A stretch of DNA of 64,000 nt from an uncultured Thiohalocapsa sp. (GTDB lineage: Bacteria; Pseudomonadota; Gammaproteobacteria; Chromatiales; Chromatiaceae): assembly GCF_913063425.1 (NCBI RefSeq), contig NZ_CAJXYK010000001.1:124001-188000 (forward strand), read 5' to 3'. Both the position numbers and the translations under genes were made by a program. Positions within the stretch are counted from its first letter, which is position 1. Each line of letters begins with the position of its first letter. Below are positions 1 through 64,000 of the stretch, one piece after another. The notes under the pieces were generated by a model. The model was not told where the DNA came from, did no database searches, and saw nothing but the letters and a program-made list of their open reading frames with translations.

Positions 1-168
1 GACCCGCGGAACTGGGACAGGTACGACTGGGACCGCTATGACTGGGACCGCTCAGACTGGGATCGCTTCCGCGGTCGCGGCCCCGGCGGACGGGGCCGCG
101 GACCCGGCTACGGCCCGGGTCCCTTTGGGCCGAGCTGGGGGCCCGGCTTCCCGGGCTATGGGCGCTGA
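1..168 (+). CDS. C-terminal end of a Trp/Asp/Arg- and Gly/Pro-rich protein (partial)
   Basis: The window opens inside an open frame of 55 codons that ends at TGA 166-168. The visible part repeats a D-W-D-R-Y/S unit four times and then becomes Gly/Pro/Arg-rich with scattered Phe, Tyr and Trp, ending PGFPGYGR. No catalytic motif is visible. The low-complexity aromatic and glycine-rich tail recalls sulfur-globule envelope proteins and other secreted structural proteins, but this is a compositional resemblance only. The start and any signal peptide lie outside the window. Regular codon use and the clean stop support real coding. The function is not assigned. Confidence 0.5.
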   Translation, partial: DPRNWDRYDWDRYDWDRSDWDRFRGRGPGGRGRGPGYGPGPFGPSWGPGFPGYGR

Positions 169-180
169 CGGCGGACTGAC

Positions 181-294
181 TCAGTCGTCGTCATCGTCGC
201 TGTCATCATCGTCCGTGTCGTCGTCATCGTCCGTGTCGTCGTCATCATCATCCGTGTCGTCATCGTCATCGTCATCGTCATCCTCGTCGTCGGA
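181..294. repeat. Trinucleotide-rich low-complexity tract encoding the poly-Asp tail
   Basis: The plus strand shows runs of TCG/TCA/TCC triplets with regularly spaced TCCGTG interruptions, read on the minus strand as Asp runs separated by Thr. It looks like slippage-driven expansion within the coding sequence, so tail length may vary between strains. Confidence 0.8.
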
Positions 295-1158
295 ATCGCC
301 CTTGTGCGGCTTGCCGCCCGGCGCCCGCAGCAGGCGCTGGATGTCCTTGCCGCAGAGGGCGCCGCGGATGCGCGCGGCACCCGGGTCATCGGCCACGGGC
401 AGGGGCGCGAAGATGTGGCCCTGCAACAGGAGGTCGGCGCTGCCGTCGAGGGTGTCCAGGTCGTCATCGCCCTCCAGGGTCACCATGCCGAGCAGGCTGT
501 GGGTGACGGATGCCCCCACCAGCGGCGGGTTCGTGGTCAGGTCCTCCAGGTGGGTGATGCCGGCGGCGCGGGTGACCAGGAGCAGCGGCACCTCGGCGGT
601 CTTCTTGCCGCGGCCGACGGTGACGACGCCGTCGAAGATGGAGACCTCCGTCACGCGCGGATAGGGCAGGCCCTGGCTCAGGAAGGGCCGCGCGAGCTGC
701 AGGCACGGCGCCTCGGGGTCGAAGGGGTCTTCGCAGAATTGCTCATACCAGTTGGTGAGGCTCGCGCAGTAAAGGTCCGCCGTGAAGGGCGCGCCGCCGA
801 TGGTGCCGCTGATGGGGCCCTGGCTCTGCACCGAGGTGGGGACTTCTACCGCCATATCGCCGATCTTGAGCGGCATGACGTCGCCGAAGACCTCGCAGTT
901 GAAGCGATGATCCTCGACGGTGAAGGGGTAGAAGGCCTCCTGCAGCTCGCCGTCCAGGTAGTCGCGGACGGCGCAGGCGCCGGCCTCGGTCATGAAGCCG
1001 GGGACCATGTGGAAGGGCCCCATGACCACGTCCACGCAGTCGCCCTCAGGGCTCGCCTGCGCCGGTGCCGTGCTCATCAGGGTGCCGGCCAGGGTGAAGC
1101 CCGCCGCCAGCAGCAGGCCGGTCATGCAGCGCGCGGGCTTGAGTCCAGTGCTTGTCAT
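181..1158 (-). CDS. Secreted Cys-containing protein with hyperacidic poly-Asp tail
   Basis: A 325-residue protein. The start was chosen at 1158 because GAGGAA lies 6 nt upstream and the first 35 residues form a signal peptide (basic N-region, LLLAAGFTLAG core, Ala-x-Ala before SPEGD). The mature part, about 250 residues, has about seven cysteines, which suggests disulfides, and no motif I recognise. The last 38 or so residues are almost only Asp, broken by single Thr, Ser and Glu, and are encoded by a GAC/GAT trinucleotide-rich tract. Such a tail could bind calcium or other cations outside the cytoplasm; that is inference. It ends 13 nt past the stop of the upstream partial gene, which it converges on. 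The family is not recognised. Confidence 0.75.
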   Translation of the reverse strand: MTSTGLKPARCMTGLLLAAGFTLAGTLMSTAPAQASPEGDCVDVVMGPFHMVPGFMTEAGACAVRDYLDGELQEAFYPFTVEDHRFNCEVFGDVMPLKIGDMAVEVPTSVQSQGPISGTIGGAPFTADLYCASLTNWYEQFCEDPFDPEAPCLQLARPFLSQGLPYPRVTEVSIFDGVVTVGRGKKTAEVPLLLVTRAAGITHLEDLTTNPPLVGASVTHSLLGMVTLEGDDDLDTLDGSADLLLQGHIFAPLPVADDPGAARIRGALCGKDIQRLLRAPGGKPHKGDSDDEDDDDDDDDDTDDDDDDTDDDDDTDDDDSDDDDD

Positions 1159-1538
1159 CAGTTGTTCCTCAGTTGCAGTGGCGATGCCGGGCATCGCCGG
1201 ATGGAGGCGCCCGGCGGCCCGAAGGCCGCGGCGCCCAGGCCGGGCGGCGTGCGCCCGGACTCCCGGTGCCGCACCGCCCGGACCTGCACCTTGCGGCGCG
1301 TGCAGGCCGGCGGTGTGCGGCGCTGGAATGAATGCGTGCAAGGGCGCGGCCCCGGGGCTCCTTTGGGGCCTGCGCCCAGCCACAGCGTGCCGCCGGCCCG
1401 CAGCTTGCCGGCCATCGGCGCCATCGGCGCCATCGAGCATCCGACGCGAGCGCACCGGGGCGGGCGCAGCCCTGCGCCCGTGACCGGCGGCGAGCGCGTC
1501 GTCAACCCAAGGCAATCATCGGTTCGAGGAGAAGAAGC

Positions 1539-2384
1539 ATGCCAGCACGACCGATTTCCACGTCCTCCCTGTTGATCCTGACCGCGGCGCTGGCCGTGAC
1601 GCCCCAGCTCGCGGTGGCGGCCGATGACCCGGCGGCAACCGCCGGGGCCGGGCCGCAGCCGGCGGCTGAAGCACCGGCACCGGCTGCGCAGCCGGGCGAC
1701 ACCGGCGCCGCCCCGGCGGGCGGTGATGAGCAGTCGGCGCCGGATGCGCCGACAGGAGATGCTGCCCCGGCCGGGGAGGAGACGGCCGGGGCAGCGGCCG
1801 GCGCCGCTGCGCCGGTTGGGGACACGGAGGCTGCACCGGCGGCCGAAGCCGCGCCGGTGGAGCCTGAGACGGCGCCGATCACCGGCGCCTTCGGCATTGC
1901 GCTGGGCGAGCCCTTTGCAGCCTGTGTGGTGGCGGAGGTGCTGCGCGAAGAGCCCATCACCTACCGCGATGCGGACAAGACCGAGCACACGGGCACCCGT
2001 TACCACGTGATGCCGCGGGTGCCGAACACCGGCTTCACCCGCTATGCCGTGGACACCAACAGCGACGGCATCGTCTACGCCGTGCGCGCCTACCACGAGC
2101 CCGAGACGCGCTCCAAGCAGTGCGCGGCCGCCCGGGCGCTCGCGGCGGCCCTGGAAGCCAAGTACGGCGAGCCCATCGGCCGGGGTGCCTTCGGCGAGTG
2201 GTACGCGTTCCGCGACGCATCGGTGGATCATTACCGCGGCATCCGGCTGTATTCGCAGCGCTGCCGCCGCGGCCTGTATGAGATCGTCTACAGCGACGAG
2301 GCCGCCATGCTCGCCGCGCCGGCGGAATCGGATGACGCAGCCGAGACGGCGTCGGAGGACGCCTGCGTCGCGGCCGGTCTCTGA
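1539..2384 (+). CDS. Secreted protein with Ala/Pro-rich linker and small C-terminal domain
   Basis: A 281-residue protein. ATG 1539 is preceded by GAGGAG (1526-1531) at good spacing and begins a signal peptide (about residues 1-27, ending QLAVAA). Residues about 28-115 are an Ala/Pro/Gly/Glu-rich, probably disordered linker. The rest, from about GAFGIALGEPFAACVV, is a folded domain with conserved-looking aromatic residues and three or four cysteines; it has the flavour of small periplasmic proteins in which a leading beta-strand GxxLG segment is followed by a YxV...Y core. No enzymatic motif is visible. It is divergent from the poly-Asp protein across a 380-bp gap, so the two may share a regulatory region. 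Function unknown. Confidence 0.7.
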   Translation: MPARPISTSSLLILTAALAVTPQLAVAADDPAATAGAGPQPAAEAPAPAAQPGDTGAAPAGGDEQSAPDAPTGDAAPAGEETAGAAAGAAAPVGDTEAAPAAEAAPVEPETAPITGAFGIALGEPFAACVVAEVLREEPITYRDADKTEHTGTRYHVMPRVPNTGFTRYAVDTNSDGIVYAVRAYHEPETRSKQCAAARALAAALEAKYGEPIGRGAFGEWYAFRDASVDHYRGIRLYSQRCRRGLYEIVYSDEAAMLAAPAESDDAAETASEDACVAAGL

Positions 2385-2637
2385 GTGCATGCCGAGATTG
2401 CCTGCGTTTGCGGCCGGGCAAAGTGCCCGGCCGTCCTCAGCGCCACTGCGGCGCTGAAGATGATCGGGCGCGCAGACCGAGGTCCTGCACTCCGTGCCGG
2501 CCTCGGTCAGGCAGGCCAACAGGCGCGGTCTGCCCTGTGCATCCTGTCCAGATGACGGCACCCGCGCCGGCCCGCCGGCCGGCGCAGGCGCCGCTCGCCT
2601 CATACGCGCCCGTACGGGCATCCGCTGCCCGTCCGGC

Positions 2638-5445
2638 TCAGCGTCTCGGCCCCGGCCCCGGTCCCGGGATGCCGGCGGGAGCCGTGACGGTCACCGCCTG
2701 CGTGGCCACCGCCGTGAGCCCGCCGTCGTCCGTGACCGTGAGCGTGACGGTGTAGGTCCCTGCTGCGGCGTAGGTATGGCTCGTGGCTGCACCCGTGGCG
2801 GTGGTGCCGTCGCCGAAGTCCCAGGCCCAGCTGACGAGGGTCCCGTCCGGGTCCGCGGAGGCGCTGGCGTCGAAGGTGCAGGCCAGATCCGTGCAGTTGG
2901 ACGTGAAGCTCGCCGTCGGTGGGAGGTTACCTGCGGTCACGGCCTGTGACAGGGTTCCCGTCGCGCCCTGGTCATCCGTAACCGTGAGGGTCACCGTGTA
3001 GGTGCCGGCCGCGGCGTAGCTGTGGCTCGCGCTGACACCTGTGGCCGTGGCGCCGTCGCCGAAGTCCCAGGCCCAGCTCACGATGCTGCCGTCCGTGTCG
3101 GTGGAGGCGCTGCCGTCGAAGCTGCAGGCCAGGTCCGTGCAGGCGACCGCGAAGCTCGCCGTGGGCGGGACATTGCCGGTGCTCACCGTGACGTTCTGCG
3201 CAACCGTGTCCGTCAGGCCGCCATCGTCCGTGACCGTGACCGTCACGGTGTAGGTGCCTGCGGCGGCGTAAGTGTGGCTCGCGGTGACGCCCGTGGCCGT
3301 GGTGCCGTCGCCGAGGTCCCACTCATAGCTCAGGATGGTGCCATCCGGGTCCACGGAGGCGCTGGCGTCGAAGCCGCAGGCGAGCTCTGTACAGCTGGCC
3401 GTGAAGCTGGCAATGGGCGGCTCGTTGACCGGACCCGTGGCAACCCACTGGGCCGTGGCCATGACGTGCGGCTCGGCCATGCCGGTGGCGAGCCAGGCGT
3501 CCAGGTAGTCCTGGCCGGCGCCGCCCAGGTTCGGGTCGAGGCCCTCGTTGGCGAGGTACAGGAACTGCACGTACTCCCAGCTGGTGGGCTGGAACAAGAG
3601 CCGGATCTCGGCGCTGGCGGCGCCGGCGGGCGGGCTCAGGGCGATCTCGTCCCAGTGGTTGTAGGTGCCGCCCGGGCCCGGGTTGCCGTATTGGGTCTCC
3701 GGCTCCGGCAGGGCGTTGCGCAGCTTGGCCTCGTCGTAGTCGTAGCCGTAGGGCGGGATGCGCCCGTCGGTGCCGACCTTGTTGTTGAGCACGAAGTGGA
3801 AGCTGTAGTCGTAGACGGACGGGCAGCTGCCGTCGGGCTCCTGATTCTGCTCGCAGAGCAGCGCCAGGTCTTCGAGAGTCGCCGTGATCTCGCCGGTGAC
3901 CCGGTCGAAGCCCACCACCAGGTCGCGATAGCCCGCATTGAGGCTCACGAGCTGCGATGCCCATTGCCCGGTGATGGCACCGTGGATGTCGTAGATGGGC
4001 GCGTTGGCGGTGCCCTTCAGGTCGAGCAGGGTGCGTACGACGTCGTCGGTACCGTCGCCGTCCAGATCCAGTTGCGTCTGCAGCTCGCCGTAGGCGCCTT
4101 CCTCGTCGATGAGGTTGCCGTTGGCATCCAGCCATTGGATGTTGAGCCACATGCGCCGCCCCTCCGGATAGCCGGAGATCAGCTTATGGCTGGTGAGGTT
4201 CACCACCTTGAGGGTGTCGCCTTCCACGATCAGGGATGCCGCCGCCTCCAGGTTGGACTTGGCACGGGCGACGCCGTCGTTCATGCCGGCGATCTCGGCG
4301 GCGGTGAGGGCGCCGAAGCGCAGCCGGCCCTGGCTGTTCAGCCATTGCATGGCCTCCGGCATCCAGTAGTTGCCGCCGGTGAGGTCGTGCTTCGGCAGGT
4401 CGGAGCGCACGGGCGTGCGCGGCGGACGGCCCGCGCCCTTGCCGGTGACCGGCGCCAGGTGGCAGGTCTGGCAGGTGAACAGGCGCTCGGTGCCGTCGGC
4501 ATAGTTGCCGAGCCCCGCCGGGTCCGCGGCCACGGCCGCATCCCGGGCGCGCTTGATGGCGCCTGCCTGCAGCTCGGGCGGCAGGGTGTCATAGTCCGCG
4601 ACGCGGATGGAGCCCAGCAGGCTTGCCTTGTGCTCGCTGTAGGTGCGCTCGACGACGCCGTACTGATAGGGCCGGTACTTGAACGGCACGTTCAAATCCA
4701 GCTCGGTGTTGTTCACCCCCGGGTTGTTGTAATCGAGGTCCAGCTTGGCGCCATTGTTGTGCGCAAGGCCGCCGACCACGGGGTTCGAGACATCGTGGCA
4801 GGTGCCGCAGAGCTCGGGGGAGCGGTGGTACTGCGACTGCAGCGCCGCATGTGCCCGCGGCGGCGGGAAGGCGTCGGCATAGGGTCCGAGCTTGGTGCCG
4901 TTGCTGTCGGTGACCACGTACTGGGCGCTGCCGTAGTGGCCCTCGATGGGGTTGCCCTGGTCATCGGCGAGGTAGGCCAGGAAGGGCGAGATCTGCACAC
5001 CCAGGTGTTCGGACTGGTCCGGGTTGGTCAGGCGGTGGCAGAGGTCGCACTGAACGCCGTTGCGGTCGGCGTTGTTGTCGAGCCCGGCGCCGTTGGTGGG
5101 CGTGGAGCGGCCGCTGAGCCAGCCGGCCGGGGTGTGGCAGCGGATGCAGATGTCGCCCGAGCCGTTGAAGTCCTGCTCGGCCACGGCGAGCGTGGCCCAG
5201 AAGATCGGGTCGCGGCTGGAGTGCGCCATCATGCTGCCGCGCCAGTTGTGCAGCGGCTCCGCATTGAAATCGTAATTGCCGTGGCAGTTGGCGCAGACGC
5301 CGACATCGTCCAGGGGGACGATGCCGTCCTCGGGCTGGGTCCCGGGCATTTTGGCGTCGTTGGGTACGACGTTGGCCGCAAAGGCCGTGGGTACGGCGAG
5401 CGCCAGCAGCAATGCGGCGGCTCGCGTGGTCGTTGTCAGCAGCAT
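2638..5445 (-). CDS. Secreted pentaheme cytochrome c with three C-terminal PKD domains
   Basis: A 935-residue protein. ATG 5445 has GGGAGGA about 8 nt upstream and a clear signal peptide (cleavage near AFA-ANVV, residue 23). Five CxxCH haem-binding motifs are visible at residues 51-55, 100-104, 133-137, 213-217 and 325-329, with additional His residues that could be distal ligands. The region from about 330 to 675 has no further haem motif and includes a DLDGDGTDD acidic loop. From about residue 678 come three tandem PKD domains (PPxASF start, WDFGDG, SHTYAAAGTYTVT), which are beta-sandwich folds typical of extracellular proteins. The protein should act in the periplasm or on the surface in electron transfer; its redox partner is unknown. 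It is divergent from a sigma-54 activator gene across a palindrome-rich region. Confidence 0.88.
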   Translation of the reverse strand: MLLTTTTRAAALLLALAVPTAFAANVVPNDAKMPGTQPEDGIVPLDDVGVCANCHGNYDFNAEPLHNWRGSMMAHSSRDPIFWATLAVAEQDFNGSGDICIRCHTPAGWLSGRSTPTNGAGLDNNADRNGVQCDLCHRLTNPDQSEHLGVQISPFLAYLADDQGNPIEGHYGSAQYVVTDSNGTKLGPYADAFPPPRAHAALQSQYHRSPELCGTCHDVSNPVVGGLAHNNGAKLDLDYNNPGVNNTELDLNVPFKYRPYQYGVVERTYSEHKASLLGSIRVADYDTLPPELQAGAIKRARDAAVAADPAGLGNYADGTERLFTCQTCHLAPVTGKGAGRPPRTPVRSDLPKHDLTGGNYWMPEAMQWLNSQGRLRFGALTAAEIAGMNDGVARAKSNLEAAASLIVEGDTLKVVNLTSHKLISGYPEGRRMWLNIQWLDANGNLIDEEGAYGELQTQLDLDGDGTDDVVRTLLDLKGTANAPIYDIHGAITGQWASQLVSLNAGYRDLVVGFDRVTGEITATLEDLALLCEQNQEPDGSCPSVYDYSFHFVLNNKVGTDGRIPPYGYDYDEAKLRNALPEPETQYGNPGPGGTYNHWDEIALSPPAGAASAEIRLLFQPTSWEYVQFLYLANEGLDPNLGGAGQDYLDAWLATGMAEPHVMATAQWVATGPVNEPPIASFTASCTELACGFDASASVDPDGTILSYEWDLGDGTTATGVTASHTYAAAGTYTVTVTVTDDGGLTDTVAQNVTVSTGNVPPTASFAVACTDLACSFDGSASTDTDGSIVSWAWDFGDGATATGVSASHSYAAAGTYTVTLTVTDDQGATGTLSQAVTAGNLPPTASFTSNCTDLACTFDASASADPDGTLVSWAWDFGDGTTATGAATSHTYAAAGTYTVTLTVTDDGGLTAVATQAVTVTAPAGIPGPGPGPRR
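2660..3425 (-). repeat. Three tandem PKD-coding repeats of about 250 bp
   Basis: The 3' third of the cytochrome gene carries three in-frame units of about 82-84 codons with high nucleotide similarity (for example the shared segment encoding SHTYAAAGTYTVT). They are probably products of internal duplication and could recombine. Confidence 0.8.
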
Positions 5446-5594
5446 CAAGTGGTTCCTCCCATTGCAATATCGGAGAAGCCCCATCCCTGACGGTCTCCTC
5501 CGTACCGCTCCTTTCTGCATAATCCATGCTGAAACCATGGAACGCTGCAATTTCAACGGCCTAACGCCGTGGCCGGCCCGCGCCACCTGACAGA

Positions 5595-5663
5595 TCCGGC
5601 AGTTGCCGGACTGCCAGTGCAGGCAGGACCTGCCGCCGCCTGACAGAACTGTCAGGCGGCGGC
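5595..5663. promoter_or_regulatory. Palindromic regulatory region between cytochrome and sigma-54 activator genes
   Basis: Two perfect inverted repeats lie in the 372-bp divergent gap. One is TCCGGCA-GT-TGCCGGA (5595-5610). The other is a 15-bp arm GCCGCCGCCTGACAG with centre AA and its exact complement (5632-5663). A further half site CCTGACAG lies at 5586-5593. The repeated CTGACAG core in both orientations suggests binding sites for a dimeric activator, plausibly the neighbouring sigma-54 regulator; a transcription terminator is less likely because no T-run follows. A weak -24/-12-like element on the minus strand (complement of 5517-5531) lies 72-86 nt before the cytochrome start. Confidence 0.5.
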
Positions 5664-5817
5664 GGGTGGCCCGGCAGCGCTGAGCGCAGACGGCGCAGCC
5701 CGGTGTGGTCGGTGGCGCCGTTGCCGGCGGCGCGCGGGCGGACGCACGCCCGGCAGGGAACGCCCCATCCCGCCCCCGACTGCGGGCGGCACGGAACCTG
5801 TTCGGAGGTGCTCGCCC

Positions 5818-7233
5818 ATGCCCGATCTCGTTGCGCTGCGCTCCCTGCTGGAGACCCACGAGCGGCCCTTCGTGGTCATCGCTGCCGACCGGCGCGTGGT
5901 GGCCGTGAACCAGGCCTTCGAGCGCGCCTTCAACAAACCGGGAGCGGCGCTCGCGGGCCTGCCCTGCCACCGCGTGCTGCACAATCAGGACCGGCCCTGC
6001 GACGAGACGGGCGAGGACTGCCCCTTCGCCGCCTGCCTTGCGGAGCAGCAGCCGCGCAGCTGCCTGCACACCCACGGCGATGCCGGCGGCGGCACCCACT
6101 GGGTGCGGGTCAACATGTATCCCATCGCCGGCGCGGACGGCGAGCGCTATGTGGGCGAGCTGGTGCAGGAGATCGCGGCCCGGGAGGGCCACGAAGAGGT
6201 AGACGATACCCGGCCCGTGGGGCGCTCACCCGCGTTCCTGAGCGTCATGGAGCAGCTGGAGCAGGCGGCACGCACCGATGCGCCGGTGCTGCTGGTGGGC
6301 GAGACCGGCACGGGCAAGGAGCTCGCGGCGCGCTTCATGCACCGGTATTCGCCGCGCCGGGACCGACCCTTCGTGGCCGTGGACTGCTCGGTGATCGCGG
6401 AGTCGCTGTTCGAGAGCGAGCTGTTCGGCCACGAGCGCGGCGCCTTCACCGGCAGTGTGCAGACGCGCCCGGGGCTCATCGAGATCGCGGGCAGCGGCAC
6501 CGTGTTCCTGGACGAGATCGCCGAGGCCTCGCCCAGCGCCCAGGCGAAGCTGCTGCGGGTGCTGGAGGCGCGGGAGTTTCGCCGTGTCGGTGGCAACAAG
6601 GTCATCCGCACCGATGCCCGCGTTATCTGTGCCACCAACCGCGACCTGTGGCAGCTGGTGGAGGCGGGCAGCTTCCGCGAGGACCTGTATTACCGCATCG
6701 CCTGCTTTCGGGTGCGCATCCCGCCGCTGCGCGAGCGCCCGCAGGACGTGCCGGGGCTCGCCGACGCCCTGCTGAAGCGCATCGGGCGGGCGGCGCACCG
6801 GCGCTATCACCTGGACCCGGAGGCGCTGCGGCTGCTGCTCGCCTACGACTATCCGGGCAATGTCCGCGAGCTGCGCAGTGTGCTGCAGGTGGCGGTGGCC
6901 CACCTGGAGCAGGGGCACCGCGGCCGGGTCACGGCGGATGCGGTGGCGGCGGGGCTGCGCATGCGCGAGCACTACAGCGCCGCGCCCGTGCCACAGGGGC
7001 GCGTCGCGCACCGGGCCGATCGCGAGGTGGCGGCGGCGCCCCCGGTGTGCACGCCGGCTGCGCACAACGCATCCGGCTCGAGTCTGGACGACGTGGAGGC
7101 GGCGTACATCTCGGGTCAGCTGCGGCGCTGCGGCGGCAACCGGCGGCGGGTGGCCTCGGCGCTCGGCATCAGCGAGCGCACCCTCTATCGCAAGATCGCC
7201 AAGTATCGGCTCGGCGACCTGGGCAACGCCTGA
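5818..7233 (+). CDS. Sigma-54-dependent activator with N-terminal PAS-like Cys-rich domain
   Basis: A 471-residue bacterial enhancer-binding protein. ATG 5818 has GGAGGTG 8 nt upstream. Residues about 1-125 form a PAS-like sensor containing a cysteine cluster (LPCHRVLHNQ..PCDE..EDCPFAAC). Such a cluster is typical of PAS domains that bind metal, iron-sulfur or haem groups or sense redox; the ligand is unknown. The AAA+ domain has Walker A GETGTGKE, the sigma-54 contact loop as GAFTGS (usual form GAFTGA), Walker B GTVFLDEI and the FREDLYYR arginine region. A Fis-type helix-turn-helix (RRVASALGISERTLYRKIAKY) ends the protein. There is no receiver domain, so control is probably by direct ligand sensing. 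The divergent cytochrome gene is the obvious candidate target. Confidence 0.9.
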   Translation: MPDLVALRSLLETHERPFVVIAADRRVVAVNQAFERAFNKPGAALAGLPCHRVLHNQDRPCDETGEDCPFAACLAEQQPRSCLHTHGDAGGGTHWVRVNMYPIAGADGERYVGELVQEIAAREGHEEVDDTRPVGRSPAFLSVMEQLEQAARTDAPVLLVGETGTGKELAARFMHRYSPRRDRPFVAVDCSVIAESLFESELFGHERGAFTGSVQTRPGLIEIAGSGTVFLDEIAEASPSAQAKLLRVLEAREFRRVGGNKVIRTDARVICATNRDLWQLVEAGSFREDLYYRIACFRVRIPPLRERPQDVPGLADALLKRIGRAAHRRYHLDPEALRLLLAYDYPGNVRELRSVLQVAVAHLEQGHRGRVTADAVAAGLRMREHYSAAPVPQGRVAHRADREVAAAPPVCTPAAHNASGSSLDDVEAAYISGQLRRCGGNRRRVASALGISERTLYRKIAKYRLGDLGNA

Positions 7234-7260
7234 GCCGGCACGGGGCGGGGCCGGGACCGC

Positions 7261-8226
7261 TCAGCCCACCGGTGACACGAAGCCCGCGGGCTTGAGCGCC
7301 AGCACCGAAGTCTCGGCGCCCTGGAGCAGGTCCTCCGCGGTGGTGCCGATGAAGAGCCCGGGCTCGCGCGGGCGGCTCAGAGTAGCGAGCACGATGAGAT
7401 CACTCGCCAGGCGGCGGGCCTGCGCCAGCACCTGCTCGGCGGGGGTGCCGCGCACCAGGTGGGTCGCGCCGTCGCGCAGCTGCGTGCGGTAGTCGCCGGT
7501 CACCTCCGCCAGGGCGGCCGCGTGCTGGCGCTCGATGAGCCCCAGGGCATCCGCGAGCCGCGGATCGTGCTCCGTGCGGGTGCCGGGCAGGGCGCCGTCG
7601 AAGGGTGCCTGCCAGGCGTGCACCACATCGAGCATCGCTCCGTCGCGGGCCGCCACGGCCGCCGCCGTGTCCAGGATGCGGCGGTTCAGCGCGCGGCTGT
7701 CGGGTTGGGCCGCATCCACGGCGGCGAGCACCCTGGTGCAGCTGTGGGTGGCCGGGTCGTCAGGCGTGACCGCCGGCGCTCCCGTGGCCGCGTCTTCCGG
7801 CTCGCGGTCGATCCACACCGGGCAGGGGCACTTGCGCAGCAGGTGCATGTCCGTGCTGGCGAAGAGCCCGCGGCAGCCTGGGCGCTGGCGCACGGGTTTC
7901 AGCACCAGGTCGTGCCCGTCGCGGAGCACCGCCTGGATCACCTCGATGAAGGGTGTGCCGATGGTGACCCGCAGTCGGGGCGCCTGGCCCCGGACCCACT
8001 CCTCGGCGAGGTCGGCGAGGGCATACAGGCGCTGCTCGCTCTGCTGCACGTCGTCGGCGAGGCCGAAGCGCTTCACCAGGTCGGCGCCGATGCCGGACTC
8101 GATGGTGACGTCCATGAGCGTCAGCCTGGCGTCATGCTCCCGGGCCAGCGCCACCGCCCTGCGGAACGCTCGGGTGGGGCCGAACTCGCCGTCGGCGAAG
8201 TAGAGGATGTGCTTGAGCGCTTGCAT
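7261..8226 (-). CDS. Tandem-domain universal stress protein (UspE-like)
   Basis: A 321-residue soluble protein made of two Usp domains. The first begins LKHILYFADGEFG and the second TRVLAAVDAAQPD; the second closes with a nucleotide-binding-like ATLSRPREPGLFIGTTAEDLL and the strand TSVLALKP. Tandem Usp proteins of about 310-320 residues are usual for the UspE type, which help survival under starvation and stress. The second domain has G-x2-9-G elements consistent with ATP binding; the first is more degenerate. It converges on the sigma-54 activator with only 27 bp between stops and lies downstream of the PDC-sensor gene on the same strand, with a 148-bp gap. Confidence 0.85.
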   Translation of the reverse strand: MQALKHILYFADGEFGPTRAFRRAVALAREHDARLTLMDVTIESGIGADLVKRFGLADDVQQSEQRLYALADLAEEWVRGQAPRLRVTIGTPFIEVIQAVLRDGHDLVLKPVRQRPGCRGLFASTDMHLLRKCPCPVWIDREPEDAATGAPAVTPDDPATHSCTRVLAAVDAAQPDSRALNRRILDTAAAVAARDGAMLDVVHAWQAPFDGALPGTRTEHDPRLADALGLIERQHAAALAEVTGDYRTQLRDGATHLVRGTPAEQVLAQARRLASDLIVLATLSRPREPGLFIGTTAEDLLQGAETSVLALKPAGFVSPVG

Positions 8227-8374
8227 GGTGTTTGCCCGTCCGTAAAGTGTTCAACCAAGTCCCATCGCATCGCCGCGGGGCGTGCGCGTTTCCGTGTCTG
8301 GCAGTCCGCTGCACCGGCGCCGGCGCGGTTCAGGCCGCAACGTCGCCGGTGCGTTGCGCCGCAGCGTGAAAACC

Positions 8375-9376
8375 TCAGGCGGCGGCGGACTCGCACGCGG
8401 GCTCAGCGTGGGGCTGGGCGGCACAGGACATGCCCGTGCCGAGCCAGAAGTCCATGTCCTTGTCCAGGAATTCCTCCCAGCGCATGTAGTGCGAGCCGTC
8501 GCAGCTGAAGTTGAGGGCGACGATGCCGTTGAAAATGTTGAGGGAGCCGGAGCGCAGGTAAATGTTCTCGTCCATGAGTCGCAGCCCTCTGAAGGACTGA
8601 AACACCGCGCCGACGCGCTCGCCGGGGATCTCCGCCTCGGCCGGGTAATCCCGCTGCGGATAGGCAAGCCGTGTGTCCGGGTTGGTCAGGTCCTCGAAGT
8701 CCAGCACCCGGAAGCGGTAGGGGTCGTCCAGGGACCAGATGGTCGCCCGGGAGCTGGAGAAATGCAGCTTGCCGTGGAAGACGCCATGGTCGGTGACGAG
8801 CTCCGTGAACAGCCCGAGCACCTCGTCGATACGGCTGTCCATCAGGCTCTCCACCCGCTGCTGGTAGAAGAGTCCGCCGCGGATGGCCGGGTCGCCCTTG
8901 AGCTGCAGCCATTGGTCCGGCTGGCGGTAGAGCTCGCGGGTGAGCGGCAGCTCGCGCAGGTCGAAGTCGGCGCCGAGGAAGCCGAGCAGCCCGCCGTCGG
9001 CGGCCGTCACGCGTTGGATGGCGGTGAGCGAGGGTCGGCCCTGGTTGCGGCTCAGATAGGCCGGTGACAGCGAGAATTCGGCGCCGGCCAGCGCCTCGGC
9101 CAGGTAGGGGCGCCGGCTGCGGTCGCGGCCGTGGTGCTCCGGCAGCGGGCCTTGGCGGGAGAGGTTTGCCGTCACCTGGCGGGCGTCGGCATCCAGCAGA
9201 TAGAGGTACTTGCAGGCGGGCAGCTCGTGCAGGGCGCTGTCGAGCAGGACCTCCAGCGCTGCGCGATCGCCCCAGAGATCCCGGCAGGGCTCGACCAGGC
9301 GGCCCAGCTGGCCGGCGAGCCGGCCCTGGAGCAGCATGCGTTGGCGGGCGATGGCGGCTTGCAGTGCTTCGCTCAT
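8375..9376 (-). CDS. Soluble PDC/Cache sensor-domain protein
   Basis: A 333-residue protein with no membrane helix or signal peptide. ATG 9376 is preferred because AAGGTG lies 6 nt upstream; a GTG nine bases earlier (9385) is an alternative. Residues about 55-150 match a PDC/Cache ligand-binding fold (LLDADARQVTAN, GRDRSRRPYLAEAL, SLSPAYLSRNQGRPSLTAIQRV, LGFLGADFDLRELPL). The rest (VFHGKLHFSSSRATIWS, YPAEAEIPGERVGAVFQSFRGLRLMDENIYLRSG region) is an alpha/beta extension without a kinase, cyclase or methyl-accepting domain. Cache domains bind small organic ligands and are usually extracytoplasmic, so a free cytoplasmic form is unusual. The ligand and output are unknown. A palindrome cluster lies immediately upstream. 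Confidence 0.75.
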   Translation of the reverse strand: MSEALQAAIARQRMLLQGRLAGQLGRLVEPCRDLWGDRAALEVLLDSALHELPACKYLYLLDADARQVTANLSRQGPLPEHHGRDRSRRPYLAEALAGAEFSLSPAYLSRNQGRPSLTAIQRVTAADGGLLGFLGADFDLRELPLTRELYRQPDQWLQLKGDPAIRGGLFYQQRVESLMDSRIDEVLGLFTELVTDHGVFHGKLHFSSSRATIWSLDDPYRFRVLDFEDLTNPDTRLAYPQRDYPAEAEIPGERVGAVFQSFRGLRLMDENIYLRSGSLNIFNGIVALNFSCDGSHYMRWEEFLDKDMDFWLGTGMSCAAQPHAEPACESAAA

Positions 9377-9450
9377 GGCGGTCACCTTGTGGTGGTGGTT
9401 ATCAGGTCTCGTTGCTTCTGGTCTTGGTGGATCTGCTCATGCCTGGGGTC

Positions 9451-9578
9451 GCCGAGCTCCACTCGGCGCGTTGGGGCCGCCGAGCTCCACTCGGCGCGTT
9501 GGGCCGCCGAGTTCCACTCGGCCCGTTGGGGCCGCCGAGTTCCACTCGGCGCGTTGGGGCCGCCGAGTTTCACTCGGC
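9451..9578 (+). repeat. Five tandem palindromes GCCGAGT-NNN-ACTCGGC, period about 28 bp
   Basis: Copies start at 9451, 9479, 9506, 9534 and 9562. Each is a 7-bp perfect stem with a 3-nt loop (TCC or TTC), separated by a nearly constant GCGTTGGGGCC-like spacer. This is a REP-like array, not a CRISPR: the spacers are the same and only 10-11 bp. Confidence 0.9.
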
Positions 9579-9580
9579 CC

Positions 9581-9613
9581 GCCATCGCTGCGGCTCGATG
9601 CCGCAGCGATGGC
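9581..9613 (+). repeat. Capping hairpin A: 14-bp stem, loop TCGAT
   Basis: GCCATCGCTGCGGC, loop TCGAT, then the exact complement. It follows directly after the five palindromes. The loop matches that of two other cap hairpins in the window (9666-9702 region and 17951-17981) while the stem sequence does not. Confidence 0.85.
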
Positions 9614-9667
9614 GTCGTTGCAGCCTTGATCTGACGCGGGCGGTGTTTTTTCGTGGTTCTGGGAGAG

Positions 9668-9777
9668 CACCCGCCGCGGGCGTTGAGTCCGCGGCGGGTG
9701 CCGCCGAGTGAAACTCGGCGCTCCCAGGTGCGGCCGAGTGAAACTCGGCGCCCCCAGGGGGCCGAGTGGGGCTCGGC
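9668..9777 (-). repeat. Inverted copy: cap hairpin B plus three palindromes
   Basis: Read on the minus strand this has the same order as the element to its left: three palindromes (plus-strand 9761-9777, 9733-9749, 9703-9719), then a hairpin with arms CACCCGCCGCGG (9668-9679 and 9689-9700) and, counting one G-T pair, a 14-bp stem with loop TCAAC. The two elements thus stand head to head between dabA and the PDC-sensor gene. Confidence 0.82.
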
Positions 9778-9799
9778 GCTGCCGCGCTCCGGCGGCCGG

Positions 9800-12427
9800 T
9801 CAGGCGGCGGCCGGCAGGGCCTCGCGGCTCACCTGCTGCCAGCCGGAGCTGGGCACACGACGGTGCATGCCGCCCTGGTCATCCATGCGAAAGAGATGCA
9901 GCCAGCCGTTGTCGAGCATCTGCCGCACCAGGTCGTGGCGGGCGATGATGTCGTCGATGGCCTGCTGCGGTGCCTCCAGGAAGACGCTCAAGCGCATGGG
10001 CTCGTGCATCCACTGCTTACCGTCGTGCAGGGACTGCATGGGCAGACCCACGCGCAGGTCCCCGGCGTTGCCCTCCAGCACGCCGATGGCGCCGCCGACG
10101 ACGTTGTGCAGCACCTTGTTGCCGCTGCCGAAGCGGCGGTTGTCGGTGGTGGAGCCGTAGTACTGCAGGTTGATCCAGCCGGCGACGACCATGGGCGCGG
10201 TCATGATCAGCTCCAGGACGCCATAACCTTCGTCCTGCTGCCAGTGGTAGTCGTGCAGGAAGGTGCGCCCGCCGAGGTCCAGCCCGCGGGTGCGCGCCCG
10301 CGGGGCAGCGATGAAGGCCGCACAGCCCGCCAGCGCCCACTCGGGCCGCACCTGCGCCCAGTCGCGGCTGCGGTGCTCCACATTGGCGGTGACGGCGCGC
10401 AGGGACTGGCTCTCCAGCCCCAAACGCGCGGCGCGCTGCAGCCGCGTCAGCTCGCCGGCCTGTTTGAGCCAGCTGCGCAGCTCCGCCAGCTCCTCCGCAT
10501 AGCCCGCCGGCAGCCGGTCGGTGTCGTAGAGCGTGACGGCGTCCGTGCAGGTGTCGTGCTGGGCGCCGATGAACCAGGTGTCCGCCGGGATCTCGATGCC
10601 GCGCTCCACCAAGCCCTTGCGCACCGCCGGGTCGTTCAGCAGCGCCGCACCGATGCGGGCGCTGGCCTCGCCGGTCATGCCGCCGCAGGCGCCGCAGTCC
10701 AGGCCGGTGGCGTGCGGGTTGTTGACCACGGTGCTGCCGTGGCCCACCAGCAGCACCAGGCGGGCGAAGTTGCCGGTCATGGACATGGCCTTGAGGATGC
10801 CCTCCGCCAGCGGCACGCGGTCGGCCGCCGGGATGCCGATGCTGTCATGCGCATGATGGTGCGCGCAGGCGCCGTGGTGGGGCGCCTCCAGCGTCGGGCC
10901 CACGCGCTGCTCGGTGGCTTCGTCCAGGTGCAGATCATCGGGTGCCGCCACCGGCCGGCTCCAGCCGAAGCTGTCGGCGATGATCTTCGGGGCGTAGAGC
11001 AGCAGGCCCGCTGCTTCGACGAAGCTGAAGCAGCTGGAGGCGCCCATCTTGAAGGCCTTCCAGGACTTCAGGATGCCGGTGCGGCGGCGCTGGGTGGCCA
11101 GCGTCTCTTCGGCCTCGTCCTGGTCTGCACCCTGAACGGCGGAGCAGACCTTGTAGGTCGGCGTGAGCAGCACCGGCATGTGCGAGCGGGGCTCCACGGC
11201 GCCCAGCGGCACGTGCTCGATGGGCACGCCGAAGAAGCCGGCGAAGCCGAGCGTCTGCGCCTTGGGGCAGACGGTCTCGAAGGCGCGGCGGATGATCTCC
11301 GAGCGCACATCGATGCAGAAGGCCGCCTGCACCGCGGGGCGGGTGACCGGGGTCTTACCATCGCCGCCGGCCGCGAGCTGCTCGATGAGACGACGCTGGT
11401 AGCCCTGCTCCAGGGCCGTGAGCAGCACATGCTCCACCTCGGCGTCGTTGCCGCCGGTGGGCGTGCGGTCGCCGCCGACACCGGCGTCGGTCTCGCCGCG
11501 GCCGAGGCGGGCGCAGATCTCACGCCAGCGGGGGCGGATGGTCGGCGTGGACTTGTGCTCGTAGAGCAGCAGGTCCCAGGCGAGGCGAATGGCCAGCAGC
11601 TCGACGATGGTGTCATCGCTGCTGCCGTTCAGCTCCGCCTCCCAACGCAGGAGCCGCGTCCAGGCCGCCCAGCCGCCGATGTCCATCAGCGCCGCGTGCA
11701 TGTAGTCCAGCGCGGCGGTCTCCGGGAGGCCGAGCCGACGGATGGCCGAGGCGATGCAGGCCCGCGGCGACTCCGGCAGCGCCTTGACTCGGGCGCGCAT
11801 GCCGTCCTGGCCCATCATGGTGAGGCTGTAGTCCAGGGCCGCGAAGCGCCGCCAGGCCGCGTACAGCGACATGCCGGCCCAGGGCCGCTTCCAGGTGGCC
11901 TGTCCCATGTCGAAGTAGGCGGCGCAGTGGTGGCTGATGCGCTCCACCACGAAGCTGGACCAATCGTCGGCATCCAGCTCGTCCACCAACGCTGTCAGCA
12001 GCGGCACGCCGCCGGCGGGGCCCTGACGCTCCGCTGCCGCGGCATCGCGGATCTGCTGCGGCGTGAGCTTGCTGCCGCAGAGGCAGCCCGCCTCGCACAG
12101 GTCGTCATCGGTGATGCGGCCGGCCTTAAGCTGCTCGTGGTACCAGCTGCGGGGCATGTACATGCGTGCATCGGCGATGCGCCGCAGCGTGGCCGCTGCC
12201 TCCTCGAAGCGCTGGTCCACCAGGCCGTGGAAGGGGTTCACGGCGACGAAGCGGTCCAGCGGCCACACCGGCGCGATGCGGTTGCAGGCGGCCTCGATCT
12301 GTTGCGCCAGCTCCGGCGTCACCGGGTCGGCGTCCGCGGGGGTGAGCGGTGCATAGCCTTCGGCGGTCGCCGCCTGCGGCTGCTGCTCCAGGATCTCGTC
12401 ATCGAAGCGCAGGTCTTGCGGGTTCAT
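9800..12427 (-). CDS. dabA: Inorganic carbon transporter subunit DabA (DUF2309)
   Basis: An 875-residue protein matching the DUF2309/UPF0753 family along its length. DabA is the carbonic-anhydrase-like, zinc-dependent subunit of the DabAB energy-coupled bicarbonate/CO2 accumulation system, located on the cytoplasmic side of the inner membrane with DabB. Family landmarks visible are FVAVNPFHGL near residue 65, the FCIDVRSE strand near residue 370 supplying the catalytic Cys and Asp, and HGSTVVNNPH...DCGACGG (about residues 550-570) supplying the His and second Cys zinc ligands. GAGGAC precedes ATG 12427 at usable spacing. dabB is 47 bp upstream on the same strand, so the two form one operon. 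The pair strongly suggests an autotroph living at low or alkaline-pH-limited CO2. Confidence 0.95.
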   Translation of the reverse strand: MNPQDLRFDDEILEQQPQAATAEGYAPLTPADADPVTPELAQQIEAACNRIAPVWPLDRFVAVNPFHGLVDQRFEEAAATLRRIADARMYMPRSWYHEQLKAGRITDDDLCEAGCLCGSKLTPQQIRDAAAAERQGPAGGVPLLTALVDELDADDWSSFVVERISHHCAAYFDMGQATWKRPWAGMSLYAAWRRFAALDYSLTMMGQDGMRARVKALPESPRACIASAIRRLGLPETAALDYMHAALMDIGGWAAWTRLLRWEAELNGSSDDTIVELLAIRLAWDLLLYEHKSTPTIRPRWREICARLGRGETDAGVGGDRTPTGGNDAEVEHVLLTALEQGYQRRLIEQLAAGGDGKTPVTRPAVQAAFCIDVRSEIIRRAFETVCPKAQTLGFAGFFGVPIEHVPLGAVEPRSHMPVLLTPTYKVCSAVQGADQDEAEETLATQRRRTGILKSWKAFKMGASSCFSFVEAAGLLLYAPKIIADSFGWSRPVAAPDDLHLDEATEQRVGPTLEAPHHGACAHHHAHDSIGIPAADRVPLAEGILKAMSMTGNFARLVLLVGHGSTVVNNPHATGLDCGACGGMTGEASARIGAALLNDPAVRKGLVERGIEIPADTWFIGAQHDTCTDAVTLYDTDRLPAGYAEELAELRSWLKQAGELTRLQRAARLGLESQSLRAVTANVEHRSRDWAQVRPEWALAGCAAFIAAPRARTRGLDLGGRTFLHDYHWQQDEGYGVLELIMTAPMVVAGWINLQYYGSTTDNRRFGSGNKVLHNVVGGAIGVLEGNAGDLRVGLPMQSLHDGKQWMHEPMRLSVFLEAPQQAIDDIIARHDLVRQMLDNGWLHLFRMDDQGGMHRRVPSSGWQQVSREALPAAA

Positions 12428-12474
12428 GGCTTCTGTCCTCGTTCAATTCGGTTGCAGCGAAGGGTTGATGCCGA

Positions 12475-14115
12475 TCAGGCGGCGGCCGGGGCGGCCGTCA
12501 TGGGCTGGCGGATGGGCCAGAGGCGCACGATGAGTCGGGTCACCAGCACGTCCACGTAGAGCCCGTTATAGAGATGCACCTGGATGGCCTGGCGCAGCGG
12601 GGCGTGGATGCGGGTGAACAGGTGCTGCAGCGTGATGAGCCCGACGAACACGGCGACGATGGCAATGCTGAGCCAGAGCTCGAAGGCGCCGCCCATGGTC
12701 TCGGCCGGCCGCACGCTGCCGATGAGCGCGTGCTCGAAGGCCGCATGCAGCCCGAAGTACGCGAAGCAGACGAAGGCGCCGATGGCTGTGGCGCGGAGCA
12801 GGAGCCGGGCGTTGTCCTCCAGCACCAGGGCCTGGAGCAGGAGCTGGGCGGTGGCGATGGCGACAATGGCGCCGGTGACGATGAGCGCCGGCTGGTGGCT
12901 CGGGTCCACGCCGAAGGCGAAGCCGGCGAAGAGCGCCATCAGGATCGCCCCCTGGAAGGCCACCAGCCAGTGCCAGGGCTCGGGCGCGCCGCCCTTGAAC
13001 CTGAGCGCCGGCGCCCGGAAGCCGTCCACGCTGCTGCCGGAGGCCAGGAAGGCGTGGGCCTTGTAGAGCGAGTGGGCCACCAGGTGCAGCAGCGCCAGGC
13101 TGTAGAGGCCGAGGCCCGCTTCCATAAGCATGAAGCCCATCTGCGCCGAGGTGGACCAGGCCAACGACACCTTGATGCTGGTCTGCGTCAGCATCACCAG
13201 CGAGGCCACGGCGAGGGTCACGAGACCGACCACGGCCAGGGCCTCCAGCGCGCCGCCCGACACCGACATCACCGGGCTCATGCGGATCACCAGGAAGGCG
13301 CCGGCGTTGACGATGCCGGCGTGCAGCAGAGCGGACACCGGCGTCGGCGCCTCCATCACCTGGATGATCCAGCCGTGGAAGGGGAACTGGGCGCACTTCA
13401 GGACGGCCGCGAGCGCGATGAGCCAGGCGGCGGCTTCGAGGCCCAGCGGCAGCGGGCCCTCGACGCGCTCCATGGCCGCAAACAGGGTCTGGAAGTCCAG
13501 CGTGTGCACCGAGGCGCCGATGAGCAGCACCGCGATGAACAGGCTCGCATCACCGATGCGGCTGAACACGAACTTCTTGTGCGCCGCCATCTGCGCTGCC
13601 CGGCGCTCCGGGTAGAAGAGCAGCAGCCGGTGCAGGTTCAGGCTGGTGGCCATCCAGGCCAGTGCGAACATCAGCAGATTGCTGGACACCAGCAGCGTCA
13701 GAATCGCCGCAAGCGTCAGCATCAGCCACTTGTGGAAGTGGCCCTCACCGGCGTCGCCCGCCATGTAGTTGCGGGCATAGGTGGTCACCACGGCGCCCAC
13801 CAGGGACACCAGCGTCAGCATGATCACGGTGACGGCGTTGACGAAGACGCCGATGGCGAAGTCGCCGACGCCGAAGGGCAGCGGCAAGGCGATGAGGTTC
13901 AGGGTCTGGGCGCTGCCGAAGCCGGGTCCGGCGGCGTAGCCGGCAAAGGCCAGGACGGCCAGCGCGAAGGCGCTCCAGGCGACACCGGTGGCGAGCTTCG
14001 CCATGGTGGCGCCGTTGCGGTCGGCGGTATCACGCGGCACGAGGCCGGTGAGCCAGAGGATCACGGGGGCCGCCAGGGCGGCGGCGCTGCTTAGGGTCAA
14101 GACGGTCGTAGACAT
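12475..14115 (-). CDS. dabB: Inorganic carbon transporter subunit DabB (NuoL/MrpA-like membrane protein)
   Basis: A 546-residue polytopic membrane protein of the proton-translocating NADH-dehydrogenase subunit 5 (NuoL/MrpA) superfamily. The ATG at 14115 is chosen because the RBS-like GAGGAGTGGAGAG lies directly upstream and the reading then starts MSTTVLTLSS; the frame stays open further upstream, but without an RBS. About 12-14 hydrophobic helices are visible, with the family segment LKCAQFPFHGWIIQVMEAPTPVSALLHAG (Lys and the PTPVSALLHAG helix) used for cation conduction. In DabAB systems DabB is thought to couple proton flow to CO2 hydration by DabA. dabA follows 47 bp downstream. No complex I genes are nearby, which supports the Dab assignment. 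Confidence 0.93.
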   Translation of the reverse strand: MSTTVLTLSSAAALAAPVILWLTGLVPRDTADRNGATMAKLATGVAWSAFALAVLAFAGYAAGPGFGSAQTLNLIALPLPFGVGDFAIGVFVNAVTVIMLTLVSLVGAVVTTYARNYMAGDAGEGHFHKWLMLTLAAILTLLVSSNLLMFALAWMATSLNLHRLLLFYPERRAAQMAAHKKFVFSRIGDASLFIAVLLIGASVHTLDFQTLFAAMERVEGPLPLGLEAAAWLIALAAVLKCAQFPFHGWIIQVMEAPTPVSALLHAGIVNAGAFLVIRMSPVMSVSGGALEALAVVGLVTLAVASLVMLTQTSIKVSLAWSTSAQMGFMLMEAGLGLYSLALLHLVAHSLYKAHAFLASGSSVDGFRAPALRFKGGAPEPWHWLVAFQGAILMALFAGFAFGVDPSHQPALIVTGAIVAIATAQLLLQALVLEDNARLLLRATAIGAFVCFAYFGLHAAFEHALIGSVRPAETMGGAFELWLSIAIVAVFVGLITLQHLFTRIHAPLRQAIQVHLYNGLYVDVLVTRLIVRLWPIRQPMTAAPAAA

Positions 14116-14372
14116 GCTCTCCACTCCTCGTTGAACCCCCCGGTGCGCGGGGTACGGAGCGAAACATAGCCGCATACCTCAGTTAGACAACGTTGAAGTT
14201 TCCGATTTTTTACATAGGCTATGATCTATCAATTATCCACGGACGGTCTGTGAGCCCAGCATTGGTGCGGTTGGCGGGCTTTGTGCGGTGCAGCAGCCAG
14301 GCGCATCGAATTCCGTATCGTGAAAGCTTATTCGTATCGCGAAAACGCGGGGGGTGCGGATCGCGCGGGGAT
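14116..14372 (-). promoter_or_regulatory. AT-rich upstream region of dabBA
   Basis: This 257-bp gap is noticeably more AT-rich than the surroundings (TTTTTTACATAGGCTATG around 14206-14223). It holds the palindromes CATAG-G-CTATG (14213-14223) and CAACGTTG within AGACAACGTTGAA. LysR-type (CbbR-like) control is known for dab operons elsewhere, and a TTA-like half-site spacing is possible here, but no exact site or -35/-10 pair can be fixed. No gene is seen in it. Confidence 0.4.
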
Positions 14373-14777
14373 TCAGGAGGTCTCCCAGTCTTCCACGCGC
14401 AGCCCAACCACCCGTGCAAACTCATCAGAGTTGTTAGTGACCACGATCAGGTCGTGGACGCGGGCGATCGCCGCAATCATCAGGTCGTTGCTGCCGATGG
14501 GGGTGCCCCGCGCGGCGAGATCGGCGCGGAGCAGGCCGTATTCCGCAGCACATGCTTCATCGAAGGGCAGACTCGACAGCGGCGCGAAGAAGCGTTCCAG
14601 ACGCGCGAGGTTGTCGGCGACCCGGCGACTCTTGCGGGCGCCATAGAGCAGCTCTGCCTTGACCACGGCGCAAATTGCCAGCTGCCGTGGTGATCGCTCC
14701 CGGAAACGCGCGATGACGGGGGCGGACGTGCCGTTCAGGATGTGAATGCAGGCGTTCGTATCCAGCAGCCACTTCAC
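14373..14777 (-). CDS. vapC: PIN-domain ribonuclease toxin VapC
   Basis: A 134-residue PIN domain of the VapC type. The acidic residues are in place: LLDTNACI (Asp near 6), the VKAELLYGA segment (Glu near 42) and GSNDLMIAA (Asp near 98), with a terminal VVTNNSDEF strand. VapC toxins cut tRNA or rRNA in a magnesium-dependent way; the target here is unknown. It starts with GTG at 14777, and that GTG overlaps the antitoxin stop as GTGA, so translation is coupled to the upstream antitoxin gene. A second, dissimilar VapC is at 63.3 kb. Confidence 0.9.
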   Translation of the reverse strand: MKWLLDTNACIHILNGTSAPVIARFRERSPRQLAICAVVKAELLYGARKSRRVADNLARLERFFAPLSSLPFDEACAAEYGLLRADLAARGTPIGSNDLMIAAIARVHDLIVVTNNSDEFARVVGLRVEDWETS

Positions 14778-15028
14778 GCCTGGACTCCCGGGGCCTGCCG
14801 TGGGGACTGAAGCTCGACCTCGTCCGGCGCCTCGTCCGGCGGTTCCCGTAGCGGATCATCCGCGCAGCAGCCGATGACCGCTGACAGATAGCCATCCGGC
14901 CATTCGGTCTGGATCTGCTCGCGCACGAGTCGGGCCAAATACTGCGACAGCGAGAGGTTCTCTGCGGCGGCGCGACGGGCAAGCTCGTCCGCCACGGGGC
15001 GTTCCACGGAAAAGAACAGTTGGGGCAT
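14774..15028 (-). CDS. vapB: VapB-like antitoxin partner of the adjacent VapC
   Basis: An 84-residue protein starting at ATG 15028. The N-terminal part (MPQLFFSVERPVADELARRAA..LSLSQYLARLVREQI) has the beta-strand plus two-helix pattern of a ribbon-helix-helix DNA-binding domain; the acidic, Pro-rich C-terminus (EPPDEAPDEVELQ) is the likely toxin-neutralising part. The stop overlaps the vapC GTG by four bases. A palindrome (15051-15068) 23 bp upstream is a candidate autoregulatory operator. The longer open frame reaching 15340 is not used because it overlaps the divergent DUF1992 gene. Confidence 0.85.
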   Translation of the reverse strand: MPQLFFSVERPVADELARRAAAENLSLSQYLARLVREQIQTEWPDGYLSAVIGCCADDPLREPPDEAPDEVELQSPRQAPGVQA

Positions 15029-15050
15029 CTTCAGGCGCCTTGGTCTGCGA

Positions 15051-15068
15051 ACATATATCAATGTATGT
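15051..15068. promoter_or_regulatory. Candidate vapBC operator ACATA-N8-TATGT
   Basis: An AT-rich inverted repeat in the 67-bp divergent gap between vapB and the DUF1992 remnant, followed by a further ACAT at 15073. Its position fits binding by the ribbon-helix-helix antitoxin, overlapping the promoters of both genes. Confidence 0.5.
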
Positions 15069-15095
15069 AGCTTACATCCACCCCGGCGGCAAGCC

Positions 15096-15500
15096 GTGAA
15101 CGCAGACCATGCCATGTGGCTCATCGACGCCCTCGCCGAAAAGAAGATCCAGGAGGCCATCGAGCGCGGTGAGCTCGATGCCTTGCCGGGTGCCGGCAGG
15201 CCCGTACCGGAGGATGACCTGTCCATGGTCCCCGAGCACCTGCGCGCGGGGTATCGGCTGCTGAAGAGCGCGGGCTTCCTGCCGCCGGAGCTGCACGGCG
15301 CGGCGCAGCTCAAGGACATCGAGGACCTGCCCAGGCGCATCCAGGACCCCCACTATTATGGGGACGGTAACCTTAACCGTCTTGGTGGGCCATCGCTGGG
15401 GTATGGATTATGGTTACCGTCCCCGTTTTTTGGGGCAGGCGTTTTGCGTATTGTGAAAACTATTGCTCATTGCGGAAAACTGCGTGCGGCTTCAGTTTGA
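15096..15500 (+). pseudogene. DUF1992 (DnaJ-homologue-like) gene truncated at its 3' end
   Basis: The first about 87 codons match the DUF1992 family (MWLIDALAEKKIQEAIERGELDALPGAGRP, LRAGYRLLKSAGFLPPELHG), which in E. coli is represented by a protein of about 122 residues starting MWLLD. Similarity stops after about DIEDLPRRIQDP, exactly where a 65-bp inverted-repeat element begins (15360). The frame then runs through the element and beyond to a TGA at 15500 with an unrelated tail. The conserved C-terminal helices are missing, so this is probably a non-functional remnant. Start at 15096 or at the internal ATG 15114. The family's role is unknown. Confidence 0.75.
15360..15424. mobile_element. 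65-bp element with 13-bp terminal inverted repeats GGGGACGGTAACC
   Basis: It begins GGGGACGGTAACC and ends with the exact complement GGTTACCGTCCCC. It interrupts the DUF1992 frame. The same end sequence recurs at 21889-21907 and 21956-21974. It encodes nothing and is likely a MITE- or REP-type element mobilised in trans; no transposase is in the window. Confidence 0.7.
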
Positions 15501-15572
15501 GTGCATGCCGGGGCAGCGCCCCGCAGTCCGTTTCGCCATCCATCAACCCATCCATGCACCTGGAGCCCTGCC

Positions 15573-17813
15573 ATGTCCGCCGTCCTGAGCACCGAGGCCT
15601 TCGACGCGTCTCAAGCCCCTGCCACGTCCATCCCGCATTTCTGCGAAGGGATGCTCTACTTTGCCGAGTCCGACCCGCGGGACGCTGAGCTGGCCGCTGA
15701 GCCCGTCATCGCCGCGGGTGAAACGGCCATCGGCGCCATCGACGCCGACGCCGTGTACCAGACCCAGCTCGCGGCGGACGCCCTGCGCTACACCACGTTG
15801 CAGCTCTGCGCGTCCAAGCAGTCCGGTCATCCGGGCGGCTTCGCCAGCTCCGCGGATGCCGTTGCGGCGCTGATGCTGCTCGGGCACAAGAACATCGTGA
15901 CGGAGGTGGGCCATCATGCGCCGGGCTTCTACAGCGCCATGTTCCTGGACGGGTCGCTCAGCGGCATGGGCATCGAGACCATGACCGAGCTCCAGGCGCG
16001 CTTTCGCGAGCGCGACGGGCTGCTCGGGCATCTGTCCGGCGCCATCCCGGGGCTGCTGGCACCGGCTGGTCCGCTGGGGCAGGGCCAGCACTTCGCCATG
16101 GCCGGGGCCTATCTGCACCCGGACAAGCTCTTCCCCTGCACCATCGGCGACGGCGGCCTGGGCGAGCCCTATGTGCTGAGCGCCATGAAGCACTTCCACA
16201 CGGCCTATCCGGAGATCACCAACTTCCTGCCGGTGCTGGTGTGGAACGGCTACAGCCAGGAGCACCACGCCATGGTCTCGCTCATGGATAACGCGGCCAT
16301 GACCAATCTGTGGCGCGCACACGACTTCGAGCGCGTGATCCTGGTGGATGCCAGGGACTACGACGACGCCGGTCAGCCGGGCGCCTATGTGGACAGCACC
16401 CGCTTTGGCGACGCCGCCCGGAATGCCTTCACCCGCGCGGTGCTGGAGGCGATGCGCGAGGCGGCCGAGTCAGCCATGAGCGGCACGCTGACAGTGGTCA
16501 TCATCAAGCAGCTCAAGGGCGCCGGTGTGCATGCCCACGGTGCCAAGTCCCACAACCTCTACCCCGGCGACACGGCGGAGAAGCCGGCCATTGCCGAGGC
16601 GCTGTCCCGCGGTGCCCTGTCGCCGCAGCAGTGGGCCCTGGTGCGGCAGAACCTCTCCCGCGCCGGCGGCGGCCCGGCGGCCGAGGTGGCGGTCACAGAG
16701 CGGGAGCGGGCGCTGGATGCCATCGGCACCCTGCCGATGCAGGACTTTCCGGTGGGCGAGAAGGCGGTGCCGTCCACGGCCATGGCGGAGATGGTCGCCG
16801 CGCTCGGCGAGCGCGACCCGGCCTTCATCGTCAGCAACGCCGACGGCACCGAGGCAAGCGCCATGAAGGTCATCAACCAGCGCCTGCACATCCGCCATCC
16901 CACCGCAGACGACCTCTACCACCAGGGGCCGAGCGGGCAGGTGTACGAGCCCCTGTCGGAGGACGCCTGCGCGGGCCTCGCCGCCGGCATCGCGCTCTTC
17001 GGCGGGCGCTCGCTGTGGCTCAGCTACGAGTCCTTCGCCATCAACGGCTGGCCCATCGTGCAGACCGTCGGCCAGGCCATGGCGGAGCTGCGCCGGAAGA
17101 CGCCCGCGGTGGTGAGCATGTTCACCGCCGGCGCCCTGGAGCAGGGCCGCAACGGCTGGACCCACCAGCGCCCGGAGATCGAGAGCTATATCGGCGCCCA
17201 GCTGCGCAACGGTAACGTCTACCTGCTGTATCCGAGCGACGCCAACATGATCCAGGCGGCCTACGCCTGGGCGGTGCAGCAGTCCAACAAGGCCATCAGC
17301 ATCGTCGCCAGCAAGTCTGCGCTGCCGGTGCACACCACGCCGGCGCAGGCGGAGCAGGCCATCAATGACGGCGCCATCAGCCTGTACGAGTCGGACAGCG
17401 GCGACGGACCGCTGGTGGTCTTCGCCGTCACCGGCGACATGGTGCTGCTGCCCGTGTTTGCGGCCAAGGATCAGCTGGAGGCGGCAGGCAAGCGTGTGCG
17501 CATCGTCGCCGTGGCCAACCCGCGCCGGCTGTTCCGCCCGGGCGATGTCGCCTGGCAGCACAGCGCCGAGCCGGACGGCGCCTTCATGGACGATGCGGCC
17601 TTTGCGGACCTGTTCGACGGCGATGCCCTGTTGGCCGTCAGCGGCGGCGGCAGCACGGCGCTGGAGCCCGTGCTGCTGCGCACCAAGTCACCGGCCCGGG
17701 ACCTCATCGCCTGGCAGCGCGGCGAGACCACCGCAAGCCCGGCGGAGATCATGGCGTTCAACGGCATCACCGGCGAGGCCTTGCGCGACCGTGCCACCCG
17801 CCTGCTCGGCTAG
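15573..17813 (+). CDS. Phosphoketolase-like thiamine-diphosphate enzyme
   Basis: A 746-residue protein of the transketolase/phosphoketolase superfamily. Features: an SGHPGG active-site segment near residue 90, the ThDP motif from GDGGLGEP to LPVLVWNGYS (comparable with GDG...LPILHLNGY of phosphoketolases), the pyrimidine-binding part WLSYESFAINGWP, then NGWTHQRPEIE, NVYLLYPSDANMI and SIVASKSALPVHTT. The last three align by order and spacing with the phosphoketolase HNGFSHQDP, VYLPPDAN and VAGKQPAP segments. It is therefore nearer to phosphoketolase (which splits xylulose-5-P or fructose-6-P to acetyl-phosphate) than to transketolase, but is divergent and a little short (usual about 790). Real substrate uncertain. 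ATG 15573 has TGGAG upstream. A sugar-acid kinase follows after a repeat cluster. Confidence 0.72.
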   Translation: MSAVLSTEAFDASQAPATSIPHFCEGMLYFAESDPRDAELAAEPVIAAGETAIGAIDADAVYQTQLAADALRYTTLQLCASKQSGHPGGFASSADAVAALMLLGHKNIVTEVGHHAPGFYSAMFLDGSLSGMGIETMTELQARFRERDGLLGHLSGAIPGLLAPAGPLGQGQHFAMAGAYLHPDKLFPCTIGDGGLGEPYVLSAMKHFHTAYPEITNFLPVLVWNGYSQEHHAMVSLMDNAAMTNLWRAHDFERVILVDARDYDDAGQPGAYVDSTRFGDAARNAFTRAVLEAMREAAESAMSGTLTVVIIKQLKGAGVHAHGAKSHNLYPGDTAEKPAIAEALSRGALSPQQWALVRQNLSRAGGGPAAEVAVTERERALDAIGTLPMQDFPVGEKAVPSTAMAEMVAALGERDPAFIVSNADGTEASAMKVINQRLHIRHPTADDLYHQGPSGQVYEPLSEDACAGLAAGIALFGGRSLWLSYESFAINGWPIVQTVGQAMAELRRKTPAVVSMFTAGALEQGRNGWTHQRPEIESYIGAQLRNGNVYLLYPSDANMIQAAYAWAVQQSNKAISIVASKSALPVHTTPAQAEQAINDGAISLYESDSGDGPLVVFAVTGDMVLLPVFAAKDQLEAAGKRVRIVAVANPRRLFRPGDVAWQHSAEPDGAFMDDAAFADLFDGDALLAVSGGGSTALEPVLLRTKSPARDLIAWQRGETTASPAEIMAFNGITGEALRDRATRLLG

Positions 17814-17838
17814 CCCGGGACCCGCCGCCCCTGGGGCC

Positions 17839-17981
17839 GCCGAGCTTCACTCGGCCAAATCCCACGGGCGCCGTCCCTGGGGCCGCCGAGTTTCACTCGG
17901 CGAAATCCCACGGGCGCCGCCCCTGGGGCCGCCGAGTTTCACTCGGCCACATCCGGCGTGGGCTCAATGCCCGCGCCGGAT
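17839..17981 (+). repeat. Three GCCGAG..CTCGGC palindromes (period 46 bp) plus cap hairpin C
   Basis: Copies at 17839, 17885 and 17931 (loop CTTC or TTC context) with a constant AAATCCCACGGGCGCC-containing spacer. They are followed by hairpin 17951-17981: arm ATCCGGCGTGGGC, loop TCAAT, arm GCCCGCGCCGGAT, 13 pairs with one G-T. The architecture equals that of the elements at 9451-9777. It lies in the 343-bp gap between two plus-strand genes; the rest of the gap (17982-18156) shows nothing else. Confidence 0.88.
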
Positions 17982-18156
17982 GCTGTCAAGCGAAAGCAGC
18001 CTCCTCACACGGCGAATCACAAGCAAAGCCCAAACCGATCCCCCACAACGCCCCCGCCGCGGCATCGCGCCGCACCGGCGGCGGGCCGAGTGGAGCCGGG
18101 CGGCCCGGGCGGGCTCGCGCTCGGCGGCCCCGGGCAGCGCATTCACCGAGAGCAGC

Positions 18157-19494
18157 ATGACGACACCAGTCACCAAGATCATCGCCATCGACGACGACCC
18201 CACCGGCTCGCAGACGGTCCACGGCTGTCTGCTGCTGACCCGCTGGGACGTGCGCACCCTGACCCACGCCTTGCAGGACAAATCCCCGCTGTGCTTCGTG
18301 CTCAGCAACACCCGCGGCATGGACGCCGAGCGCGCGGCGGCGGTGACGCGGAACATCTGTGTCAACCTGCGGCTTGCGCTCGCGGACCTGGCCGCCGCCG
18401 GCACACCGGTGCAGCCGGTCATCGTGAGCCGCTCGGACAGCACGCTGCGCGGTCACTATCCGGTGGAGACGGACGTCATCGCCGCCGAGCTGGGCCCATT
18501 CGATGCCCACTTCCTGGTGCCGGCCTTCTTCGAGGGTGGCCGCATCACCCGCGACGGCACGCACTATCTCATGGTCGACGACCGGCCCGTGCCGGTGCAC
18601 GAGACGGAGTTCGCGCGGGACTCTGTGTTCGGCTTCAGCACCGCCTTCCTGCCCGACTATGTGGAAGAGAAGACCCAGGGGCGTATCAGCGCCGGCATGG
18701 TGCAGCGCTTCGGGCTCGCGGACCTGCGCGGGGATCGCGCCGGGCTGGAAGCCAGGCTCACGGCCCTCGCCGGCAACGCCTGTTGCGCCGTGGATGCGGA
18801 GCAGCAGTCGGACCTGGACGCCTTCGCCGCCGCCGTGCTCGCCGCCACGGCGCGGGGCAAGCGTTTCCTGTTCCGCAGCGCCGCGAGCCTGCTCACCTCC
18901 CTCGCCGCGCTGCCGGCGCAGCCGGTGGCGCCCGCGGACATGGGGCAGTTCACCCGCGGCGGACGCCCCGGCGTCGTGCTCATGGGCAGCCACGTCGGCA
19001 AGTCCACCCGCCAGCTTGAGCACCTGACGGCAAACACCGACATCGTGGCGCTGGAGGTGGACCTGGACCGCCTGGACGATGCAGACGGGCTCATTGCAGA
19101 CCTGATCAGCGGCGTCGAGCGCGCCCAGGCCGACGGTCGCGGCGCCGTGCTCTACACCAGCCGCGGTGAGCGGAGCTTCCCGAGCAAGGCCGAGCGCCTG
19201 GCCTTCGGCGAGCAGGTGTCGGACCTCCTGGTGCGCCTCGTCCAGCGCCTGCCGGCGGACATCGGCTTTCTCATCAGCAAGGGCGGCATCACCTCCAACG
19301 ACACCCTGAGCAAGGGACTCGCGCTCACCACCGCCCGCGTGCTCGGCCAGGTCCGCGCCGGCTGCTCCGTGGTGCGCTGTCCGGACGACCACCCGCGCTT
19401 TCCGGGCCTGCCGGTGGTGATCTTCCCCGGCAATGTCGGTGGTGATGAGGCGCTGGCAGAGGTCTATCGCATCATGCGGGCGACCCGCAGTTGA
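18157..19494 (+). CDS. Four-carbon acid sugar kinase family protein (DUF1537, OtnK/DtnK-like)
   Basis: A 445-residue two-domain kinase of the DUF1537 family, members of which phosphorylate 3-oxo-tetronates, D-threonate or D-erythronate with ATP. Visible motifs: N-terminal IAIDDDPTGSQT (substrate-domain Asp pair), the ..SRSDSTLRGHYP segment near residue 90 and PAFFEGGRITRDGTHY near 125. In the C-terminal nucleotide domain come VLMGSHVGKSTRQL near 270, LYTSRG and the terminal SKGGITSNDT (about 365) and GNVGG loops. Start at ATG 18157 (AGAGCAGC upstream). The sugar-acid substrate is unknown; no dehydrogenase or aldolase partner of classical tetronate pathways is adjacent, but a phosphoketolase-like enzyme is upstream and glycolate oxidase genes follow. 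Confidence 0.88.
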   Translation: MTTPVTKIIAIDDDPTGSQTVHGCLLLTRWDVRTLTHALQDKSPLCFVLSNTRGMDAERAAAVTRNICVNLRLALADLAAAGTPVQPVIVSRSDSTLRGHYPVETDVIAAELGPFDAHFLVPAFFEGGRITRDGTHYLMVDDRPVPVHETEFARDSVFGFSTAFLPDYVEEKTQGRISAGMVQRFGLADLRGDRAGLEARLTALAGNACCAVDAEQQSDLDAFAAAVLAATARGKRFLFRSAASLLTSLAALPAQPVAPADMGQFTRGGRPGVVLMGSHVGKSTRQLEHLTANTDIVALEVDLDRLDDADGLIADLISGVERAQADGRGAVLYTSRGERSFPSKAERLAFGEQVSDLLVRLVQRLPADIGFLISKGGITSNDTLSKGLALTTARVLGQVRAGCSVVRCPDDHPRFPGLPVVIFPGNVGGDEALAEVYRIMRATRS

Positions 19495-19570
19495 TGCCGC
19501 GCCTTGCAGAAGCCTTGCGACAGTCGCAGCATGGGGCAAGGATGAAGCCCGTCAGTCATGCCGTCCAGCT

Positions 19571-21055
19571 ATGCCCAGAATCCCAGACGAACGTCCGCTG
19601 AGCCCCAAGCCCGAGATCGTGGACGCGCTGAAGCGCATCCTGCCCGCGACCTCCGTGCTGTCCACGCCGGCGGAGCTCGGCCCCTACGAGTGCGACGGGC
19701 TCACGGCCTTCGCCCAGCGCCCGCTGGCGGTGGCGCTGCCGGAGACCGTGGCGCAGGTGCAGGCGGTGCTCAAGCGCTGCACTGAGATGGGCGTGCCGGT
19801 GGTGGCCCGCGGCGCCGGCACGGGCTTGTCCGGCGGCGCACTGCCACTTGCCGATGGCGTGCTGCTGTCGCTCGCCAAGTTCAACCGGCTCATCGACATC
19901 GACCCGGACAACCGCACCGCACGCGTCGAGCCCGGCGTGCGCAACCTCGCCATCAGCGAGGCGGCGGCGCCCCACGGGCTGTATTACGCGCCGGACCCGT
20001 CCAGCCAGATCGCCTGCACCATCGGCGGCAATGTCGCCGAGAACTCGGGCGGCGTGCACTGCCTCAAGTACGGGCTCACGGTGCACAACATCGTCAAGCT
20101 CAAGCTGGTGACCATCGACGGCGAGCTGTTCGAGGTGGGCTCGGAGGCGCTGGACTCCCCGGGGCTGGACCTGCTGGCGCTGATGACGGGCTCCGAGGGC
20201 ATGCTCGCCGTCATCGTCGAGGTCACCGTTAAGCTGCTGCCGCAGCCGGAGCGCGCGCAGGCGCTGCTCGCCGCCTTCGACAGCGTGGAGACCGCCGGCG
20301 CCGCGGTGGCGCAGATCATCGGCGCCGGCATCGTGCCGGCGGGGCTCGAGATGATGGACAACCCGGCCATCCGTGCAGCGGAGGACTTCGTGCACGCGGG
20401 CTATCCGGTGGACGCCGCGGCCATTCTCATCTGCGAGCTGGACGGCTTCAATGCCGAGGTGTCCACAGAGGTGATGCGGGTGCGCGACCTGCTGCTCGCG
20501 GCAGGCGCCACCGACGTGCGTACCGCTCGCGACGACGCCGAGCGGCTGGTGTTCTGGAAGGGCCGCAAGGCGGCCTTTCCCGCCGTCGGCCGCATCTCGC
20601 CGGACTACTACTGCATGGACGGGACGATTCCCCGCAAAGAGCTGCCCACCGTGCTGAACCGCATCGCCGAGCTCTCCAGCCGGTACGGGCTGCGCGTCGC
20701 CAATGTCTTCCATGCCGGCGACGGCAACCTGCACCCGCTCATCCTCTACGACGCCAATATCCCCGGCGAGCTGGACCGAGCCGAGGACCTGGGCGGCGAG
20801 ATCCTGACCCTGTGCGTGGAGGTGGGCGGCACCGTCACGGGCGAGCACGGCGTCGGCGTCGAGAAGCTGAACCAGATGTGCGTGCAGTTCAGCTCGGACG
20901 AGCTTGAGCAGATGCACGCGGTCAAGGCCGCCTTCGACCCGCACGGCCTGCTGAACCCCGGCAAGGCCGTGCCGACGCTGCACCGATGCGCCGAATTCGG
21001 CGCCATGCATGTGCACCATGGCGAGCTCAAGTTTCCGGAGCTGCCGAGGTTTTGA
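19571..21055 (+). CDS. glcD: Glycolate oxidase FAD-binding subunit GlcD
   Basis: A 494-residue FAD-linked oxidase (E. coli GlcD is 499). The FAD-binding PCMH domain shows VARGAGTGLSGGALP near residue 80 and the pyrophosphate-contact segment CTIGGNVAENSGGVHCLKYG near 150; the C-terminal cap has NVFHAGDGNLHPLI and GGTVTGEHGVGVEK, the conserved His-rich catalytic segments. With GlcE and GlcF it oxidises glycolate to glyoxylate and passes electrons to quinone. In an autotroph this fits salvage of glycolate from 2-phosphoglycolate. Start ATG 19571. glcE is not directly downstream: a PIN-like gene and two sets of repeats come between. Confidence 0.95.
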   Translation: MPRIPDERPLSPKPEIVDALKRILPATSVLSTPAELGPYECDGLTAFAQRPLAVALPETVAQVQAVLKRCTEMGVPVVARGAGTGLSGGALPLADGVLLSLAKFNRLIDIDPDNRTARVEPGVRNLAISEAAAPHGLYYAPDPSSQIACTIGGNVAENSGGVHCLKYGLTVHNIVKLKLVTIDGELFEVGSEALDSPGLDLLALMTGSEGMLAVIVEVTVKLLPQPERAQALLAAFDSVETAGAAVAQIIGAGIVPAGLEMMDNPAIRAAEDFVHAGYPVDAAAILICELDGFNAEVSTEVMRVRDLLLAAGATDVRTARDDAERLVFWKGRKAAFPAVGRISPDYYCMDGTIPRKELPTVLNRIAELSSRYGLRVANVFHAGDGNLHPLILYDANIPGELDRAEDLGGEILTLCVEVGGTVTGEHGVGVEKLNQMCVQFSSDELEQMHAVKAAFDPHGLLNPGKAVPTLHRCAEFGAMHVHHGELKFPELPRF

Positions 21056-21100
21056 CTGTGCACCGACTGGAAGGCGGGAAGACGGCGCGGCGGCGAATCC

Positions 21101-21179
21101 GCCGACTGGAAGTCGGCGCCCCGGCGAGCCTGCCGACTGGAAGTCGGCGCCCCGGCGAATTTGCCGACTGGAAGTCGGC
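21101..21179 (+). repeat. Three tandem palindromes GCCGACT-GGA-AGTCGGC, period 31 bp
   Basis: Perfect 7-bp stems with loop GGA at 21101, 21132 and 21163, separated by GCCCCGGCGA-type spacers; a degenerate half copy is at 21063. The design is the same as the GCCGAGT family but the stem differs by a matched G-to-C change on both arms. Confidence 0.88.
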
Positions 21180-21229
21180 GCTCCGGCGAGCACCCCGACT
21201 CCACTGACCGTTTTGCCAAGGACACCTCC

Positions 21230-21856
21230 ATGGCCAACGCCACCGCTGACGCCGACACCAAGCTGAACCACGTTCTCATCGACTTCGAAAACGTGCAGCC
21301 CAGGAACCTGTCGCTGCTGGTGGGCAAGGGCTACCAGGTCCACGTCTTCGTCGGCGAGAACCAGACCAAGCTGCCCTTCGAGCTGGTGGAGGCCATGCAG
21401 CAGCTCGGCGACGCCGCGCGCTATGTGAAGATCTCCGGCAACGGCCGCAACGCGCTGGACTTCCACATCGCCTTCACGCTGGGCGAGCTGGTGCACCTGG
21501 ACCCGAAGGGCTACTTCCACGTCATCAGCCGCGACACCGGCTTCGACCCGCTCATCAAGCACCTGCGCCGGCTGGGGGTCGAGGCCCACCGCGAGCAGGA
21601 CCTCGCCGAGATCCCGCCGCTGCGCACCCCGGCCACCGTGGCCGAGGGCGACAAGGTGGGCGTCATCGTCAGGAATCTCGCCGGGCGCGGCCCGTCGCGC
21701 CCGCGCAAGGTGAAGACGCTCACCAACACCATCATCTCCCTGTTCAAGCCGAAGCTGGAGGACGCGGAGGCGGCGCAGCTGATCCGTGACCTGAAGGAGC
21801 AGGGCTACATCAGCCTGGACGGCGACAAGGTGGCCTACAAGCTCCCGAGGTCATGA
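21230..21856 (+). CDS. PIN-like domain protein of unknown role
   Basis: A 208-residue protein. ATG 21230 has AAGGA 7 nt upstream. The N-terminal HVLIDFENVQPRNLSLL, central HVFVGENQTKLPF, ALDFHIAFTLGEL and YFHVISRDTGFDPLIKHL make a NYN/PIN-like alpha/beta fold with the acidic residues expected of a nuclease (Asp in IDFEN, Asp in ALDFH, Asp in SRDTGFD). The last 65 residues (LTNTIISLFKPKLEDAEAAQLIRDL..YISLDGDKVAYKL) look like a small winged-helix module. It is not a VapC: no antitoxin gene is adjacent. It sits inside the glc block between two repeat clusters, so it may be an insertion. RNA processing is plausible but unproven. Confidence 0.75.
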   Translation: MANATADADTKLNHVLIDFENVQPRNLSLLVGKGYQVHVFVGENQTKLPFELVEAMQQLGDAARYVKISGNGRNALDFHIAFTLGELVHLDPKGYFHVISRDTGFDPLIKHLRRLGVEAHREQDLAEIPPLRTPATVAEGDKVGVIVRNLAGRGPSRPRKVKTLTNTIISLFKPKLEDAEAAQLIRDLKEQGYISLDGDKVAYKLPRS

Positions 21857-21888
21857 TGAAAAGCACGAGAAATACGGGGACGAAATAC

Positions 21889-21974
21889 GGGGACGGTAAC
21901 CATAATTCGCGCGTCCCGCCCTAACCGTAGGGGCCTTGTGATACCTGCAAAATGTGGGGACGGTAAACATAATT
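21889..21974. mobile_element. Two direct copies of GGGGACGGTAAMCATAATT
   Basis: Copies at 21889-21907 and 21956-21974, 67 bp apart, share the terminal sequence of the 65-bp element at 15360-15424 (where the copies are inverted). A partial GGGGACG copy precedes at 21877. They fill most of the 190-bp gap between the PIN-like gene and glcE; no coding is seen. Confidence 0.65.
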
Positions 21975-22046
21975 GAAGCATTCCGATCAAGCTGCCAAAG
22001 GTCTGTGGCGGCGCTGACCAATCAAGCACGAGTCTGAGCTTTGTCC

Positions 22047-23183
22047 ATGATGCCAGCGGAGAATCCAAGCACCGATGCCGAGCAAGCCCTCGCCGAGCAG
22101 GTCCGCGCCGCAGCCGCGGACGGTCGCCGGCTTGCCGTGCGCGGCGGCGGCAGCAAGGCCTTCTACGGCAATCCGGTGACGGCGGGTGCCGAGCTCGACT
22201 GCACGGCCCACCACGGCATCGTCGCCTACGAGCCCACGGAGCTCGCCATCACCGTACGTGGCGGCACGCGGCTCGCGGCGGTGGAGGCGCTGCTGGCCGG
22301 GCATGGCCAGCAGCTGCCCTTCGAGCCGCCGCACTTCGGCGCCGTCGATGCCGCAGGAGAATCCACCGCGACCATCGGCGGTGCCGTCGCCGCCGGGCTC
22401 TCTGGCCCGCGCCGGCCCTATGCCGCAAGCGTCCGGGATGCGGTGCTCGGCGTGCGGCTCCTGAACGGCAGAGGCCAGGTGCTGGAATTCGGCGGCCGCG
22501 TGATGAAGAACGTCGCCGGCTATGACGTCTCCCGGCTCATGGCGGGCTCGCTGGGCGTGCTCGGCGTGCTGCTGGAGGTGTCGCTCAAGGTCATCCCGCG
22601 GGCGCCCGCCACGCTGACGCTGGTGCGCGAGGAGACACTGCCGCAGGCCCTGGACCTGCTCAGGCGCTGGTCGCGCAAGGCGCTGCCCATCACCGCCACC
22701 GCCTGGCTCGACGGGCGGCTGCATGTCCGCGTGGACGGCGGCGCGGAGGCGCTGGCGGAGACCCAGCGCATTGTCGAGGGCCTGCCGCTGGACGCCGCCG
22801 ACGGCTTCTGGCGCGACCTGCGCGAGCAGCGGCTCGGCTTTTTCGCCGGCGCTGCGCCGTTGTGGCGATTGTCCCTGCCGCCGGCCACCCCGGCGGATTC
22901 CACAGCCGGGCTGGCCGCGGGCGCGTCCCCAACCGAGCCGCTGGTGGAGTGGGGCGGTGCTGTCCGCTGGCTGCGCGCTGACCTGCCCGCGGCACGGGTG
23001 CGGGAGCTGGCCCAGGCCGCCGGCGGCCATGCGACGCTCTTCCGTGCCGGGGCCGGTGAGCGGCCGGCGGACGGTGTCTTCACGCCCCAGGCGGCCGTGC
23101 CGAAACGCCTGCACCAGAACCTGAAGCGCGCCTTCGACCCACGGGGGCTATTGAACCCCGGGCGCTTGTATCCCGACCTGTAG
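22047..23183 (+). CDS. glcE: Glycolate oxidase FAD-binding subunit GlcE
   Basis: A 378-residue FAD-binding protein (E. coli GlcE is 350). It has RRLAVRGGGSKAFYG near residue 30, TVRGGTRLAAVEALLAGHGQQLPFEPP near 75, the GESTATIGGAVAAGLSGPRRPYAASVRDAVLG pyrophosphate-binding segment and FGGRVMKNVAGYDVSRLMAGSLGVLG, all family hallmarks. The C-terminus LKRAFDPRGLLNPGRLY is the usual VAO-type end. ATG 22047 (or 22050). It ends 65 bp before glcF and belongs to the same transcription direction. It acts as the second flavin-type subunit of membrane-associated glycolate dehydrogenase. Confidence 0.94.
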   Translation: MMPAENPSTDAEQALAEQVRAAAADGRRLAVRGGGSKAFYGNPVTAGAELDCTAHHGIVAYEPTELAITVRGGTRLAAVEALLAGHGQQLPFEPPHFGAVDAAGESTATIGGAVAAGLSGPRRPYAASVRDAVLGVRLLNGRGQVLEFGGRVMKNVAGYDVSRLMAGSLGVLGVLLEVSLKVIPRAPATLTLVREETLPQALDLLRRWSRKALPITATAWLDGRLHVRVDGGAEALAETQRIVEGLPLDAADGFWRDLREQRLGFFAGAAPLWRLSLPPATPADSTAGLAAGASPTEPLVEWGGAVRWLRADLPAARVRELAQAAGGHATLFRAGAGERPADGVFTPQAAVPKRLHQNLKRAFDPRGLLNPGRLYPDL

Positions 23184-23248
23184 GGGCAGAGCCCAAGCCG
23201 TCTCTGTCCGGGACGTCGCCGTCACTGCTGAGCAACCGCGCCCCGCCC

Positions 23249-24565
23249 ATGCAAACCAACCTCCTCTCCGAGCTTGCGGACACCGATGCCGGCCGCGAGG
23301 CCGACCGCATCCTGCGCAGCTGTGTCCACTGCGGCTTCTGCACCGCCACCTGCCCCACCTACCAGCTGCTGGGCGACGAGCTGGACGGGCCCCGTGGGCG
23401 CATCTACCAGATCAAGTCCCTGCTGGAGGGTGACGCGCCGACGCGGACGGTGCAGACGCATCTCGACCGCTGTCTCACCTGCCTCAACTGCATGACCACC
23501 TGCCCATCCGGCGTGCAGTACGACAAGCTGCTGGCCACCGGCCGCGAGCTGGTGGAGCAGCAGGTGGACCGACCGCTCATGGAGCGTGTCATGCGCCGTG
23601 CGCTGCGGCTGCTGGTGCCCTATCCGCGCCGGCTGCTGCCCCTGGTCAAGCTGGGCCGGACCGTCAAGCCCCTGCTGCCGGCGGCGCTCAAGGCGAAGCT
23701 GCCGGACGGCGGCGAGCTGGGGCCGCTGCCGAGCCGCCGGCACCCGCGCCGGGTCATCATGCTGGAGAACTGCGCGGAGCCGGCGCTCACGCCCGCCGCG
23801 GTCGGTGCGGCGATTCGGGTGCTGGACGCCGTCGGCATCGAGGTGCTCCGTCCCGGCGGGGGCTGCTGCGGGGCGGTCAGCGAGCACCTCGCCGCCGCCG
23901 ACGAGGCCCGCGTCTTCATGCGCCGCAACATCGATGCCTGGTGGCCGTACATTGCACCGGATGCGGCACAGCCGGCGGAGGCCATCCTGGTCACCGCCAG
24001 CGGCTGCGGTGCCATGGTCAAGGACTATGGCCATCACCTGAAAGACGACCCGGCCTATGCTCACAAGGCGGCCCGCGTGTCTGCGCTGACCCGGGACCCG
24101 TCCGAGCTGCTCACGGCGACAGACCTGGCCCAGCTGCCGAGCCCAGTGGAGCAGGGCGTCCCGCAGCGTATCGCCTTCCATCCCCCCTGCACCCTGCAGC
24201 ACGGCCAGGGGCTCATGGGGCGGGTGGAGGCGCTGCTGCGCGACGCGGGCTTCGAGCTGCTGCCGGTGCGCGATGCCCACAGCTGCTGCGGCTCCGCCGG
24301 CACCTATTCCATCCTTCAGGCCGAGCTGTCCGGCCAACTGCGGGCGCGCAAGATCGAGGCCCTGCAGCAGGGCGGCCCGGCGCTCATCGCCACGGCCAAC
24401 GTCGGCTGCCAGACACACCTGGCGGGGGCCGCGGACGTGCCCGTGGTGCACTGGCTGGAGCTGTTCGATCCGGCGGCGTCGGTGCGCATCCGGCGGGAAC
24501 AGCCGCATGGGTCGGGCGCCCGGGGCGCAGGCATGGGGGCCGCCGAGCACCGGACTGCCGCCTGA
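23249..24565 (+). CDS. glcF: Glycolate oxidase iron-sulfur subunit GlcF
   Basis: A 438-residue protein with two 4Fe-4S motifs near the N-terminus (CVHCGFCTATCPTY at about 25 and CLTCLNCMTTCPSG at about 75) and two CCG domains (GGCCGAVSEHL near 208 and the C-terminal HSCCGSAGTYS near 345), the layout of GlcF and heterodisulfide-reductase-like subunits. It carries electrons from the GlcDE flavins to the quinone pool. The length agrees with the family (E. coli 407) with a short C-terminal extension. The start at ATG 23249 places the first cluster at normal spacing. Confidence 0.95.
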   Translation: MQTNLLSELADTDAGREADRILRSCVHCGFCTATCPTYQLLGDELDGPRGRIYQIKSLLEGDAPTRTVQTHLDRCLTCLNCMTTCPSGVQYDKLLATGRELVEQQVDRPLMERVMRRALRLLVPYPRRLLPLVKLGRTVKPLLPAALKAKLPDGGELGPLPSRRHPRRVIMLENCAEPALTPAAVGAAIRVLDAVGIEVLRPGGGCCGAVSEHLAAADEARVFMRRNIDAWWPYIAPDAAQPAEAILVTASGCGAMVKDYGHHLKDDPAYAHKAARVSALTRDPSELLTATDLAQLPSPVEQGVPQRIAFHPPCTLQHGQGLMGRVEALLRDAGFELLPVRDAHSCCGSAGTYSILQAELSGQLRARKIEALQQGGPALIATANVGCQTHLAGAADVPVVHWLELFDPAASVRIRREQPHGSGARGAGMGAAEHRTAA

Positions 24566-24668
24566 TTGCCAAGTCTTTTGCCCGGGGTCGGGGCAGACGG
24601 CCCGGGCAGGGGCTATCATGACGGGTTCGTGTCCGTCGGCCAGATTCCACAACAGGGAGGCCCAGCCC

Positions 24669-25157
24669 ATGACCCGAACCCGTTGCCTGACGGCAGCCAT
24701 GCTGGAGGAGGGGATGCGCCACGAGGCGCGGCTCGCCTTCACCCGCGAGCAGGTGGACCAGTACTGCGACCTGGTGGGCGACTACAACGCCATCCACCGC
24801 GACCTGGACGCCGCGCGCATGCGCTTCCCGGACATCCACGACATCGTGGTGCCGGGCGGCCTCATCCAGACGACGATCTCGGCGCTGTTCGGCACCCTGT
24901 TCCCGGGTGACGGCACCCTCGGGCTCACCTTCTGCCCGGAGCGCTTCCGCAGGCCGGTCTGCCCGGGTGACGAGATCGGCGTGACGCTGACCGTCTCCCG
25001 CATCCTGCGCGGCGGCATGGTGGACATGGCCATCGAGGTGCGCGACGCGGCCGGGGAGCCCCTGTCCTCGGGCACCGCGCGGCTGGTGGCGCCGGACCAG
25101 GCCTACCAGGACTGGTGGCAGGAGAACGTGGACGCCACCACCGAGAGCGGGTGCTGA
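24669..25157 (+). CDS. MaoC-like hot-dog domain protein
   Basis: A 162-residue protein. ATG 24669 follows GGGAGG. The core FTREQVDQYCDLVGDYNAIHRDLDAAR is the hydratase-2 motif (the D-x-N-x-I/P-x-H/I signature of MaoC enoyl-CoA hydratases, here DYNAIH), followed by VVPGGLIQTTISALFG and RRPVCPGDEIGVTLTV..RGGMVDMAIEVRDAAGE, the normal hot-dog order. It could be an (R)-specific enoyl-CoA hydratase or a thioester hydrolase/dehydratase without a known substrate. It follows glcF by 103 bp on the same strand. The substrate is not evident from context. Confidence 0.8.
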   Translation: MTRTRCLTAAMLEEGMRHEARLAFTREQVDQYCDLVGDYNAIHRDLDAARMRFPDIHDIVVPGGLIQTTISALFGTLFPGDGTLGLTFCPERFRRPVCPGDEIGVTLTVSRILRGGMVDMAIEVRDAAGEPLSSGTARLVAPDQAYQDWWQENVDATTESGC

Positions 25158-25259
25158 GCGGCATCTGCGAAGAGCCTCTCACCACCAATGCCACGCAGAG
25201 CGCGAAGACAACGCAGGAGCCGCCCCGGGTGCACCGGTGTCAGTCGGTACCCCGGGGAC

Positions 25260-25277
25260 GGCGGACTTCAGTCCGCC
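25260..25277. repeat. Palindrome GGCGGACT-TC-AGTCCGCC
   Basis: A perfect 8-bp stem with a 2-nt loop in the 141-bp gap between converging genes. It may serve as bidirectional terminator or be a single copy of the palindrome family at 21101. Confidence 0.6.
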
Positions 25278-25298
25278 GATGATCAGTGATCGCTGACC

Positions 25299-25883
25299 TC
25301 AGGTGTTTCGCGGCCTTGCAGCGGGCGCCCGAGCTTCTGCCCGATCTTCTCGAATCTTCTCCAGGATCACCCCCCAGGCGGCCAGCTTTTCCTCGAATGG
25401 CATCCCCGCATGCGCCGGGCTCGTGGACGGCAGCCGCAGGCGCTCGATACCGGCGTGCGGCTTGGTCAGCGTCGGCAGCACCCGGCGGCGGAACTCGCGC
25501 TCGGCGGTGCCGCCGTTGAAGGCGATGCAGCGGATGCTCGGGTGCGCCGCCAGCAGTGCCGCGAAATCGTTCACCTGCACCGTGTCCGGGCGGATGTCCG
25601 CATCCAGGCTGCCGGGCCGGGCGCAGGCGGCGATGACGTCCCAGAGCGCGATGCAGTGGTCGCGCAGCGCCTGGGCGCGGCCGGCATAGTCAGTCCCCGC
25701 CGGCAGCCCCAGCAGCTGTGCCATGATGGGCCAGAAGGCATTGCGCGGATGGCCGTAGTACTGCTGCGCCGCCAGCGACGCCTCGCTCGGCATGGAGCCC
25801 AGGATCAACAGCCGCGGCGCCTCCCCCAGCACCGGCGGAAAGGCCCGGCGGATGGGCGCCGCTTGCACGTCCGACCGGCTCAT
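25299..25883 (-). CDS. DNA-deoxyinosine (hypoxanthine) glycosylase, uracil-DNA-glycosylase superfamily
   Basis: A 194-residue protein. LLILGSMPSEASLAAQQYYGHPRNAFWPIMAQLLG near residue 25-60 is the catalytic-strand signature of the hypoxanthine-DNA glycosylase (family 6 UDG) group, with the GSMPS loop in place of the GEAPG/GINPG of other UDGs and the HPRNAFW segment. CIAFNGGTAEREF near 117 and the RLPSTSPAHAG C-terminal loop complete the superfamily pattern. It removes deaminated adenine (and perhaps uracil) from DNA in base-excision repair. The Arg/Ala-rich last 20 residues are not conserved. Confidence 0.88.
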   Translation of the reverse strand: MSRSDVQAAPIRRAFPPVLGEAPRLLILGSMPSEASLAAQQYYGHPRNAFWPIMAQLLGLPAGTDYAGRAQALRDHCIALWDVIAACARPGSLDADIRPDTVQVNDFAALLAAHPSIRCIAFNGGTAEREFRRRVLPTLTKPHAGIERLRLPSTSPAHAGMPFEEKLAAWGVILEKIREDRAEARAPAARPRNT

Positions 25884-25905
25884 GCGTTGGGGTGGGGGGC
25901 GCGCG

Positions 25906-26832
25906 TCAGCTGCTGACGATCACGGCGACGCCCGCCACCATCAGCGCGCCTGCGGCAAGGTGCGAGCGCAGGCCCGTTTCCCCGAACACCAGCGCGCCGT
26001 AGAGGATGCCGAAGAGCAGGCTGGTGCGCTTGACGGCGAGCATGTAGGCCACCTCTACCCGGGCGATGGCCAGGAAGTGGGTGTAGGCCATGAGCCCATG
26101 GAGGGCGGCCACCCCGAGCACCGCGCGGGGCCGGCGCAGCAGCCCGCCGGGACCGAAGAGCGCAAGCCGGGGGGAAGGAGCCGCCGCGCCGGCCGCCCGC
26201 CCGATCCGCAGCGGCAGCGCCCACACCAGCGGCATCGTGAGCCCCAGCACCAGAAAATAGAACGGCCCGAAGTGGGTCGGCGGCAGGTAGTCCAGCACCG
26301 CCTTGCCCATGGTGGCCGTGAAGCCGTACAGCAGCGCCACCAGCAGCATCATCCGCGAGCCTGGCTCCCAGAAGATCGCCGCCAGGGGTGCGGCCCAGCT
26401 GCGCAGGTCGCCAAGCCTGGCATGGCGGACGTTCAGCAGCCAGGCGCCCGCCACCACCAGCAGCACGCCGAGCGCGCCCGTCAGCGACACCTGCTCCCCC
26501 AGCAGCCAATCGGCGATGGCGAGCACGAACACCGGCGTGAAGGCGAGATACGGCAGGGTCAGCGACAGCGGATGATCGCGGATGGCGGCCATGTACAGCA
26601 GCATGGCCGCGATCTCCAGCGGCAGCATGGCCGCGAGCCAGCCCCAGAAGGGTGCCGGCAGGGTCCAGGGCGCCGGCATGCCGATGAGCAGCGGCGCCAG
26701 CAGCAGCCCGCTCACGGAGAAGCGCACGACGCTCACCTCCGCGGCGGTGTAATCGCCGAGCCAGGCCTTGGTGGCGGCATCCGCAGACGCCAGGGCCGCC
26801 GCGGACAGCAGCGCGAGCAGGAGCCAGTCCAT
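25906..26832 (-). CDS. EamA/DMT-family membrane transporter
   Basis: A 308-residue protein with about ten hydrophobic segments arranged as two five-helix EamA repeats (first repeat residues 1-135, second from about 170). Visible family features are the SVVRFSVSGLLLAPLL helix, LPYLAFTPVFVLAIADWLLGEQVS ending the first repeat and AVKRTSLLFGILYGALVFGETG ending the second. Drug/metabolite transporters export small metabolites or amino acids; the substrate cannot be read from sequence. Start at ATG 26832. It lies 22 bp downstream (minus strand) of no coupled gene except the glycosylase that follows it. Confidence 0.85.
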   Translation of the reverse strand: MDWLLLALLSAAALASADAATKAWLGDYTAAEVSVVRFSVSGLLLAPLLIGMPAPWTLPAPFWGWLAAMLPLEIAAMLLYMAAIRDHPLSLTLPYLAFTPVFVLAIADWLLGEQVSLTGALGVLLVVAGAWLLNVRHARLGDLRSWAAPLAAIFWEPGSRMMLLVALLYGFTATMGKAVLDYLPPTHFGPFYFLVLGLTMPLVWALPLRIGRAAGAAAPSPRLALFGPGGLLRRPRAVLGVAALHGLMAYTHFLAIARVEVAYMLAVKRTSLLFGILYGALVFGETGLRSHLAAGALMVAGVAVIVSS

Positions 26833-26894
26833 GTTGAGTGTGGGGTCGGTTGGCGGGTGACGGCGTCCGGTCCGGGCTTCGATTCGGGCTGCGA

Positions 26895-27563
26895 TCAGGC
26901 GTCGGCCGGGTCGAAGGCATAGCCCAGGAGCTCGATGTCGCGGGCGAAGTGATCCGCCACCAGGGCGGCGGTGGCGTCGTCGTAATAGCCGCGGTAGTCG
27001 CGCTCGCGGTCCGCGGCCCGGCGGCGATGCGGCAGCGTCACGCCGGCGAGCCCGATGCGCCGGCAGGCCTCGTCGAAGTCCTCGTGCAGGCGCTCGTAGC
27101 GGCCGATGAAGTCCACCACGATGTCGCCGTGCAGGTCGATGAGATAGTCCGTCTGCAGCTCGATGGAGGTGTCCACATGGAATTGGTAGGGCCGCGCCGG
27201 GTCCAGCTTCCAGCGCAGAAAGTCCGCGAAATCCTCGTGGCCGCCCAGGAACTGCGGACGCTCGCGGCGGATGTGGTGGAAGGAGCTGACCTGAAGGTCC
27301 CAGGGATTGCGCACGAAGGCGAACTTGAACAGCGCATCGAACCACTCCTTCGGCAGCAGCTCCTTGGCGGCGACGACCTTGGCGTGCCGCGGCAGCTTGG
27401 TGGCGATGCGATGCCCGCTCAGATGACTGAACCGGCTGCACAGGAACATGGGCCAGTACCAGGGGTCCGCCCAGCGCCGGCCCTGGAGCGCCGCGCGCAC
27501 GCTGGTGCCGCCGGTCTTGGCGATGTGCACGAACAGAAAACGGTGTTTGGGCGACAGCAGCAT
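26895..27563 (-). CDS. Sulfotransferase family protein
   Basis: A 222-residue protein. RFLFVHIAKTGGTSVRAAL at the N-terminus is the PAPS 5'-phosphosulfate-binding loop, and FKFAFVRNPWDLQVSSFHH near residue 85-100 the 3'-phosphate-binding segment with Arg and Ser. It ends with ERDYRGYYDDATAALVADHFARDIELLGYAFD, typical of type-2 bacterial sulfotransferases acting on carbohydrate acceptors. It probably sulfates a cell-surface or exopolysaccharide group using PAPS. No polysaccharide genes are adjacent, so the acceptor is unknown. Downstream is the EamA transporter, 62 bp away on the same strand. Confidence 0.87.
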   Translation of the reverse strand: MLLSPKHRFLFVHIAKTGGTSVRAALQGRRWADPWYWPMFLCSRFSHLSGHRIATKLPRHAKVVAAKELLPKEWFDALFKFAFVRNPWDLQVSSFHHIRRERPQFLGGHEDFADFLRWKLDPARPYQFHVDTSIELQTDYLIDLHGDIVVDFIGRYERLHEDFDEACRRIGLAGVTLPHRRRAADRERDYRGYYDDATAALVADHFARDIELLGYAFDPADA

Positions 27564-27654
27564 GGGGCGGCATTGTAGCGGGTCGGGTGCGGGGGCGGCT
27601 GTTTGGGCTGGTTAGGCTGCGGCGCGCGAGGATGCGCGGGAGAGGACGTGAAGA

Positions 27655-27790
27655 GGGGCACGCGAAGGCGCGAAGGCGCGAAGGGCGGGACGCGGTTGGG
27701 GCACGCGAAGGCGCGAAGGCGCGAAGGCGCGAAGGGCGGGGCACGGAGAGGACACGCGAAGACGCGAAGAGGCGAAGGACCGAAGGGCCT
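27655..27790. repeat. GCGAAGG-type microsatellite-like repeat array
   Basis: Runs of CGCGAAGG, GCGAAGGC and CGCGAAGA units interrupted by GGGCGGGRCRCG. The open frames across it (both strands) are low-complexity and show no protein family, so this 404-bp gap (27564-27967) is treated as non-coding. Confidence 0.7.
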
Positions 27791-27828
27791 CTTGTGCGCG
27801 TTCCGGCGCTGGGGCCGTTGCGGTGCCC

Positions 27829-27854
27829 TGTGGGAGCGGCGTCCCCGCCGCGAC
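27829..27854. repeat. REP element of the GTGGGAGCGGC type
   Basis: TGTGGGAGCGGC followed by GTCCCCGCCGCGAC forms an imperfect hairpin (GCGGC-GTCCCC-GCCGC). The sequence is the head of the well-known REP family of Pseudomonas-like genomes. Other copies: 41671-41755, inside valS at 56011-56069 and a variant at 62698. Confidence 0.75.
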
Positions 27855-27967
27855 GAGGGCGTGCGGATGCTGCCGGAGCCGTCCGGCCCGCGCAACGCCG
27901 CAGTGGCGTTCCTGTCGCCCCCGTTGCCCATCGCGCCGATGCCTGAGCCCTGCGGCGGCGCTGGTCC

Positions 27968-29443
27968 TCAGCCGCCCTCGACGTGGCGCTTGACGGTGCG
28001 CCGGTCCAGCCCCGTCACCCGCGCCACGGCCTCGTAGGTGCCGAGCTGGTCGTAGAGCCGCCGGCAATAGCCGCGCAGCAGCGCCGCAGCGTCGAGCCGG
28101 CCCGCGGCGGCCGCGTCGAGCCAGGCGTCCGTGCCGGTGGGCTGCGGCAGCGGGTCCGGTGCGCAGCCGCCGGTGAGGATGATGCGCCGGATGGCCTGCT
28201 CCAGCTCGCGCACGTTGCCGGGCCAGGCGTAGTCCCGCGGCAATGCGTCCAATGCCTTCAGCACCCGCGGGCGCAGCGCAGCGGCGGCCTCGTCACCGGC
28301 GAGCCGCGCGAGCAGGGCGTCCACCAAGTCGTGCAGCTCCGCGGGGCTGGCCGCCAGGCGCTCGCGCAGTGTCGGCAGGACGATGATGTTGGCGGACAGG
28401 CGATAGAACAGGTCCCGGCGGAAGCCGTCGTCGCCCAACAGCTCGGCGAGCGGCCGGTTGGTGGCCGCCACCACGCGGCCGGCGAAGCGCCGCTCCTCGT
28501 GGCTGCCCACCGGGGAGAAGGTCCGCTCCTGGAGCAGGCGCAGCAGCTTGGTCTGGACGGCCAGCGAGAGGTCGCCGATCTCGTCCAGAAACAGCGTGCC
28601 CTGGGCATCGCAGCGGGCGAAGAGCCCCTCGTGGTGGTCCACGGCGCCGGTGAAGGCGCCCTTGCGGTGGCCGAAGAGCTCGGACTCGATGAGCGATTCG
28701 GACAGCGCCGACAGGTTGGTGGCGATGAAGCCCGCCTCGATGCCGCGCGCAAAGCCGTCGCCGGCGTCGTTGAGCGGGATGACGCCGGAGCGGCCCATGG
28801 CCGCCGCCGCCTGCCCCTTGCCGGTGCCCGTCTCGCCGAGGAGCAGCGTGGGGAAGTCCTGAAGCCGCTCCCACAGCAGCAGCGCATAGGTGGCCAGATC
28901 CGCCGTGAACACGCTGTTCCATAGCGCCTGGCGCAGGACGCGCATGGGTGCACTGCGGCCCACCAGTGCCTGATCGATGAAGAAATAGGCCCGCCGCAGC
29001 TGGTAGTAGAGCGCGATCCAGCGCCGGCACTCGGCCGGCTCGAAGCCGTAGCCCGCCAACGCCTCCGTCAGCTCCTGCCTGAGTCCCCGGCCGAGCCCGC
29101 CGCTGCCGCCGCGCGCGATGAGTGGGTCGAAGCGCTCGCCGAAGCGCTGATAGCAGTGGAAGAGAAAAACCCGGCGCATCAGTGCCTGGTCCTCGCCGGT
29201 GAAGTCCTGGAGTTGGGAGCGCCCGCGCGCCGCGAGTGCCTGCAGCCTGGCATCGAGGCCCGGCATCAGCCGGTGATACTCCGCCGCCTGGGAGACGAGC
29301 TCAGCCGTCGGCGCCGGCTCCGCGTCGCCCAGCAGTCGCGCCAGCCGGCCGCGATCCGCTGCGAAGGGATTGGCGAACACCGTCTCGCAGAGCAGGCGAA
29401 AATAGGCGCGCTCGTCGGGGCTGAGGTGGCGTTGCTGCGGCAA
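27968..29443 (-). CDS. Sigma-54-dependent activator with unusual N-terminal domain
   Basis: A 491-residue enhancer-binding protein. Residues about 1-175 are a helical domain with no receiver, PAS or GAF signature (ERAYFRLLCETVFANPFAADR..., WIALYYQLRRAYFFIDQALVG). The AAA+ domain follows, with Walker A LLGETGTGKGQAA, ELFGHRKGAFTGA, Walker B GTLFLDEIGDL and FRRDLFYRLSANII. A short Fis-like helix-turn-helix (YEAVARVTGLDRRTVKRHV) ends the protein. The GAFTGA loop is intact, so it should activate sigma-54 RNA polymerase. The inducing signal is unknown, and its target is not obvious in the window. The flanks are repeat-rich. Confidence 0.88.
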   Translation of the reverse strand: MPQQRHLSPDERAYFRLLCETVFANPFAADRGRLARLLGDAEPAPTAELVSQAAEYHRLMPGLDARLQALAARGRSQLQDFTGEDQALMRRVFLFHCYQRFGERFDPLIARGGSGGLGRGLRQELTEALAGYGFEPAECRRWIALYYQLRRAYFFIDQALVGRSAPMRVLRQALWNSVFTADLATYALLLWERLQDFPTLLLGETGTGKGQAAAAMGRSGVIPLNDAGDGFARGIEAGFIATNLSALSESLIESELFGHRKGAFTGAVDHHEGLFARCDAQGTLFLDEIGDLSLAVQTKLLRLLQERTFSPVGSHEERRFAGRVVAATNRPLAELLGDDGFRRDLFYRLSANIIVLPTLRERLAASPAELHDLVDALLARLAGDEAAAALRPRVLKALDALPRDYAWPGNVRELEQAIRRIILTGGCAPDPLPQPTGTDAWLDAAAAGRLDAAALLRGYCRRLYDQLGTYEAVARVTGLDRRTVKRHVEGG

Positions 29444-29629
29444 GGTCAGTCCGGCACAGGGTGGTGGGACAGGGGGCGGGGCAGGGTGCGCTGCGATGGT
29501 CCTCGATCATAACGCCGGCCACCTGGTCAGCTGACTGCTGAGTCAGGTCATCCCGGCCTGACACAATCAGGGCTGGAAGCGGTGACGACGCAGGGTGCGC
29601 CCGCGTGTGGGGGATTCGCCATCAAACAA

Positions 29630-29691
29630 GAGAGGTTGCCTCTCGTTCCCGGGCTCGGCCCGGGAATGCGGCGCGCGAGGCTCTGCCTCGC
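29630..29691. repeat. Three consecutive hairpins with triplet loops
   Basis: GAGAGG-TTG-CCTCTC (29630-29644), TTCCCGGGC-TCG-GCCCGGGAA (29646-29666) and GCGAGGC-TCT-GCCTCGC (29675-29691), nearly back to back. Upstream of the sigma-54 activator and downstream of the PIN gene. Each has a perfect stem, so the trio is a composite intergenic repeat rather than a simple terminator. Confidence 0.75.
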
Positions 29692-29732
29692 CTCTGCTGC
29701 GCGCATATCGTGCCGCGCAGACGCAGTGGGGA

Positions 29733-30272
29733 TCAGTGAAACGGATCGCGCCCGCTCGGGAGGAAGCGGGCGCGGTCGCGGATGGCGATCAACGCACTGC
29801 GGACTTCCCCAGCCGACGGGCCAAGCCGGTCCACCCACCGATTCAGCACCGCCGGCGTCGTCAGCACCAGCACGCCCGCCTCACCGGCCAGGCGGATCGC
29901 CTTGCGGTCGTCGGTGGCGAGCTGCCAGCTACGGCACCGGGCGATGGCGAGCGCCATGGCCTCGCCGTCGTCCAGCTCGGCGGCCAAGGCGACGTAGGCG
30001 GCCAGCTCCGCCTCGGTCTCAGGACGGACGACGGTCAGTAGGCCGCTTTCGATGTGTGGATCAAGCAGGATCGGCTCGCGCGCAGCGTCGGCCGTGCTCG
30101 AGTGGACATCATCGGCGGCGGGTTCGGCGCCTCGCCGCAGGAACAGCGCCTCGGCCAACACTGCCTCCGGCAGTATCCAGCGGAGCCCAAGCTCGCCGAG
30201 CCAGGTTTCGAGCGCATCTGCGGCGGCGAGGTTGATGAGGCAGCAGGCGTCCAGAACGACGCTATCGGACAT
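29733..30272 (-). CDS. PIN-domain protein coupled to XRE-ImmA gene
   Basis: A 179-residue PIN-fold protein: VVLDACCLINLAAAD at the N-terminus, LPEAVLAEALFL near 35, LDDGEAMALAIAR near 105 and LATDDRKAIRLAGEAGVLVLTTPAVL near 125, giving the acidic D, E, D/E and D residues of a PIN active site. The ATG at 30272 is used. A GTG at 30290 adds six residues and overlaps the upstream stop as GTGA, so the true start may be that GTG with translational coupling. It is the last gene of a three-gene minus-strand operon. PIN proteins paired with XRE-peptidase regulators are probably toxin-like RNases. Confidence 0.78.
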   Translation of the reverse strand: MSDSVVLDACCLINLAAADALETWLGELGLRWILPEAVLAEALFLRRGAEPAADDVHSSTADAAREPILLDPHIESGLLTVVRPETEAELAAYVALAAELDDGEAMALAIARCRSWQLATDDRKAIRLAGEAGVLVLTTPAVLNRWVDRLGPSAGEVRSALIAIRDRARFLPSGRDPFH

Positions 30273-30286
30273 GGCCCAGGCCGGCG

Positions 30287-31501
30287 TCACGACGCCAAGT
30301 CGAACAGCGACAGCTGCTCCGGCATCTGCACGGACTGCGCGTCGCCGTCCGCATCCAGATCGCGGGAGGTGAGCGTGGCGTCGACGATCTCGCGGGCCGT
30401 GACGCGGTCGGTGCGCAGGAAGCGGGCGAGCTGACCTTCGCTGATGGCCGCTTTAAGGTAGGCCTGCACCGCGAGGTAGCGGTACCGCTCGGGGAAGGGG
30501 TCCTCCGAGGGCGGACGCGTCGGCAGCCCGAGCAGCTGCCGGGCGGCGCCGGGCTTGAAGCCGCGCTCTGCGAGTGCCTCCCAGGTGCCGCGGGGCAGGA
30601 GGCCGACGTCCTCCAGCCGCAGCGCGGCCGCGTGCACCGATACGTAGAAGTGGTGTGCGAGCCGGCTCAGGTCGGCGGTCTGGAAGTCCCCGCTGCGCTC
30701 CGTGATGGCGAGAAAACTCCGGCGGATGGCCGTCTCCGGCATCAGGAAGCTCGCCGCGAAGGCATCCGCGAAGCGCTCTGACAGGGGCTTGCGCTTGGCC
30801 GGCTGGACGTAATCGACGCCGGGCTTGTGGCGATCCGCAAGGAAGTGCGCGTATTCGTGCGACAGCGTCCAGCGCCGGCGTTCCGGCGGGTGCTTGCGGT
30901 TGATGAGGATGCAGTAGCCGAGGTCCGGCACAAAGGCGTAGAGGCCGGCGAGCCGCGAGGGCAGGCTGCCGTAGAAGACATGCACACCGGCCTGTTCCAC
31001 CAGGGAGCGCAGATCAACGATGGGTTGATCGCCCAGGTGCAGCCGGGAGCGCTCGCGGATCGCCACGTCTTCGGCGAAGGCCGCTACCTCCACGCGCTGC
31101 GGTACCGAGACCTCGGGCGCGAAGTCCCGAAACGGCTCGCTGCCAGTGAGCCTTTCAAGCGCCCGATAGTCGTCGGCAAAGGCCGTCAACTCTCCGATGA
31201 CCGCTTGCAGCTCTGCGCTCATCTCCGTTCGCAGGGACGCGCGCAAGTGCGGCTCGATGGGTTGCGGTGCGGGACTTGGACGGACAATCTCGTTCAGGGT
31301 GCGCCCATACAGCCTCGCCAGCTTGACCACTTCATCGGGCTTCACCGCCCGTGTGCCCTTTTCGATGGCGATCAGGGTCGGTCGGCTGACGCCCAACTGT
31401 TCAGCGGCCTCCTGCTGCGTGAGTCCGGCGGCCTTGCGGGCCGCCAGCAGGCGTGCGGCGATGACGCCGATGTCTGCTTCAGAAATCTGATGCATTGGCA
31501 T
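30287..31501 (-). CDS. XRE-family regulator fused to ImmA/IrrE metallopeptidase
   Basis: About 404 residues. Residues about 10-70 are a Cro/C1 helix-turn-helix (LLAARKAAGLTQQEAAEQLGVSRPTLIAIEKGTR). The central part (YGSLPSRLAGLYAFVPDLGYCILIN) leads to the zinc-metallopeptidase motif LSHEYAHFLADR (HExxH with downstream FADAFAASFLMPE, the third ligand region) at about 235-270. ImmA/IrrE-type peptidases cleave repressors or anti-repressors, and the XRE domain gives self-regulation or DNA targeting. The ATG at 31501 is used; a TTG at 31510 would overlap the upstream small ORF stop as TTGA. Followed by a coupled PIN gene, it forms a probable toxin-antitoxin or stress-response module. Confidence 0.88.
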   Translation of the reverse strand: MPMHQISEADIGVIAARLLAARKAAGLTQQEAAEQLGVSRPTLIAIEKGTRAVKPDEVVKLARLYGRTLNEIVRPSPAPQPIEPHLRASLRTEMSAELQAVIGELTAFADDYRALERLTGSEPFRDFAPEVSVPQRVEVAAFAEDVAIRERSRLHLGDQPIVDLRSLVEQAGVHVFYGSLPSRLAGLYAFVPDLGYCILINRKHPPERRRWTLSHEYAHFLADRHKPGVDYVQPAKRKPLSERFADAFAASFLMPETAIRRSFLAITERSGDFQTADLSRLAHHFYVSVHAAALRLEDVGLLPRGTWEALAERGFKPGAARQLLGLPTRPPSEDPFPERYRYLAVQAYLKAAISEGQLARFLRTDRVTAREIVDATLTSRDLDADGDAQSVQMPEQLSLFDLAS

Positions 31502-31506
31502 CGTGC

Positions 31507-31695
31507 TCAATGTCTTGTTGTAGGAGCAACTCTCTTGAGCGTGAGGCTCAGCACTCGAAGCACTTCCTGAGCAAGCTCATTCGGGCTCGCGCCCTCTTGA
31601 ATGAGGCGGCGCGCCTGATTCCACCGAGGGCTGGTTTTAGGTCCAGGGTCTCGTTCTCGGCCATAGGTAAACCGCCGCTTGTGCGATGGGGGCAT
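31507..31695 (-). CDS. Small basic protein, first gene of the XRE-ImmA-PIN operon
   Basis: A 62-residue, Arg/Lys-rich protein (PPSHKRRFTYGRERDPGPKTSPRW..., then ARRLIQEGASPNELAQEVLRVLSLTL). No known family is recognised; the second half looks like a helical pair. It begins ATG 31695 (GTG 31698 also possible), about 20 nt after a good promoter, and its TGA overlaps a TTG possible start of the next gene. Its place and coupling argue that it is real. Role unknown: a regulator or an antitoxin is possible. Confidence 0.55.
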   Translation of the reverse strand: MPPSHKRRFTYGRERDPGPKTSPRWNQARRLIQEGASPNELAQEVLRVLSLTLKRVAPTTRH

Positions 31696-31719
31696 CACGA
31701 TTTGATTGTTGTCGACGAT

Positions 31720-31747
31720 AAGATAGCTCGACTGTTTACAATGTCAA
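31720..31747 (-). promoter_or_regulatory. Sigma-70-type promoter for the small ORF / XRE-ImmA / PIN operon
   Basis: On the minus strand: TTGACA (complement of 31742-31747), 16-bp spacer, TATCTT (complement of 31720-31725). An inverted repeat GTCGA-N12-TCGAC surrounds the -10 region (31711-31732), fitting autorepression by the XRE protein. The predicted start of RNA is about 17-20 nt before the first start codon. Confidence 0.65.
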
Positions 31748-32614
31748 GATCTGGTCCGTCGCATCACGCCGGACTGTTAAATCCTTTCATGCCTGCATGC
31801 CTGCCGGCCGCAGGGCGGGTCGGCTGAACGGGAACCGCCTGATGCGTGACCAACAGCGCTTCGCGGCGATACGGAAGGCATCCGCTCAGTGTTGCGCGCT
31901 GGAGGTCAAGCGATGACGTGCACCCAGATGGTGGACGCCCAGCACCGGCTCGCCCAGCACTTGCCCGCCCAGCACTGGCCCGCCCAGCACTGGCCCGCCC
32001 AGCACTGGCCCGCCCAGCACTTGCGCGCCGAGCGCCGTCGCTGCCGTCGCGCAGCGCCTGGCTCCCCGGCGCGGTTTCGGCAGGGCATTGCGGAACCGAT
32101 GTGCGCGACCGGGCGCGTCCCGGTATGGTGAGCTGCGGCGCCTTGGTGGCGGAGGGGGCGCAGTCAGACGGCAGCCTGAGCGCGCCGAAGCGTCGCGGAC
32201 ATGTGCTCCGTCCGCTGATCGGACAGAGGACCAATATCCGCAGAGCTGGAGGATCGTGCGCTCGTCCGGACGAAGCTGCCGCGGCTGTCTGGACGCCGAG
32301 GAGCTTGGCGATATCGAGGCGCAGCGCGGTGCCGCCGATGGCGACCGCCAGCTGGCCGGAGGATCAGGTCTGCGACTGCTGGCAGCGACGCTGGAAGCGA
32401 TCAGGGTCGTGGTGATCGTCGATGACGTTAGTTGACCAAGTCGACGATCCAGCAGCCAACGAGAAACCCGCCTTCGGCCCGACGCGGCGGGGCCAGGTTG
32501 GGTGGGCAGAGCAGACCGGGGGCCGCTTCCGGGAGCCGATTGAGGGGGGCGAATCGTGGCGCATCGGGCGGCGGCAGGACGCCGCCGCCCGGCGGGACGG
32601 CAGAGGGATGCGGC
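31748..32614. other. 867-bp stretch without a convincing gene
   Basis: Open frames on both strands here are short, skewed in composition and without family signal. It holds a seven-unit 15-bp tandem repeat (31937-32041). The translated fragment near 32280-32435 (LDAEELGDIEAQRG..LRLLAATLEAIRVVV) could be a decayed gene end but is not assignable. Confidence 0.6.
31937..32041. repeat. 15-bp tandem repeat GCCCAGCACTGGCCC, about seven units
   Basis: Units start at 31937, 31952, 31967, 31982, 31997, 32012 and a degenerate one at 32027. The frames across it read as (AQHWP)n or (RPALA)n, so a short protein repeat is possible, but no start context or flanking domain supports a gene. Confidence 0.85.
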
Positions 32615-33028
32615 TCAGCCGAGCTCGTCGGCGCCGATGTCCTTCATGAGGTTGAAGCTCTTGACGAAGGGCCCGGCCATGCGCGGGTCCTTGATCATGG
32701 CAGCGTAGTCACCGTGCTTGAACTTGAGCTTGCCGGTGGCGTAGGCGGTGCCCATGCCCATCATGCCGATGCCCTTCTTGACCCACTTGAGCCAGTCGTC
32801 CATGTCGGCGCGCATGTCCCAGTCCGGGGTCTCGCCGTTCCAGTCGCCGGCGCGGGTGCAGATGCCCTTCTCGACGACGAAGACGCCGCGGGGGTTTTCC
32901 TCGTTCTTGAAGCCGCAGGTGATGACGGAGTCGAAACCGATCTCGGCGAGCTTGCCGCTGACCTCGGGGTCGTTGTTCCAGCCATCCTTGAGCTGGTTCA
33001 TCCACTCGGCGGAAAAGAGCTTGGCCAT
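32615..33028 (-). CDS. SCP-2 sterol-transfer family protein
   Basis: A 137-residue protein that matches the small SCP2-like fold: LFSAEWMNQLKDGWNNDPEVSGKL, GVFVVEKGICTRAG, PDWDMRADMDDWLKWVKKGIGMMGMGTAYATGKLKFKHGDYAAMIKDPRMAGPFV. This end resembles the SCP2 stretch in which a beta strand leads to the hydrophobic lipid-binding helix. In bacteria it binds acyl chains or isoprenoid/quinone precursors; the ligand is not known. AAGGAGGA lies 11 nt before ATG 33028. Single gene; the neighbours are unrelated. Confidence 0.8.
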   Translation of the reverse strand: MAKLFSAEWMNQLKDGWNNDPEVSGKLAEIGFDSVITCGFKNEENPRGVFVVEKGICTRAGDWNGETPDWDMRADMDDWLKWVKKGIGMMGMGTAYATGKLKFKHGDYAAMIKDPRMAGPFVKSFNLMKDIGADELG

Positions 33029-33372
33029 GGTTGTCGCTGTCCTCCTTCGTTCGTTGGCGGGATGCCGCGCAGGCGCGCGGACGGGGTGATTCTTCGCGCG
33101 CTGATTCTAGCAGCAACATCCGCGCACGAGGTTACTTGTCCGCAACTGCTTCGGGCTTCGGGCTTCGGGCTTCGGTGCGCGGTGTTGGGCTGCCACGGGC
33201 GCACCCGGGTGCGGCCTTTCCCGGATCATTGCCGGAGGCGGCTGCGGGGCATGGCCGGGGAGGACGCCCGGTCCGGCTGGGGCGTCGCCGCTGCGACCTG
33301 GCGGGGCTGCGTGCTTGGGCTGGGTCGGGGCCCCGCTGTGCTGCGGCGGCGGGCGCAGCGCTGGGGCAGCCG
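33029..33372. other. 344-bp intergenic stretch, nothing assigned
   Basis: Between SCP2 and the Ppx/GppA stop. It contains a short direct repeat CTTCGGG three times (33148-33170) and no coding or structural signal I can support. Confidence 0.6.
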
Positions 33373-34935
33373 CTACCGGAAGTCCAGGCTCAGCCCGCCG
33401 GCGAGCAGTCGCGAGGCCTCTTCCTCCAGCTCCAGGCGGGTGAGTGGATGGTCGTCCAGCCAGCCCTCCGGGAAGCGCAGCACCAGCGTATCCCCGGCGG
33501 CGCTGAGCGCGGGCTCGGGGATGCTGTCCGCGCTGCGGCCGCGATGCATGAGCACCGCCAGGCGCAGGATCACGCACAGCCGTCGCGCGCAGCAGCGCAC
33601 GCTGCTCGGCAGCGCCAGGAAGGCATCCACCGGGAACTTGCGCCGGTGGCCCAGAATCAGCGCCGCCAAGACTTCTTGCTCCTGACGGGTGAAGCCGGAC
33701 AGGTCCGCCTGGCCGATCAGATAGGCACCGTGCTTCTGGTAATGGCTGTGGGAGACGGCGAGGCCGATCTCGTGCAGCTCCGCCGCCCAGCCGAGCATGG
33801 GCGCATAGTCGGGATGGGCCAGCTCCCAGGGCTCGGACAGCTGTGCCAGCAGGTGCAGGGCGGTGTCCCTGACCCGGGCGGCATGCGCCTGGTCCACGTC
33901 GAAGCGCCGGCTGAAGGTCGCCACGGTGCGCTCGCGCACGTCCTCGTGCTCCAGGCGGCCCACCATTTCGTAAATCAGGCCTTCCCGCAGGGCCTGGTCG
34001 GACACGCGCATGTGCTCGATGGCGAGGGCGGAGAAGAGCGACCGCAGCACCGCCACACCGCCCACGAACACCGGCCGGCGCTGCTCGCTCAAGCCCTTGA
34101 AGGGCAGTCCGGAGGCCTTGCCGGCGTCGAGGATGGCGGCGCGCAGCCGCTCGAGGGCCTCGGCCGAGATGCCGTCCTCGCTCCAGCCTTCGGCCATGAC
34201 CACGGCGGCGATGGACTTGACCGTGCCGGAGCTGCCGGTGGCCGTGGCCCAGCCGGATTGCCGGAACAGCTCGCGCACCGGGCGTACCTCCAGTGCGCCG
34301 TAGAGCTCCGCCTTGTCCATCTGCTTGGCGGTGATCTTGTCGTTGCTGAAGAAGCGCCGCGACATGCTGACACAGCCCATGTGCAGGCTCTCGCGCAGGG
34401 TCGCCTGGAAGCCCTGACCGACGATGAGCTCGGTGCTGCCGCCGCCGATGTCGATGACCAGGCGCTTCTCGTCGCCGATGGCGAGCCCGTGGGAGACGCC
34501 CAGGTAGATGAGCCGCGCCTCCTCCCGCCCGGCGATGACCTCGATGGGGTGTCCGAGCGCCCGCTCGGCCCGCTCCACGAAATGTGCTTCGGGCCGGATC
34601 TGGCGCAGGGTATTGGTGCCCACCGCGCGCACCCGCTCCGGCGGCATGTCCTTGAGCCGCTGACCCATGCGCTCCAGGCAGGCCAGTGCGCGCTCGGCGA
34701 CGTCTTCGCGCAGGTGCTTGTCGCTGGTGAGCCCCTCGCCGAGGCGCACCATTTCCTTGTGCCGGTCGATGACCTGCAGCGTGCCGCCGTCCATGCGCGC
34801 CACCAGCAGGTGGAAGGAGTTGGAGCCCAGGTCCACCGCGGCGAGGGTGTCGCCGGCATCCACGGCGCGCGCGACTTCCGGGTCGACCTCGGCTCTGGGG
34901 GGCGGGGAAGGGGCCGTTGCGGCGGGATCTGCCAT
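33373..34935 (-). CDS. ppx: Exopolyphosphatase / guanosine pentaphosphatase (Ppx/GppA)
   Basis: A 520-residue protein of the ASKHA-fold Ppx/GppA family. N-terminal AAVDLGSNSFHLLVARM (phosphate 1 loop), VRAVGTNTLRQI, the catalytic-Glu segment IEVIAGREEARLIYLGV and phosphate 2 loop LVIDIGGGSTELIVG are all visible; GSSGTVKSIA completes the nucleotide site. The C-terminal HD-like helical domain has LGWAAELHEIGLAVSHSHYQKHGAYLI. It degrades polyphosphate or pppGpp to ppGpp. Usual length about 500-510; the N-terminal 30 residues (Ala/Pro-rich) are an extension. The start codon was taken at 34935. Confidence 0.93.
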   Translation of the reverse strand: MADPAATAPSPPPRAEVDPEVARAVDAGDTLAAVDLGSNSFHLLVARMDGGTLQVIDRHKEMVRLGEGLTSDKHLREDVAERALACLERMGQRLKDMPPERVRAVGTNTLRQIRPEAHFVERAERALGHPIEVIAGREEARLIYLGVSHGLAIGDEKRLVIDIGGGSTELIVGQGFQATLRESLHMGCVSMSRRFFSNDKITAKQMDKAELYGALEVRPVRELFRQSGWATATGSSGTVKSIAAVVMAEGWSEDGISAEALERLRAAILDAGKASGLPFKGLSEQRRPVFVGGVAVLRSLFSALAIEHMRVSDQALREGLIYEMVGRLEHEDVRERTVATFSRRFDVDQAHAARVRDTALHLLAQLSEPWELAHPDYAPMLGWAAELHEIGLAVSHSHYQKHGAYLIGQADLSGFTRQEQEVLAALILGHRRKFPVDAFLALPSSVRCCARRLCVILRLAVLMHRGRSADSIPEPALSAAGDTLVLRFPEGWLDDHPLTRLELEEEASRLLAGGLSLDFR

Positions 34936-35168
34936 CGCCTGCTCCGGTCGCTTGCAAAGGGCAGGGCGCGCTGGGCGCCGGGATTGGCGCCGCAGTATAG
35001 CCGGGGCCGGGCGGCGCGGTGGCGTTGGATGTCAATCCGCGCTGTGTCGCCTGCTGCGGGCTGGGCTCGCTCCGCCACGGGTGCGCCGGCCCGCGCATGG
35101 TCTGAGCACGCTGCAACTTGCTATGCTAGGCGAAAACCCACTGCGTACACGCCTGGAGGACAGCGCCC

Positions 35169-35765
35169 ATGGCCACCACCGCCATTCGCCAAGAAGTCGA
35201 TGAGCTGCGTGAATACATGAAGGAGCTCAGCTACCAGGCCATGCGCACCGAGATGTCGCTGAACCGACTCGCAGACGAGATGCGGGAGTTCAAGGACGAG
35301 ACCGAGCTTGACCGCAAGCGCATGAACAAGCAGTGGGGCGATCTCGCCAACCGCCTCGGCACCCTGGTGGAGGACATCGTGGCGCCGAGCCTGCCGCGGG
35401 TCGCGGCCAAGCTGTTCGGATGCGACATACCGGACTTCTTCGCCGTGCGCATCGCACGCCGCCGCAACGGCGAGACGCGCGAGTACGACGCCATTCTCGC
35501 CTGCGGTGACGTGGTCCTGGTCAACGAGACCAAGTCGCGCCTTCAGGCCAGCCACATCGACCCGCTGCTCCTGAAGCTCGCCGAGCTGCCGCGCTTTTGC
35601 CCCGAGTACGAGGGCAAGCGCGCCGTGGGCGTGCTGGCGAGCCTCTACCCGGATGACAGCGTGGTGCGTCGCGCCACCGCCGCGGGCGTGCTGGTGATGG
35701 GCATGGGCGATGACGCCATGCAGGTGATGAATCCGGACGCCCTGGGGGTGGGCGCGGGCGACTGA
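35169..35765 (+). CDS. Coiled-coil protein with PD-(D/E)XK-like nuclease domain
   Basis: A 198-residue protein. Residues about 5-65 are a coiled coil (VDELREYMKELSYQAMRTEMSLNRLADEMREFKDET..). The second half has RRNGETREYDAILACGDVVLVNETKSRLQASHID: the Asp in EYDAIL and the ETK tripeptide fit the D...ExK active site of restriction-like nucleases. Proteins of this layout (related to DUF3782-type proteins) are frequent, often multi-copy, in cyanobacteria and purple bacteria. Role unknown; DNA metabolism or defence is possible. GGAGGACAGCGCCC precedes ATG 35169. Confidence 0.75.
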   Translation: MATTAIRQEVDELREYMKELSYQAMRTEMSLNRLADEMREFKDETELDRKRMNKQWGDLANRLGTLVEDIVAPSLPRVAAKLFGCDIPDFFAVRIARRRNGETREYDAILACGDVVLVNETKSRLQASHIDPLLLKLAELPRFCPEYEGKRAVGVLASLYPDDSVVRRATAAGVLVMGMGDDAMQVMNPDALGVGAGD

Positions 35766-35779
35766 CGCCCCGGGCTTTC

Positions 35780-36334
35780 TCAGTGCGCTTCGAGCTTGCC
35801 GAGCTCGGACAGGATCTCCAGCACCAGGCGCTCGCCCTGGCTGTCCATGCCGCGGGTGAGCCGGTCTGCATCCCGCTCGCCCTGGATCATGGGCCGGATG
35901 ACGCCGGCGAGGCGCGCCATCTGGCCGCCGACGGTGCTCATCTGCTCGGCCATGTTGCCGATGAGCGCCAGCGCCTGTGGATTGCCCGTGCGCGCGGCAT
36001 GGATCATGTGCGCGAGGCCGGGGGCCGCCATGGTGGGGTCCTGGCGCTGGGTCGGGTCGGGCAGGGTGGACGGGTCCTGCATGCCGCGCAGGATGGCGTC
36101 GGCGATGATCTGGTCCTCTTCGTCCAGTCCGCGGAAGACCTCGGGGCCGCGCTCGCCGGCGGCGATGCGCTCGAGTGCGGCCACCAGCGCCCCCCAGCCG
36201 CTTTGCTCGGCACTGGCCAGCAGGGCGTCGAATTCAGCCCGGCGCTCGGCGTTGCCGCAGGTCTGCGCCACCTGGCGGATGAATTCGGCGTGCACCAGAC
36301 GGATCTGCTCGTGGCGGTCGGGGAAGTCGGACAT
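35780..36334 (-). CDS. Conserved-looking helical protein of unknown function
   Basis: A 184-residue, largely alpha-helical, soluble protein (HEQIRLVHAEFIRQVAQTC..., FDALLASAEQSGWGALVAALERIAAG, EEDQIIADAILRGMQDPSTLP, ALIGNMAEQMSTVGGQMARLAGVIRPMIQGERDADRL). No signal peptide or membrane segment, and no motif I recognise. The start MSDFPDRHEQ at 36334 is plausible. It converges on the coiled-coil nuclease-like gene with a 14-bp gap. Codon use is like its neighbours, so it is likely real. Confidence 0.65.
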   Translation of the reverse strand: MSDFPDRHEQIRLVHAEFIRQVAQTCGNAERRAEFDALLASAEQSGWGALVAALERIAAGERGPEVFRGLDEEDQIIADAILRGMQDPSTLPDPTQRQDPTMAAPGLAHMIHAARTGNPQALALIGNMAEQMSTVGGQMARLAGVIRPMIQGERDADRLTRGMDSQGERLVLEILSELGKLEAH

Positions 36335-36555
36335 GGGTTTCGGGCTCGCTTCGATCGGCGGTGACTGATGGCGTGGTGGTCAGGGACGCCGGCGGCCCGG
36401 CGCCCGGCCGGGGATGACGACAGATCGCTGCCTCCGGGTCAAGGCCCATGCCCAGCGTCGGTACCTGCTGCGAGGATTCTCTGCACAGGTCGTCGGTATG
36501 GCCCGGTCGGCGCGAAAGCGCGGGTCTTTTCCGGCGACTGGTGTGCGCAGCACGT

Positions 36556-37761
36556 CTATCGAGCCTTCACCCTTACGCCGTCCGTCACGTCGTCACTGGG
36601 GTGGTCGATGACGGCGTCGCCGGGCTCGAGCCCCGCGGTGATCTGCGCCCGCAGGCCGGTGCGCCGGCCGACTTCAACCTGGTGCAGCCTTGCGCGGCCG
36701 TCCTCCACCCGGAACAGCGACCAGCCGTCGGCGTTCGGATCAGCCGGCCGGAACAGGCTGCTGGCCGGCACCTGCAGCACGTCGTCCGCCTGCCAGAGCA
36801 CGAAGCGCGCCTCGACGCGGTAGCCGTCGCCGAGGCGCTGCCAGCGCGCGGCGGGTGACGTGAAATCGGCGATGACCAGCACGCGCTGCTCCTCGACACC
36901 CAGGGCCGAGACCTTGGTGAAGCCCACGGGCTCCACGGTGCGCACCACGCCCTCCAGTGGCTGCTCGCCGCCCCATTGCTCGAACAGCACCCGTGTGCCG
37001 GGCTGCACCCGCACGGCGTCGGCGGAGAGCAGATCCACCTCCACCTCCAGCCGCGACGGGTCGCCGACGACCAGCAGCAGCTCGCCCAGGCTGACCGGGC
37101 CCTCGCACTCACGCTGCACGGCGAGCACACGGCCGTCGATGGGGGCGCGCACCGGCACGCGCTCGGCGGTCTCGCTGTCGGCGGCGGCGCTGGAGTGGGC
37201 CAGCGCGGTGCGGGCCGCCTCCAGCTCGTAGCGGGCGACGCTCACCGCGTGCTCCGCCGCGCGCAGCGCCGCGTCGGCGGCCAGGCGCTCCATGCGCGTC
37301 TGGTCCAGCGCCTCGCGGGACACGACGCCCTTTGCCGCCAGCGGCTCCACCCGGGCCAGCTCGGCCCTGCGGTACTCGGCGCGGGCGCGGGCCGCCCCGG
37401 CGTTCTCCCGCGTGGAGGCGAGCGCCGCCTCGGCGGCGGCGACGCGGGCCTCGGCCTCGGCGCGGCTGCGCGGGTCCAGCACGGCCGATTGCAGCGGGGT
37501 GATGCCGAGCAGCACCTGGTCTTTGCTGACCGGGTCGCCCACGTCCAGATCCACCCGGCAGGCGACGCCGGCCACCGGCGCGCGGATTTCGTAGCGGTCG
37601 ATGACCCGGGTGCGGCCGTCCTCATCGATGGTGACCCTGAGCGGCCCGCGCCCGGCGGTGACCATCTCCACCGGCACCGGCCGCGGCCAGAAGCCCCAGA
37701 GCAGGAGGCCTGCCACCACCAGCGCGGCGGTGAGGATGCCGGGGTGTCGCAGCCAGCCCAT
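36556..37761 (-). CDS. HlyD-family periplasmic adaptor (ABC efflux)
   Basis: A 401-residue membrane-fusion protein. One N-terminal helix (ILTAALVVAGLLLWGFW) anchors it in the inner membrane. Lipoyl halves are at about 50-85 (RYEIRAPVAGVACRVDLDVGDPVSKDQVL) and about 200-230 (VPVRAPIDGRVLAVQRECEGPVSLGELLLVV), with a coiled-coil hairpin between (AEARVAAAEAALASTREN...). Beta-barrel and membrane-proximal segments follow to the end. It links the permease/ATPase pair to an outer-membrane duct. Its ATG lies 4 nt after the permease stop, so it is the third gene of a minus-strand operon (ATPase, permease, adaptor). The substrate is unknown; MacA or DevB types are the nearest comparison. Confidence 0.88.
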   Translation of the reverse strand: MGWLRHPGILTAALVVAGLLLWGFWPRPVPVEMVTAGRGPLRVTIDEDGRTRVIDRYEIRAPVAGVACRVDLDVGDPVSKDQVLLGITPLQSAVLDPRSRAEAEARVAAAEAALASTRENAGAARARAEYRRAELARVEPLAAKGVVSREALDQTRMERLAADAALRAAEHAVSVARYELEAARTALAHSSAAADSETAERVPVRAPIDGRVLAVQRECEGPVSLGELLLVVGDPSRLEVEVDLLSADAVRVQPGTRVLFEQWGGEQPLEGVVRTVEPVGFTKVSALGVEEQRVLVIADFTSPAARWQRLGDGYRVEARFVLWQADDVLQVPASSLFRPADPNADGWSLFRVEDGRARLHQVEVGRRTGLRAQITAGLEPGDAVIDHPSDDVTDGVRVKAR

Positions 37762-37765
37762 GGTG

Positions 37766-40141
37766 TCACTCTTTGCTCTTGAGCACCGCCACCATGTCCA
37801 GCCGCCCCAGGCTGCGCCACAGGAGTCCGCCCGACACCAGCGCCGAGATGATGACCACCAGCGCCGCCAGCGCGTAGACATCGCGCTCCAGCACCAGCGC
37901 GATGCGGTACAGGTCGCTCTGGAAGGCATAGGCCAGATAGGCGCACAGCCCATAGCCGATGGCGAGCCCGAGCGGGATGGCGGCGAGCGTCAGCAGCGCC
38001 AGCTCGCCGAGCAGGATGTAAGCCACCTCGCCGCGCTCGAAGCCGAGCACCCGCAGGCTCGCGAGCTCGCGGTTGCGCTCCGACAGCGCGATGCGCATGC
38101 TGTTGTAGACCACGCCGAAGGCGATGGTCGCGCCGAGCAGCGTCGCCACCAGGGTAAAGAACAGCACGCTCTGGGCCAGGGTGTCGTAGAAGGCCCGGAT
38201 GGCCGCCGCCTGCTCGACGATGCCGGCGATGCGCGGCATGTCCTTGAGCAGGGCGTAGACACGGCGGCGCTCGCGCGCGTCCACGGCGAGATGCACGCCG
38301 GAGAGGGCATCGCCCTCGCGCAGCAGCCGGTTCAGCGCCGCCCGCTGCATGTAGGCTCCCACACCCAGATACTGCCGGGCGGTGGCGGCGACGGGCAGCT
38401 CCAGGGTGCGCCGCTCGCCCTCCAGCACCTCCACCCGCAGCACATCGCCCGCGCGCACGCCGAGCAGTCCGGCGAGGTAGTCGTTCAGGACGACGCCCTC
38501 GGGCGGCAGATCGATGGGCTTGAGGTCCGTGTCCAGCAGCCGCAGCAGGCGCCCGTCCGGTGCCACGCCCTCCAGGGTTGTCCGATAGCTGCGGTGGCCG
38601 TGCCTGAGCCGTACCGGCACGCTGCGCAAGCCCTCCGCATGCTCGACGCCGGGGAGGCTGCGCAGGGAGTAGAGGGCATGGCCGGAGGTGGGGTCGGTGA
38701 AGGTGGCGGTGAGATCCGCGCGCTGGCTCAGCCCGAACTGCACGCCCACCATGTGGTCGATGGCGCCGCGCTGGAAGCCGCCGATCATCATGATGCCGCA
38801 GGCCATGGCGATGCCGAGGGTGGTGAGCAGGGACTTGAGCGGGCGCCGCTCGATGTGCCGCAGGATCATCCGTGTCGGCTGTGCGAGCCAGCGCTGCAGG
38901 CCGAGCCGCTCGACGATGGTTGCGCGGTATACCGGCGGCGGCGCCGGGCGCATGGCCTGCGCCGGCGGCAGCCGGGCCGCCCCGCGCACCGCATGCAGGG
39001 TGCCGAGCAGCGCCACACCGATGCTCACCGCCGCCGCGGCGGCCACCACCCGCGGGCGCAGCACGAAGTCCATGTAGGGCAGGCTGTAGAAGCTCATGTA
39101 GATGTGACTCAAGCCGCGCCCGAGCAGGATGCCGAGCCCGATGCCGCCGGTGATGCCGAGCAGCACGATGGCGAGCATCAGCTTGGCGTAGTGCAGGCCG
39201 ATGTCGGCGCTGGCCCAGCCGAAGGCCTTGAGGGTGCCGATCTGCTCCCGCTCGAGGCCGATGAGCCGGCTCGCCACGACGTTGAGCAGGAAGGCGGCCA
39301 CGCCGAAGAAGATCACCGGAAATACGGTTGCAATGGTGCGCTGCTGCTTCAGTTCTTCAGTGAGGAAGCGGTGGGAGAGCTGGTCCTCGCGGGCATAGGC
39401 GCCGGTACCGCCATAGGGCGCGAGCAGGGTGTCCAGCCGGTCGATGACGTCCTCGACGCTCGCGCCCCGCGTTACGGTCAGGGTGAGGTCGTTGAAGGCG
39501 CCGTCCATGTCCAAGGCGTTGCCGAGGGACTCGCGACCCATCCACAGGATGCCGTAGCGGGCCGGGTCCGGGAACATGGCGCCGGGGGCGATCTGGTAGA
39601 TGTACTCCGGCGACCTTGCCAGGCCGACGATGGTGAGGCGCTCGCGGCGGCCGTTGATGGTGGCGCGCAGCGTATCGCCCTCGGCCAGGTCATGCGCCCG
39701 GGCCAGCTCCACGGAGATCAGCGCCTCGTCGGTGCGCCCCGGCTGCGGCAGCCGGCCGCTCGCCAGGTGTACGCGGTTCAGGACGCCGGCGCCGGCGGCG
39801 GGTCCATGGTCCGGCAGGGACACCAGGTGCGCGCTCACCGGCTCTGGAAAGCCCGCGATGTCCAGGCTCACGAAGGCCACCACCCGGGTCTGCACCCGGT
39901 CCACGCCCGGCATGGTTTCCACGCGCCGGGCCAGGGCCTCCGGTGCGCGCTTGAGCGGTGCGAAGACCGCGGCGAAGCGGTGCTCGCGGTAGTAGCGCGC
40001 GCGGGTCTCGTACAGGGAGTCCACGGTGCTGAAGGACATGATGAAGACGCCCACACCGCTCACGATCACCAGCGCGATGGCCAGCGCCTGCAGGCGCATG
40101 CCCCAGAGCTCACGGACGAGCTTGCGGTCCAGCGCGCGCAT
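37766..40141 (-). CDS. FtsX/MacB-like ABC transporter permease (duplicated)
   Basis: A 791-residue protein with two FtsX-like units, each one N-terminal helix, a large extracytoplasmic MacB-type core and three helices. First unit: LQALAIALVIVSGVGVFIMSF, then VFPVIFFGVAAFLLNVVASRLIGLEREQIGTLKAFGW near 285-325. Second unit: SLLTTLGIAMACGIMMIGGF near 455 and the final four-helix block (FFTLVATLLGATIAFGVVYNSMRIALSERNRELASLRVLGF...). Such permeases do not translocate through the membrane but drive extrusion of lipids, peptides or lipoproteins (mechanotransmission). Second gene of the operon; five bases separate it from the ATPase stop. Confidence 0.9.
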   Translation of the reverse strand: MRALDRKLVRELWGMRLQALAIALVIVSGVGVFIMSFSTVDSLYETRARYYREHRFAAVFAPLKRAPEALARRVETMPGVDRVQTRVVAFVSLDIAGFPEPVSAHLVSLPDHGPAAGAGVLNRVHLASGRLPQPGRTDEALISVELARAHDLAEGDTLRATINGRRERLTIVGLARSPEYIYQIAPGAMFPDPARYGILWMGRESLGNALDMDGAFNDLTLTVTRGASVEDVIDRLDTLLAPYGGTGAYAREDQLSHRFLTEELKQQRTIATVFPVIFFGVAAFLLNVVASRLIGLEREQIGTLKAFGWASADIGLHYAKLMLAIVLLGITGGIGLGILLGRGLSHIYMSFYSLPYMDFVLRPRVVAAAAAVSIGVALLGTLHAVRGAARLPPAQAMRPAPPPVYRATIVERLGLQRWLAQPTRMILRHIERRPLKSLLTTLGIAMACGIMMIGGFQRGAIDHMVGVQFGLSQRADLTATFTDPTSGHALYSLRSLPGVEHAEGLRSVPVRLRHGHRSYRTTLEGVAPDGRLLRLLDTDLKPIDLPPEGVVLNDYLAGLLGVRAGDVLRVEVLEGERRTLELPVAATARQYLGVGAYMQRAALNRLLREGDALSGVHLAVDARERRRVYALLKDMPRIAGIVEQAAAIRAFYDTLAQSVLFFTLVATLLGATIAFGVVYNSMRIALSERNRELASLRVLGFERGEVAYILLGELALLTLAAIPLGLAIGYGLCAYLAYAFQSDLYRIALVLERDVYALAALVVIISALVSGGLLWRSLGRLDMVAVLKSKE

Positions 40142-40146
40142 GGGTC

Positions 40147-40971
<825 letters not shown>

Positions 40972-41176
40972 CGGCTGCTGGCCTGTGCGGCGGGACTGAC
41001 TGAAGCATAGTCGCCGGCGGCGTCGGCCGTGCCGGTCGATCCCGCTGGGGCCCGCAGGATGGACAAGCTGGCGTGACAAGCAGCAAACTCACACTGATCG
41101 TCGTCCCGTAGACACCGTAAGCAAACAGAGCAGCAGAGCAGCACGCCGACTCCGCCACTCAAACCTGTGCCTCGCC

Positions 41177-41653
41177 ATGAGCCAACCCGCTGACCTTTAC
41201 CACCGGGACTTCAACGCCTGGATTGCCGAGCAGGTCGATCTGCTGCGCGCCGGTCGCGCAGGCGACATCGATGCCGCACATCTCATCGAAGCGCTGGAGG
41301 ACATGGGTAAGAGCGACCTCCGCGAGCTGCAAAGCCGTCTCGTGATCCTGCTCGCGCACCTGCTGAAATGGGAGTTTCAGCTCCAGGCATTGTCCGAGCG
41401 CTGGCGCGAATTCGAAGGCAAGCGCTGGCGCGACACCATCATCGAGCAACGCGCACAGATCGCCACGCTCCTCGAAGATTCACCAAGCCAGAAGCAGACA
41501 TTGACCGACGCGATGGAGCGCGCCTACCCGAAGGCAAGGGCGCTGGCGCTCAAGCAGACGGGCCTGCCCGATGACGCGCTGCCGAGGCAGTGCGGCTATG
41601 CGCCGGAGGGCGTACTCGACGAGGGCTTCTATCCTACGGCGCCCGAGGGCTGA
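41177..41653 (+). CDS. DUF29 family protein
   Basis: A 158-residue protein of the DUF29 family: LYHRDFNAWIAEQVDLLRAGRAGDIDAAHLIEALEDMGKSDLRELQSRLVILLAHLLKWEFQ, then LSERWREFEGKRWRDTIIEQRAQI and the C-terminal YPKARALALKQTGLP and LDEGFYPTAP. DUF29 proteins are small, helical and often multi-copy in cyanobacteria and purple bacteria; the function is unknown, and some are near toxin-antitoxin loci. ATG 41177 is used. A second copy at 62.9 kb has a stop in place of the Trp of the SERWREF motif. Divergent from the ABC operon. Confidence 0.88.
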   Translation: MSQPADLYHRDFNAWIAEQVDLLRAGRAGDIDAAHLIEALEDMGKSDLRELQSRLVILLAHLLKWEFQLQALSERWREFEGKRWRDTIIEQRAQIATLLEDSPSQKQTLTDAMERAYPKARALALKQTGLPDDALPRQCGYAPEGVLDEGFYPTAPEG

Positions 41654-41670
41654 AGCCGGCGCGCTCCGAA

Positions 41671-41755
41671 TGTGGGAGCGGCGTCCCCGCCGCGACGACT
41701 TCCAGGGCGGCTGCGGATGGCACTGTCAATCGCGCCGGGGACGGCGCTCCCACAC
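41671..41755. repeat. Inverted pair of GTGGGAGCGGC-type REP elements
   Basis: TGTGGGAGCGGCGTCCCC (from 41671) and its inverted partner (41730-41755, complement GTGTGGGAGCGCCGTCCCC). The pair lies in the gap between DUF29 and the TPR gene and could act as a bidirectional stem for both convergent genes. Confidence 0.8.
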
Positions 41756-41804
41756 CGGCCGCATCATGCCGGCCTCGCAGTCCGAGGCCGGAACGAATGC
41801 CTCG

Positions 41805-42995
41805 CTATCTCATGGGCGCGGTCGCGTCGCAGTCCATGCCCTGCTCGGCCAGCATCCGCTCGATGGTCTCCGTCTCCGGGATGCGCAACCGGCGGGCGTC
41901 GGCGAGGGCCTCGCAGAGCAGTGTGTTGGCCTCGACGCGGTCGCCGTCGGCGGCACGCTGCAGGAGGGCGAGCGCGATGTTCGCGCGGGTGATCAGCAGC
42001 GAGTGGACATCGCCGAGGCGCTCGAAGACGGGCAGCGCCTCCTCGCGGCGGATTCGCAGGGCCGCATCCAGCTCGCCGCGGGCCTGGAGCACGTCGGCGA
42101 TCTTGCCCTGGGTGATGGCGACCTCGCGCACGTCGCCGAGGCGCTCGAAGACGGGCAGCGCCTCCTCGCGGCGGATGCGCAGCGCCGCGTCCAGCTCGCC
42201 GCGGGCCTGGAGCACGTCGGCGATCTGGCCCTGGGTGATGGCGGCCGAGCGCACATCGCCGAGGCGCTCGTAGACGGGCAGCTCTTCCTCGCGGCGGATG
42301 CGCAGTGCCTTGTCCCACTCCCCGAGGTCCTCGTACAGCGTCGCCAGCTCATCCAGCAGCGGCAGCCGCAGGTCATCGGGCGGCGGCGGGTCCTCGGCCA
42401 GGTAGGCCCGCAGCTCCGCGATGCGCCGGCTGCGCTGGGCGAGGCTGCGGTTGTCGATGGCCGCGTCGAAGCGCTCCGGTGCCGGCCGCGGTTCGTCCGG
42501 CGCGGCTTCGAACGCGAAGACGCCGCTGCGCCAGGCCCAGAGGTCCGGTGCCAGGTCCGGCAGCCGGCTCACCTGCTCCGGCGTCAGCCAGAGCAGCAGC
42601 CGGGCCGGGGCGCGCTCGGCGATGGCCTCGCGGCGGATGTTGAGCGCCCGCCAGCGCGGGTCGGTGAGCCAGGCGTCGGCGCCGGTGATGTGGATGGCGT
42701 CGTGATCCGCGGCGAGCGTGGCCAGGACCGCCTCCAGGGCGGGCACGTCGGCCGGGTCGTCCGGCGCGAGGCGCAGCCGCGCCGGACGCAGTCGCCTGCC
42801 TTCCAGCACCTCGTCGATGCGGGCGATCAGCAGCTCCCGCAGGCGCTCGTCGCGGCAGTCGAGGATGAGCAGCTGAAAGCGGCTGCCGTAGCAGAGGTCC
42901 TTCAGCAGGCGCTGGAAGTCCGGGATGTGCTCCGGCGCCAGCTCGGTGGCCGCGCGGTGGCGGTCGAGGTGGAAGCGGTGCGCGTCGTCGGTCAC
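41805..42995 (-). CDS. TPR-repeat protein B with shared N-terminal domain
   Basis: A 396-residue protein starting at GTG 42995, 16 bp after the stop of the ATPase gene. Residues about 1-190 are an alpha/beta domain (HIPDFQRLLKDLCYGSRFQLLILDCRDERLRELLIARIDEVL..LRLAPDDPADVPALEAVLAT..ARLLLWLTPEQVSRLPDLAPDLWAWRSG). It is clearly paralogous to the N-terminal domain of the protein at 44590-46278 and lacks a P-loop. About 200-360 are 40-residue TPR units (EWDKALRIRREEELPVYERLGDVRSAAITQGQIADVLQARG...) repeated nearly exactly. TPRs bind protein partners. The C-terminus (LLCEALADARRLRIPETETIERMLAEQGMDC) also matches the paralogue. Last gene of a TPR / ATPase / TPR module. Confidence 0.82.
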   Translation of the reverse strand: MTDDAHRFHLDRHRAATELAPEHIPDFQRLLKDLCYGSRFQLLILDCRDERLRELLIARIDEVLEGRRLRPARLRLAPDDPADVPALEAVLATLAADHDAIHITGADAWLTDPRWRALNIRREAIAERAPARLLLWLTPEQVSRLPDLAPDLWAWRSGVFAFEAAPDEPRPAPERFDAAIDNRSLAQRSRRIAELRAYLAEDPPPPDDLRLPLLDELATLYEDLGEWDKALRIRREEELPVYERLGDVRSAAITQGQIADVLQARGELDAALRIRREEALPVFERLGDVREVAITQGKIADVLQARGELDAALRIRREEALPVFERLGDVHSLLITRANIALALLQRAADGDRVEANTLLCEALADARRLRIPETETIERMLAEQGMDCDATAPMR

Positions 42996-43011
42996 AGCGA
43001 TCCGCGAGCGG

Positions 43012-44349
43012 TCAGTTGCCGGTCTCGGCCGCGGCCTCGGCCGCCCGCGCATAGCCCTCCAGCGTGCGCACCACCGGATGGCTGCGGCGCCAGGTGCCGT
43101 CGTTGTACTCCAGCAGGGCCAGGTTGTAGAGCAGGCGGCGGGTGCGCTCGTCATTGCCGGCGTGGATGCCGTCGCGATCGATGCCGGCGAGCAGGGCGTA
43201 GTCGTCCGGCGCCAGGAAGCGGCGGTACTCGGAGGCGAGCTGGCGGACGGCGGCGTCCACGGTGGCGGCGTCGATGCAGTCGTCCTCGGCAAACTCGCAG
43301 CAGAGCTTGAGCAGCCGCAGCAGCTCCCGCGGGTGGCCGCCGCAGGCCTGCACCAGTCGCTCGATGTCGTCATCGGTGGCGAACAGCGTACGGTCGGCGC
43401 GCCGCAGCAGGATGTCGCGCACCGCGCGCATCCCGGCGTCACAGGGCGTCCCGTTGCGCTCGGCGAGCTTGATCATCGGCAGCATCAGGTCGGCGTCCAG
43501 CTTGCCGGCGAGGTTGCCCTCGTACTTGAGGCTCAGGGGCGCCGTGTAGACCACCAGGGTCTCGATGGCGAGCAGCTGTTCGGCGTCGTGCACGAAGAAC
43601 AGGCGGGTGTCCTCGCCGCGCAGCTTGTCGGTGCCGTCGATTATGAACACGACGCGGCTGCCGTTGCCGGTGTCGCGCAGGGCGTCCTCGGCCCGCTGGA
43701 TGAGGGTGTTGAAGGCCGCCGCCAGCTCGCCGAAGCTGTTGCGGATGACGCGGCGCAGCTCGTCCTTGTAAGTGGCGTTGGCCTTGAAGGCGGCGGTGAA
43801 GCTGGCGAAGAGCTTCACCAGGCCGGGGATGCCGCCCTTGCCCGCGGCGCCGGTCTTGATCTCCGTGCGCAGCTCCCTGCCTGCCTCGGTGGTCAGCACG
43901 CGCTCGCTGAACCAGGCATCCAACGGCGCCAGCGCATCGGTGCCGAGGTCCACACCCGCGACATCCAGCCGGTGGAGCAGGGCGCGGGCCATGGCCATCA
44001 GGGTGTCGGCGTACTGGAGGTTGTTGCGGTCCAGGTCCTTGGTGATGTCGAGCTGGACGATACAGAAGCGCCCGGGGCCTTCAAGCTGGGTCGCATAGTG
44101 CAGCAGCTCCGTGGTCTTGCCGCTGCCGGTGTGGCCGAAGAAGAGCACATGCTTCTGCCGCGGCGGATACATGCGCCCGTCCGCCAGCAGCAGCCCGAGC
44201 TTGCGCGCGAGGCGGTCCAGCGTGCGCTGGCTGCCGCGGGCCTCGCGGGTGTCCACGTAGCGCGGGTCGTCGGGGCCCAGGGGCTCCTCGTACTCGATCT
44301 GCTGGAGGACCTCCAGGATGTCCGATGGTGGTCGATAGCTCTCGGTCAT
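43012..44349 (-). CDS. P-loop ATPase (AAA/STAND-like) with C-terminal helical domain
   Basis: A 445-residue protein. Walker A KHVLFFGHTGSGKTTELLHYA is near residue 75, and SRVVFIIDGTDKLRG near 230 is the Walker B/acidic loop. The core otherwise resembles AAA or ORC/STAND-type NTPases (FVHDAEQLLAIETLVVYTAPLSL, sensor region, then RLVQACGGHPRELLRLLKLCCEFAEDD, a typical lid helix). The last 130 residues are helical, ending LLYNLALLEYNDGTWRRSHPVVRTLEGYARA, probably a winged helix. The two flanking genes on the same strand encode TPR proteins that share an N-terminal domain, so the ATPase probably works with them. The biological role is unknown. Confidence 0.82.
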   Translation of the reverse strand: MTESYRPPSDILEVLQQIEYEEPLGPDDPRYVDTREARGSQRTLDRLARKLGLLLADGRMYPPRQKHVLFFGHTGSGKTTELLHYATQLEGPGRFCIVQLDITKDLDRNNLQYADTLMAMARALLHRLDVAGVDLGTDALAPLDAWFSERVLTTEAGRELRTEIKTGAAGKGGIPGLVKLFASFTAAFKANATYKDELRRVIRNSFGELAAAFNTLIQRAEDALRDTGNGSRVVFIIDGTDKLRGEDTRLFFVHDAEQLLAIETLVVYTAPLSLKYEGNLAGKLDADLMLPMIKLAERNGTPCDAGMRAVRDILLRRADRTLFATDDDIERLVQACGGHPRELLRLLKLCCEFAEDDCIDAATVDAAVRQLASEYRRFLAPDDYALLAGIDRDGIHAGNDERTRRLLYNLALLEYNDGTWRRSHPVVRTLEGYARAAEAAAETGN

Positions 44350-44589
44350 GGGCTGAGCGCGGGCCTGGGCTACGATGCACGCATGTTACGGGTGCCGGGC
44401 GCCGCCGGCCAAGGCTGGGCTGGTCCGGCGGCGCGGCGCGGTGACCGACCAGACACCGAACGGAGCCCAGACGCCGCAGCCCGGATGCAGCGCAGCGGAA
44501 TCCGATTCGGAGTTGGCTCAGGGGCTCTGGCGCGCTTGTACGGGCCGGATTGGCCTGCCGACCCCCTGTACGGCTGCGGGCGCCGCGGG

Positions 44590-46278
44590 TTACGGGCTGC
44601 CGTCGGCCGGCGCGGTGCCTGCGCAGTCCATGCCGTGCTCGGCGAGGAGCTCTTCGATGCGCCCGGCTTCAGGCACACGCAGCCGGCGGGCGTCGGCGAG
44701 GGCTTGGCAGAGCAGGTGCTTGGCCTGCGTGCGGTCGTCCGCGGCATTGCGGCGCAGCAGCGCGAGGGCGATCTTGGCACGGCAGACGAGCAGGGAGAGG
44801 GCGTCGCCCAGGCGCTCGTAGACGGGCAGCTCCTCGGTGCGGAGCATCCCGAGCGCCGCGTCGATGTCGCCGCGCTCCAGGAGCACATCGGCAATGGCGC
44901 CGGAGGCGCGGGCGACGTGCTGGGCATCTCCCAGCTGCTCGAAGGCCGCCCGGACTTCCTCGTAGGCGCCGAGCGCCGCGTCCAGCTCGCCGCGGGCCTG
45001 GAGCACATCGCCGATCTTGCCCTGGGTGATGGCCACCGCATGCAGGTCGCCCAGGTGCCGGTAGGCGGGCAGGGTCTCCTCACGGCGGATGCGCAGGGCT
45101 GCGTCCAGCTCGCCGCGCTCCTGAAGGGCGTCGGCGATCTTGCCCTGGGTGATGGCAGTGGCGCGCGCGTCGCCGAGGCGCTCGAAGACGGGCAGCTCTT
45201 CTTCACGGCGAATGCGCAGTGCCGCGTCGAGCTGGCCATGGGCCTGATACAGGTCAGCGATCCTGCCCTGGGTGACGGCCGCCGCGTGTGCATCGCCCAA
45301 GCGCTCGTGCAGCGGCAGCGCCTTTTCGGCGCGGATCGCCAAGGCCGCGTCGGCCTCACCGCGGGCCTCGTGCACGTCGGCCAGGGTGCCGTAGAGGGCC
45401 GCGAGATCGCTGGCCCGTCCGAGCTGCGCCATCGCCGGAATGCACTGCTCGCGCAGCAGCGTCAATGCCTCCGCGAGCGCACCGCGGCTGATCTGGATGT
45501 CGGCGAGCTGCCGCAGCGTGTCGGAGATGGCATGCGCATCGCCGAGCCGCCGGCGCAGGGGCAGCTCCTCATCGCGGACGAGCCGCAGGAGATTGTCCCA
45601 CTCGCCGAGGTCGCGATAGTGCTTCGCCAACGCTTCCACCAGCGGCAGCCGCGCTTCATCCGGCGCTGGCGGGTCGTGCGCGAGAGCACCTTGAAGCTCC
45701 GCGATGCGGCGGCTTTGCGTGGCGAGGCACCGGCCGCCGATGCGGACCGGGACCTGCATCGGCGCCGGTCGCGGCTGCCCTGCCGCCGGCTCGAACCGAA
45801 AGGTACCGGAGCGCCCGGAACAGAGCCTGGGCATCAGCGTCGGCAGGCGGCGCACCTGCGCCGGTGTCAGCCAGAGGATGACCCGCGCCGGCGTCCCCGC
45901 GGACAAGGACGCGAGCTGGACATCCAGGGCGCGCCAGCGGGTGCTCGGCAGCTCGGCGTCCGGGACGAGCAGATGCAGGGCGCCCTGGCCGGCGGCGGTG
46001 GCGGCAAGTGCCGTCTCCAGCGCCCGGGGGGCGTCGGCGTCGTCAGGTGCCAGTGGCAGCCGCATGGGGTGGATTCCACGCGCGCCGAGGAACCGGTCGA
46101 GGTGGGCGATGAGCGTCTCCCGCAGGGATTCGTCGCCGCATTCGACGATCAGCGCCTGGGTGCGGCTGTCATCGCAGAGGGCTTGCAGCAGGCGCTGGAG
46201 ACGGGGGATGTGCTCCGACGCCGGCGCGGCGACCGCCCGGTCGGGATCAGCTTGGCATTGTGGCGTGTCTATCGCCAT
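44590..46278 (-). CDS. TPR-repeat protein A with shared N-terminal domain
   Basis: A 562-residue protein. Residues about 20-205 repeat the domain of TPR protein B (HIPRLQRLLQALCDDSRTQALIVECGDESLRETLIAHLDRFL.., ARVILWLTPAQVRRLPTL). About eight 40-residue TPR units follow (consensus AALRIRREEELPVFERLGDARATAITQGKIADALQERGELD), some almost identical at nucleotide level, then the same terminal LLCQALADARRLRVPEAGRIEELLAEHGMDC. It starts at ATG 46278, 110 bp downstream of tRNA-Thr, and precedes the ATPase by 240 bp. It is likely a partner or effector scaffold of the ATPase. Confidence 0.82.
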   Translation of the reverse strand: MAIDTPQCQADPDRAVAAPASEHIPRLQRLLQALCDDSRTQALIVECGDESLRETLIAHLDRFLGARGIHPMRLPLAPDDADAPRALETALAATAAGQGALHLLVPDAELPSTRWRALDVQLASLSAGTPARVILWLTPAQVRRLPTLMPRLCSGRSGTFRFEPAAGQPRPAPMQVPVRIGGRCLATQSRRIAELQGALAHDPPAPDEARLPLVEALAKHYRDLGEWDNLLRLVRDEELPLRRRLGDAHAISDTLRQLADIQISRGALAEALTLLREQCIPAMAQLGRASDLAALYGTLADVHEARGEADAALAIRAEKALPLHERLGDAHAAAVTQGRIADLYQAHGQLDAALRIRREEELPVFERLGDARATAITQGKIADALQERGELDAALRIRREETLPAYRHLGDLHAVAITQGKIGDVLQARGELDAALGAYEEVRAAFEQLGDAQHVARASGAIADVLLERGDIDAALGMLRTEELPVYERLGDALSLLVCRAKIALALLRRNAADDRTQAKHLLCQALADARRLRVPEAGRIEELLAEHGMDCAGTAPADGSP

Positions 46279-46387
46279 TGCGGCAGCGGCTTCGGCGGAC
46301 GGTCATCCAGAGGCCACAGCCTAAGCGCGCGCTGACGGTTGAGCCAATGGTGCGTAAGCCAGGGGCCGGACTGCGAGGAGACTGCAA

Positions 46388-47178
<791 letters not shown>

Positions 47179-47293
47179 GGGCTCGACCCCGGAGCGGTTT
47201 GCGTCGAGTATTGCGGAGTCAGGCGCTGCGTCGGGGGCGCGGGCGTGCTGGATCGGTACCAGCCCCCCGGCCCCAGCCCCCAGCCCCCAGCCG

Positions 47294-48397
47294 TCAGGCG
47301 CGCATGGCCTCCAGCGCGTAGGCCGACGGCGGCAGGATGGCGTCGCGGCCGAGCAGCAGGTCGGCGAGGAGCCGCGCCGACGCGGGGCCCGTCACCAGCC
47401 CGTTGCGGAAGTGCCCGGCGTTGACGTAGAGCCCCTCGGCGCCGGGATAGGGGCCGATGTAGGGGATGCCGCTCGGCGAGCCGGGCCGCAGGCCGGCCCA
47501 ATGGTCTTCGATGGGGGTGCGCTTCAGGAGCGGGAACATGGCCGTGGCGATGCGGTAGAGCTCTTCCTTGGCCTCTGCGGTGGTACGCTTGTCGAAGCCG
47601 GCGTCTTCCAGGGTGCTGCCGATGAGCACGCGGCCGTCGCGGCGCGGGATGACATAGCGCTCCCGGTACAGCGTCAGGTGGCGGATCTGCCCGGGCTTGG
47701 CGTAGAACAGGATCATCTGCCCGCGCACCGGGCGGATGTCCGGCTTGCGGCCGAGCTTGGCCAGCAGTTCCGCGGTCCAGGCGCCGGTGCAGACCACGAC
47801 CCGGTCCGCGTCGATGTCGCCGGCGCGGGTGCGCACGCCCTGCACCCTGCCGTCTGTCACGCGCAGCTCCAGTACCTCCTCCTGCTCGCGGATAGCGACC
47901 TTGGGCTCGATGGCGGTGCGCAGGGCCTTGGTGAGCCTGGGGTTGCGGATCTGGCCGATCTCGCCGAGCCAGAGCGCCTCGCGCACGTCCGTCTGCAGCC
48001 CGGGCTCCTTCTCCGTGATCTGGGCCTGGGTCAGGGTGTCGATCTGCACCTGCTCGGCTGCGGCCCAGGCCAGCGCGTCGGCGTGCTCCTCCGGGTCCAG
48101 GATCAGGAGCCCGCTGGTGCTGTACTCCGGGTCGATGCCGGTGGTCTCGAAGAGCTCGGTGCAGAGCGTCGGGTAGACCTGCTGGCTCCAGCGGGCCAGC
48201 GCCGTCACCGGCCCGGCGAAGCGCCAGGGATAGAGCGGCGAGAGGATGCCGCCGCCGGCCCAGCTCGCCTGCTGGCCCGTGTCGCCCATCTCCACCAGGG
48301 TGACGGCGGCGCCTGCGGCGCTGAGCTCGCGGGCGGTCATCAGGCCGATGACGCCGCCGCCGATGACGAGGATGTCGGAGCCTGTGGTGTCGCTCAT
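47294..48397 (-). CDS. thiO: Glycine oxidase ThiO
   Basis: A 367-residue flavoprotein of the D-amino-acid-oxidase family. N-terminal DILVIGGGVIGLMTARELSAAGAAVTLVE is the FAD Rossmann fold; GQQASWAGGGILSPLYPWR, VRGQMILFYAKPG and the C-terminal HWAGLRPGSPSGIPYIGPYPGAEGLYVNAGHFRNGLVTGPASARLLADLL are ThiO-specific segments. It oxidises glycine to dehydroglycine for the thiazole moiety of thiamine in aerobic organisms. No other thi genes are adjacent. It starts at ATG 48397, 83 bp after the ispH stop on the same strand, so it could share that transcript. Confidence 0.9.
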   Translation of the reverse strand: MSDTTGSDILVIGGGVIGLMTARELSAAGAAVTLVEMGDTGQQASWAGGGILSPLYPWRFAGPVTALARWSQQVYPTLCTELFETTGIDPEYSTSGLLILDPEEHADALAWAAAEQVQIDTLTQAQITEKEPGLQTDVREALWLGEIGQIRNPRLTKALRTAIEPKVAIREQEEVLELRVTDGRVQGVRTRAGDIDADRVVVCTGAWTAELLAKLGRKPDIRPVRGQMILFYAKPGQIRHLTLYRERYVIPRRDGRVLIGSTLEDAGFDKRTTAEAKEELYRIATAMFPLLKRTPIEDHWAGLRPGSPSGIPYIGPYPGAEGLYVNAGHFRNGLVTGPASARLLADLLLGRDAILPPSAYALEAMRA

Positions 48398-48480
48398 ACG
48401 GGTGTCGGTAAGGCCTGGTTTGGGCGTCGAAGGGCTTGCCGGGGACGGTCGTGGGCTGACGCGGCGCGGGTGCGCGCGGC

Positions 48481-49431
48481 TCAGCCGGCGGGGCCTGTGG
48501 CTTGTTGCAGCTCCTTGGGCAATGCGAAGGTGACGTTCTCGCGGATGCCGGACTGCTCCTCCACGGCCCCGGCGCCCCAGTCCTTGAGGCGCTGGATCAC
48601 CTGCTCCACCAGCAGCTCCGGTGCCGAGGCGCCGGCGGTGAGGCCCACCCGGGCGCCATTGGTGAGCCACTCGCGGCGGATGTCGTCGGCGCCGTCGATG
48701 AGGTAGGCGGGCTTGCCATGCTTTTCGGCCAGCTCCCGCAGACGGTTGGAGTTGCTGCTCGTCGTGGAGCCCACCACCAGCACCAGGTCGGCGCGCTCGG
48801 CCAGGTCCCGCACCGCGTCCTGGCGGTTCTGGGTGGCGTAGCAGATGTCGCTCTTCTTCGGGCCCGTCAGCTTCGGGAAGCGCTCGCGCAGCGCGTCGAT
48901 GATGCCGGCGGTGTCGTCCACCGACAGCGTGGTCTGGGTGACATAGGCGACCCTGTCGGGGTCGAGGACCTGCAGCGCCGCGACGTCGTCCAGGTCCTCC
49001 ACCAGATGCATACGCCCGCCGTCGGCGGCGCACTGGCCCATGGTGCCCTCCACCTCCGGATGGCCGCGGTGACCGATGAGCACCACATCAAAGCCCGCCT
49101 TGCAGTGCCGGGCCACCTCCAGGTGCACCTTGGTCACAAGGGGGCAGGTGGCGTCGAACACCCGCAGCCCCCGCTCGGTGGCCTGGGCGCGCACGTCCTG
49201 GGAGACGCCGTGGGCGCTGAAGACACAGACGGCGCCTTCCGGCATCAGTCCGATGTCGTCCACGAAGACGGCGCCGCGGGCCTTGAGGTCCTCCACCACA
49301 TAGCGGTTGTGCACCACCTCGTGGCGCACATAGACGGGCGGGCCGAACAGCTCCAGCACGCGCTCGACGATGTCGATGGCGCGGTCCACGCCGGCGCAGA
49401 AGCCGCGGGGGTTGGCGAGCAGGATATCCAT
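48481..49431 (-). CDS. ispH: 4-hydroxy-3-methylbut-2-enyl diphosphate reductase IspH
   Basis: A 316-residue protein, the usual length. The three cysteines for the 4Fe-4S cluster are visible in [14 protein letters not shown] (residue about 12), [12 protein letters not shown] (about 96) and [11 protein letters not shown] (about 197). Also present are [22 protein letters not shown] with the catalytic Glu, [11 protein letters not shown] and [11 protein letters not shown] for substrate binding. It makes IPP and DMAPP in the last step of the MEP pathway, feeding quinones and other isoprenoids. A different open frame to 49629 is rejected because ATG 49431 gives the conserved [14 protein letters not shown] start. 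Confidence 0.97.
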
Positions 49432-49656
49432 GGGTGAGGGGGTCTCGGGGCTTGCGTCTTGTCCGACTGGTTGGCTGTGGATTCTAGCAGCCGTGCGGCG
49501 CCTGCGAAGGCCGGCGTGCGAAGTGCGGCGACGGGGCGCCTCCAACCCGGGAGGCGCATGCAACCGGGGCGATCTGCGGCCACACCACGGGGCGAGCGCC
49601 GTCGATCCTGTCGTCGCGCCAGGCACCACCCGCCACGCAGTTCTCCCGTCGCCCTC

Positions 49657-50499
49657 TCACCCCGTCCGGAACGCAATCCAGAACTTCCGCAGCGGCGTCA
49701 GCCCGATGCGCTGATCCACCACCGCGAGCCCGCTGCGCTGAAGCTCGTCCAGCAGCGCCTGATGGATGCGCTGCTGGATGCGCAGCGCCCGGGGCAGTCC
49801 GGCCATCGGCAGAGTCGGCGCTTCGCTGCGCAGCGCCGCGGCCTCCGGCGCCAGCAGATCGGGCAGGCGATGGCGGTGCTCGGTACCGGCCAGGGCCTCG
49901 TGGCTGAGCCCGGCGGCGGTGACGGCACCCGTCGCCAGCACGGTGCGGTCTCGGCGCAGGAGCAGGCCCGCATCCCGCAGCCGGCGCACGCCGGCGCACC
50001 AGCCGCCGGCGCGGCGGGCGGCGGTGAGTGTGTCCGCATCACGCTCGCCGTGGGCGCGGGCCATGAGCTCGAAGAGGGCGCCCAAGTCGTGTGCGTCGAC
50101 GGCGCGCAGGGCCGTCGTGTCCGCCGGGCGCTGGCGGCGCAGCGCCTGCTCCACGCCGTCGGCCATGGCGAGGAAGGGCGCCGCCGGCAGTGCCTCGCCT
50201 GAGTTGCCGGCGTCAAGCGCCGCCCTCAGCACATGGCTCAGTGGGTGGCGCGGGGCGCCGTCCAGGGTGCGGCGGATCTCGTCCCGCCACCAGTCGAGCT
50301 TGAGGCGGGCCACGCCCGGGTCCGAGACCTCGTCCAGGATGGCCCGCACCGCGTGCCGCCAGCCGGCGAGCGCCGCCAAGGCGTCGCGCCGCTCGGCGGG
50401 AGCGAAGCGCACGGCGTAGTACAGGCTGGAGCCGGGCGGCGTGGCCCGGTTGGGAAACAGCCAGTCGGCGCTGCCGGCTGGGGTGTCGGACGCAGTCAT
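49657..50499 (-). CDS. Squalene/phytoene-synthase-like protein
   Basis: A 280-residue protein of the squalene/phytoene synthase fold: SSLYYAVRFAPAERRDALAALAGWRHAVRAI, the first motif only as LDEVSDPGVARLKLDWWRDEIRRTL and later LGALFELMARAHGERD. The two DxxxD motifs of active synthases are incomplete, as in the non-canonical group (EVSDPGVA type) that includes the NDUFAF6-like proteins. Activity is therefore uncertain. It lies 158 bp before ispH is reached on the same strand and starts at ATG 50499. It may act in isoprenoid or respiratory-complex biology. Confidence 0.78.
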   Translation of the reverse strand: MTASDTPAGSADWLFPNRATPPGSSLYYAVRFAPAERRDALAALAGWRHAVRAILDEVSDPGVARLKLDWWRDEIRRTLDGAPRHPLSHVLRAALDAGNSGEALPAAPFLAMADGVEQALRRQRPADTTALRAVDAHDLGALFELMARAHGERDADTLTAARRAGGWCAGVRRLRDAGLLLRRDRTVLATGAVTAAGLSHEALAGTEHRHRLPDLLAPEAAALRSEAPTLPMAGLPRALRIQQRIHQALLDELQRSGLAVVDQRIGLTPLRKFWIAFRTG

Positions 50500-50575
50500 G
50501 GCGGCGGGCAGTAGGACGGAAACGGCAAGGCAATGACGGGCGCTGGCGGTGCAGGGAGCGCCCCGGCGGCTGCGC

Positions 50576-51286
50576 TCAGGCGGCCCGGGGTGGACGCGAC
50601 GGCGGGGCTGTCGGTGGGCGGTCGCCGGCGAGCCAGTCGAGCACCGCCAGCGGATGCTCGGCGAGCCCGTCCGCACCCCACTCCCGCGGATGGCTTTCCG
50701 TGCCGAGATAGCCCCAGCCGGCGGCGAGGGTGGCCATGCCGGCGGCACGCCCGGCCAGGATGTCCCGGGCATCGTCGCCCACGTACCAGCAGCGGGCAGG
50801 GTCCAGGCCCAGCAGTGCGCAGGCGTGCAGCAGCGGGTCCGGGTGCGGCTTGGGGCGGGCTGCGGTGTCGCCGCTCACCACACAGGCCGGGGTGGGCCGG
50901 GGGTCCATGGCCGCGAGCAACGGCTCCGTCAGCCAGCCCGGCTTGTTGGTGACGATGCCCCAGGCGAGGCCCTGGTCCAGCAGCCGCTGGATCAGGGCTT
51001 CCATGCCGTCGAAGGGTCGCGTATGGCAGCAGATGTCGGCGGCGTAGAGGGCGAGGTACTCGGCCCGCAGCGCGGCGAACGCCGGGTCCTCCGGTGTCAG
51101 GTCGAAGCCGAGCTTCAGCAGGCCGCGGGCGCCGTGCGAGACGTGCGGGCGGATCAGCGCCGGCGGCAGCGGCGGGCGGCCATGGCGCGCCAGCAGCTGG
51201 TTCAGCGCCGCACCCATGTCGGCGGCGGTGTCGGCGTAGGTGCCGTCAAGGTCGAAAAGGACGGCTGCGTAATCGGCTTGGTGCAA
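50576..51286 (-). CDS. gph: Phosphoglycolate phosphatase (Gph)
   Basis: A HAD-superfamily phosphatase of about 236 residues: AAVLFDLDGTYADTAADM (nucleophile and acid Asp), RPHVSHGARGLLKLGF, WGIVTNKPGWLTEPLL, ARPKPHPDPLLHACALL and WYVGDDARDILAGRAAGM are all in order. It has the cap of subfamily IA. No ATG fits the start; the TTG at 51286 gives LHQADYAAVLFDLDG with GGGGAG upstream. With unlinked GlcDEF it completes the salvage of 2-phosphoglycolate. ubiG, often next to gph in gammaproteobacteria, is nearby but separated by a secreted-protein gene on the opposite strand. Confidence 0.88.
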   Translation of the reverse strand: MHQADYAAVLFDLDGTYADTAADMGAALNQLLARHGRPPLPPALIRPHVSHGARGLLKLGFDLTPEDPAFAALRAEYLALYAADICCHTRPFDGMEALIQRLLDQGLAWGIVTNKPGWLTEPLLAAMDPRPTPACVVSGDTAARPKPHPDPLLHACALLGLDPARCWYVGDDARDILAGRAAGMATLAAGWGYLGTESHPREWGADGLAEHPLAVLDWLAGDRPPTAPPSRPPRAA

Positions 51287-51692
51287 TCTTGTCCGCTCCC
51301 CACGGTGCTTGCGGTCGAGCCGGGCTGGGGCCCGTACGCTCCAGCACCCGACAATGCAGCGCCGCACAGGCTATCTCAAGCCACCCGCCCCGCTGTGCGT
51401 TACCGGTGATCGGCGCAGACCGATCTGCTGTGAGCGATGTGTCGGGAATTGGATGAGCTCGCAGTCGGGCCGGCAAACAGCGATTGCTGCGTGGGGCCCC
51501 ATTTTTACTCGTTTCCGGGCTATTGGCCAGCGAGCAGCTATGGTGTTGTACAGGGCCTATGCATTTTGCAGGTATCCTGGGCGAAGCTGTCGTGAGGCTC
51601 AATGAGATGAAGTTGTCCCGCCAGCGATTATGTCTCAATGGAGTCCGCGATGGGGCTTCCGGATCTCATCTTTTGCGACAGGAGTATCCGCG
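51287..51692. other. 406-bp divergent intergenic region, no gene
   Basis: Between the gph start and the secreted-protein start. Moderately AT-richer than the flanks (TTGTACAGGGCCTATGC at 51545 onward). It presumably holds promoters for both directions, but no clear -35/-10 pair or palindrome can be named. Confidence 0.5.
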
Positions 51693-52421
51693 ATGTTGCA
51701 CGCACGTATCCATGTTCTCTCATTAGTCATGGCAGCGGCGCTCATTGGTCTGCCCGCGCCGGTGGCCGCGGACGCCGGGGGAAAACCGGTGATTGCACCA
51801 ATCGGGTCGCAACCCGCGGGGCAGAGTTACGGGCGCTGGGCGGCGGCTTGGTGGCAATGGGTGCTCGGCGTACCGGGGGACGTGAGTCCGCTCCTGGATG
51901 ACACGGGCGCCAGTTGCGCCGAGCGCCAGATCGGGGACGTCTGGTTCCTGAGCGGCACGTGGCTTGGCGTGCCTGTGGAACGAACCTGCGAGATACCGGC
52001 AGGCAAGGCGCTGTTCTTCCCGCTGATCAACAATGCCTGGCTCGGTTTCCTCACCGACCCGCCGGAGCAGCGGACCGAGGAATTCGCCCGCTCAATGGCG
52101 GCCTGTACGGAGCCCGCGGACATCGAGGTTTGGATCGACGGTCGCAAGGTGGCGAATCCGACCCGGTTCTTCACGGGCCGCGAGCTGAGCGGGTCACCCG
52201 TGTTCAACGTGCAGATGCCCCCGGAGAACGTCTTGGCGCTGCTCGGCTACGCGATTGAGGAAATACCGGAATGGGTGCTCAGCCCGTGCGCCGAGCAAGG
52301 GTACTATCTGTTCGTGCACAAGCTCGCACCCGGCACGCACACCATCGAATGGACCGCGACCGGATGCACCAGCGGCAGCGAGCAGGTGATCTCCTACAGG
52401 CTGCACGTGCTGGAGGAGTAG
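51693..52421 (+). CDS. Secreted protein of unknown family
   Basis: A 242-residue protein. ATG 51693 is preferred over an in-frame ATG at 51630 because AGGAG (51680-51684) precedes it and the protein then starts with a signal peptide ending near APVAADAG. The mature protein has a Trp-rich segment QSYGRWAAAWWQWVLGVPGD, then four cysteines spaced through the remainder and a C-terminal hallmark HKLAPGTHTIEWTATGCTSGSEQVISYRLHVLEE, which looks like a beta-sandwich end. No enzyme motif. It stands alone between gph and ubiG. Function not known. Confidence 0.75.
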   Translation: MLHARIHVLSLVMAAALIGLPAPVAADAGGKPVIAPIGSQPAGQSYGRWAAAWWQWVLGVPGDVSPLLDDTGASCAERQIGDVWFLSGTWLGVPVERTCEIPAGKALFFPLINNAWLGFLTDPPEQRTEEFARSMAACTEPADIEVWIDGRKVANPTRFFTGRELSGSPVFNVQMPPENVLALLGYAIEEIPEWVLSPCAEQGYYLFVHKLAPGTHTIEWTATGCTSGSEQVISYRLHVLEE

Positions 52422-52548
52422 GACATCACAGATCGAGCCGCGCGGCGGGAGCCGGCTGGTGTCTTTCCCCCGGCGGCTCTGTCAACGGGGCGGGTACAAG
52501 ACGCGCTGCCCTGCCGCCGCGCGCTGTCGCACGGCAGCGGTGCCGGGC

Positions 52549-53268
52549 TCAGCCGTGCGCCGGCCGCCGGCAGGCTGCCATGTAATTGACGGAGATATCC
52601 TTCGGCGCCAGGCGGTAGACGCGCGTCACCGGGTTATAGGTGAGTCCGGCGAATTGGACGATGCGGAGGTCCGTTGCCCGCACCCAGCGGTCCAGCTCCG
52701 CCGGGCGGATGAAGCGCGCATAGTCATGGGTGCCGTGGGGGAGCAGGTTCAGCAGGTATTCGGCGCCGATGATGGCGAAGAGATAGCTCTTCGGGTTGCG
52801 GTTCAGCGTGGAGAAGAACACGTGCCCGCCGGGGCGCACCAGGCGGGCGCAGGCGTCCACCACGGAGCCCGGCTCCGGCACGTGCTCCAGCATCTCCATG
52901 CAGGTGACCACGTCGAAGGCGCCCGGCATCTCCTCGGCCAGGGCCTCGGCCGTGGTCTGGCGGTAGTCCACTTCCACGCCCGTCTCCAATGTGTGCAGCT
53001 CGGCCACGCGCAGGGGCTCCTCGCCCATGTCGATGCCGGTGACAGAGGCACCGGCGGTGGCCATGGACTCTGCCAGGATGCCGCCGCCGCAGCCCACGTC
53101 CAGCACCTTCTTGCCGGCGAGCTTGACGTGGCTCTGCACATAGCCGAGGCGCAGCGGGTTGATCTCGTGCAGGGGCTTGAATTCGCTTTCCGGGTCCCAC
53201 CAGCGGGAGGCGATCTCCTCGAATTTGTGGATTTCGGACGCGTCGACGTTGGGTGTGGTGTCGGTCAT
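52549..53268 (-). CDS. ubiG: Ubiquinone biosynthesis O-methyltransferase UbiG
   Basis: A 239-residue class I SAM methyltransferase. [33 protein letters not shown] (motif I and post-I), [23 protein letters not shown] (motif II/III) and the UbiG signature [29 protein letters not shown] at the N-terminus are visible. It performs both O-methylations of ubiquinone synthesis. ATG 53268, in the usual place. The genus is thus a ubiquinone-using proteobacterium. A UbiA-like gene lies 107 bp upstream on the same strand. Confidence 0.96.
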
Positions 53269-53375
53269 GGATTGCCTGACGTAGCCGCGGTTGTGTGGGG
53301 AAGTTGGTTGCGGCCGGGCGGCATTTCACCCGCGCCGCGGAGATCGATCGCTGCCGCTGCCCCGGTGTCCCGCCC

Positions 53376-54269
53376 TCAGCTCGGCGGTACGCGATAGCCC
53401 AGGAGCCAGATGGGCAGCAGCAGGAGCAGCAGCAGCACGGCGGCAAGACGCTGGCCGTCGCCGGCGAGCAGCAGCGCGTCCAGCGGGATCATGCACAGCA
53501 GCATGAAGCCGACGCTGGCGCGCACCCGGGCGCGGGTGGGGTCGTCCATCAGGCGGAGCAGGCGACGCAGCAGCAGGCCGCCGCCGACGGCGGTGAGCGC
53601 CAGCGCATAGGGGTCGGTGAGGATGCCGAGCGGATAGAGCCCCAGGGTCGCAGCCAGCGCCAGCGCGAGCGGAATCACTGCCCAGCGCACGGCGCGGCGG
53701 CTGGCGGCGAGCCCGGCCCGGTGCAGCAGCGCCAGTGCCAGCGTGTAGAGCAGCACCGGCAGCGCCAGCAGCAGCTCCGGGATCAGCACCAGCCCGGCGC
53801 TCAGGCCGAGCAGCCAGTTGAGCCAGCGGGCCAGTGCGAGGAACAGCGGGCCGGAGGGCCGATGCTTGAGGCCGCCGACATAGGCCAGGATGACGACGGC
53901 GAGCAGCAGCGTCAGCAGCAGTGGTCCCGGGCCCGCGAGCAGACCCAAGAGCAGGCCGAGCGCCATCAGCCCGATGCCGGCGGTCCAGGCCGAGCGCGGC
54001 GCGATGCGCCCGGAGGGCAGCGGGCGCTCCGGGTGGGCCTCGCGGTCGCGCGCCTGATCGAAACAATCGTTCAGGATCATGCTCGCCCAGTACAGACAGC
54101 TGGCGATGGCGAGCTGGAGCCCCAGCAGCCGCCAGTGCGGGCTGCCCAGGGTGGCGATCAGATGGGCGGCGATGACATTGGACCAGGCCGTGAACAGGAG
54201 CGGCATGCGTACCAGACTGAGCCAGGCGTCGAGCCGGACGAGCCACCCGTCGCCGATGCCGGTGCTCAT
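53376..54269 (-). CDS. UbiA-family prenyltransferase
   Basis: A 297-residue membrane protein with about eight or nine helices. The first Asp-rich motif is ILNDCFDQARDREAHPERPLPSGRI (NDxxDxxxD), typical of UbiA. The second, near GGLKHRP and LRLMDDPTRARV, is less clear. The overall pattern is that of the UbiA superfamily, but the usual 4-hydroxybenzoate polyprenyltransferase second motif is not well conserved. It may be an EboC-like or another aromatic/quinone prenyltransferase. It sits next to ubiG on the same strand, 107 bp away, which supports a quinone role without proving it. Confidence 0.82.
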   Translation of the reverse strand: MSTGIGDGWLVRLDAWLSLVRMPLLFTAWSNVIAAHLIATLGSPHWRLLGLQLAIASCLYWASMILNDCFDQARDREAHPERPLPSGRIAPRSAWTAGIGLMALGLLLGLLAGPGPLLLTLLLAVVILAYVGGLKHRPSGPLFLALARWLNWLLGLSAGLVLIPELLLALPVLLYTLALALLHRAGLAASRRAVRWAVIPLALALAATLGLYPLGILTDPYALALTAVGGGLLLRRLLRLMDDPTRARVRASVGFMLLCMIPLDALLLAGDGQRLAAVLLLLLLLPIWLLGYRVPPS

Positions 54270-54690
54270 CGGGTGCCGCCGGCCCGAATGCTGCGCTGTA
54301 CGCGGTCAGAAGACCGGTGCAGCAGCTGCCGGGACCTGACGGTCAGGCCGCGGGCGGCACCCCGAGGCGGCAGGGGCTGACCGCTGTCGCTGTCGAAGTG
54401 CAGCATGAATTCCTCTGAAGGCGGCTGGCTGAATCACGGGGCGGGATGATACCCGCCGCGCATGGCGGGGGGCAGGCCGCGGGCACCGTCGTGGGATGCG
54501 GGTGACGGGATGCAGCGCGCAAGGGCGCCGGCTGGCCCCGGCGTCCATCCTGCCGGCGGCGCCAAAGCGGCTCCATGCGCCCCGATTGCGCTTGCGCATG
54601 CCCCCGGCTGGGTCGGCGTGGTTACCATATTGGCCGCGGTAGGGGAAGCCCCGCCGCGACGCGTATCCATGCACGAGAGGCAGCAACGCC
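54270..54690. other. 421-bp intergenic region, no gene seen
   Basis: GC-rich stretch between the UbiA-like start and the small protein gene. Open frames on both strands are short and have no family support. GAGG (54679-54682) precedes the next ATG. Confidence 0.55.
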
Positions 54691-54996
54691 ATGGCAACCA
54701 AGATCGTCTGGGGCTACGTGGACGAGGACGGCAACGTCCAGTCCGGCTCCGGTGACTTCCGCGTGTCCGAAGAGTCCGAGCCCGGTTTCTACGACATCCT
54801 GTTCGACCCCGGCACTTTCACCGCACAGCCGGCCATCACGGGCAGCTGTGTCAGCAGCAGTCAGCAGTCGCCGGTGTTCCAGGTGTACGAGGTGAACGGC
54901 CCCAAGGGCTTCACCATCGAGACCCGCGACGCCCACACCGGCAAGCGGGACTCCCGCGCCTTCATGTTCACGGCCATCGGCCCCGGGGCGGACTGA
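54691..54996 (+). CDS. Small beta-rich protein resembling phage tail-fibre/lectin-like ends
   Basis: A 101-residue protein (MATKIVWGYVDEDGNVQSGS...) without a signal peptide. The motifs GSGDFRVSEESEPGFYDILFDPGTFTAQPAITGSCV and the end SRAFMFTAIGPGAD have the pattern of small beta-sandwich modules (GxGxFxVxxxxxGxYxIxFxxxF...P) found at the tips of phage fibres and secreted adhesins. No transport signal and no obvious partner. GAGGCAGCAACGCC precedes the ATG. Likely a real gene, with role unknown. Confidence 0.65.
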   Translation: MATKIVWGYVDEDGNVQSGSGDFRVSEESEPGFYDILFDPGTFTAQPAITGSCVSSSQQSPVFQVYEVNGPKGFTIETRDAHTGKRDSRAFMFTAIGPGAD

Positions 54997-55123
54997 GTAT
55001 CAGCGCCGCAGCCTTCGGCGTTGCCGGCCGGACAGGATGCCCGGCTGGTGCTTCGACGCCGTCGCCGAAGCTGTCCGCGACGACCTGCTTGATGATGGTC
55101 ACCTGTTCCGCGCTGAGCCGCAT
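54968..55123 (-). pseudogene. N-terminal fragment of a MNT-type nucleotidyltransferase
   Basis: On the minus strand, starting at ATG 55123, 25 codons read MRLSAEQVTIIKQVVADSFGD, like the start of small MNT-fold nucleotidyltransferases (usually MRLTxEQxxxIKxxVxExFGxxAxVxLFGSR). After that the frame goes into a Pro/Ala-rich repeat-like sequence (APAGHPVRPATPKA) without the GSR..D.D catalytic motif and stops at 54968, overlapping the end of the small plus-strand gene. It is most likely the left-over of a MNT/HEPN-type gene lost after valS. Confidence 0.5.
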
Positions 55124-55133
55124 GGTCGGACTG

Positions 55134-58001
55134 TTATAGATTCGCGATCTTGGTCTGCTGCGCCACCAGCTGCGCCAGCGCGGCGCCCTGGTCGCTGAGC
55201 CGCTCGCGCTCCCTGGCCACCACCGCCGCCGGCGCCTTGTCGACGAAGTTGGGGTTGGCGAGCTTGCCCTCGATGCGCTCGATGTCGCCGCGGAGCTTGG
55301 CGATCTCCTTCTCCAGGCGCTTCAGCTCAGCCGCCTTGTCGATGAGGCCGGCCATGGGGATCAGGAGCTTCATGTCGCCCACCAGGGCAATGGCGGACTC
55401 GGGGGCGTCGGAGGCGTCGTCCAGCACCCTGATGGACTCGGTGCGGGCGAGGAAGTCCAGGTAGGGCCTGGCGTGCTCGATCCAGGCGCGGTCCTGGGCG
55501 CTGGCGTTGGCCACCAGCACGGGCAGGGATTTGCCGGGAGGGATGTTCATCTCGCCCTTGATGCGGCGCACGCCGAGGATGAACTGCTGCACCCATTCCA
55601 TCTCCGCCACCGCGGCCGGATCGTCCACGTCGGCATCGGCGACGGGGTAGGGGGCGAGCATGATGGTCTCGCCCCCGTATCCAGCCGGCTCGCCCGCGAG
55701 CGGCTTCACCTTCTGCCAGATCTCCTCGGTGATGAAGGGCATGAAGGGATGCGCGAGCCGCAGCAGCGTCTCCAGCGTCTGCACCAGGGTCCGGCGGGTG
55801 CCGCGCTTGGCGGCATCGCTCGCGTGCGCGCCCGTGAGCACCGGCTTGGCCAGCTCCAGATACCAGTCGCAGAACTGGCTCCAGGTGAATTCGTAGATGG
55901 CCTGGGCGGCGAGGTCGAAGCGGTAGCCGTCGATGGCCTCGCGCACCTGGGTGATGGTGTCGTTCAGCTTGGCTGTGATCCAGCGGTCCGCTGCGCTGAG
56001 CGCGATGTCTGTGGGAGCGGCATCCTTGCCGCGACCGGCGTGCTCGTCGCGGCTGGAAGCCGCTCCCACGGTGTTCATCAGCACGTAACGGGAGGCGTTC
56101 CAGAGCTTGTTGCAGAAGTTGCGATAGCCCTCGATGCGGCCGAGGTCAAACTTGATGTCGCGGCCGGTGGTGGCGAGCGCTGCGAAGGTGAAGCGCAGCG
56201 CATCGGTGCCGAAGGCGGGGATGCCCTCGGGGAACTCTTTGCGGGTCTGCTTGGCGATCTTCTCGGCGAGCCGGGGCTGCATCATGCCGCGGGTGCGCTT
56301 CTCCACCAACGGCTCCAGCTCGATGCCGTCGATGAGATCGATGGGGTCCAGCACATTGCCCTTGGATTTGGACATCTTCTCGCCCTGGGCGTCCCGCACC
56401 AGGCCGTGGATGTAGACGTCGCGGAAGGGCACGTCGCCCATGAACTTGAGGCCCATCATGATCATCCGGGCGACCCAGAAGAAGATGATGTCGAAGCCGG
56501 TGATGAGCACCGACGTGGGGTAGAAGGTCTTGAGCCGCTCCGTGTCCTCGGGCCAGCCGAGGGTTGAGAAGGGCCAGAGCGCCGAGCTGAACCAGGTGTC
56601 CAGCACGTCCGGGTCCTGGGTGAGCGCGAAATCCGCGGGCAGGTTGTGCTGGTCGCGGACTTCCTGCTCGGAGCGGCCGACGTAGACGTTGCCCTCGGCG
56701 TCGTACCAGGCGGGGATGCGGTGGCCCCACCAGATCTGGCGGCTGATGCACCAGTCCTGGATGTTGCGCATCCACTCGTAGTAAGTGTTCTTCCAGTTGT
56801 CCGGCACGAAGCGGATGCGCCCGCTCTCCACCGCCTCGATGGCGGGCGCCGCCAGCGGGCCGATCTTCACGTACCACTGGTCGGTGAGGTAGGGCTCGAT
56901 GACGGCCCCCGAGCGGTCGCCCCGGGGCACCATCAGCCTGTGGTCCTTGACCCCCGCGAGCAGGCCCCGGGCTTCCAGGTCCGCGACGATGCGCTTGCGG
57001 GCCTCATAGCGGTCCAGGCCGATGTAGGCGGCGGGGATGAGGTCGTCTTCGTCGGGCTCGTTGGCGCGGATGGCGGCGTCCGGCGTAAAGATGTTGATGA
57101 GGCCGCCGTGGGGCTGATCGGCGATCTGCAGCTCGTCGCGGTGGCCGGTCCAGACGGCGTGGTCGTTGAAGTCGTGCGCCGGTGTGATCTTGACACAGCC
57201 GGTGCCGAATTCCGGGTCCGCGTGCTCGTCGGCAATGATGGGGATGCGCCTGCCGGTGAGCGGCAGCTCCACCAGCTCGCCGATGAGGTGCCGGTAGCGC
57301 TCGTCCTCCGGGTTCACGGCCACGGCGCAGTCGCCGAGCATGGTCTCCGGGCGCGTGGTGGACACCGTGAGATGCCCGGTGCCGTTGGTGAGGGGGTAGC
57401 GCATGTCCCACATGTGCCCGGCTTCTTCCTCGGACATGACTTCCAGGTCCGACACCGCCGTGTGCAGCACCGGGTCCCAGTTCACGAGCCGCTTGCCCCG
57501 ATAAATCAGCCCTTCCTCGAACAGCCGCACGAAGACCTCACGCACGGCGTTGGACAGCCCCTCGTCCATGGTGAAGCGCTCGTGCTGCCAGTCCAGCGAG
57601 GACCCGAGCCGCCGCAGCTGGCGGGTGATGGTGCCGCCGGATTCCGCCTTCCACTGCCAGACGCGGTCGATGAAGGCGTCGCGGCCCAGGTCGTGGCGGG
57701 TCTTGCCCTCGGCCTCCAGCCGGCGCTCGACGACCATCTGTGTGGCGATGCCGGCGTGGTCCGTGCCCGGCTGCCACAGGGTCTGGTCGCCGCACATGCG
57801 GTGGTAGCGGATCAGCGCGTCCATGAGGCTGTTGTTGAAGCCGTGGCCCATGTGCAGGCTGCCGGTGACATTCGGCGGCGGGATCATGATGCAGTAGGCG
57901 CCGGCGTCACCGTCCAGTCGCGGCGCGAACCAGCCGGCGTCCTCCCAGCGCTGATACCACTGGGCTTCGATGCGATGGGGGTCGTAGGTCTTGTCCAGCA
58001 T
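55134..58001 (-). CDS. valS: Valyl-tRNA synthetase
   Basis: A 955-residue class Ia synthetase (E. coli 951). HIGH-type motif [18 protein letters not shown] near residue 40, the editing domain with [19 protein letters not shown] and YEW.., the KMSKS motif [18 protein letters not shown] near 550, then the anticodon-binding helices ([20 protein letters not shown]) and a C-terminal coiled coil ([32 protein letters not shown]). ATG 58001 starts [12 protein letters not shown]. Between VLMNT and [11 protein letters not shown] is an extra piece of about 20 residues encoded by an inverted REP pair (56011-56069). It should tolerate this because the position is a loop of variable length in the family. 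Confidence 0.96.
56011..56069. mobile_element. Inverted REP pair inserted in frame inside valS
   Basis: GTGGGAGCGGCATCC... (56011 on) and its inverted partner ending ...GCCGCTCCCAC at 56069, 59 bp in all. Arms of 24-25 bp with a short loop (56036-56045). Translated on the minus strand as [20 protein letters not shown], a segment absent from ordinary ValRS sequences. Confidence 0.8.
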
Positions 58002-58230
58002 GACGGTCTCGGGCGGCGGGGTGGCGGAGGGCGCGGCGCGCGTGCATCTGAAGCGCGCCAGTATAACCAAGGCCCGCCACCCGTTTCGGTTGCGAGGCAC
58101 CGTTGGACAGGGTTTCCGAGGCCGCGGTGGCCGACCACGGCTCGCACGCCTGCGCAGGATGTTATACAAGTGGGCGTGCCTGCCCGGCCCGCCGACCGCG
58201 GGCCTTGTAACCAGCGGAGATGCCCACGCC

Positions 58231-58872
58231 ATGCTCGACCAGATTCCGCTGTTTGCGGACCTCGACGCCGATGCCCTCGCCACGCTGGAGCAGCAGACCA
58301 AGCGCAAGCACTACCAGAAGCGCACCGTCATCATCGAGAAGGGCGACGAGTCCTCGACGCTGTACGTGCTGGAGCAGGGGCGCGCCAAGGTCTATGTCGC
58401 GGACGATGCGGGCCGCGAGATCCTGCTGCGGGAGCTGGGCCCCGGCGATCATTTCGGCGAGCTCGCGCTGCTCGGCGACTCACCGCGCACGGCGTCCGTC
58501 GAGACGCTGACGGACTGCGATGTGCGGCTGCTCACGGGTGCCGTCTTCAAGGACTTCCTGGCCAAGCACCCGGAGGTGGCCCTGGGCCTGATTCGCCACC
58601 TGGTGCGCCAGGTCCGCGAGCTGACGGACACCGCCAGTGACCTGGCGCTGCTCAGCGTCTACGGGCGCATCGCCAAGGTGCTGGCGGAGCAGGCGCAGGA
58701 TGAGCAGGGCCGGCTCATCACGCCGCCGCTCACCCAACAGCAGATCGCAGACCGGGTGGGCTGCTCGCGGGAGATGGTGAGCCGCATCGTCGGTGACCTC
58801 AAGACCGGCGGCTACATCTCCACCGAGGGCAAGCGCTTCGTGCTGGAGCGCAAGCTGCCGGAGCGGTGGTGA
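58231..58872 (+). CDS. Crp/Fnr-family transcriptional regulator
   Basis: A 213-residue regulator. Cyclic-nucleotide-binding-like fold at 1-115 ([83 protein letters not shown]). The [11 protein letters not shown](G)DSPRTAS loop fits the cAMP-phosphate cassette pattern (GE...R), so a nucleotide ligand is possible. There are no FNR-type N-terminal cysteines. The C-terminal winged helix-turn-helix is [30 protein letters not shown]. It is divergent from valS; a TATACA element at 58163 may be its -10. The regulon is not known. Confidence 0.88.
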
Positions 58873-58925
58873 AGGTGCGCCGGAGCGCGGTGAGAGCGCC
58901 CGCTTGCCCGGCCCGCGCCGATGCG

Positions 58926-59031
58926 GCAACCGAGCCCATGTGTAACGGTCCAAGATAAGCGCAACATGCCGGGTGGCGGGTGGATCAGCGCAGCGCATCC
59001 ACCGCGGGCCCGAGCTGCAACCGAGCCCATG
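58926..59031. mobile_element. Small insertion flanked by 15-bp direct repeats GCAACCGAGCCCATG
   Basis: Direct copies at 58926-58940 and 59017-59031; the intervening about 76 bp contain a hairpin GTGGAT-cagcgcagcgc-ATCCAC (58979-59001 region) of a widely spread intergenic repeat type. The right copy supplies the real ATG of the next gene. The direct repeats look like a target-site duplication or a slippage event. Confidence 0.6.
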
Positions 59032-60393
59032 ACCGATCTCGTCGCACAAGCCCGCGCCTTCGCCACCGACGCGCACCAGCGCATCGACCAGCGGCGCAAG
59101 TACACCCACCAGCCCTATCAGGAGCACCTGAAGGCCGTCGCCGGCCTGGTGGCGGAGGTCTCCGACGACCCGGAGATGCTCGCCGCCGCCTGGCTGCACG
59201 ACACGGTGGAGGACACGCCCGCCACCTTCGGCGACATCGAGCGGGCGTTCGGCGCCAGCGTGCGGGCGCTGGTGGCGGACCTGACGGACGTGAGCAGCCC
59301 GAGCGACGGCAACCGCGACATCCGCAAGGCCATCGACCGCCAGCACACGTCGCGGGCCTCGCAGCGCGCCAAGACCATCAAGCTCGCGGACCTCATCGAC
59401 AACTGCCGGGACATCTGCGCCCACGACCCACGCTTCGCCCGCGTCTACCTGACGGAGGCCGCCGCGCTGCTGGAGGTGCTGGACGACGGCGAACCCGCGC
59501 TCTACCGCCGGGCGCAGAAGACCGTTGCAGATTGCGCGCGCCGGCTGGGGCTGCCGGAGCCGCCGCAAAGCACCCCGGACGATCAGAGCTGGCGGTCGCC
59601 GATGGAGCTGAGTCTGGCGCAGCGCCATGGCCTCGGGCTGTTCACCACTGCGTTCACGGCCCGGGAGATCGCACTGCCGCTGCGGTCCTTCGACGCCGAG
59701 CGGCCGGCGGCGGAGCTGCTCGGCCAGGTGCGGGCGGCTGAGCTTGAGGTGGCGGGCCTGCGCCGGGACGGCGTCTGCATCGGCTACGTGCGTCCGGATT
59801 ACCGGCGGGACCTGGACCCGGCGGACGCGCTCCGCGCCTTCGCGCCGGCGCAGGTGCTGCGGGCGGATGCGTCCCTGTCGGAAGTGGTCCGGGTGCTGAC
59901 CCGCTACGACTTCTGCTTCGTCACCGCCATGGGCGACGTCGCCGGCGTCATCACCCGCGGCGACATGCAGAGCCCCATTGTGCGCATGTGGCTGTTCGGC
60001 ATCATCACGCTCATCGAGCTGGAGCTGGGGGAGCGCATCCGCAGCCGCTGGGCGGACGGCAGCTGGACGCGGCTCCTGTCCGAAGGCCGGCTCAAGAAGG
60101 CCGAGACGCTGCTCAGCGAGCGGCGTCGCCGCGGCCAGCACGTGGACCTGGCGGATTGCCTTCAGCTCTCGGACAAGGCGCAGATCGTCATGGAGGACGA
60201 AGAGGAGCGTGCCGCCTTCGGCCTGCCCACCAAGGGTGCGGCCAAGCGCGTGATGCGGGATCTCGAGTCCCTGCGCAACAACCTCGCCCATGCGCAGGAC
60301 ATCGTCACCCACGACTGGCCGCAGATCGCGCGGCTCGCGGCGCGGGTGGAGGAGCTCATGAGTCGGCAGCGCGGCGGGCTGCTCGGCGCCTAG
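59029..60393 (+). CDS. SpoT-like HD hydrolase fused to CBS and HEPN-like regions
   Basis: A 454-residue protein. Residues about 1-170 are an HD domain like the (p)ppGpp hydrolases: [44 protein letters not shown] (HD), [16 protein letters not shown] and the terminal ADLTDV helix. A middle region (about 195-345) shows CBS-type pieces ([39 protein letters not shown]). The C-terminal region contains [21 protein letters not shown], with R416-N-N-L-A-H421, the R-x4-H core of HEPN RNase domains, after a helical bundle. ATG 59029. The synthetase domain of RelA/SpoT is absent. A role as alarmone hydrolase with a regulated RNase is possible but not shown. Confidence 0.72.
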
Positions 60394-60557
60394 TCCGGAG
60401 TCGGCGCCCCTCAGCGCGGGGCACCGGCCGCGGCGGTGGGGTCCGGGTTGGCGACCCGCCTTTCCCGGTGGTCTCCGCTTCCCCGATAATGCAGAGCTTT
60501 CCGGCGGGCGCCGCCATGCCGCGTGCGCCGCTCACGACTGCTCCCAAGCGCCAGACC

Positions 60558-62678
60558 ATGACCACATCCGAGCCTGCCAGCCCCGCGCGCGCCTACCAGC
60601 GCCGCGACATCCTGATCACCAGCGCGCTGCCCTATGCCAACGGGCCCATCCACATCGGCCATCTGGTGGAGTACATCCAGACGGACATCTGGGCGCGGTT
60701 CCAGAAGCTGCGCGGGCACAACTGCTGGTACGTCTGCGCCGACGACGCCCACGGCACGCCCATCATGCTGAAGGCGCGGGCGGAAGGGATCACGCCCGAG
60801 GCGCTGATCGCGCGCGTGGCCGAGGAGCACAAGGCGGATTTCGCAGACTTCCGCATCGGCTTCGACAACTACCACTCCACGCACTCGGACGAGAACCGGT
60901 ATTGCGCCACGCTGATTTATGAGCGCAACCGCGACAAGGGCCATGTGACGGCGCGCACCATCCACCAGGCGTACGACCCGGTGGAGCAGATGTTCCTGCC
61001 GGATCGGTTCATCAAAGGCGAATGCCCCAAGTGCGGCGCCGCGGACCAGTACGGCGACAACTGCGAGGCGTGCGGCGCCAGCTATTCGCCGGCGGAGCTG
61101 AAAAACCCGCGCTCCGTGGTCTCCGGCGCCGTGCCGGAGGAGCGCGAGTCCGAGCATCTGTTCTTCCGCCTCGCTGACTTCGAGCCCATGCTGCGGGAAT
61201 GGACCCGCGGCGGCGGGCTGCAGGAACAGGTGGCCAACAAGCTCGACGAGTGGTTCGAAGCGGGGCTCAGGGAATGGGACATCTCCCGGGACGCGCCGTA
61301 TTTCGGCTTCGAGATCCCGGACCATCCGGGCAAGTTCTTCTACGTCTGGCTGGATGCCCCCATCGGCTACATGGCGAGCTTCAAGCAGCTGTGCGAGGGC
61401 GAGCGGGGGCGTGCCGCCGGGCTCGACTTCGACCACTTCTGGGGCAAGGACAGCCCCGCCGAGCTGTATCACTTCATCGGCAAGGACATCATCTATTTTC
61501 ATGCCCTGTTCTGGCCGGCGATGCTCCACGGCGCGGACTTCCGCACGCCCACCGCCATCTTCGCCCACGGCTTCCTCACCGTTGACGGGCAGAAGATGTC
61601 CAAGTCCCGCGGCACCTTCATCAAGGCGCGGACCTATCTGGATCACCTGAACCCGGAGTACCTGCGCTACTACTTCGCGGCCAAGCTCGGCCCCGGCGTC
61701 GATGACATCGATCTCAGCCTGGACGACTTCCAGGCCCGGGTGAACGCGGATCTCGTCGGCAAGGTGGTGAACATCGCCAGCCGCACCGCGGGCTTCATCA
61801 CCAAGCGCTTCGGCGGCCGGCTGGGCGCCGAGCTGCCGGAGCCCGGGCTGTTCGAGGAATTCGCGGCGGCCGGACAGGGCATCGCCGAGGCCTATGAGCG
61901 CCGGGAATTCAGCCGCGCAGTGCGGGAGATCATGGCGCTCGCGGATCGGGCGAATCAGTACATCGACGAGCAGGCGCCCTGGGTGGTGGCCAAACAGGAC
62001 GGCCGCGAGGCCGAGCTCCAGGGCATCTGTACCCAGGGCCTGAACCTGTTCCGGCTGCTCATCGGCTGGCTCAAGCCCATCCTGCCGGGCACGGCGGAGG
62101 CGGCGGAGCAGTTCCTCCAGATCGAGCCGCTCACCTGGGATGTGCTGTCCGAGCCGCTGCTGGAGCACGAGATAGCCAAGTTCAAGCCGCTGATGACCAG
62201 GGTCGAGCCCAAGCACATCGAAGCGGTGCTGGAAGCCTCGAAGGAGGACCTGGCGGCGGCCCAGGCGCAGACGGCCGGTCAGCCGGCGGCCGGGCAGGGC
62301 GGCGACACGGCGTCCGGCGGCAGCCACCTCGCCAAGGACCCCATCGCGGAGACCATCGACTTCGACACCTTCGCCAAGGTGGACCTGCGCATCGCACGCA
62401 TCGCCAGGGCCGCGCCGGTGGAGGGCGCCGACAAGCTGCTTCAGCTCACGCTGGATCTCGGCGGCGGCGAGACCCGCAATGTCTTCGCCGGCATCAGCAA
62501 GGCCTACGACCCAGCGGACCTGGAAGGCCGGCTCACGGTGATGGTCGCCAACCTCGCGCCGCGCAAGATGCGCTTCGGCGTGTCCGAGGGCATGGTGCTG
62601 GCGGCGGGGCCGGGCGGTAAGGACATCTTCATCCTGAGCCCGGATGCCGGTGCGGAGCCGGGGATGAAGGTGAAATAG
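60558..62678 (+). CDS. metG: Methionyl-tRNA synthetase
   Basis: A 706-residue class Ia synthetase. [31 protein letters not shown] has the HIGH signature; the zinc knuckle [19 protein letters not shown] is near residue 150 and [10 protein letters not shown] near 350. An Ala/Gln/Gly-rich linker (about 570-600) leads to the C-terminal tRNA-binding EMAP-II/Trbp111 domain ([47 protein letters not shown]). The full-length form with dimerising C-domain agrees with gammaproteobacteria. ATG 60558 gives a normal N-terminus; an earlier ATG near 60489 in the same frame would add a non-conserved extension. Confidence 0.97.
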
Positions 62679-62697
62679 ACAGCCGCCGGCCGCTGTG

Positions 62698-62719
62698 GGC
62701 GCGGCGTCCACGCCGCGCC
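62698..62719 (+). terminator. Perfect hairpin GGCGCGGCGT-CC-ACGCCGCGCC after metG
   Basis: A 10-bp perfect stem with a 2-nt loop 20 bp after the metG stop, preceded by TGT. It is both a terminator-like stem and a variant of the GTGGGAGCGGC repeat family (GTGGGCGCGGCGTCC). No T-run follows, so termination is not certain. Confidence 0.5.
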
Positions 62720-62851
62720 GATGAAACGCGCACCGGCATGGCGTTGGTCTGCCGCCCGCACGGGCGCTGAGATGCAGAATGCGACGCTGCACAACGCGGT
62801 GCGCCGCCTTGGGCCTGAGCGGGCGGGGCATTTCTCTGAGGTGACGGGGCG

Positions 62852-63322
62852 ATGCAGGATCTCAGTCGACTGTATGACCAAGACTACGCCGCCTGGGCGG
62901 AGCGGACGGCGGAGCTGCTGCGCGCCGGGCGCTTCGCGGCGTTGGACGTGGAGCACCTCATCGAGGAGCTGTCCGATCTGGGGAAAAGCCAGCAGCATGA
63001 ATTGGTGAACCGGTTGCGTGTGCTGCTGGCGTACCTGCTCAAATGGCAGTTTCAGTATCGGCAGCTCTCGGAGCGGTGAGCGGAATTCGAGGGCAGGAGC
63101 TGGCGCAGCACCATCATCGAGCAGCGTCTGGCGCTGGAGTATCTGCTGCGCAAGCACCCCGGTCTGAAGTCCAAGCTGGCCGATGCTGTCGCGGAGGCCT
63201 ATCCACTGGCGACGGACCTCGCGGCGGCCGAAACCGGGCTGCCGCTGACCAGCTTCCCCGCCGATTGTCCGTATGCGCTGGATGAACTGCTGGATCGGGC
63301 CTTCTATCCGGAGCCCGTTTAG
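62852..63322 (+). pseudogene. DUF29 gene with in-frame TGA at a conserved Trp codon
   Basis: The 157-codon frame matches the DUF29 protein of 41177-41653 over its length: LSRLYDQDYAAWAERTAELLRAGRFAALDVEHLIEELSDLGKS..., LSER, stop, then AEFEGRSWRSTIIEQRLALEYLL and YPLATDLAAAETGLPLTSF to the end at TAG 63320-63322. The stop (TGA 63077-63079) replaces the TGG for Trp of SERWREFEG. Only this codon is broken, so the event is recent; the first 75 residues may still be made. Selenocysteine recoding is unlikely. It converges on a vapC gene 3 bp away. Confidence 0.85.
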
Positions 63323-63325
63323 CCA

Positions 63326-63730
63326 TCAGCTGGATGCTTGCCGCAGGGTCGTCACAACCTCGGCCATATGCTTGAAATCGGCATCGTCATGCAGCAGGAG
63401 CGCGTCGTGCTCCAGCGCGACTTGCGCGATGACGCAGTCGTTGGATGAGCGCACCGTCAGGCCGCGTCGTCGGCAGTCGAAGTCAATGCGGGCGGCGGCG
63501 ATCGCGCAGTCGACCGCGTCCCGGGGGTGCAGGATCGGCTGGCTCGAAAAATACTCAAGATACTTCTCGAACTGCGCCTCGTCGCGCGTGCCCTGAAGAA
63601 TCTCCTGAAGGATCTGCGCGGTAATGCAGACATCGGCGCCCAGCTGAAGGAGTGTCTTCAACCGGCGAACGGGCGGTGTGTCATGCGCCCGGAAGAAGTC
63701 GATCCAGACGGATGTGTCGACGAGGTGCAA
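63326..63730 (-). CDS. vapC: PIN-domain toxin VapC
   Basis: A 134-residue PIN protein: MHLVDTSVWIDFFRA (Asp 5), ITAQILQEILQGTRDE (Glu near 42) and SSNDCVIAQVALEHDALLLHDDADF (Asp near 98 and 116-118), all the acidic residues of VapC. The antitoxin gene lies 2 bp upstream on the same strand, so the two form a vapBC operon. It is a metal-dependent RNase expected to act on tRNA or rRNA, blocked by VapB. It differs in sequence from the VapC at 14.4 kb. Confidence 0.92.
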   Translation of the reverse strand: MHLVDTSVWIDFFRAHDTPPVRRLKTLLQLGADVCITAQILQEILQGTRDEAQFEKYLEYFSSQPILHPRDAVDCAIAAARIDFDCRRRGLTVRSSNDCVIAQVALEHDALLLHDDADFKHMAEVVTTLRQASS

Positions 63731-63732
63731 GC

Positions 63733-63936
63733 TCAGTGGTCTCCGGCCCTTGCACGCTTGTAGTCGTAGTCCGGGTCGATGCCGTCCGAGCCGTAAAGGT
63801 CCATCAGATCACGTCGCCTGGCCCGGGCCACCATCTCCCGGAGCGCGCGATCCACCACCTCACGCTTGGTCTTGGCGCCGGATACGACCATCGCCTCCTG
63901 CACCAGGTCGTCGTCCAGAACGATGTTTGTGCGCAT
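63733..63936 (-). CDS. vapB: VapB-type antitoxin
   Basis: A 67-residue protein starting MRTNIVLDDDLVQEAMVVSGAKTKREVVDRALREMV, a VapB ribbon-helix-helix/DUF2191-type N-terminus; the C-terminal GSDGIDPDYDYKRARAGD is the likely VapC-binding tail. Start at ATG 63936 rather than the longer frame to 63999 because the shorter one gives the conserved N-terminus. The operator-like palindrome at 63942-63959 is directly upstream. Confidence 0.92.
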   Translation of the reverse strand: MRTNIVLDDDLVQEAMVVSGAKTKREVVDRALREMVARARRRDLMDLYGSDGIDPDYDYKRARAGDH

Positions 63937-63941
63937 TGGTA

Positions 63942-63959
63942 TACACCTTCGCTGGTGTA
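63942..63959. promoter_or_regulatory. Candidate vapBC operator TACACC-N6-GGTGTA
   Basis: Perfect 6-bp inverted repeat 5 bp upstream of the vapB ATG, the usual place for autorepression by the VapBC complex. Confidence 0.6.
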
Positions 63960-64000
63960 ACATGGCGTACAGTTTAGAAACGGTCAGTGCATTCCGCAAC

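What the first reader, a model, noticed from the sequence alone, without database searches (positions are those of the whole stretch)
9451..9777. Tandem palindromes capped by hairpins with a conserved loop but locus-specific stems
At 9451-9613 five GCCGAGT-NNN-ACTCGGC hairpins are followed by a hairpin with stem GCCATCGCTGCGGC and loop TCGAT. The inverted element (9668-9777) ends in a hairpin whose stem is CACCCGCCGCGGRC with loop TCAAC, and the element at 17839-17981 ends in ATCCGGCGTGGGC with loop TCAAT. The stems share no sequence yet all pair over 13-14 bp. Paired stems that differ at each site with a kept loop (TCRAY between GC clamps) imply selection on structure, as in a transposition end, a RAYT recognition site or a structured RNA. 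I do not know a described family with this architecture.
Basis: partly seen in the sequence, partly recalled or inferred. Interest (0 to 1): 0.78.

Follow-up and report, generated by a model that had tools for sequence, protein, structure and literature searches.

The report
Two-armed REPIN repeat beside RAYT genes
The tandem palindromes and their hairpin caps are halves of a small repeated DNA element that folds into a two-armed structure, recurs in genomes of purple sulfur bacteria, and is probably moved by a domesticated transposase encoded in the same genomes.

Summary
Window 9451-9777 is one composite element: tag CTGGGRNC + palindrome (REP), 2 nt, hairpin A (15 bp, loop TCGAT), variable middle, hairpin B reversed, inverted REP + tag. 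The 17839 element is a second copy in opposite orientation, its A arm decayed at 18050-18101. Covariance models found copies in 8 of 10 genomes of the genus, own included (Thiohalocapsa by inference), and in two other genera of the family. Pairing covaries: 95.6% of cells paired, 63 double-changed cells against 21.4 in shuffles. At one orthologous site six stem pairs changed on both sides, none on one side, one is unpaired in both. In a single-contig relative the four matches reported lie within 5.3 kb, two of them flanking a REP-associated tyrosine transposase (RAYT) gene. Of 14 related RAYT loci, 11 have CTGGG/CCGGG-tagged palindromes nearby, with differing stems. Best reading: a REPIN-class element with two hairpin arms in its spacer, mobilised by a RAYT using a CTGGG rather than GTAG tag. 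REPINs, and REP dimers with two spacer stem-loops, are published; this is a new variant. What the caps do is inferred.

The parts
9442..9578 (+). tag (CCTGGGGTC at 9442-9450) and five tandem palindromes (9451-9467, 9479-9495, 9506-9522, 9534-9550, 9562-9578) on the A side
9580..9614 (+). cap hairpin A: 15-bp stem, loop TCGAT at 9595-9599
   Evidence: covariation
9615..9666 (.). variable middle (52 nt), not alignable with the orthologous copy
9667..9701 (-). cap hairpin B: 15 positions, 14 paired, loop TCAAC on the - strand (9682-9686)
   Evidence: covariation
9703..9777 (-). inverted palindromes on the B side (9703-9719, 9733-9749, degenerate 9761-9777) with outer tags such as GCTCCCAGG at 9720-9728
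17839..17947 (+). second element, B side: three tandem palindromes (17839-17855, 17885-17901, 17931-17947)
17950..17982 (+). cap hairpin B of the second element, loop TCAAT at 17964-17968
17983..18049 (.). middle of the second element
18050..18082 (-). decayed cap hairpin A of the second element (11 Watson-Crick pairs of 14, loop GCGAT at 18064-18068); not in the finding
18085..18101 (-). decayed palindrome closing the second element

Best explanation
The feature is a non-autonomous, REPIN-class repeat (two inverted REP-like palindromes, tags outward) whose spacer carries two conserved hairpin arms. As single-stranded DNA, for example on the lagging-strand template, the inverted REPs pair into a trunk and the caps stand out as arms A and B. 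A RAYT (HUH-Y1 enzyme) encoded elsewhere in the genome recognises the CTGGGRNC tag plus hairpin at each end and cuts and rejoins there, spreading copies; the TCRAT-loop arm just behind each REP is a second contact or spacing element read on the same strand as the tag. Shown here: the anatomy, its rigid spacing, covariation, multi-copy spread, presence or absence at orthologous sites, and RAYT genes flanked by the element or by equally tagged palindromes. Inferred: mobilisation by the RAYT, the ssDNA form, and the role of the arms.
For: Rigid geometry: in element-bearing stretches of seven genomes, 110 of 117 TCRAY-loop hairpins stand behind a tagged REP, 107 of the 110 at exactly 2 nt, against 12 of 180 hairpins with other loops; the same hairpins read from the other strand (RTYGA) give 0 of 122, so the orientation is fixed. 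Covariation: 0 of 500 shuffles reach four of five measures and all five; slid controls collapse. Orthologous site: 6 double paired changes, 0 single changes, 1 position unpaired in both, middle not alignable. Spread: R1 in 8 of 10 genus genomes, own included, at E <= 0.1; R2 in 6 of 146 family genomes. Presence/absence: 2 of 9 orthologous intergenic regions carry the second element. RAYT link: the four R2 matches reported in G032 lie within 5.3 kb, two of them on either side of a RAYT gene; G001's C24 RAYT lies between two copies; the own-genome RAYT at C54:1025-1576 lies among about thirty tagged REPs, mostly GCCGAGT/GCCGAGC. All three RAYTs scanned exceed the NCBIfam cut-off for REP-associated tyrosine transposase. 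Co-occurrence: 4 of 6 element genomes against 4 of 140 others for RAYT hits of at least 195 bits; p from 2.8e-5 to 0.003 over five thresholds.
Against: No excision, cleavage or transcription data. The own-genome RAYT and G008's C28 RAYT are flanked by plain REPs; no TCRAY cap was found in L036, and G008's nearest is about 2.7 kb away, so caps are not needed for the RAYT association. G002, with many capped GCCGAGT copies, has a 73% identical RAYT flanked by other palindromes (GCCGGCA and GCCGGCG, tag CCGGGAGC). G003 and G073 have copies but no RAYT hit at E <= 1e-15. Three of 14 RAYT loci had no tagged palindrome: G099 C38 (64%), G165 (63%), G001 C52 (47%). Four of the eight 195-bit RAYT genomes have no R2 match. 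The co-occurrence test ignores phylogeny and its threshold was chosen after seeing the hits. No target-site duplication or exact empty-site junction was established, and many G001 copies share sequence beyond the outer tag, so the mobile unit is not fixed.
Confidence: 0.65

Rival explanations
1. Structured RNA element: transcripts running off a gene's 3' end fold REP and cap hairpins that stabilise mRNA or end transcription, and selection acts on RNA.
For: Both window copies lie 23-26 bp from the stop of a long ORF (9800-12427 on -, 15501-17813 on +). Wobble G-T outnumbers A-C on the REP-to-cap strand (A arm 24:13, B arm 15:1), as expected if that strand must fold as RNA or ssDNA.
Against: No terminator-like site in either region. 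Each arm favours its own strand, which no single transcript gives. No Rfam match to the element above threshold. At 9451 the A arm reads against the direction of the adjacent ORFs.
Confidence: 0.15
2. Neutral palindrome upkeep: replication template-switching in quasi-palindromes, or conversion from other copies, keeps stems paired without selection on structure.
For: Stems are GC-rich and near perfect; copies are numerous enough for conversion; some copies have lost a whole arm (G032 element 1 and L141 element 1), as palindromes do. That such processes exist is recalled knowledge, not from a call.
Against: The loop is conserved and strand-oriented, the spacing to the REP is fixed, and arms A and B keep distinct loop-proximal pairs; palindrome correction alone explains none of these. 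Conversion from other copies is not excluded.
Confidence: 0.13
3. Ordinary REP arrays beside unrelated gene terminators; the caps are coincidental neighbours.
For: Many arrays lack caps.
Against: Fixed 2-nt spacing in 107 of 110, a common TCRAY loop, A+B pairing in three genera; no T tract.
Confidence: 0.02

Closest known systems
REPINs (REP doublets forming hairpins; Bertels and Rainey 2011, PMC3116915; abstract, outline and part 1 of the section 'The replicative unit' seen)
   Same: Two inverted REPs, a spacer whose length and folding matter more than its sequence, compensatory changes in the stem, association with RAYTs, and tandem clusters.
   Different: The consensus GI REPIN there folds into one long hairpin; here the spacer carries two separate 15-bp arms with a conserved TCRAT loop, and the tag is CTGGGRNC.
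REP head-head dimers with structured spacers, notably Agrobacterium tumefaciens CGTC-3 dimers with two stem-loops at the spacer ends (Di Nocera et al. 2013, PMC3733652; section 16 and passages seen, figures not held)
   Same: REP - stem-loop - spacer - stem-loop - REP; the paper gives the two stem-loops 20-23 bp apart.
   Different: CGTC REPs have no associated transposase in that paper; tag, taxon and loop differ; here the middle between the arms is about 40-120 nt.
TIRtrons / TIRYTs, and degenerate REPs adjoined to unrelated stem-loops in Pseudomonas putida and P. fluorescens (same paper, section 16)
   Same: RAYT-like genes flanked by non-GTAG repeats, some double-palindromic, some sharing a G-rich motif (GGGGWSAS).
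   Different: That motif is not the CTGGGRNC tag; the TIR sequences are in figures I could not see, so a relationship cannot be excluded.
TnpA(REP) recognition (Corneloup et al. 2021, PMC8266576; passages seen) and the TnpAY1 subclasses (Quentin et al. 2018, PMC6006769; section 12 and passages seen)
   Same: HUH-type and Y---NP motifs are conserved in the 10 aligned RAYTs; for the Stenotrophomonas and Marinomonas enzymes certain loop positions tolerated no mutation, so a kept loop fits.
   Different: Canonical REPs carry GT[AG]G; atypical structures are reported for subclass 2.6 and class 3. I did not assign these RAYTs to a subclass.

Membership tests
REP/REPIN | two REP palindromes in inverted orientation, tag outward, around a spacer | tested here: met
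REP/REPIN | high copy number | tested here: met
   163 palindromes at <= 1 mismatch in the own genome against 14 for the reversed control
REP/REPIN | intergenic location | tested here: inconclusive
   both window copies lie between long ORFs; the other copies were not tested
REP/REPIN | 5' GT[AG]G tetranucleotide at the hairpin foot | tested here: not met
   the tag seen is CTGGGRNC
REP/REPIN | RAYT gene flanked by the repeat (REPtron) | tested here: met
   capped copies in G032 and G001 C24, plain REPs in G000 and G008; other palindromes in G002
REP/REPIN | mobility or cleavage by the RAYT | not testable with these tools
   needs biochemistry or read data
RAYT (the linked protein) | NF047646 above cut-off; HUH and Y---NP motifs | tested here: met
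   3 of 3 proteins scanned, 89-95.8 bits against 80; motif columns in the 10-row alignment; 4ER8 TnpArep at E 1e-5 for one of them
IS200/IS605 insertion sequence | NF033573 transposase above cut-off | tested here: not met
   21.6-35.8 bits against 55
intrinsic terminator | hairpin followed by a T tract | tested here: not met
   0 found in each of the two window regions
Rfam RNA family | match above the gathering score | tested here: not met
   only a tRNA elsewhere in the window; sub-threshold hits only at 9400-9800

The most novel reading that the evidence does not exclude
A RAYT clade of Chromatiaceae uses a CTGGG tag and, in some genera, a bipartite substrate: each end offers two hairpins, a REP whose stem changes by species and a TCRAT-loop arm at a fixed 2-nt spacing, so that the enzyme reads tag, loop and geometry while both stems drift under pairing. 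The element would then be a four-hairpin folded ssDNA substrate rather than a simple REPIN.
Probability: 0.35. Interest if true: 0.68.

Novelty: new variant of a known kind. Interest (0 to 1): 0.52.

Why it matters
How REPs and REPINs spread, and what their enzymes see, is still open. Here stems vary by copy and species while tag, loop and spacing hold, so the sequence data already separate parts likely to be read from parts that may only need to pair. Several species carry the same architecture with different REP stems and related RAYTs, which makes enzyme-substrate matching directly testable.

Tried and rejected
Chance pairing: rejected. Terminator: no pattern match. Known RNA family: nothing above threshold for the element; the sub-threshold names are treated as chance. 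A third conserved arm in the middle was looked for by eye in the folds and did not look consistent; it was not tested formally. Strand preference: G-T over A-C on the REP-to-cap strand is clear for arm B (15:1) and weak for arm A (24:13, p 0.10); an earlier, smaller count gave A 14:12 and B 15:3. Stems are not independent, so this is only suggestive. Two alignments of A and B arms together gained a gap that breaks one class and were not used further; A and B were kept apart. The genome-contig scan gave 22 stretches: 15 from one Thiohalocapsa assembly and 7 single hits in other taxa, which I did not examine. The idea that the unit is a circle junction (capB-REP-REP-capA, as in own-genome contig C74) was set aside because the tag-to-tag interval recurs in the G001 copies, but shared sequence beyond the tags leaves the unit open. 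A first co-occurrence count was relabelled by score and repeated over five thresholds.

Full report
WHAT IS THERE. The three hairpins exist as described. In the window's own genome the palindrome GCCGAGT-NNN-ACTCGGC (up to 1 mismatch) occurs 163 times against 14 for the reversed control. In 30 own-genome stretches (L013-L042, taken around the places listed), 342 palindrome-strand instances were tested for a 14-bp stem beginning 2 nt behind the palindrome: 10 are caps, and the distribution is bimodal.

THE UNIT. A pattern for palindrome plus loop matched 2 of 56 genomes: the own one (6) and a congener, G002 (19). In G002 many caps come in convergent pairs about 110-140 bp apart: tag - REP - cap A - middle - cap B reversed - REP - tag; others show only one arm within the stretch printed. 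The window's 9451-9777 is exactly this; folded as single-stranded DNA, 9552-9727 gives a REP trunk and two arms, -72.7 kcal/mol against -40.3 +/- 3.2 in 200 shuffles, z -10.1. The 17839 element reads the same way in the opposite orientation, with its A arm decayed.

COVARIATION. On 11 cores, 95.5% of cells pair against 89.7% in shuffles, with 20 double-changed cells against 4.9. On 25 cores from four genomes (G000, G001, G002, G008), 95.6% against 87.2%, 63 against 21.4, 12 pairs with double changes; partners slid by 1-3 columns fall to 31-53% paired. Related copies inflate such counts, so one site was compared directly: the locus at 9451-9777 and its ortholog in G002 (flanking protein 87% identical) differ by six double paired changes, no single change, and one position unpaired in both, while the middle cannot be usefully aligned.

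SPREAD. Model R1 matched 8 of 10 genus genomes at E <= 0.1 (150 candidates scored per genome): G001 116, G002 47, G000 22, G008 19, G003 4, G007 2, G004 2, G005 1; G006 and G009 none. Matches near E 0.1 may be chance and the E-values are rough. In G001 the REP is GCCGGCT..AGCCGGC with the same architecture. Model R2 matched 6 of 146 family genomes at E <= 0.001: G000 16, G001 21, G003 2, G008 13, and G032 4 and G073 21 from two other genera. That search scored only 21 candidates per genome with stricter filters, so counts are lower bounds (G001 and G073 sit at the limit), and G002 does not appear among its matches, so it was presumably not in the draw.

GAIN AND LOSS. Locus 9451: of four likely orthologs (81-100% protein identity), G000 and G002 hold the full element, G008 only a B half with a changed REP and stem, G009 none; hits of 42-47% identity were not inspected. 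Locus 17839: 9 of 10 genomes gave the flanking gene; G000 and G002 carry the element, in opposite orientations, and 7 do not, G007 having a lone degenerate palindrome.

THE ENZYME. Y1 transposase genes occur in 9 of 10 genus genomes. One group of them is tied to these repeats. In G032, a single-contig genome, the four R2 matches lie at 2588709-2594018; the RAYT gene (2588914-2589468) sits between the first two, about 57 bp from one copy and 37 bp from the next, the first copy having lost its B arm. In G001 the C24 RAYT lies between two copies, one with a deleted A arm, with REP arrays. In G000 (C54) and G008 (C28) it lies among plain GCCGAGT REPs; the cap detector found no TCRAY cap in the G000 stretch and one about 2.7 kb away in G008. 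Of 14 RAYT loci scanned, 11 have at least two CTGGG/CCGGG-tagged palindromes nearby, with stems that differ by genome (GCCGACA, GCCGCAC, GTCGCCC and others), and 3 have none; the detector is permissive and some hits are surely chance, and its 'cap' calls in G000 and G121 are mostly palindrome-palindrome pairings. Against: G002's RAYT is flanked by other palindromes, and G003 and G073 gave no RAYT hit at E <= 1e-15. Co-occurrence over the 146 genomes: 4 of 6 element genomes against 4 of 140 others for hits of at least 195 bits (p 5.5e-5); over five thresholds p runs from 2.8e-5 to 0.003, uncorrected for phylogeny.

GEOMETRY. In stretches from seven genomes, TCRAY-loop hairpins follow a tagged REP in 110 of 117 cases (107 at exactly 2 nt), other hairpins in 12 of 180; the same hairpins read from the other strand give 0 of 122. 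Most stretches were chosen because they hold the element, so the figures describe its regularity, not genome-wide frequency.

MECHANISM. Passages of PMC8266576 report that TnpA(REP) binds folded single-stranded REPs using the tetranucleotide tag together with the loop or stem irregularities, and that certain loop positions are essential for two of three enzymes; I did not see data there on how free the stem sequence is for those two. A kept, strand-oriented loop with drifting but paired stems fits such recognition. I therefore read the arms as part of the substrate, read on the strand that carries the tag. That step is inference.

NOVELTY. REPINs with compensatory stem changes (PMC3116915) and REP dimers with two spacer stem-loops (PMC3733652) are in print. 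In six literature searches I saw no listing that names a CTGGG-tagged REP or this element in Chromatiaceae; these were word searches of an open-access library, and the figures and supplements of the closest paper were not available, so a relative there cannot be excluded.

Noticed in passing
L024:574-644 and L035:638-708 (own genome, contig ends): Contigs C19 and C52 end inside group II intron sequence (RF00029, 56.9 bits) right beside REP arrays, which suggests that introns insert next to these palindromes. The ends of C63 and C64 (L037, L038) gave no intron match; L037 gave only a sub-threshold Gut-1 hit.
   Followed up: partly
L141:2130-2240 and L137 (genome G001): Tandem units on the A side contain tag, REP and the left arm of cap A, with the break at the cap loop, as if copies slipped or were cut at the hairpin loop.
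   Followed up: no
L157, L161-L163, L166, L167, L170-L172, L176 (genome G001): Many G001 copies share a longer similar stretch beyond the outer tag (about CCGTGCCGGCGCGG...CGGGCATACC), so a larger repeat may contain the element there.
   Followed up: no
L027:483-1561 (own genome contig C26): A regular array of about nine units alternating GCCGACT and GCCGAGT palindromes in opposite orientation.
   Followed up: no
window 5628-5667: An 18-bp hairpin with one mismatch (loop GAAC), the longest stem in the hairpin list and unrelated in sequence to the caps.
   Followed up: no
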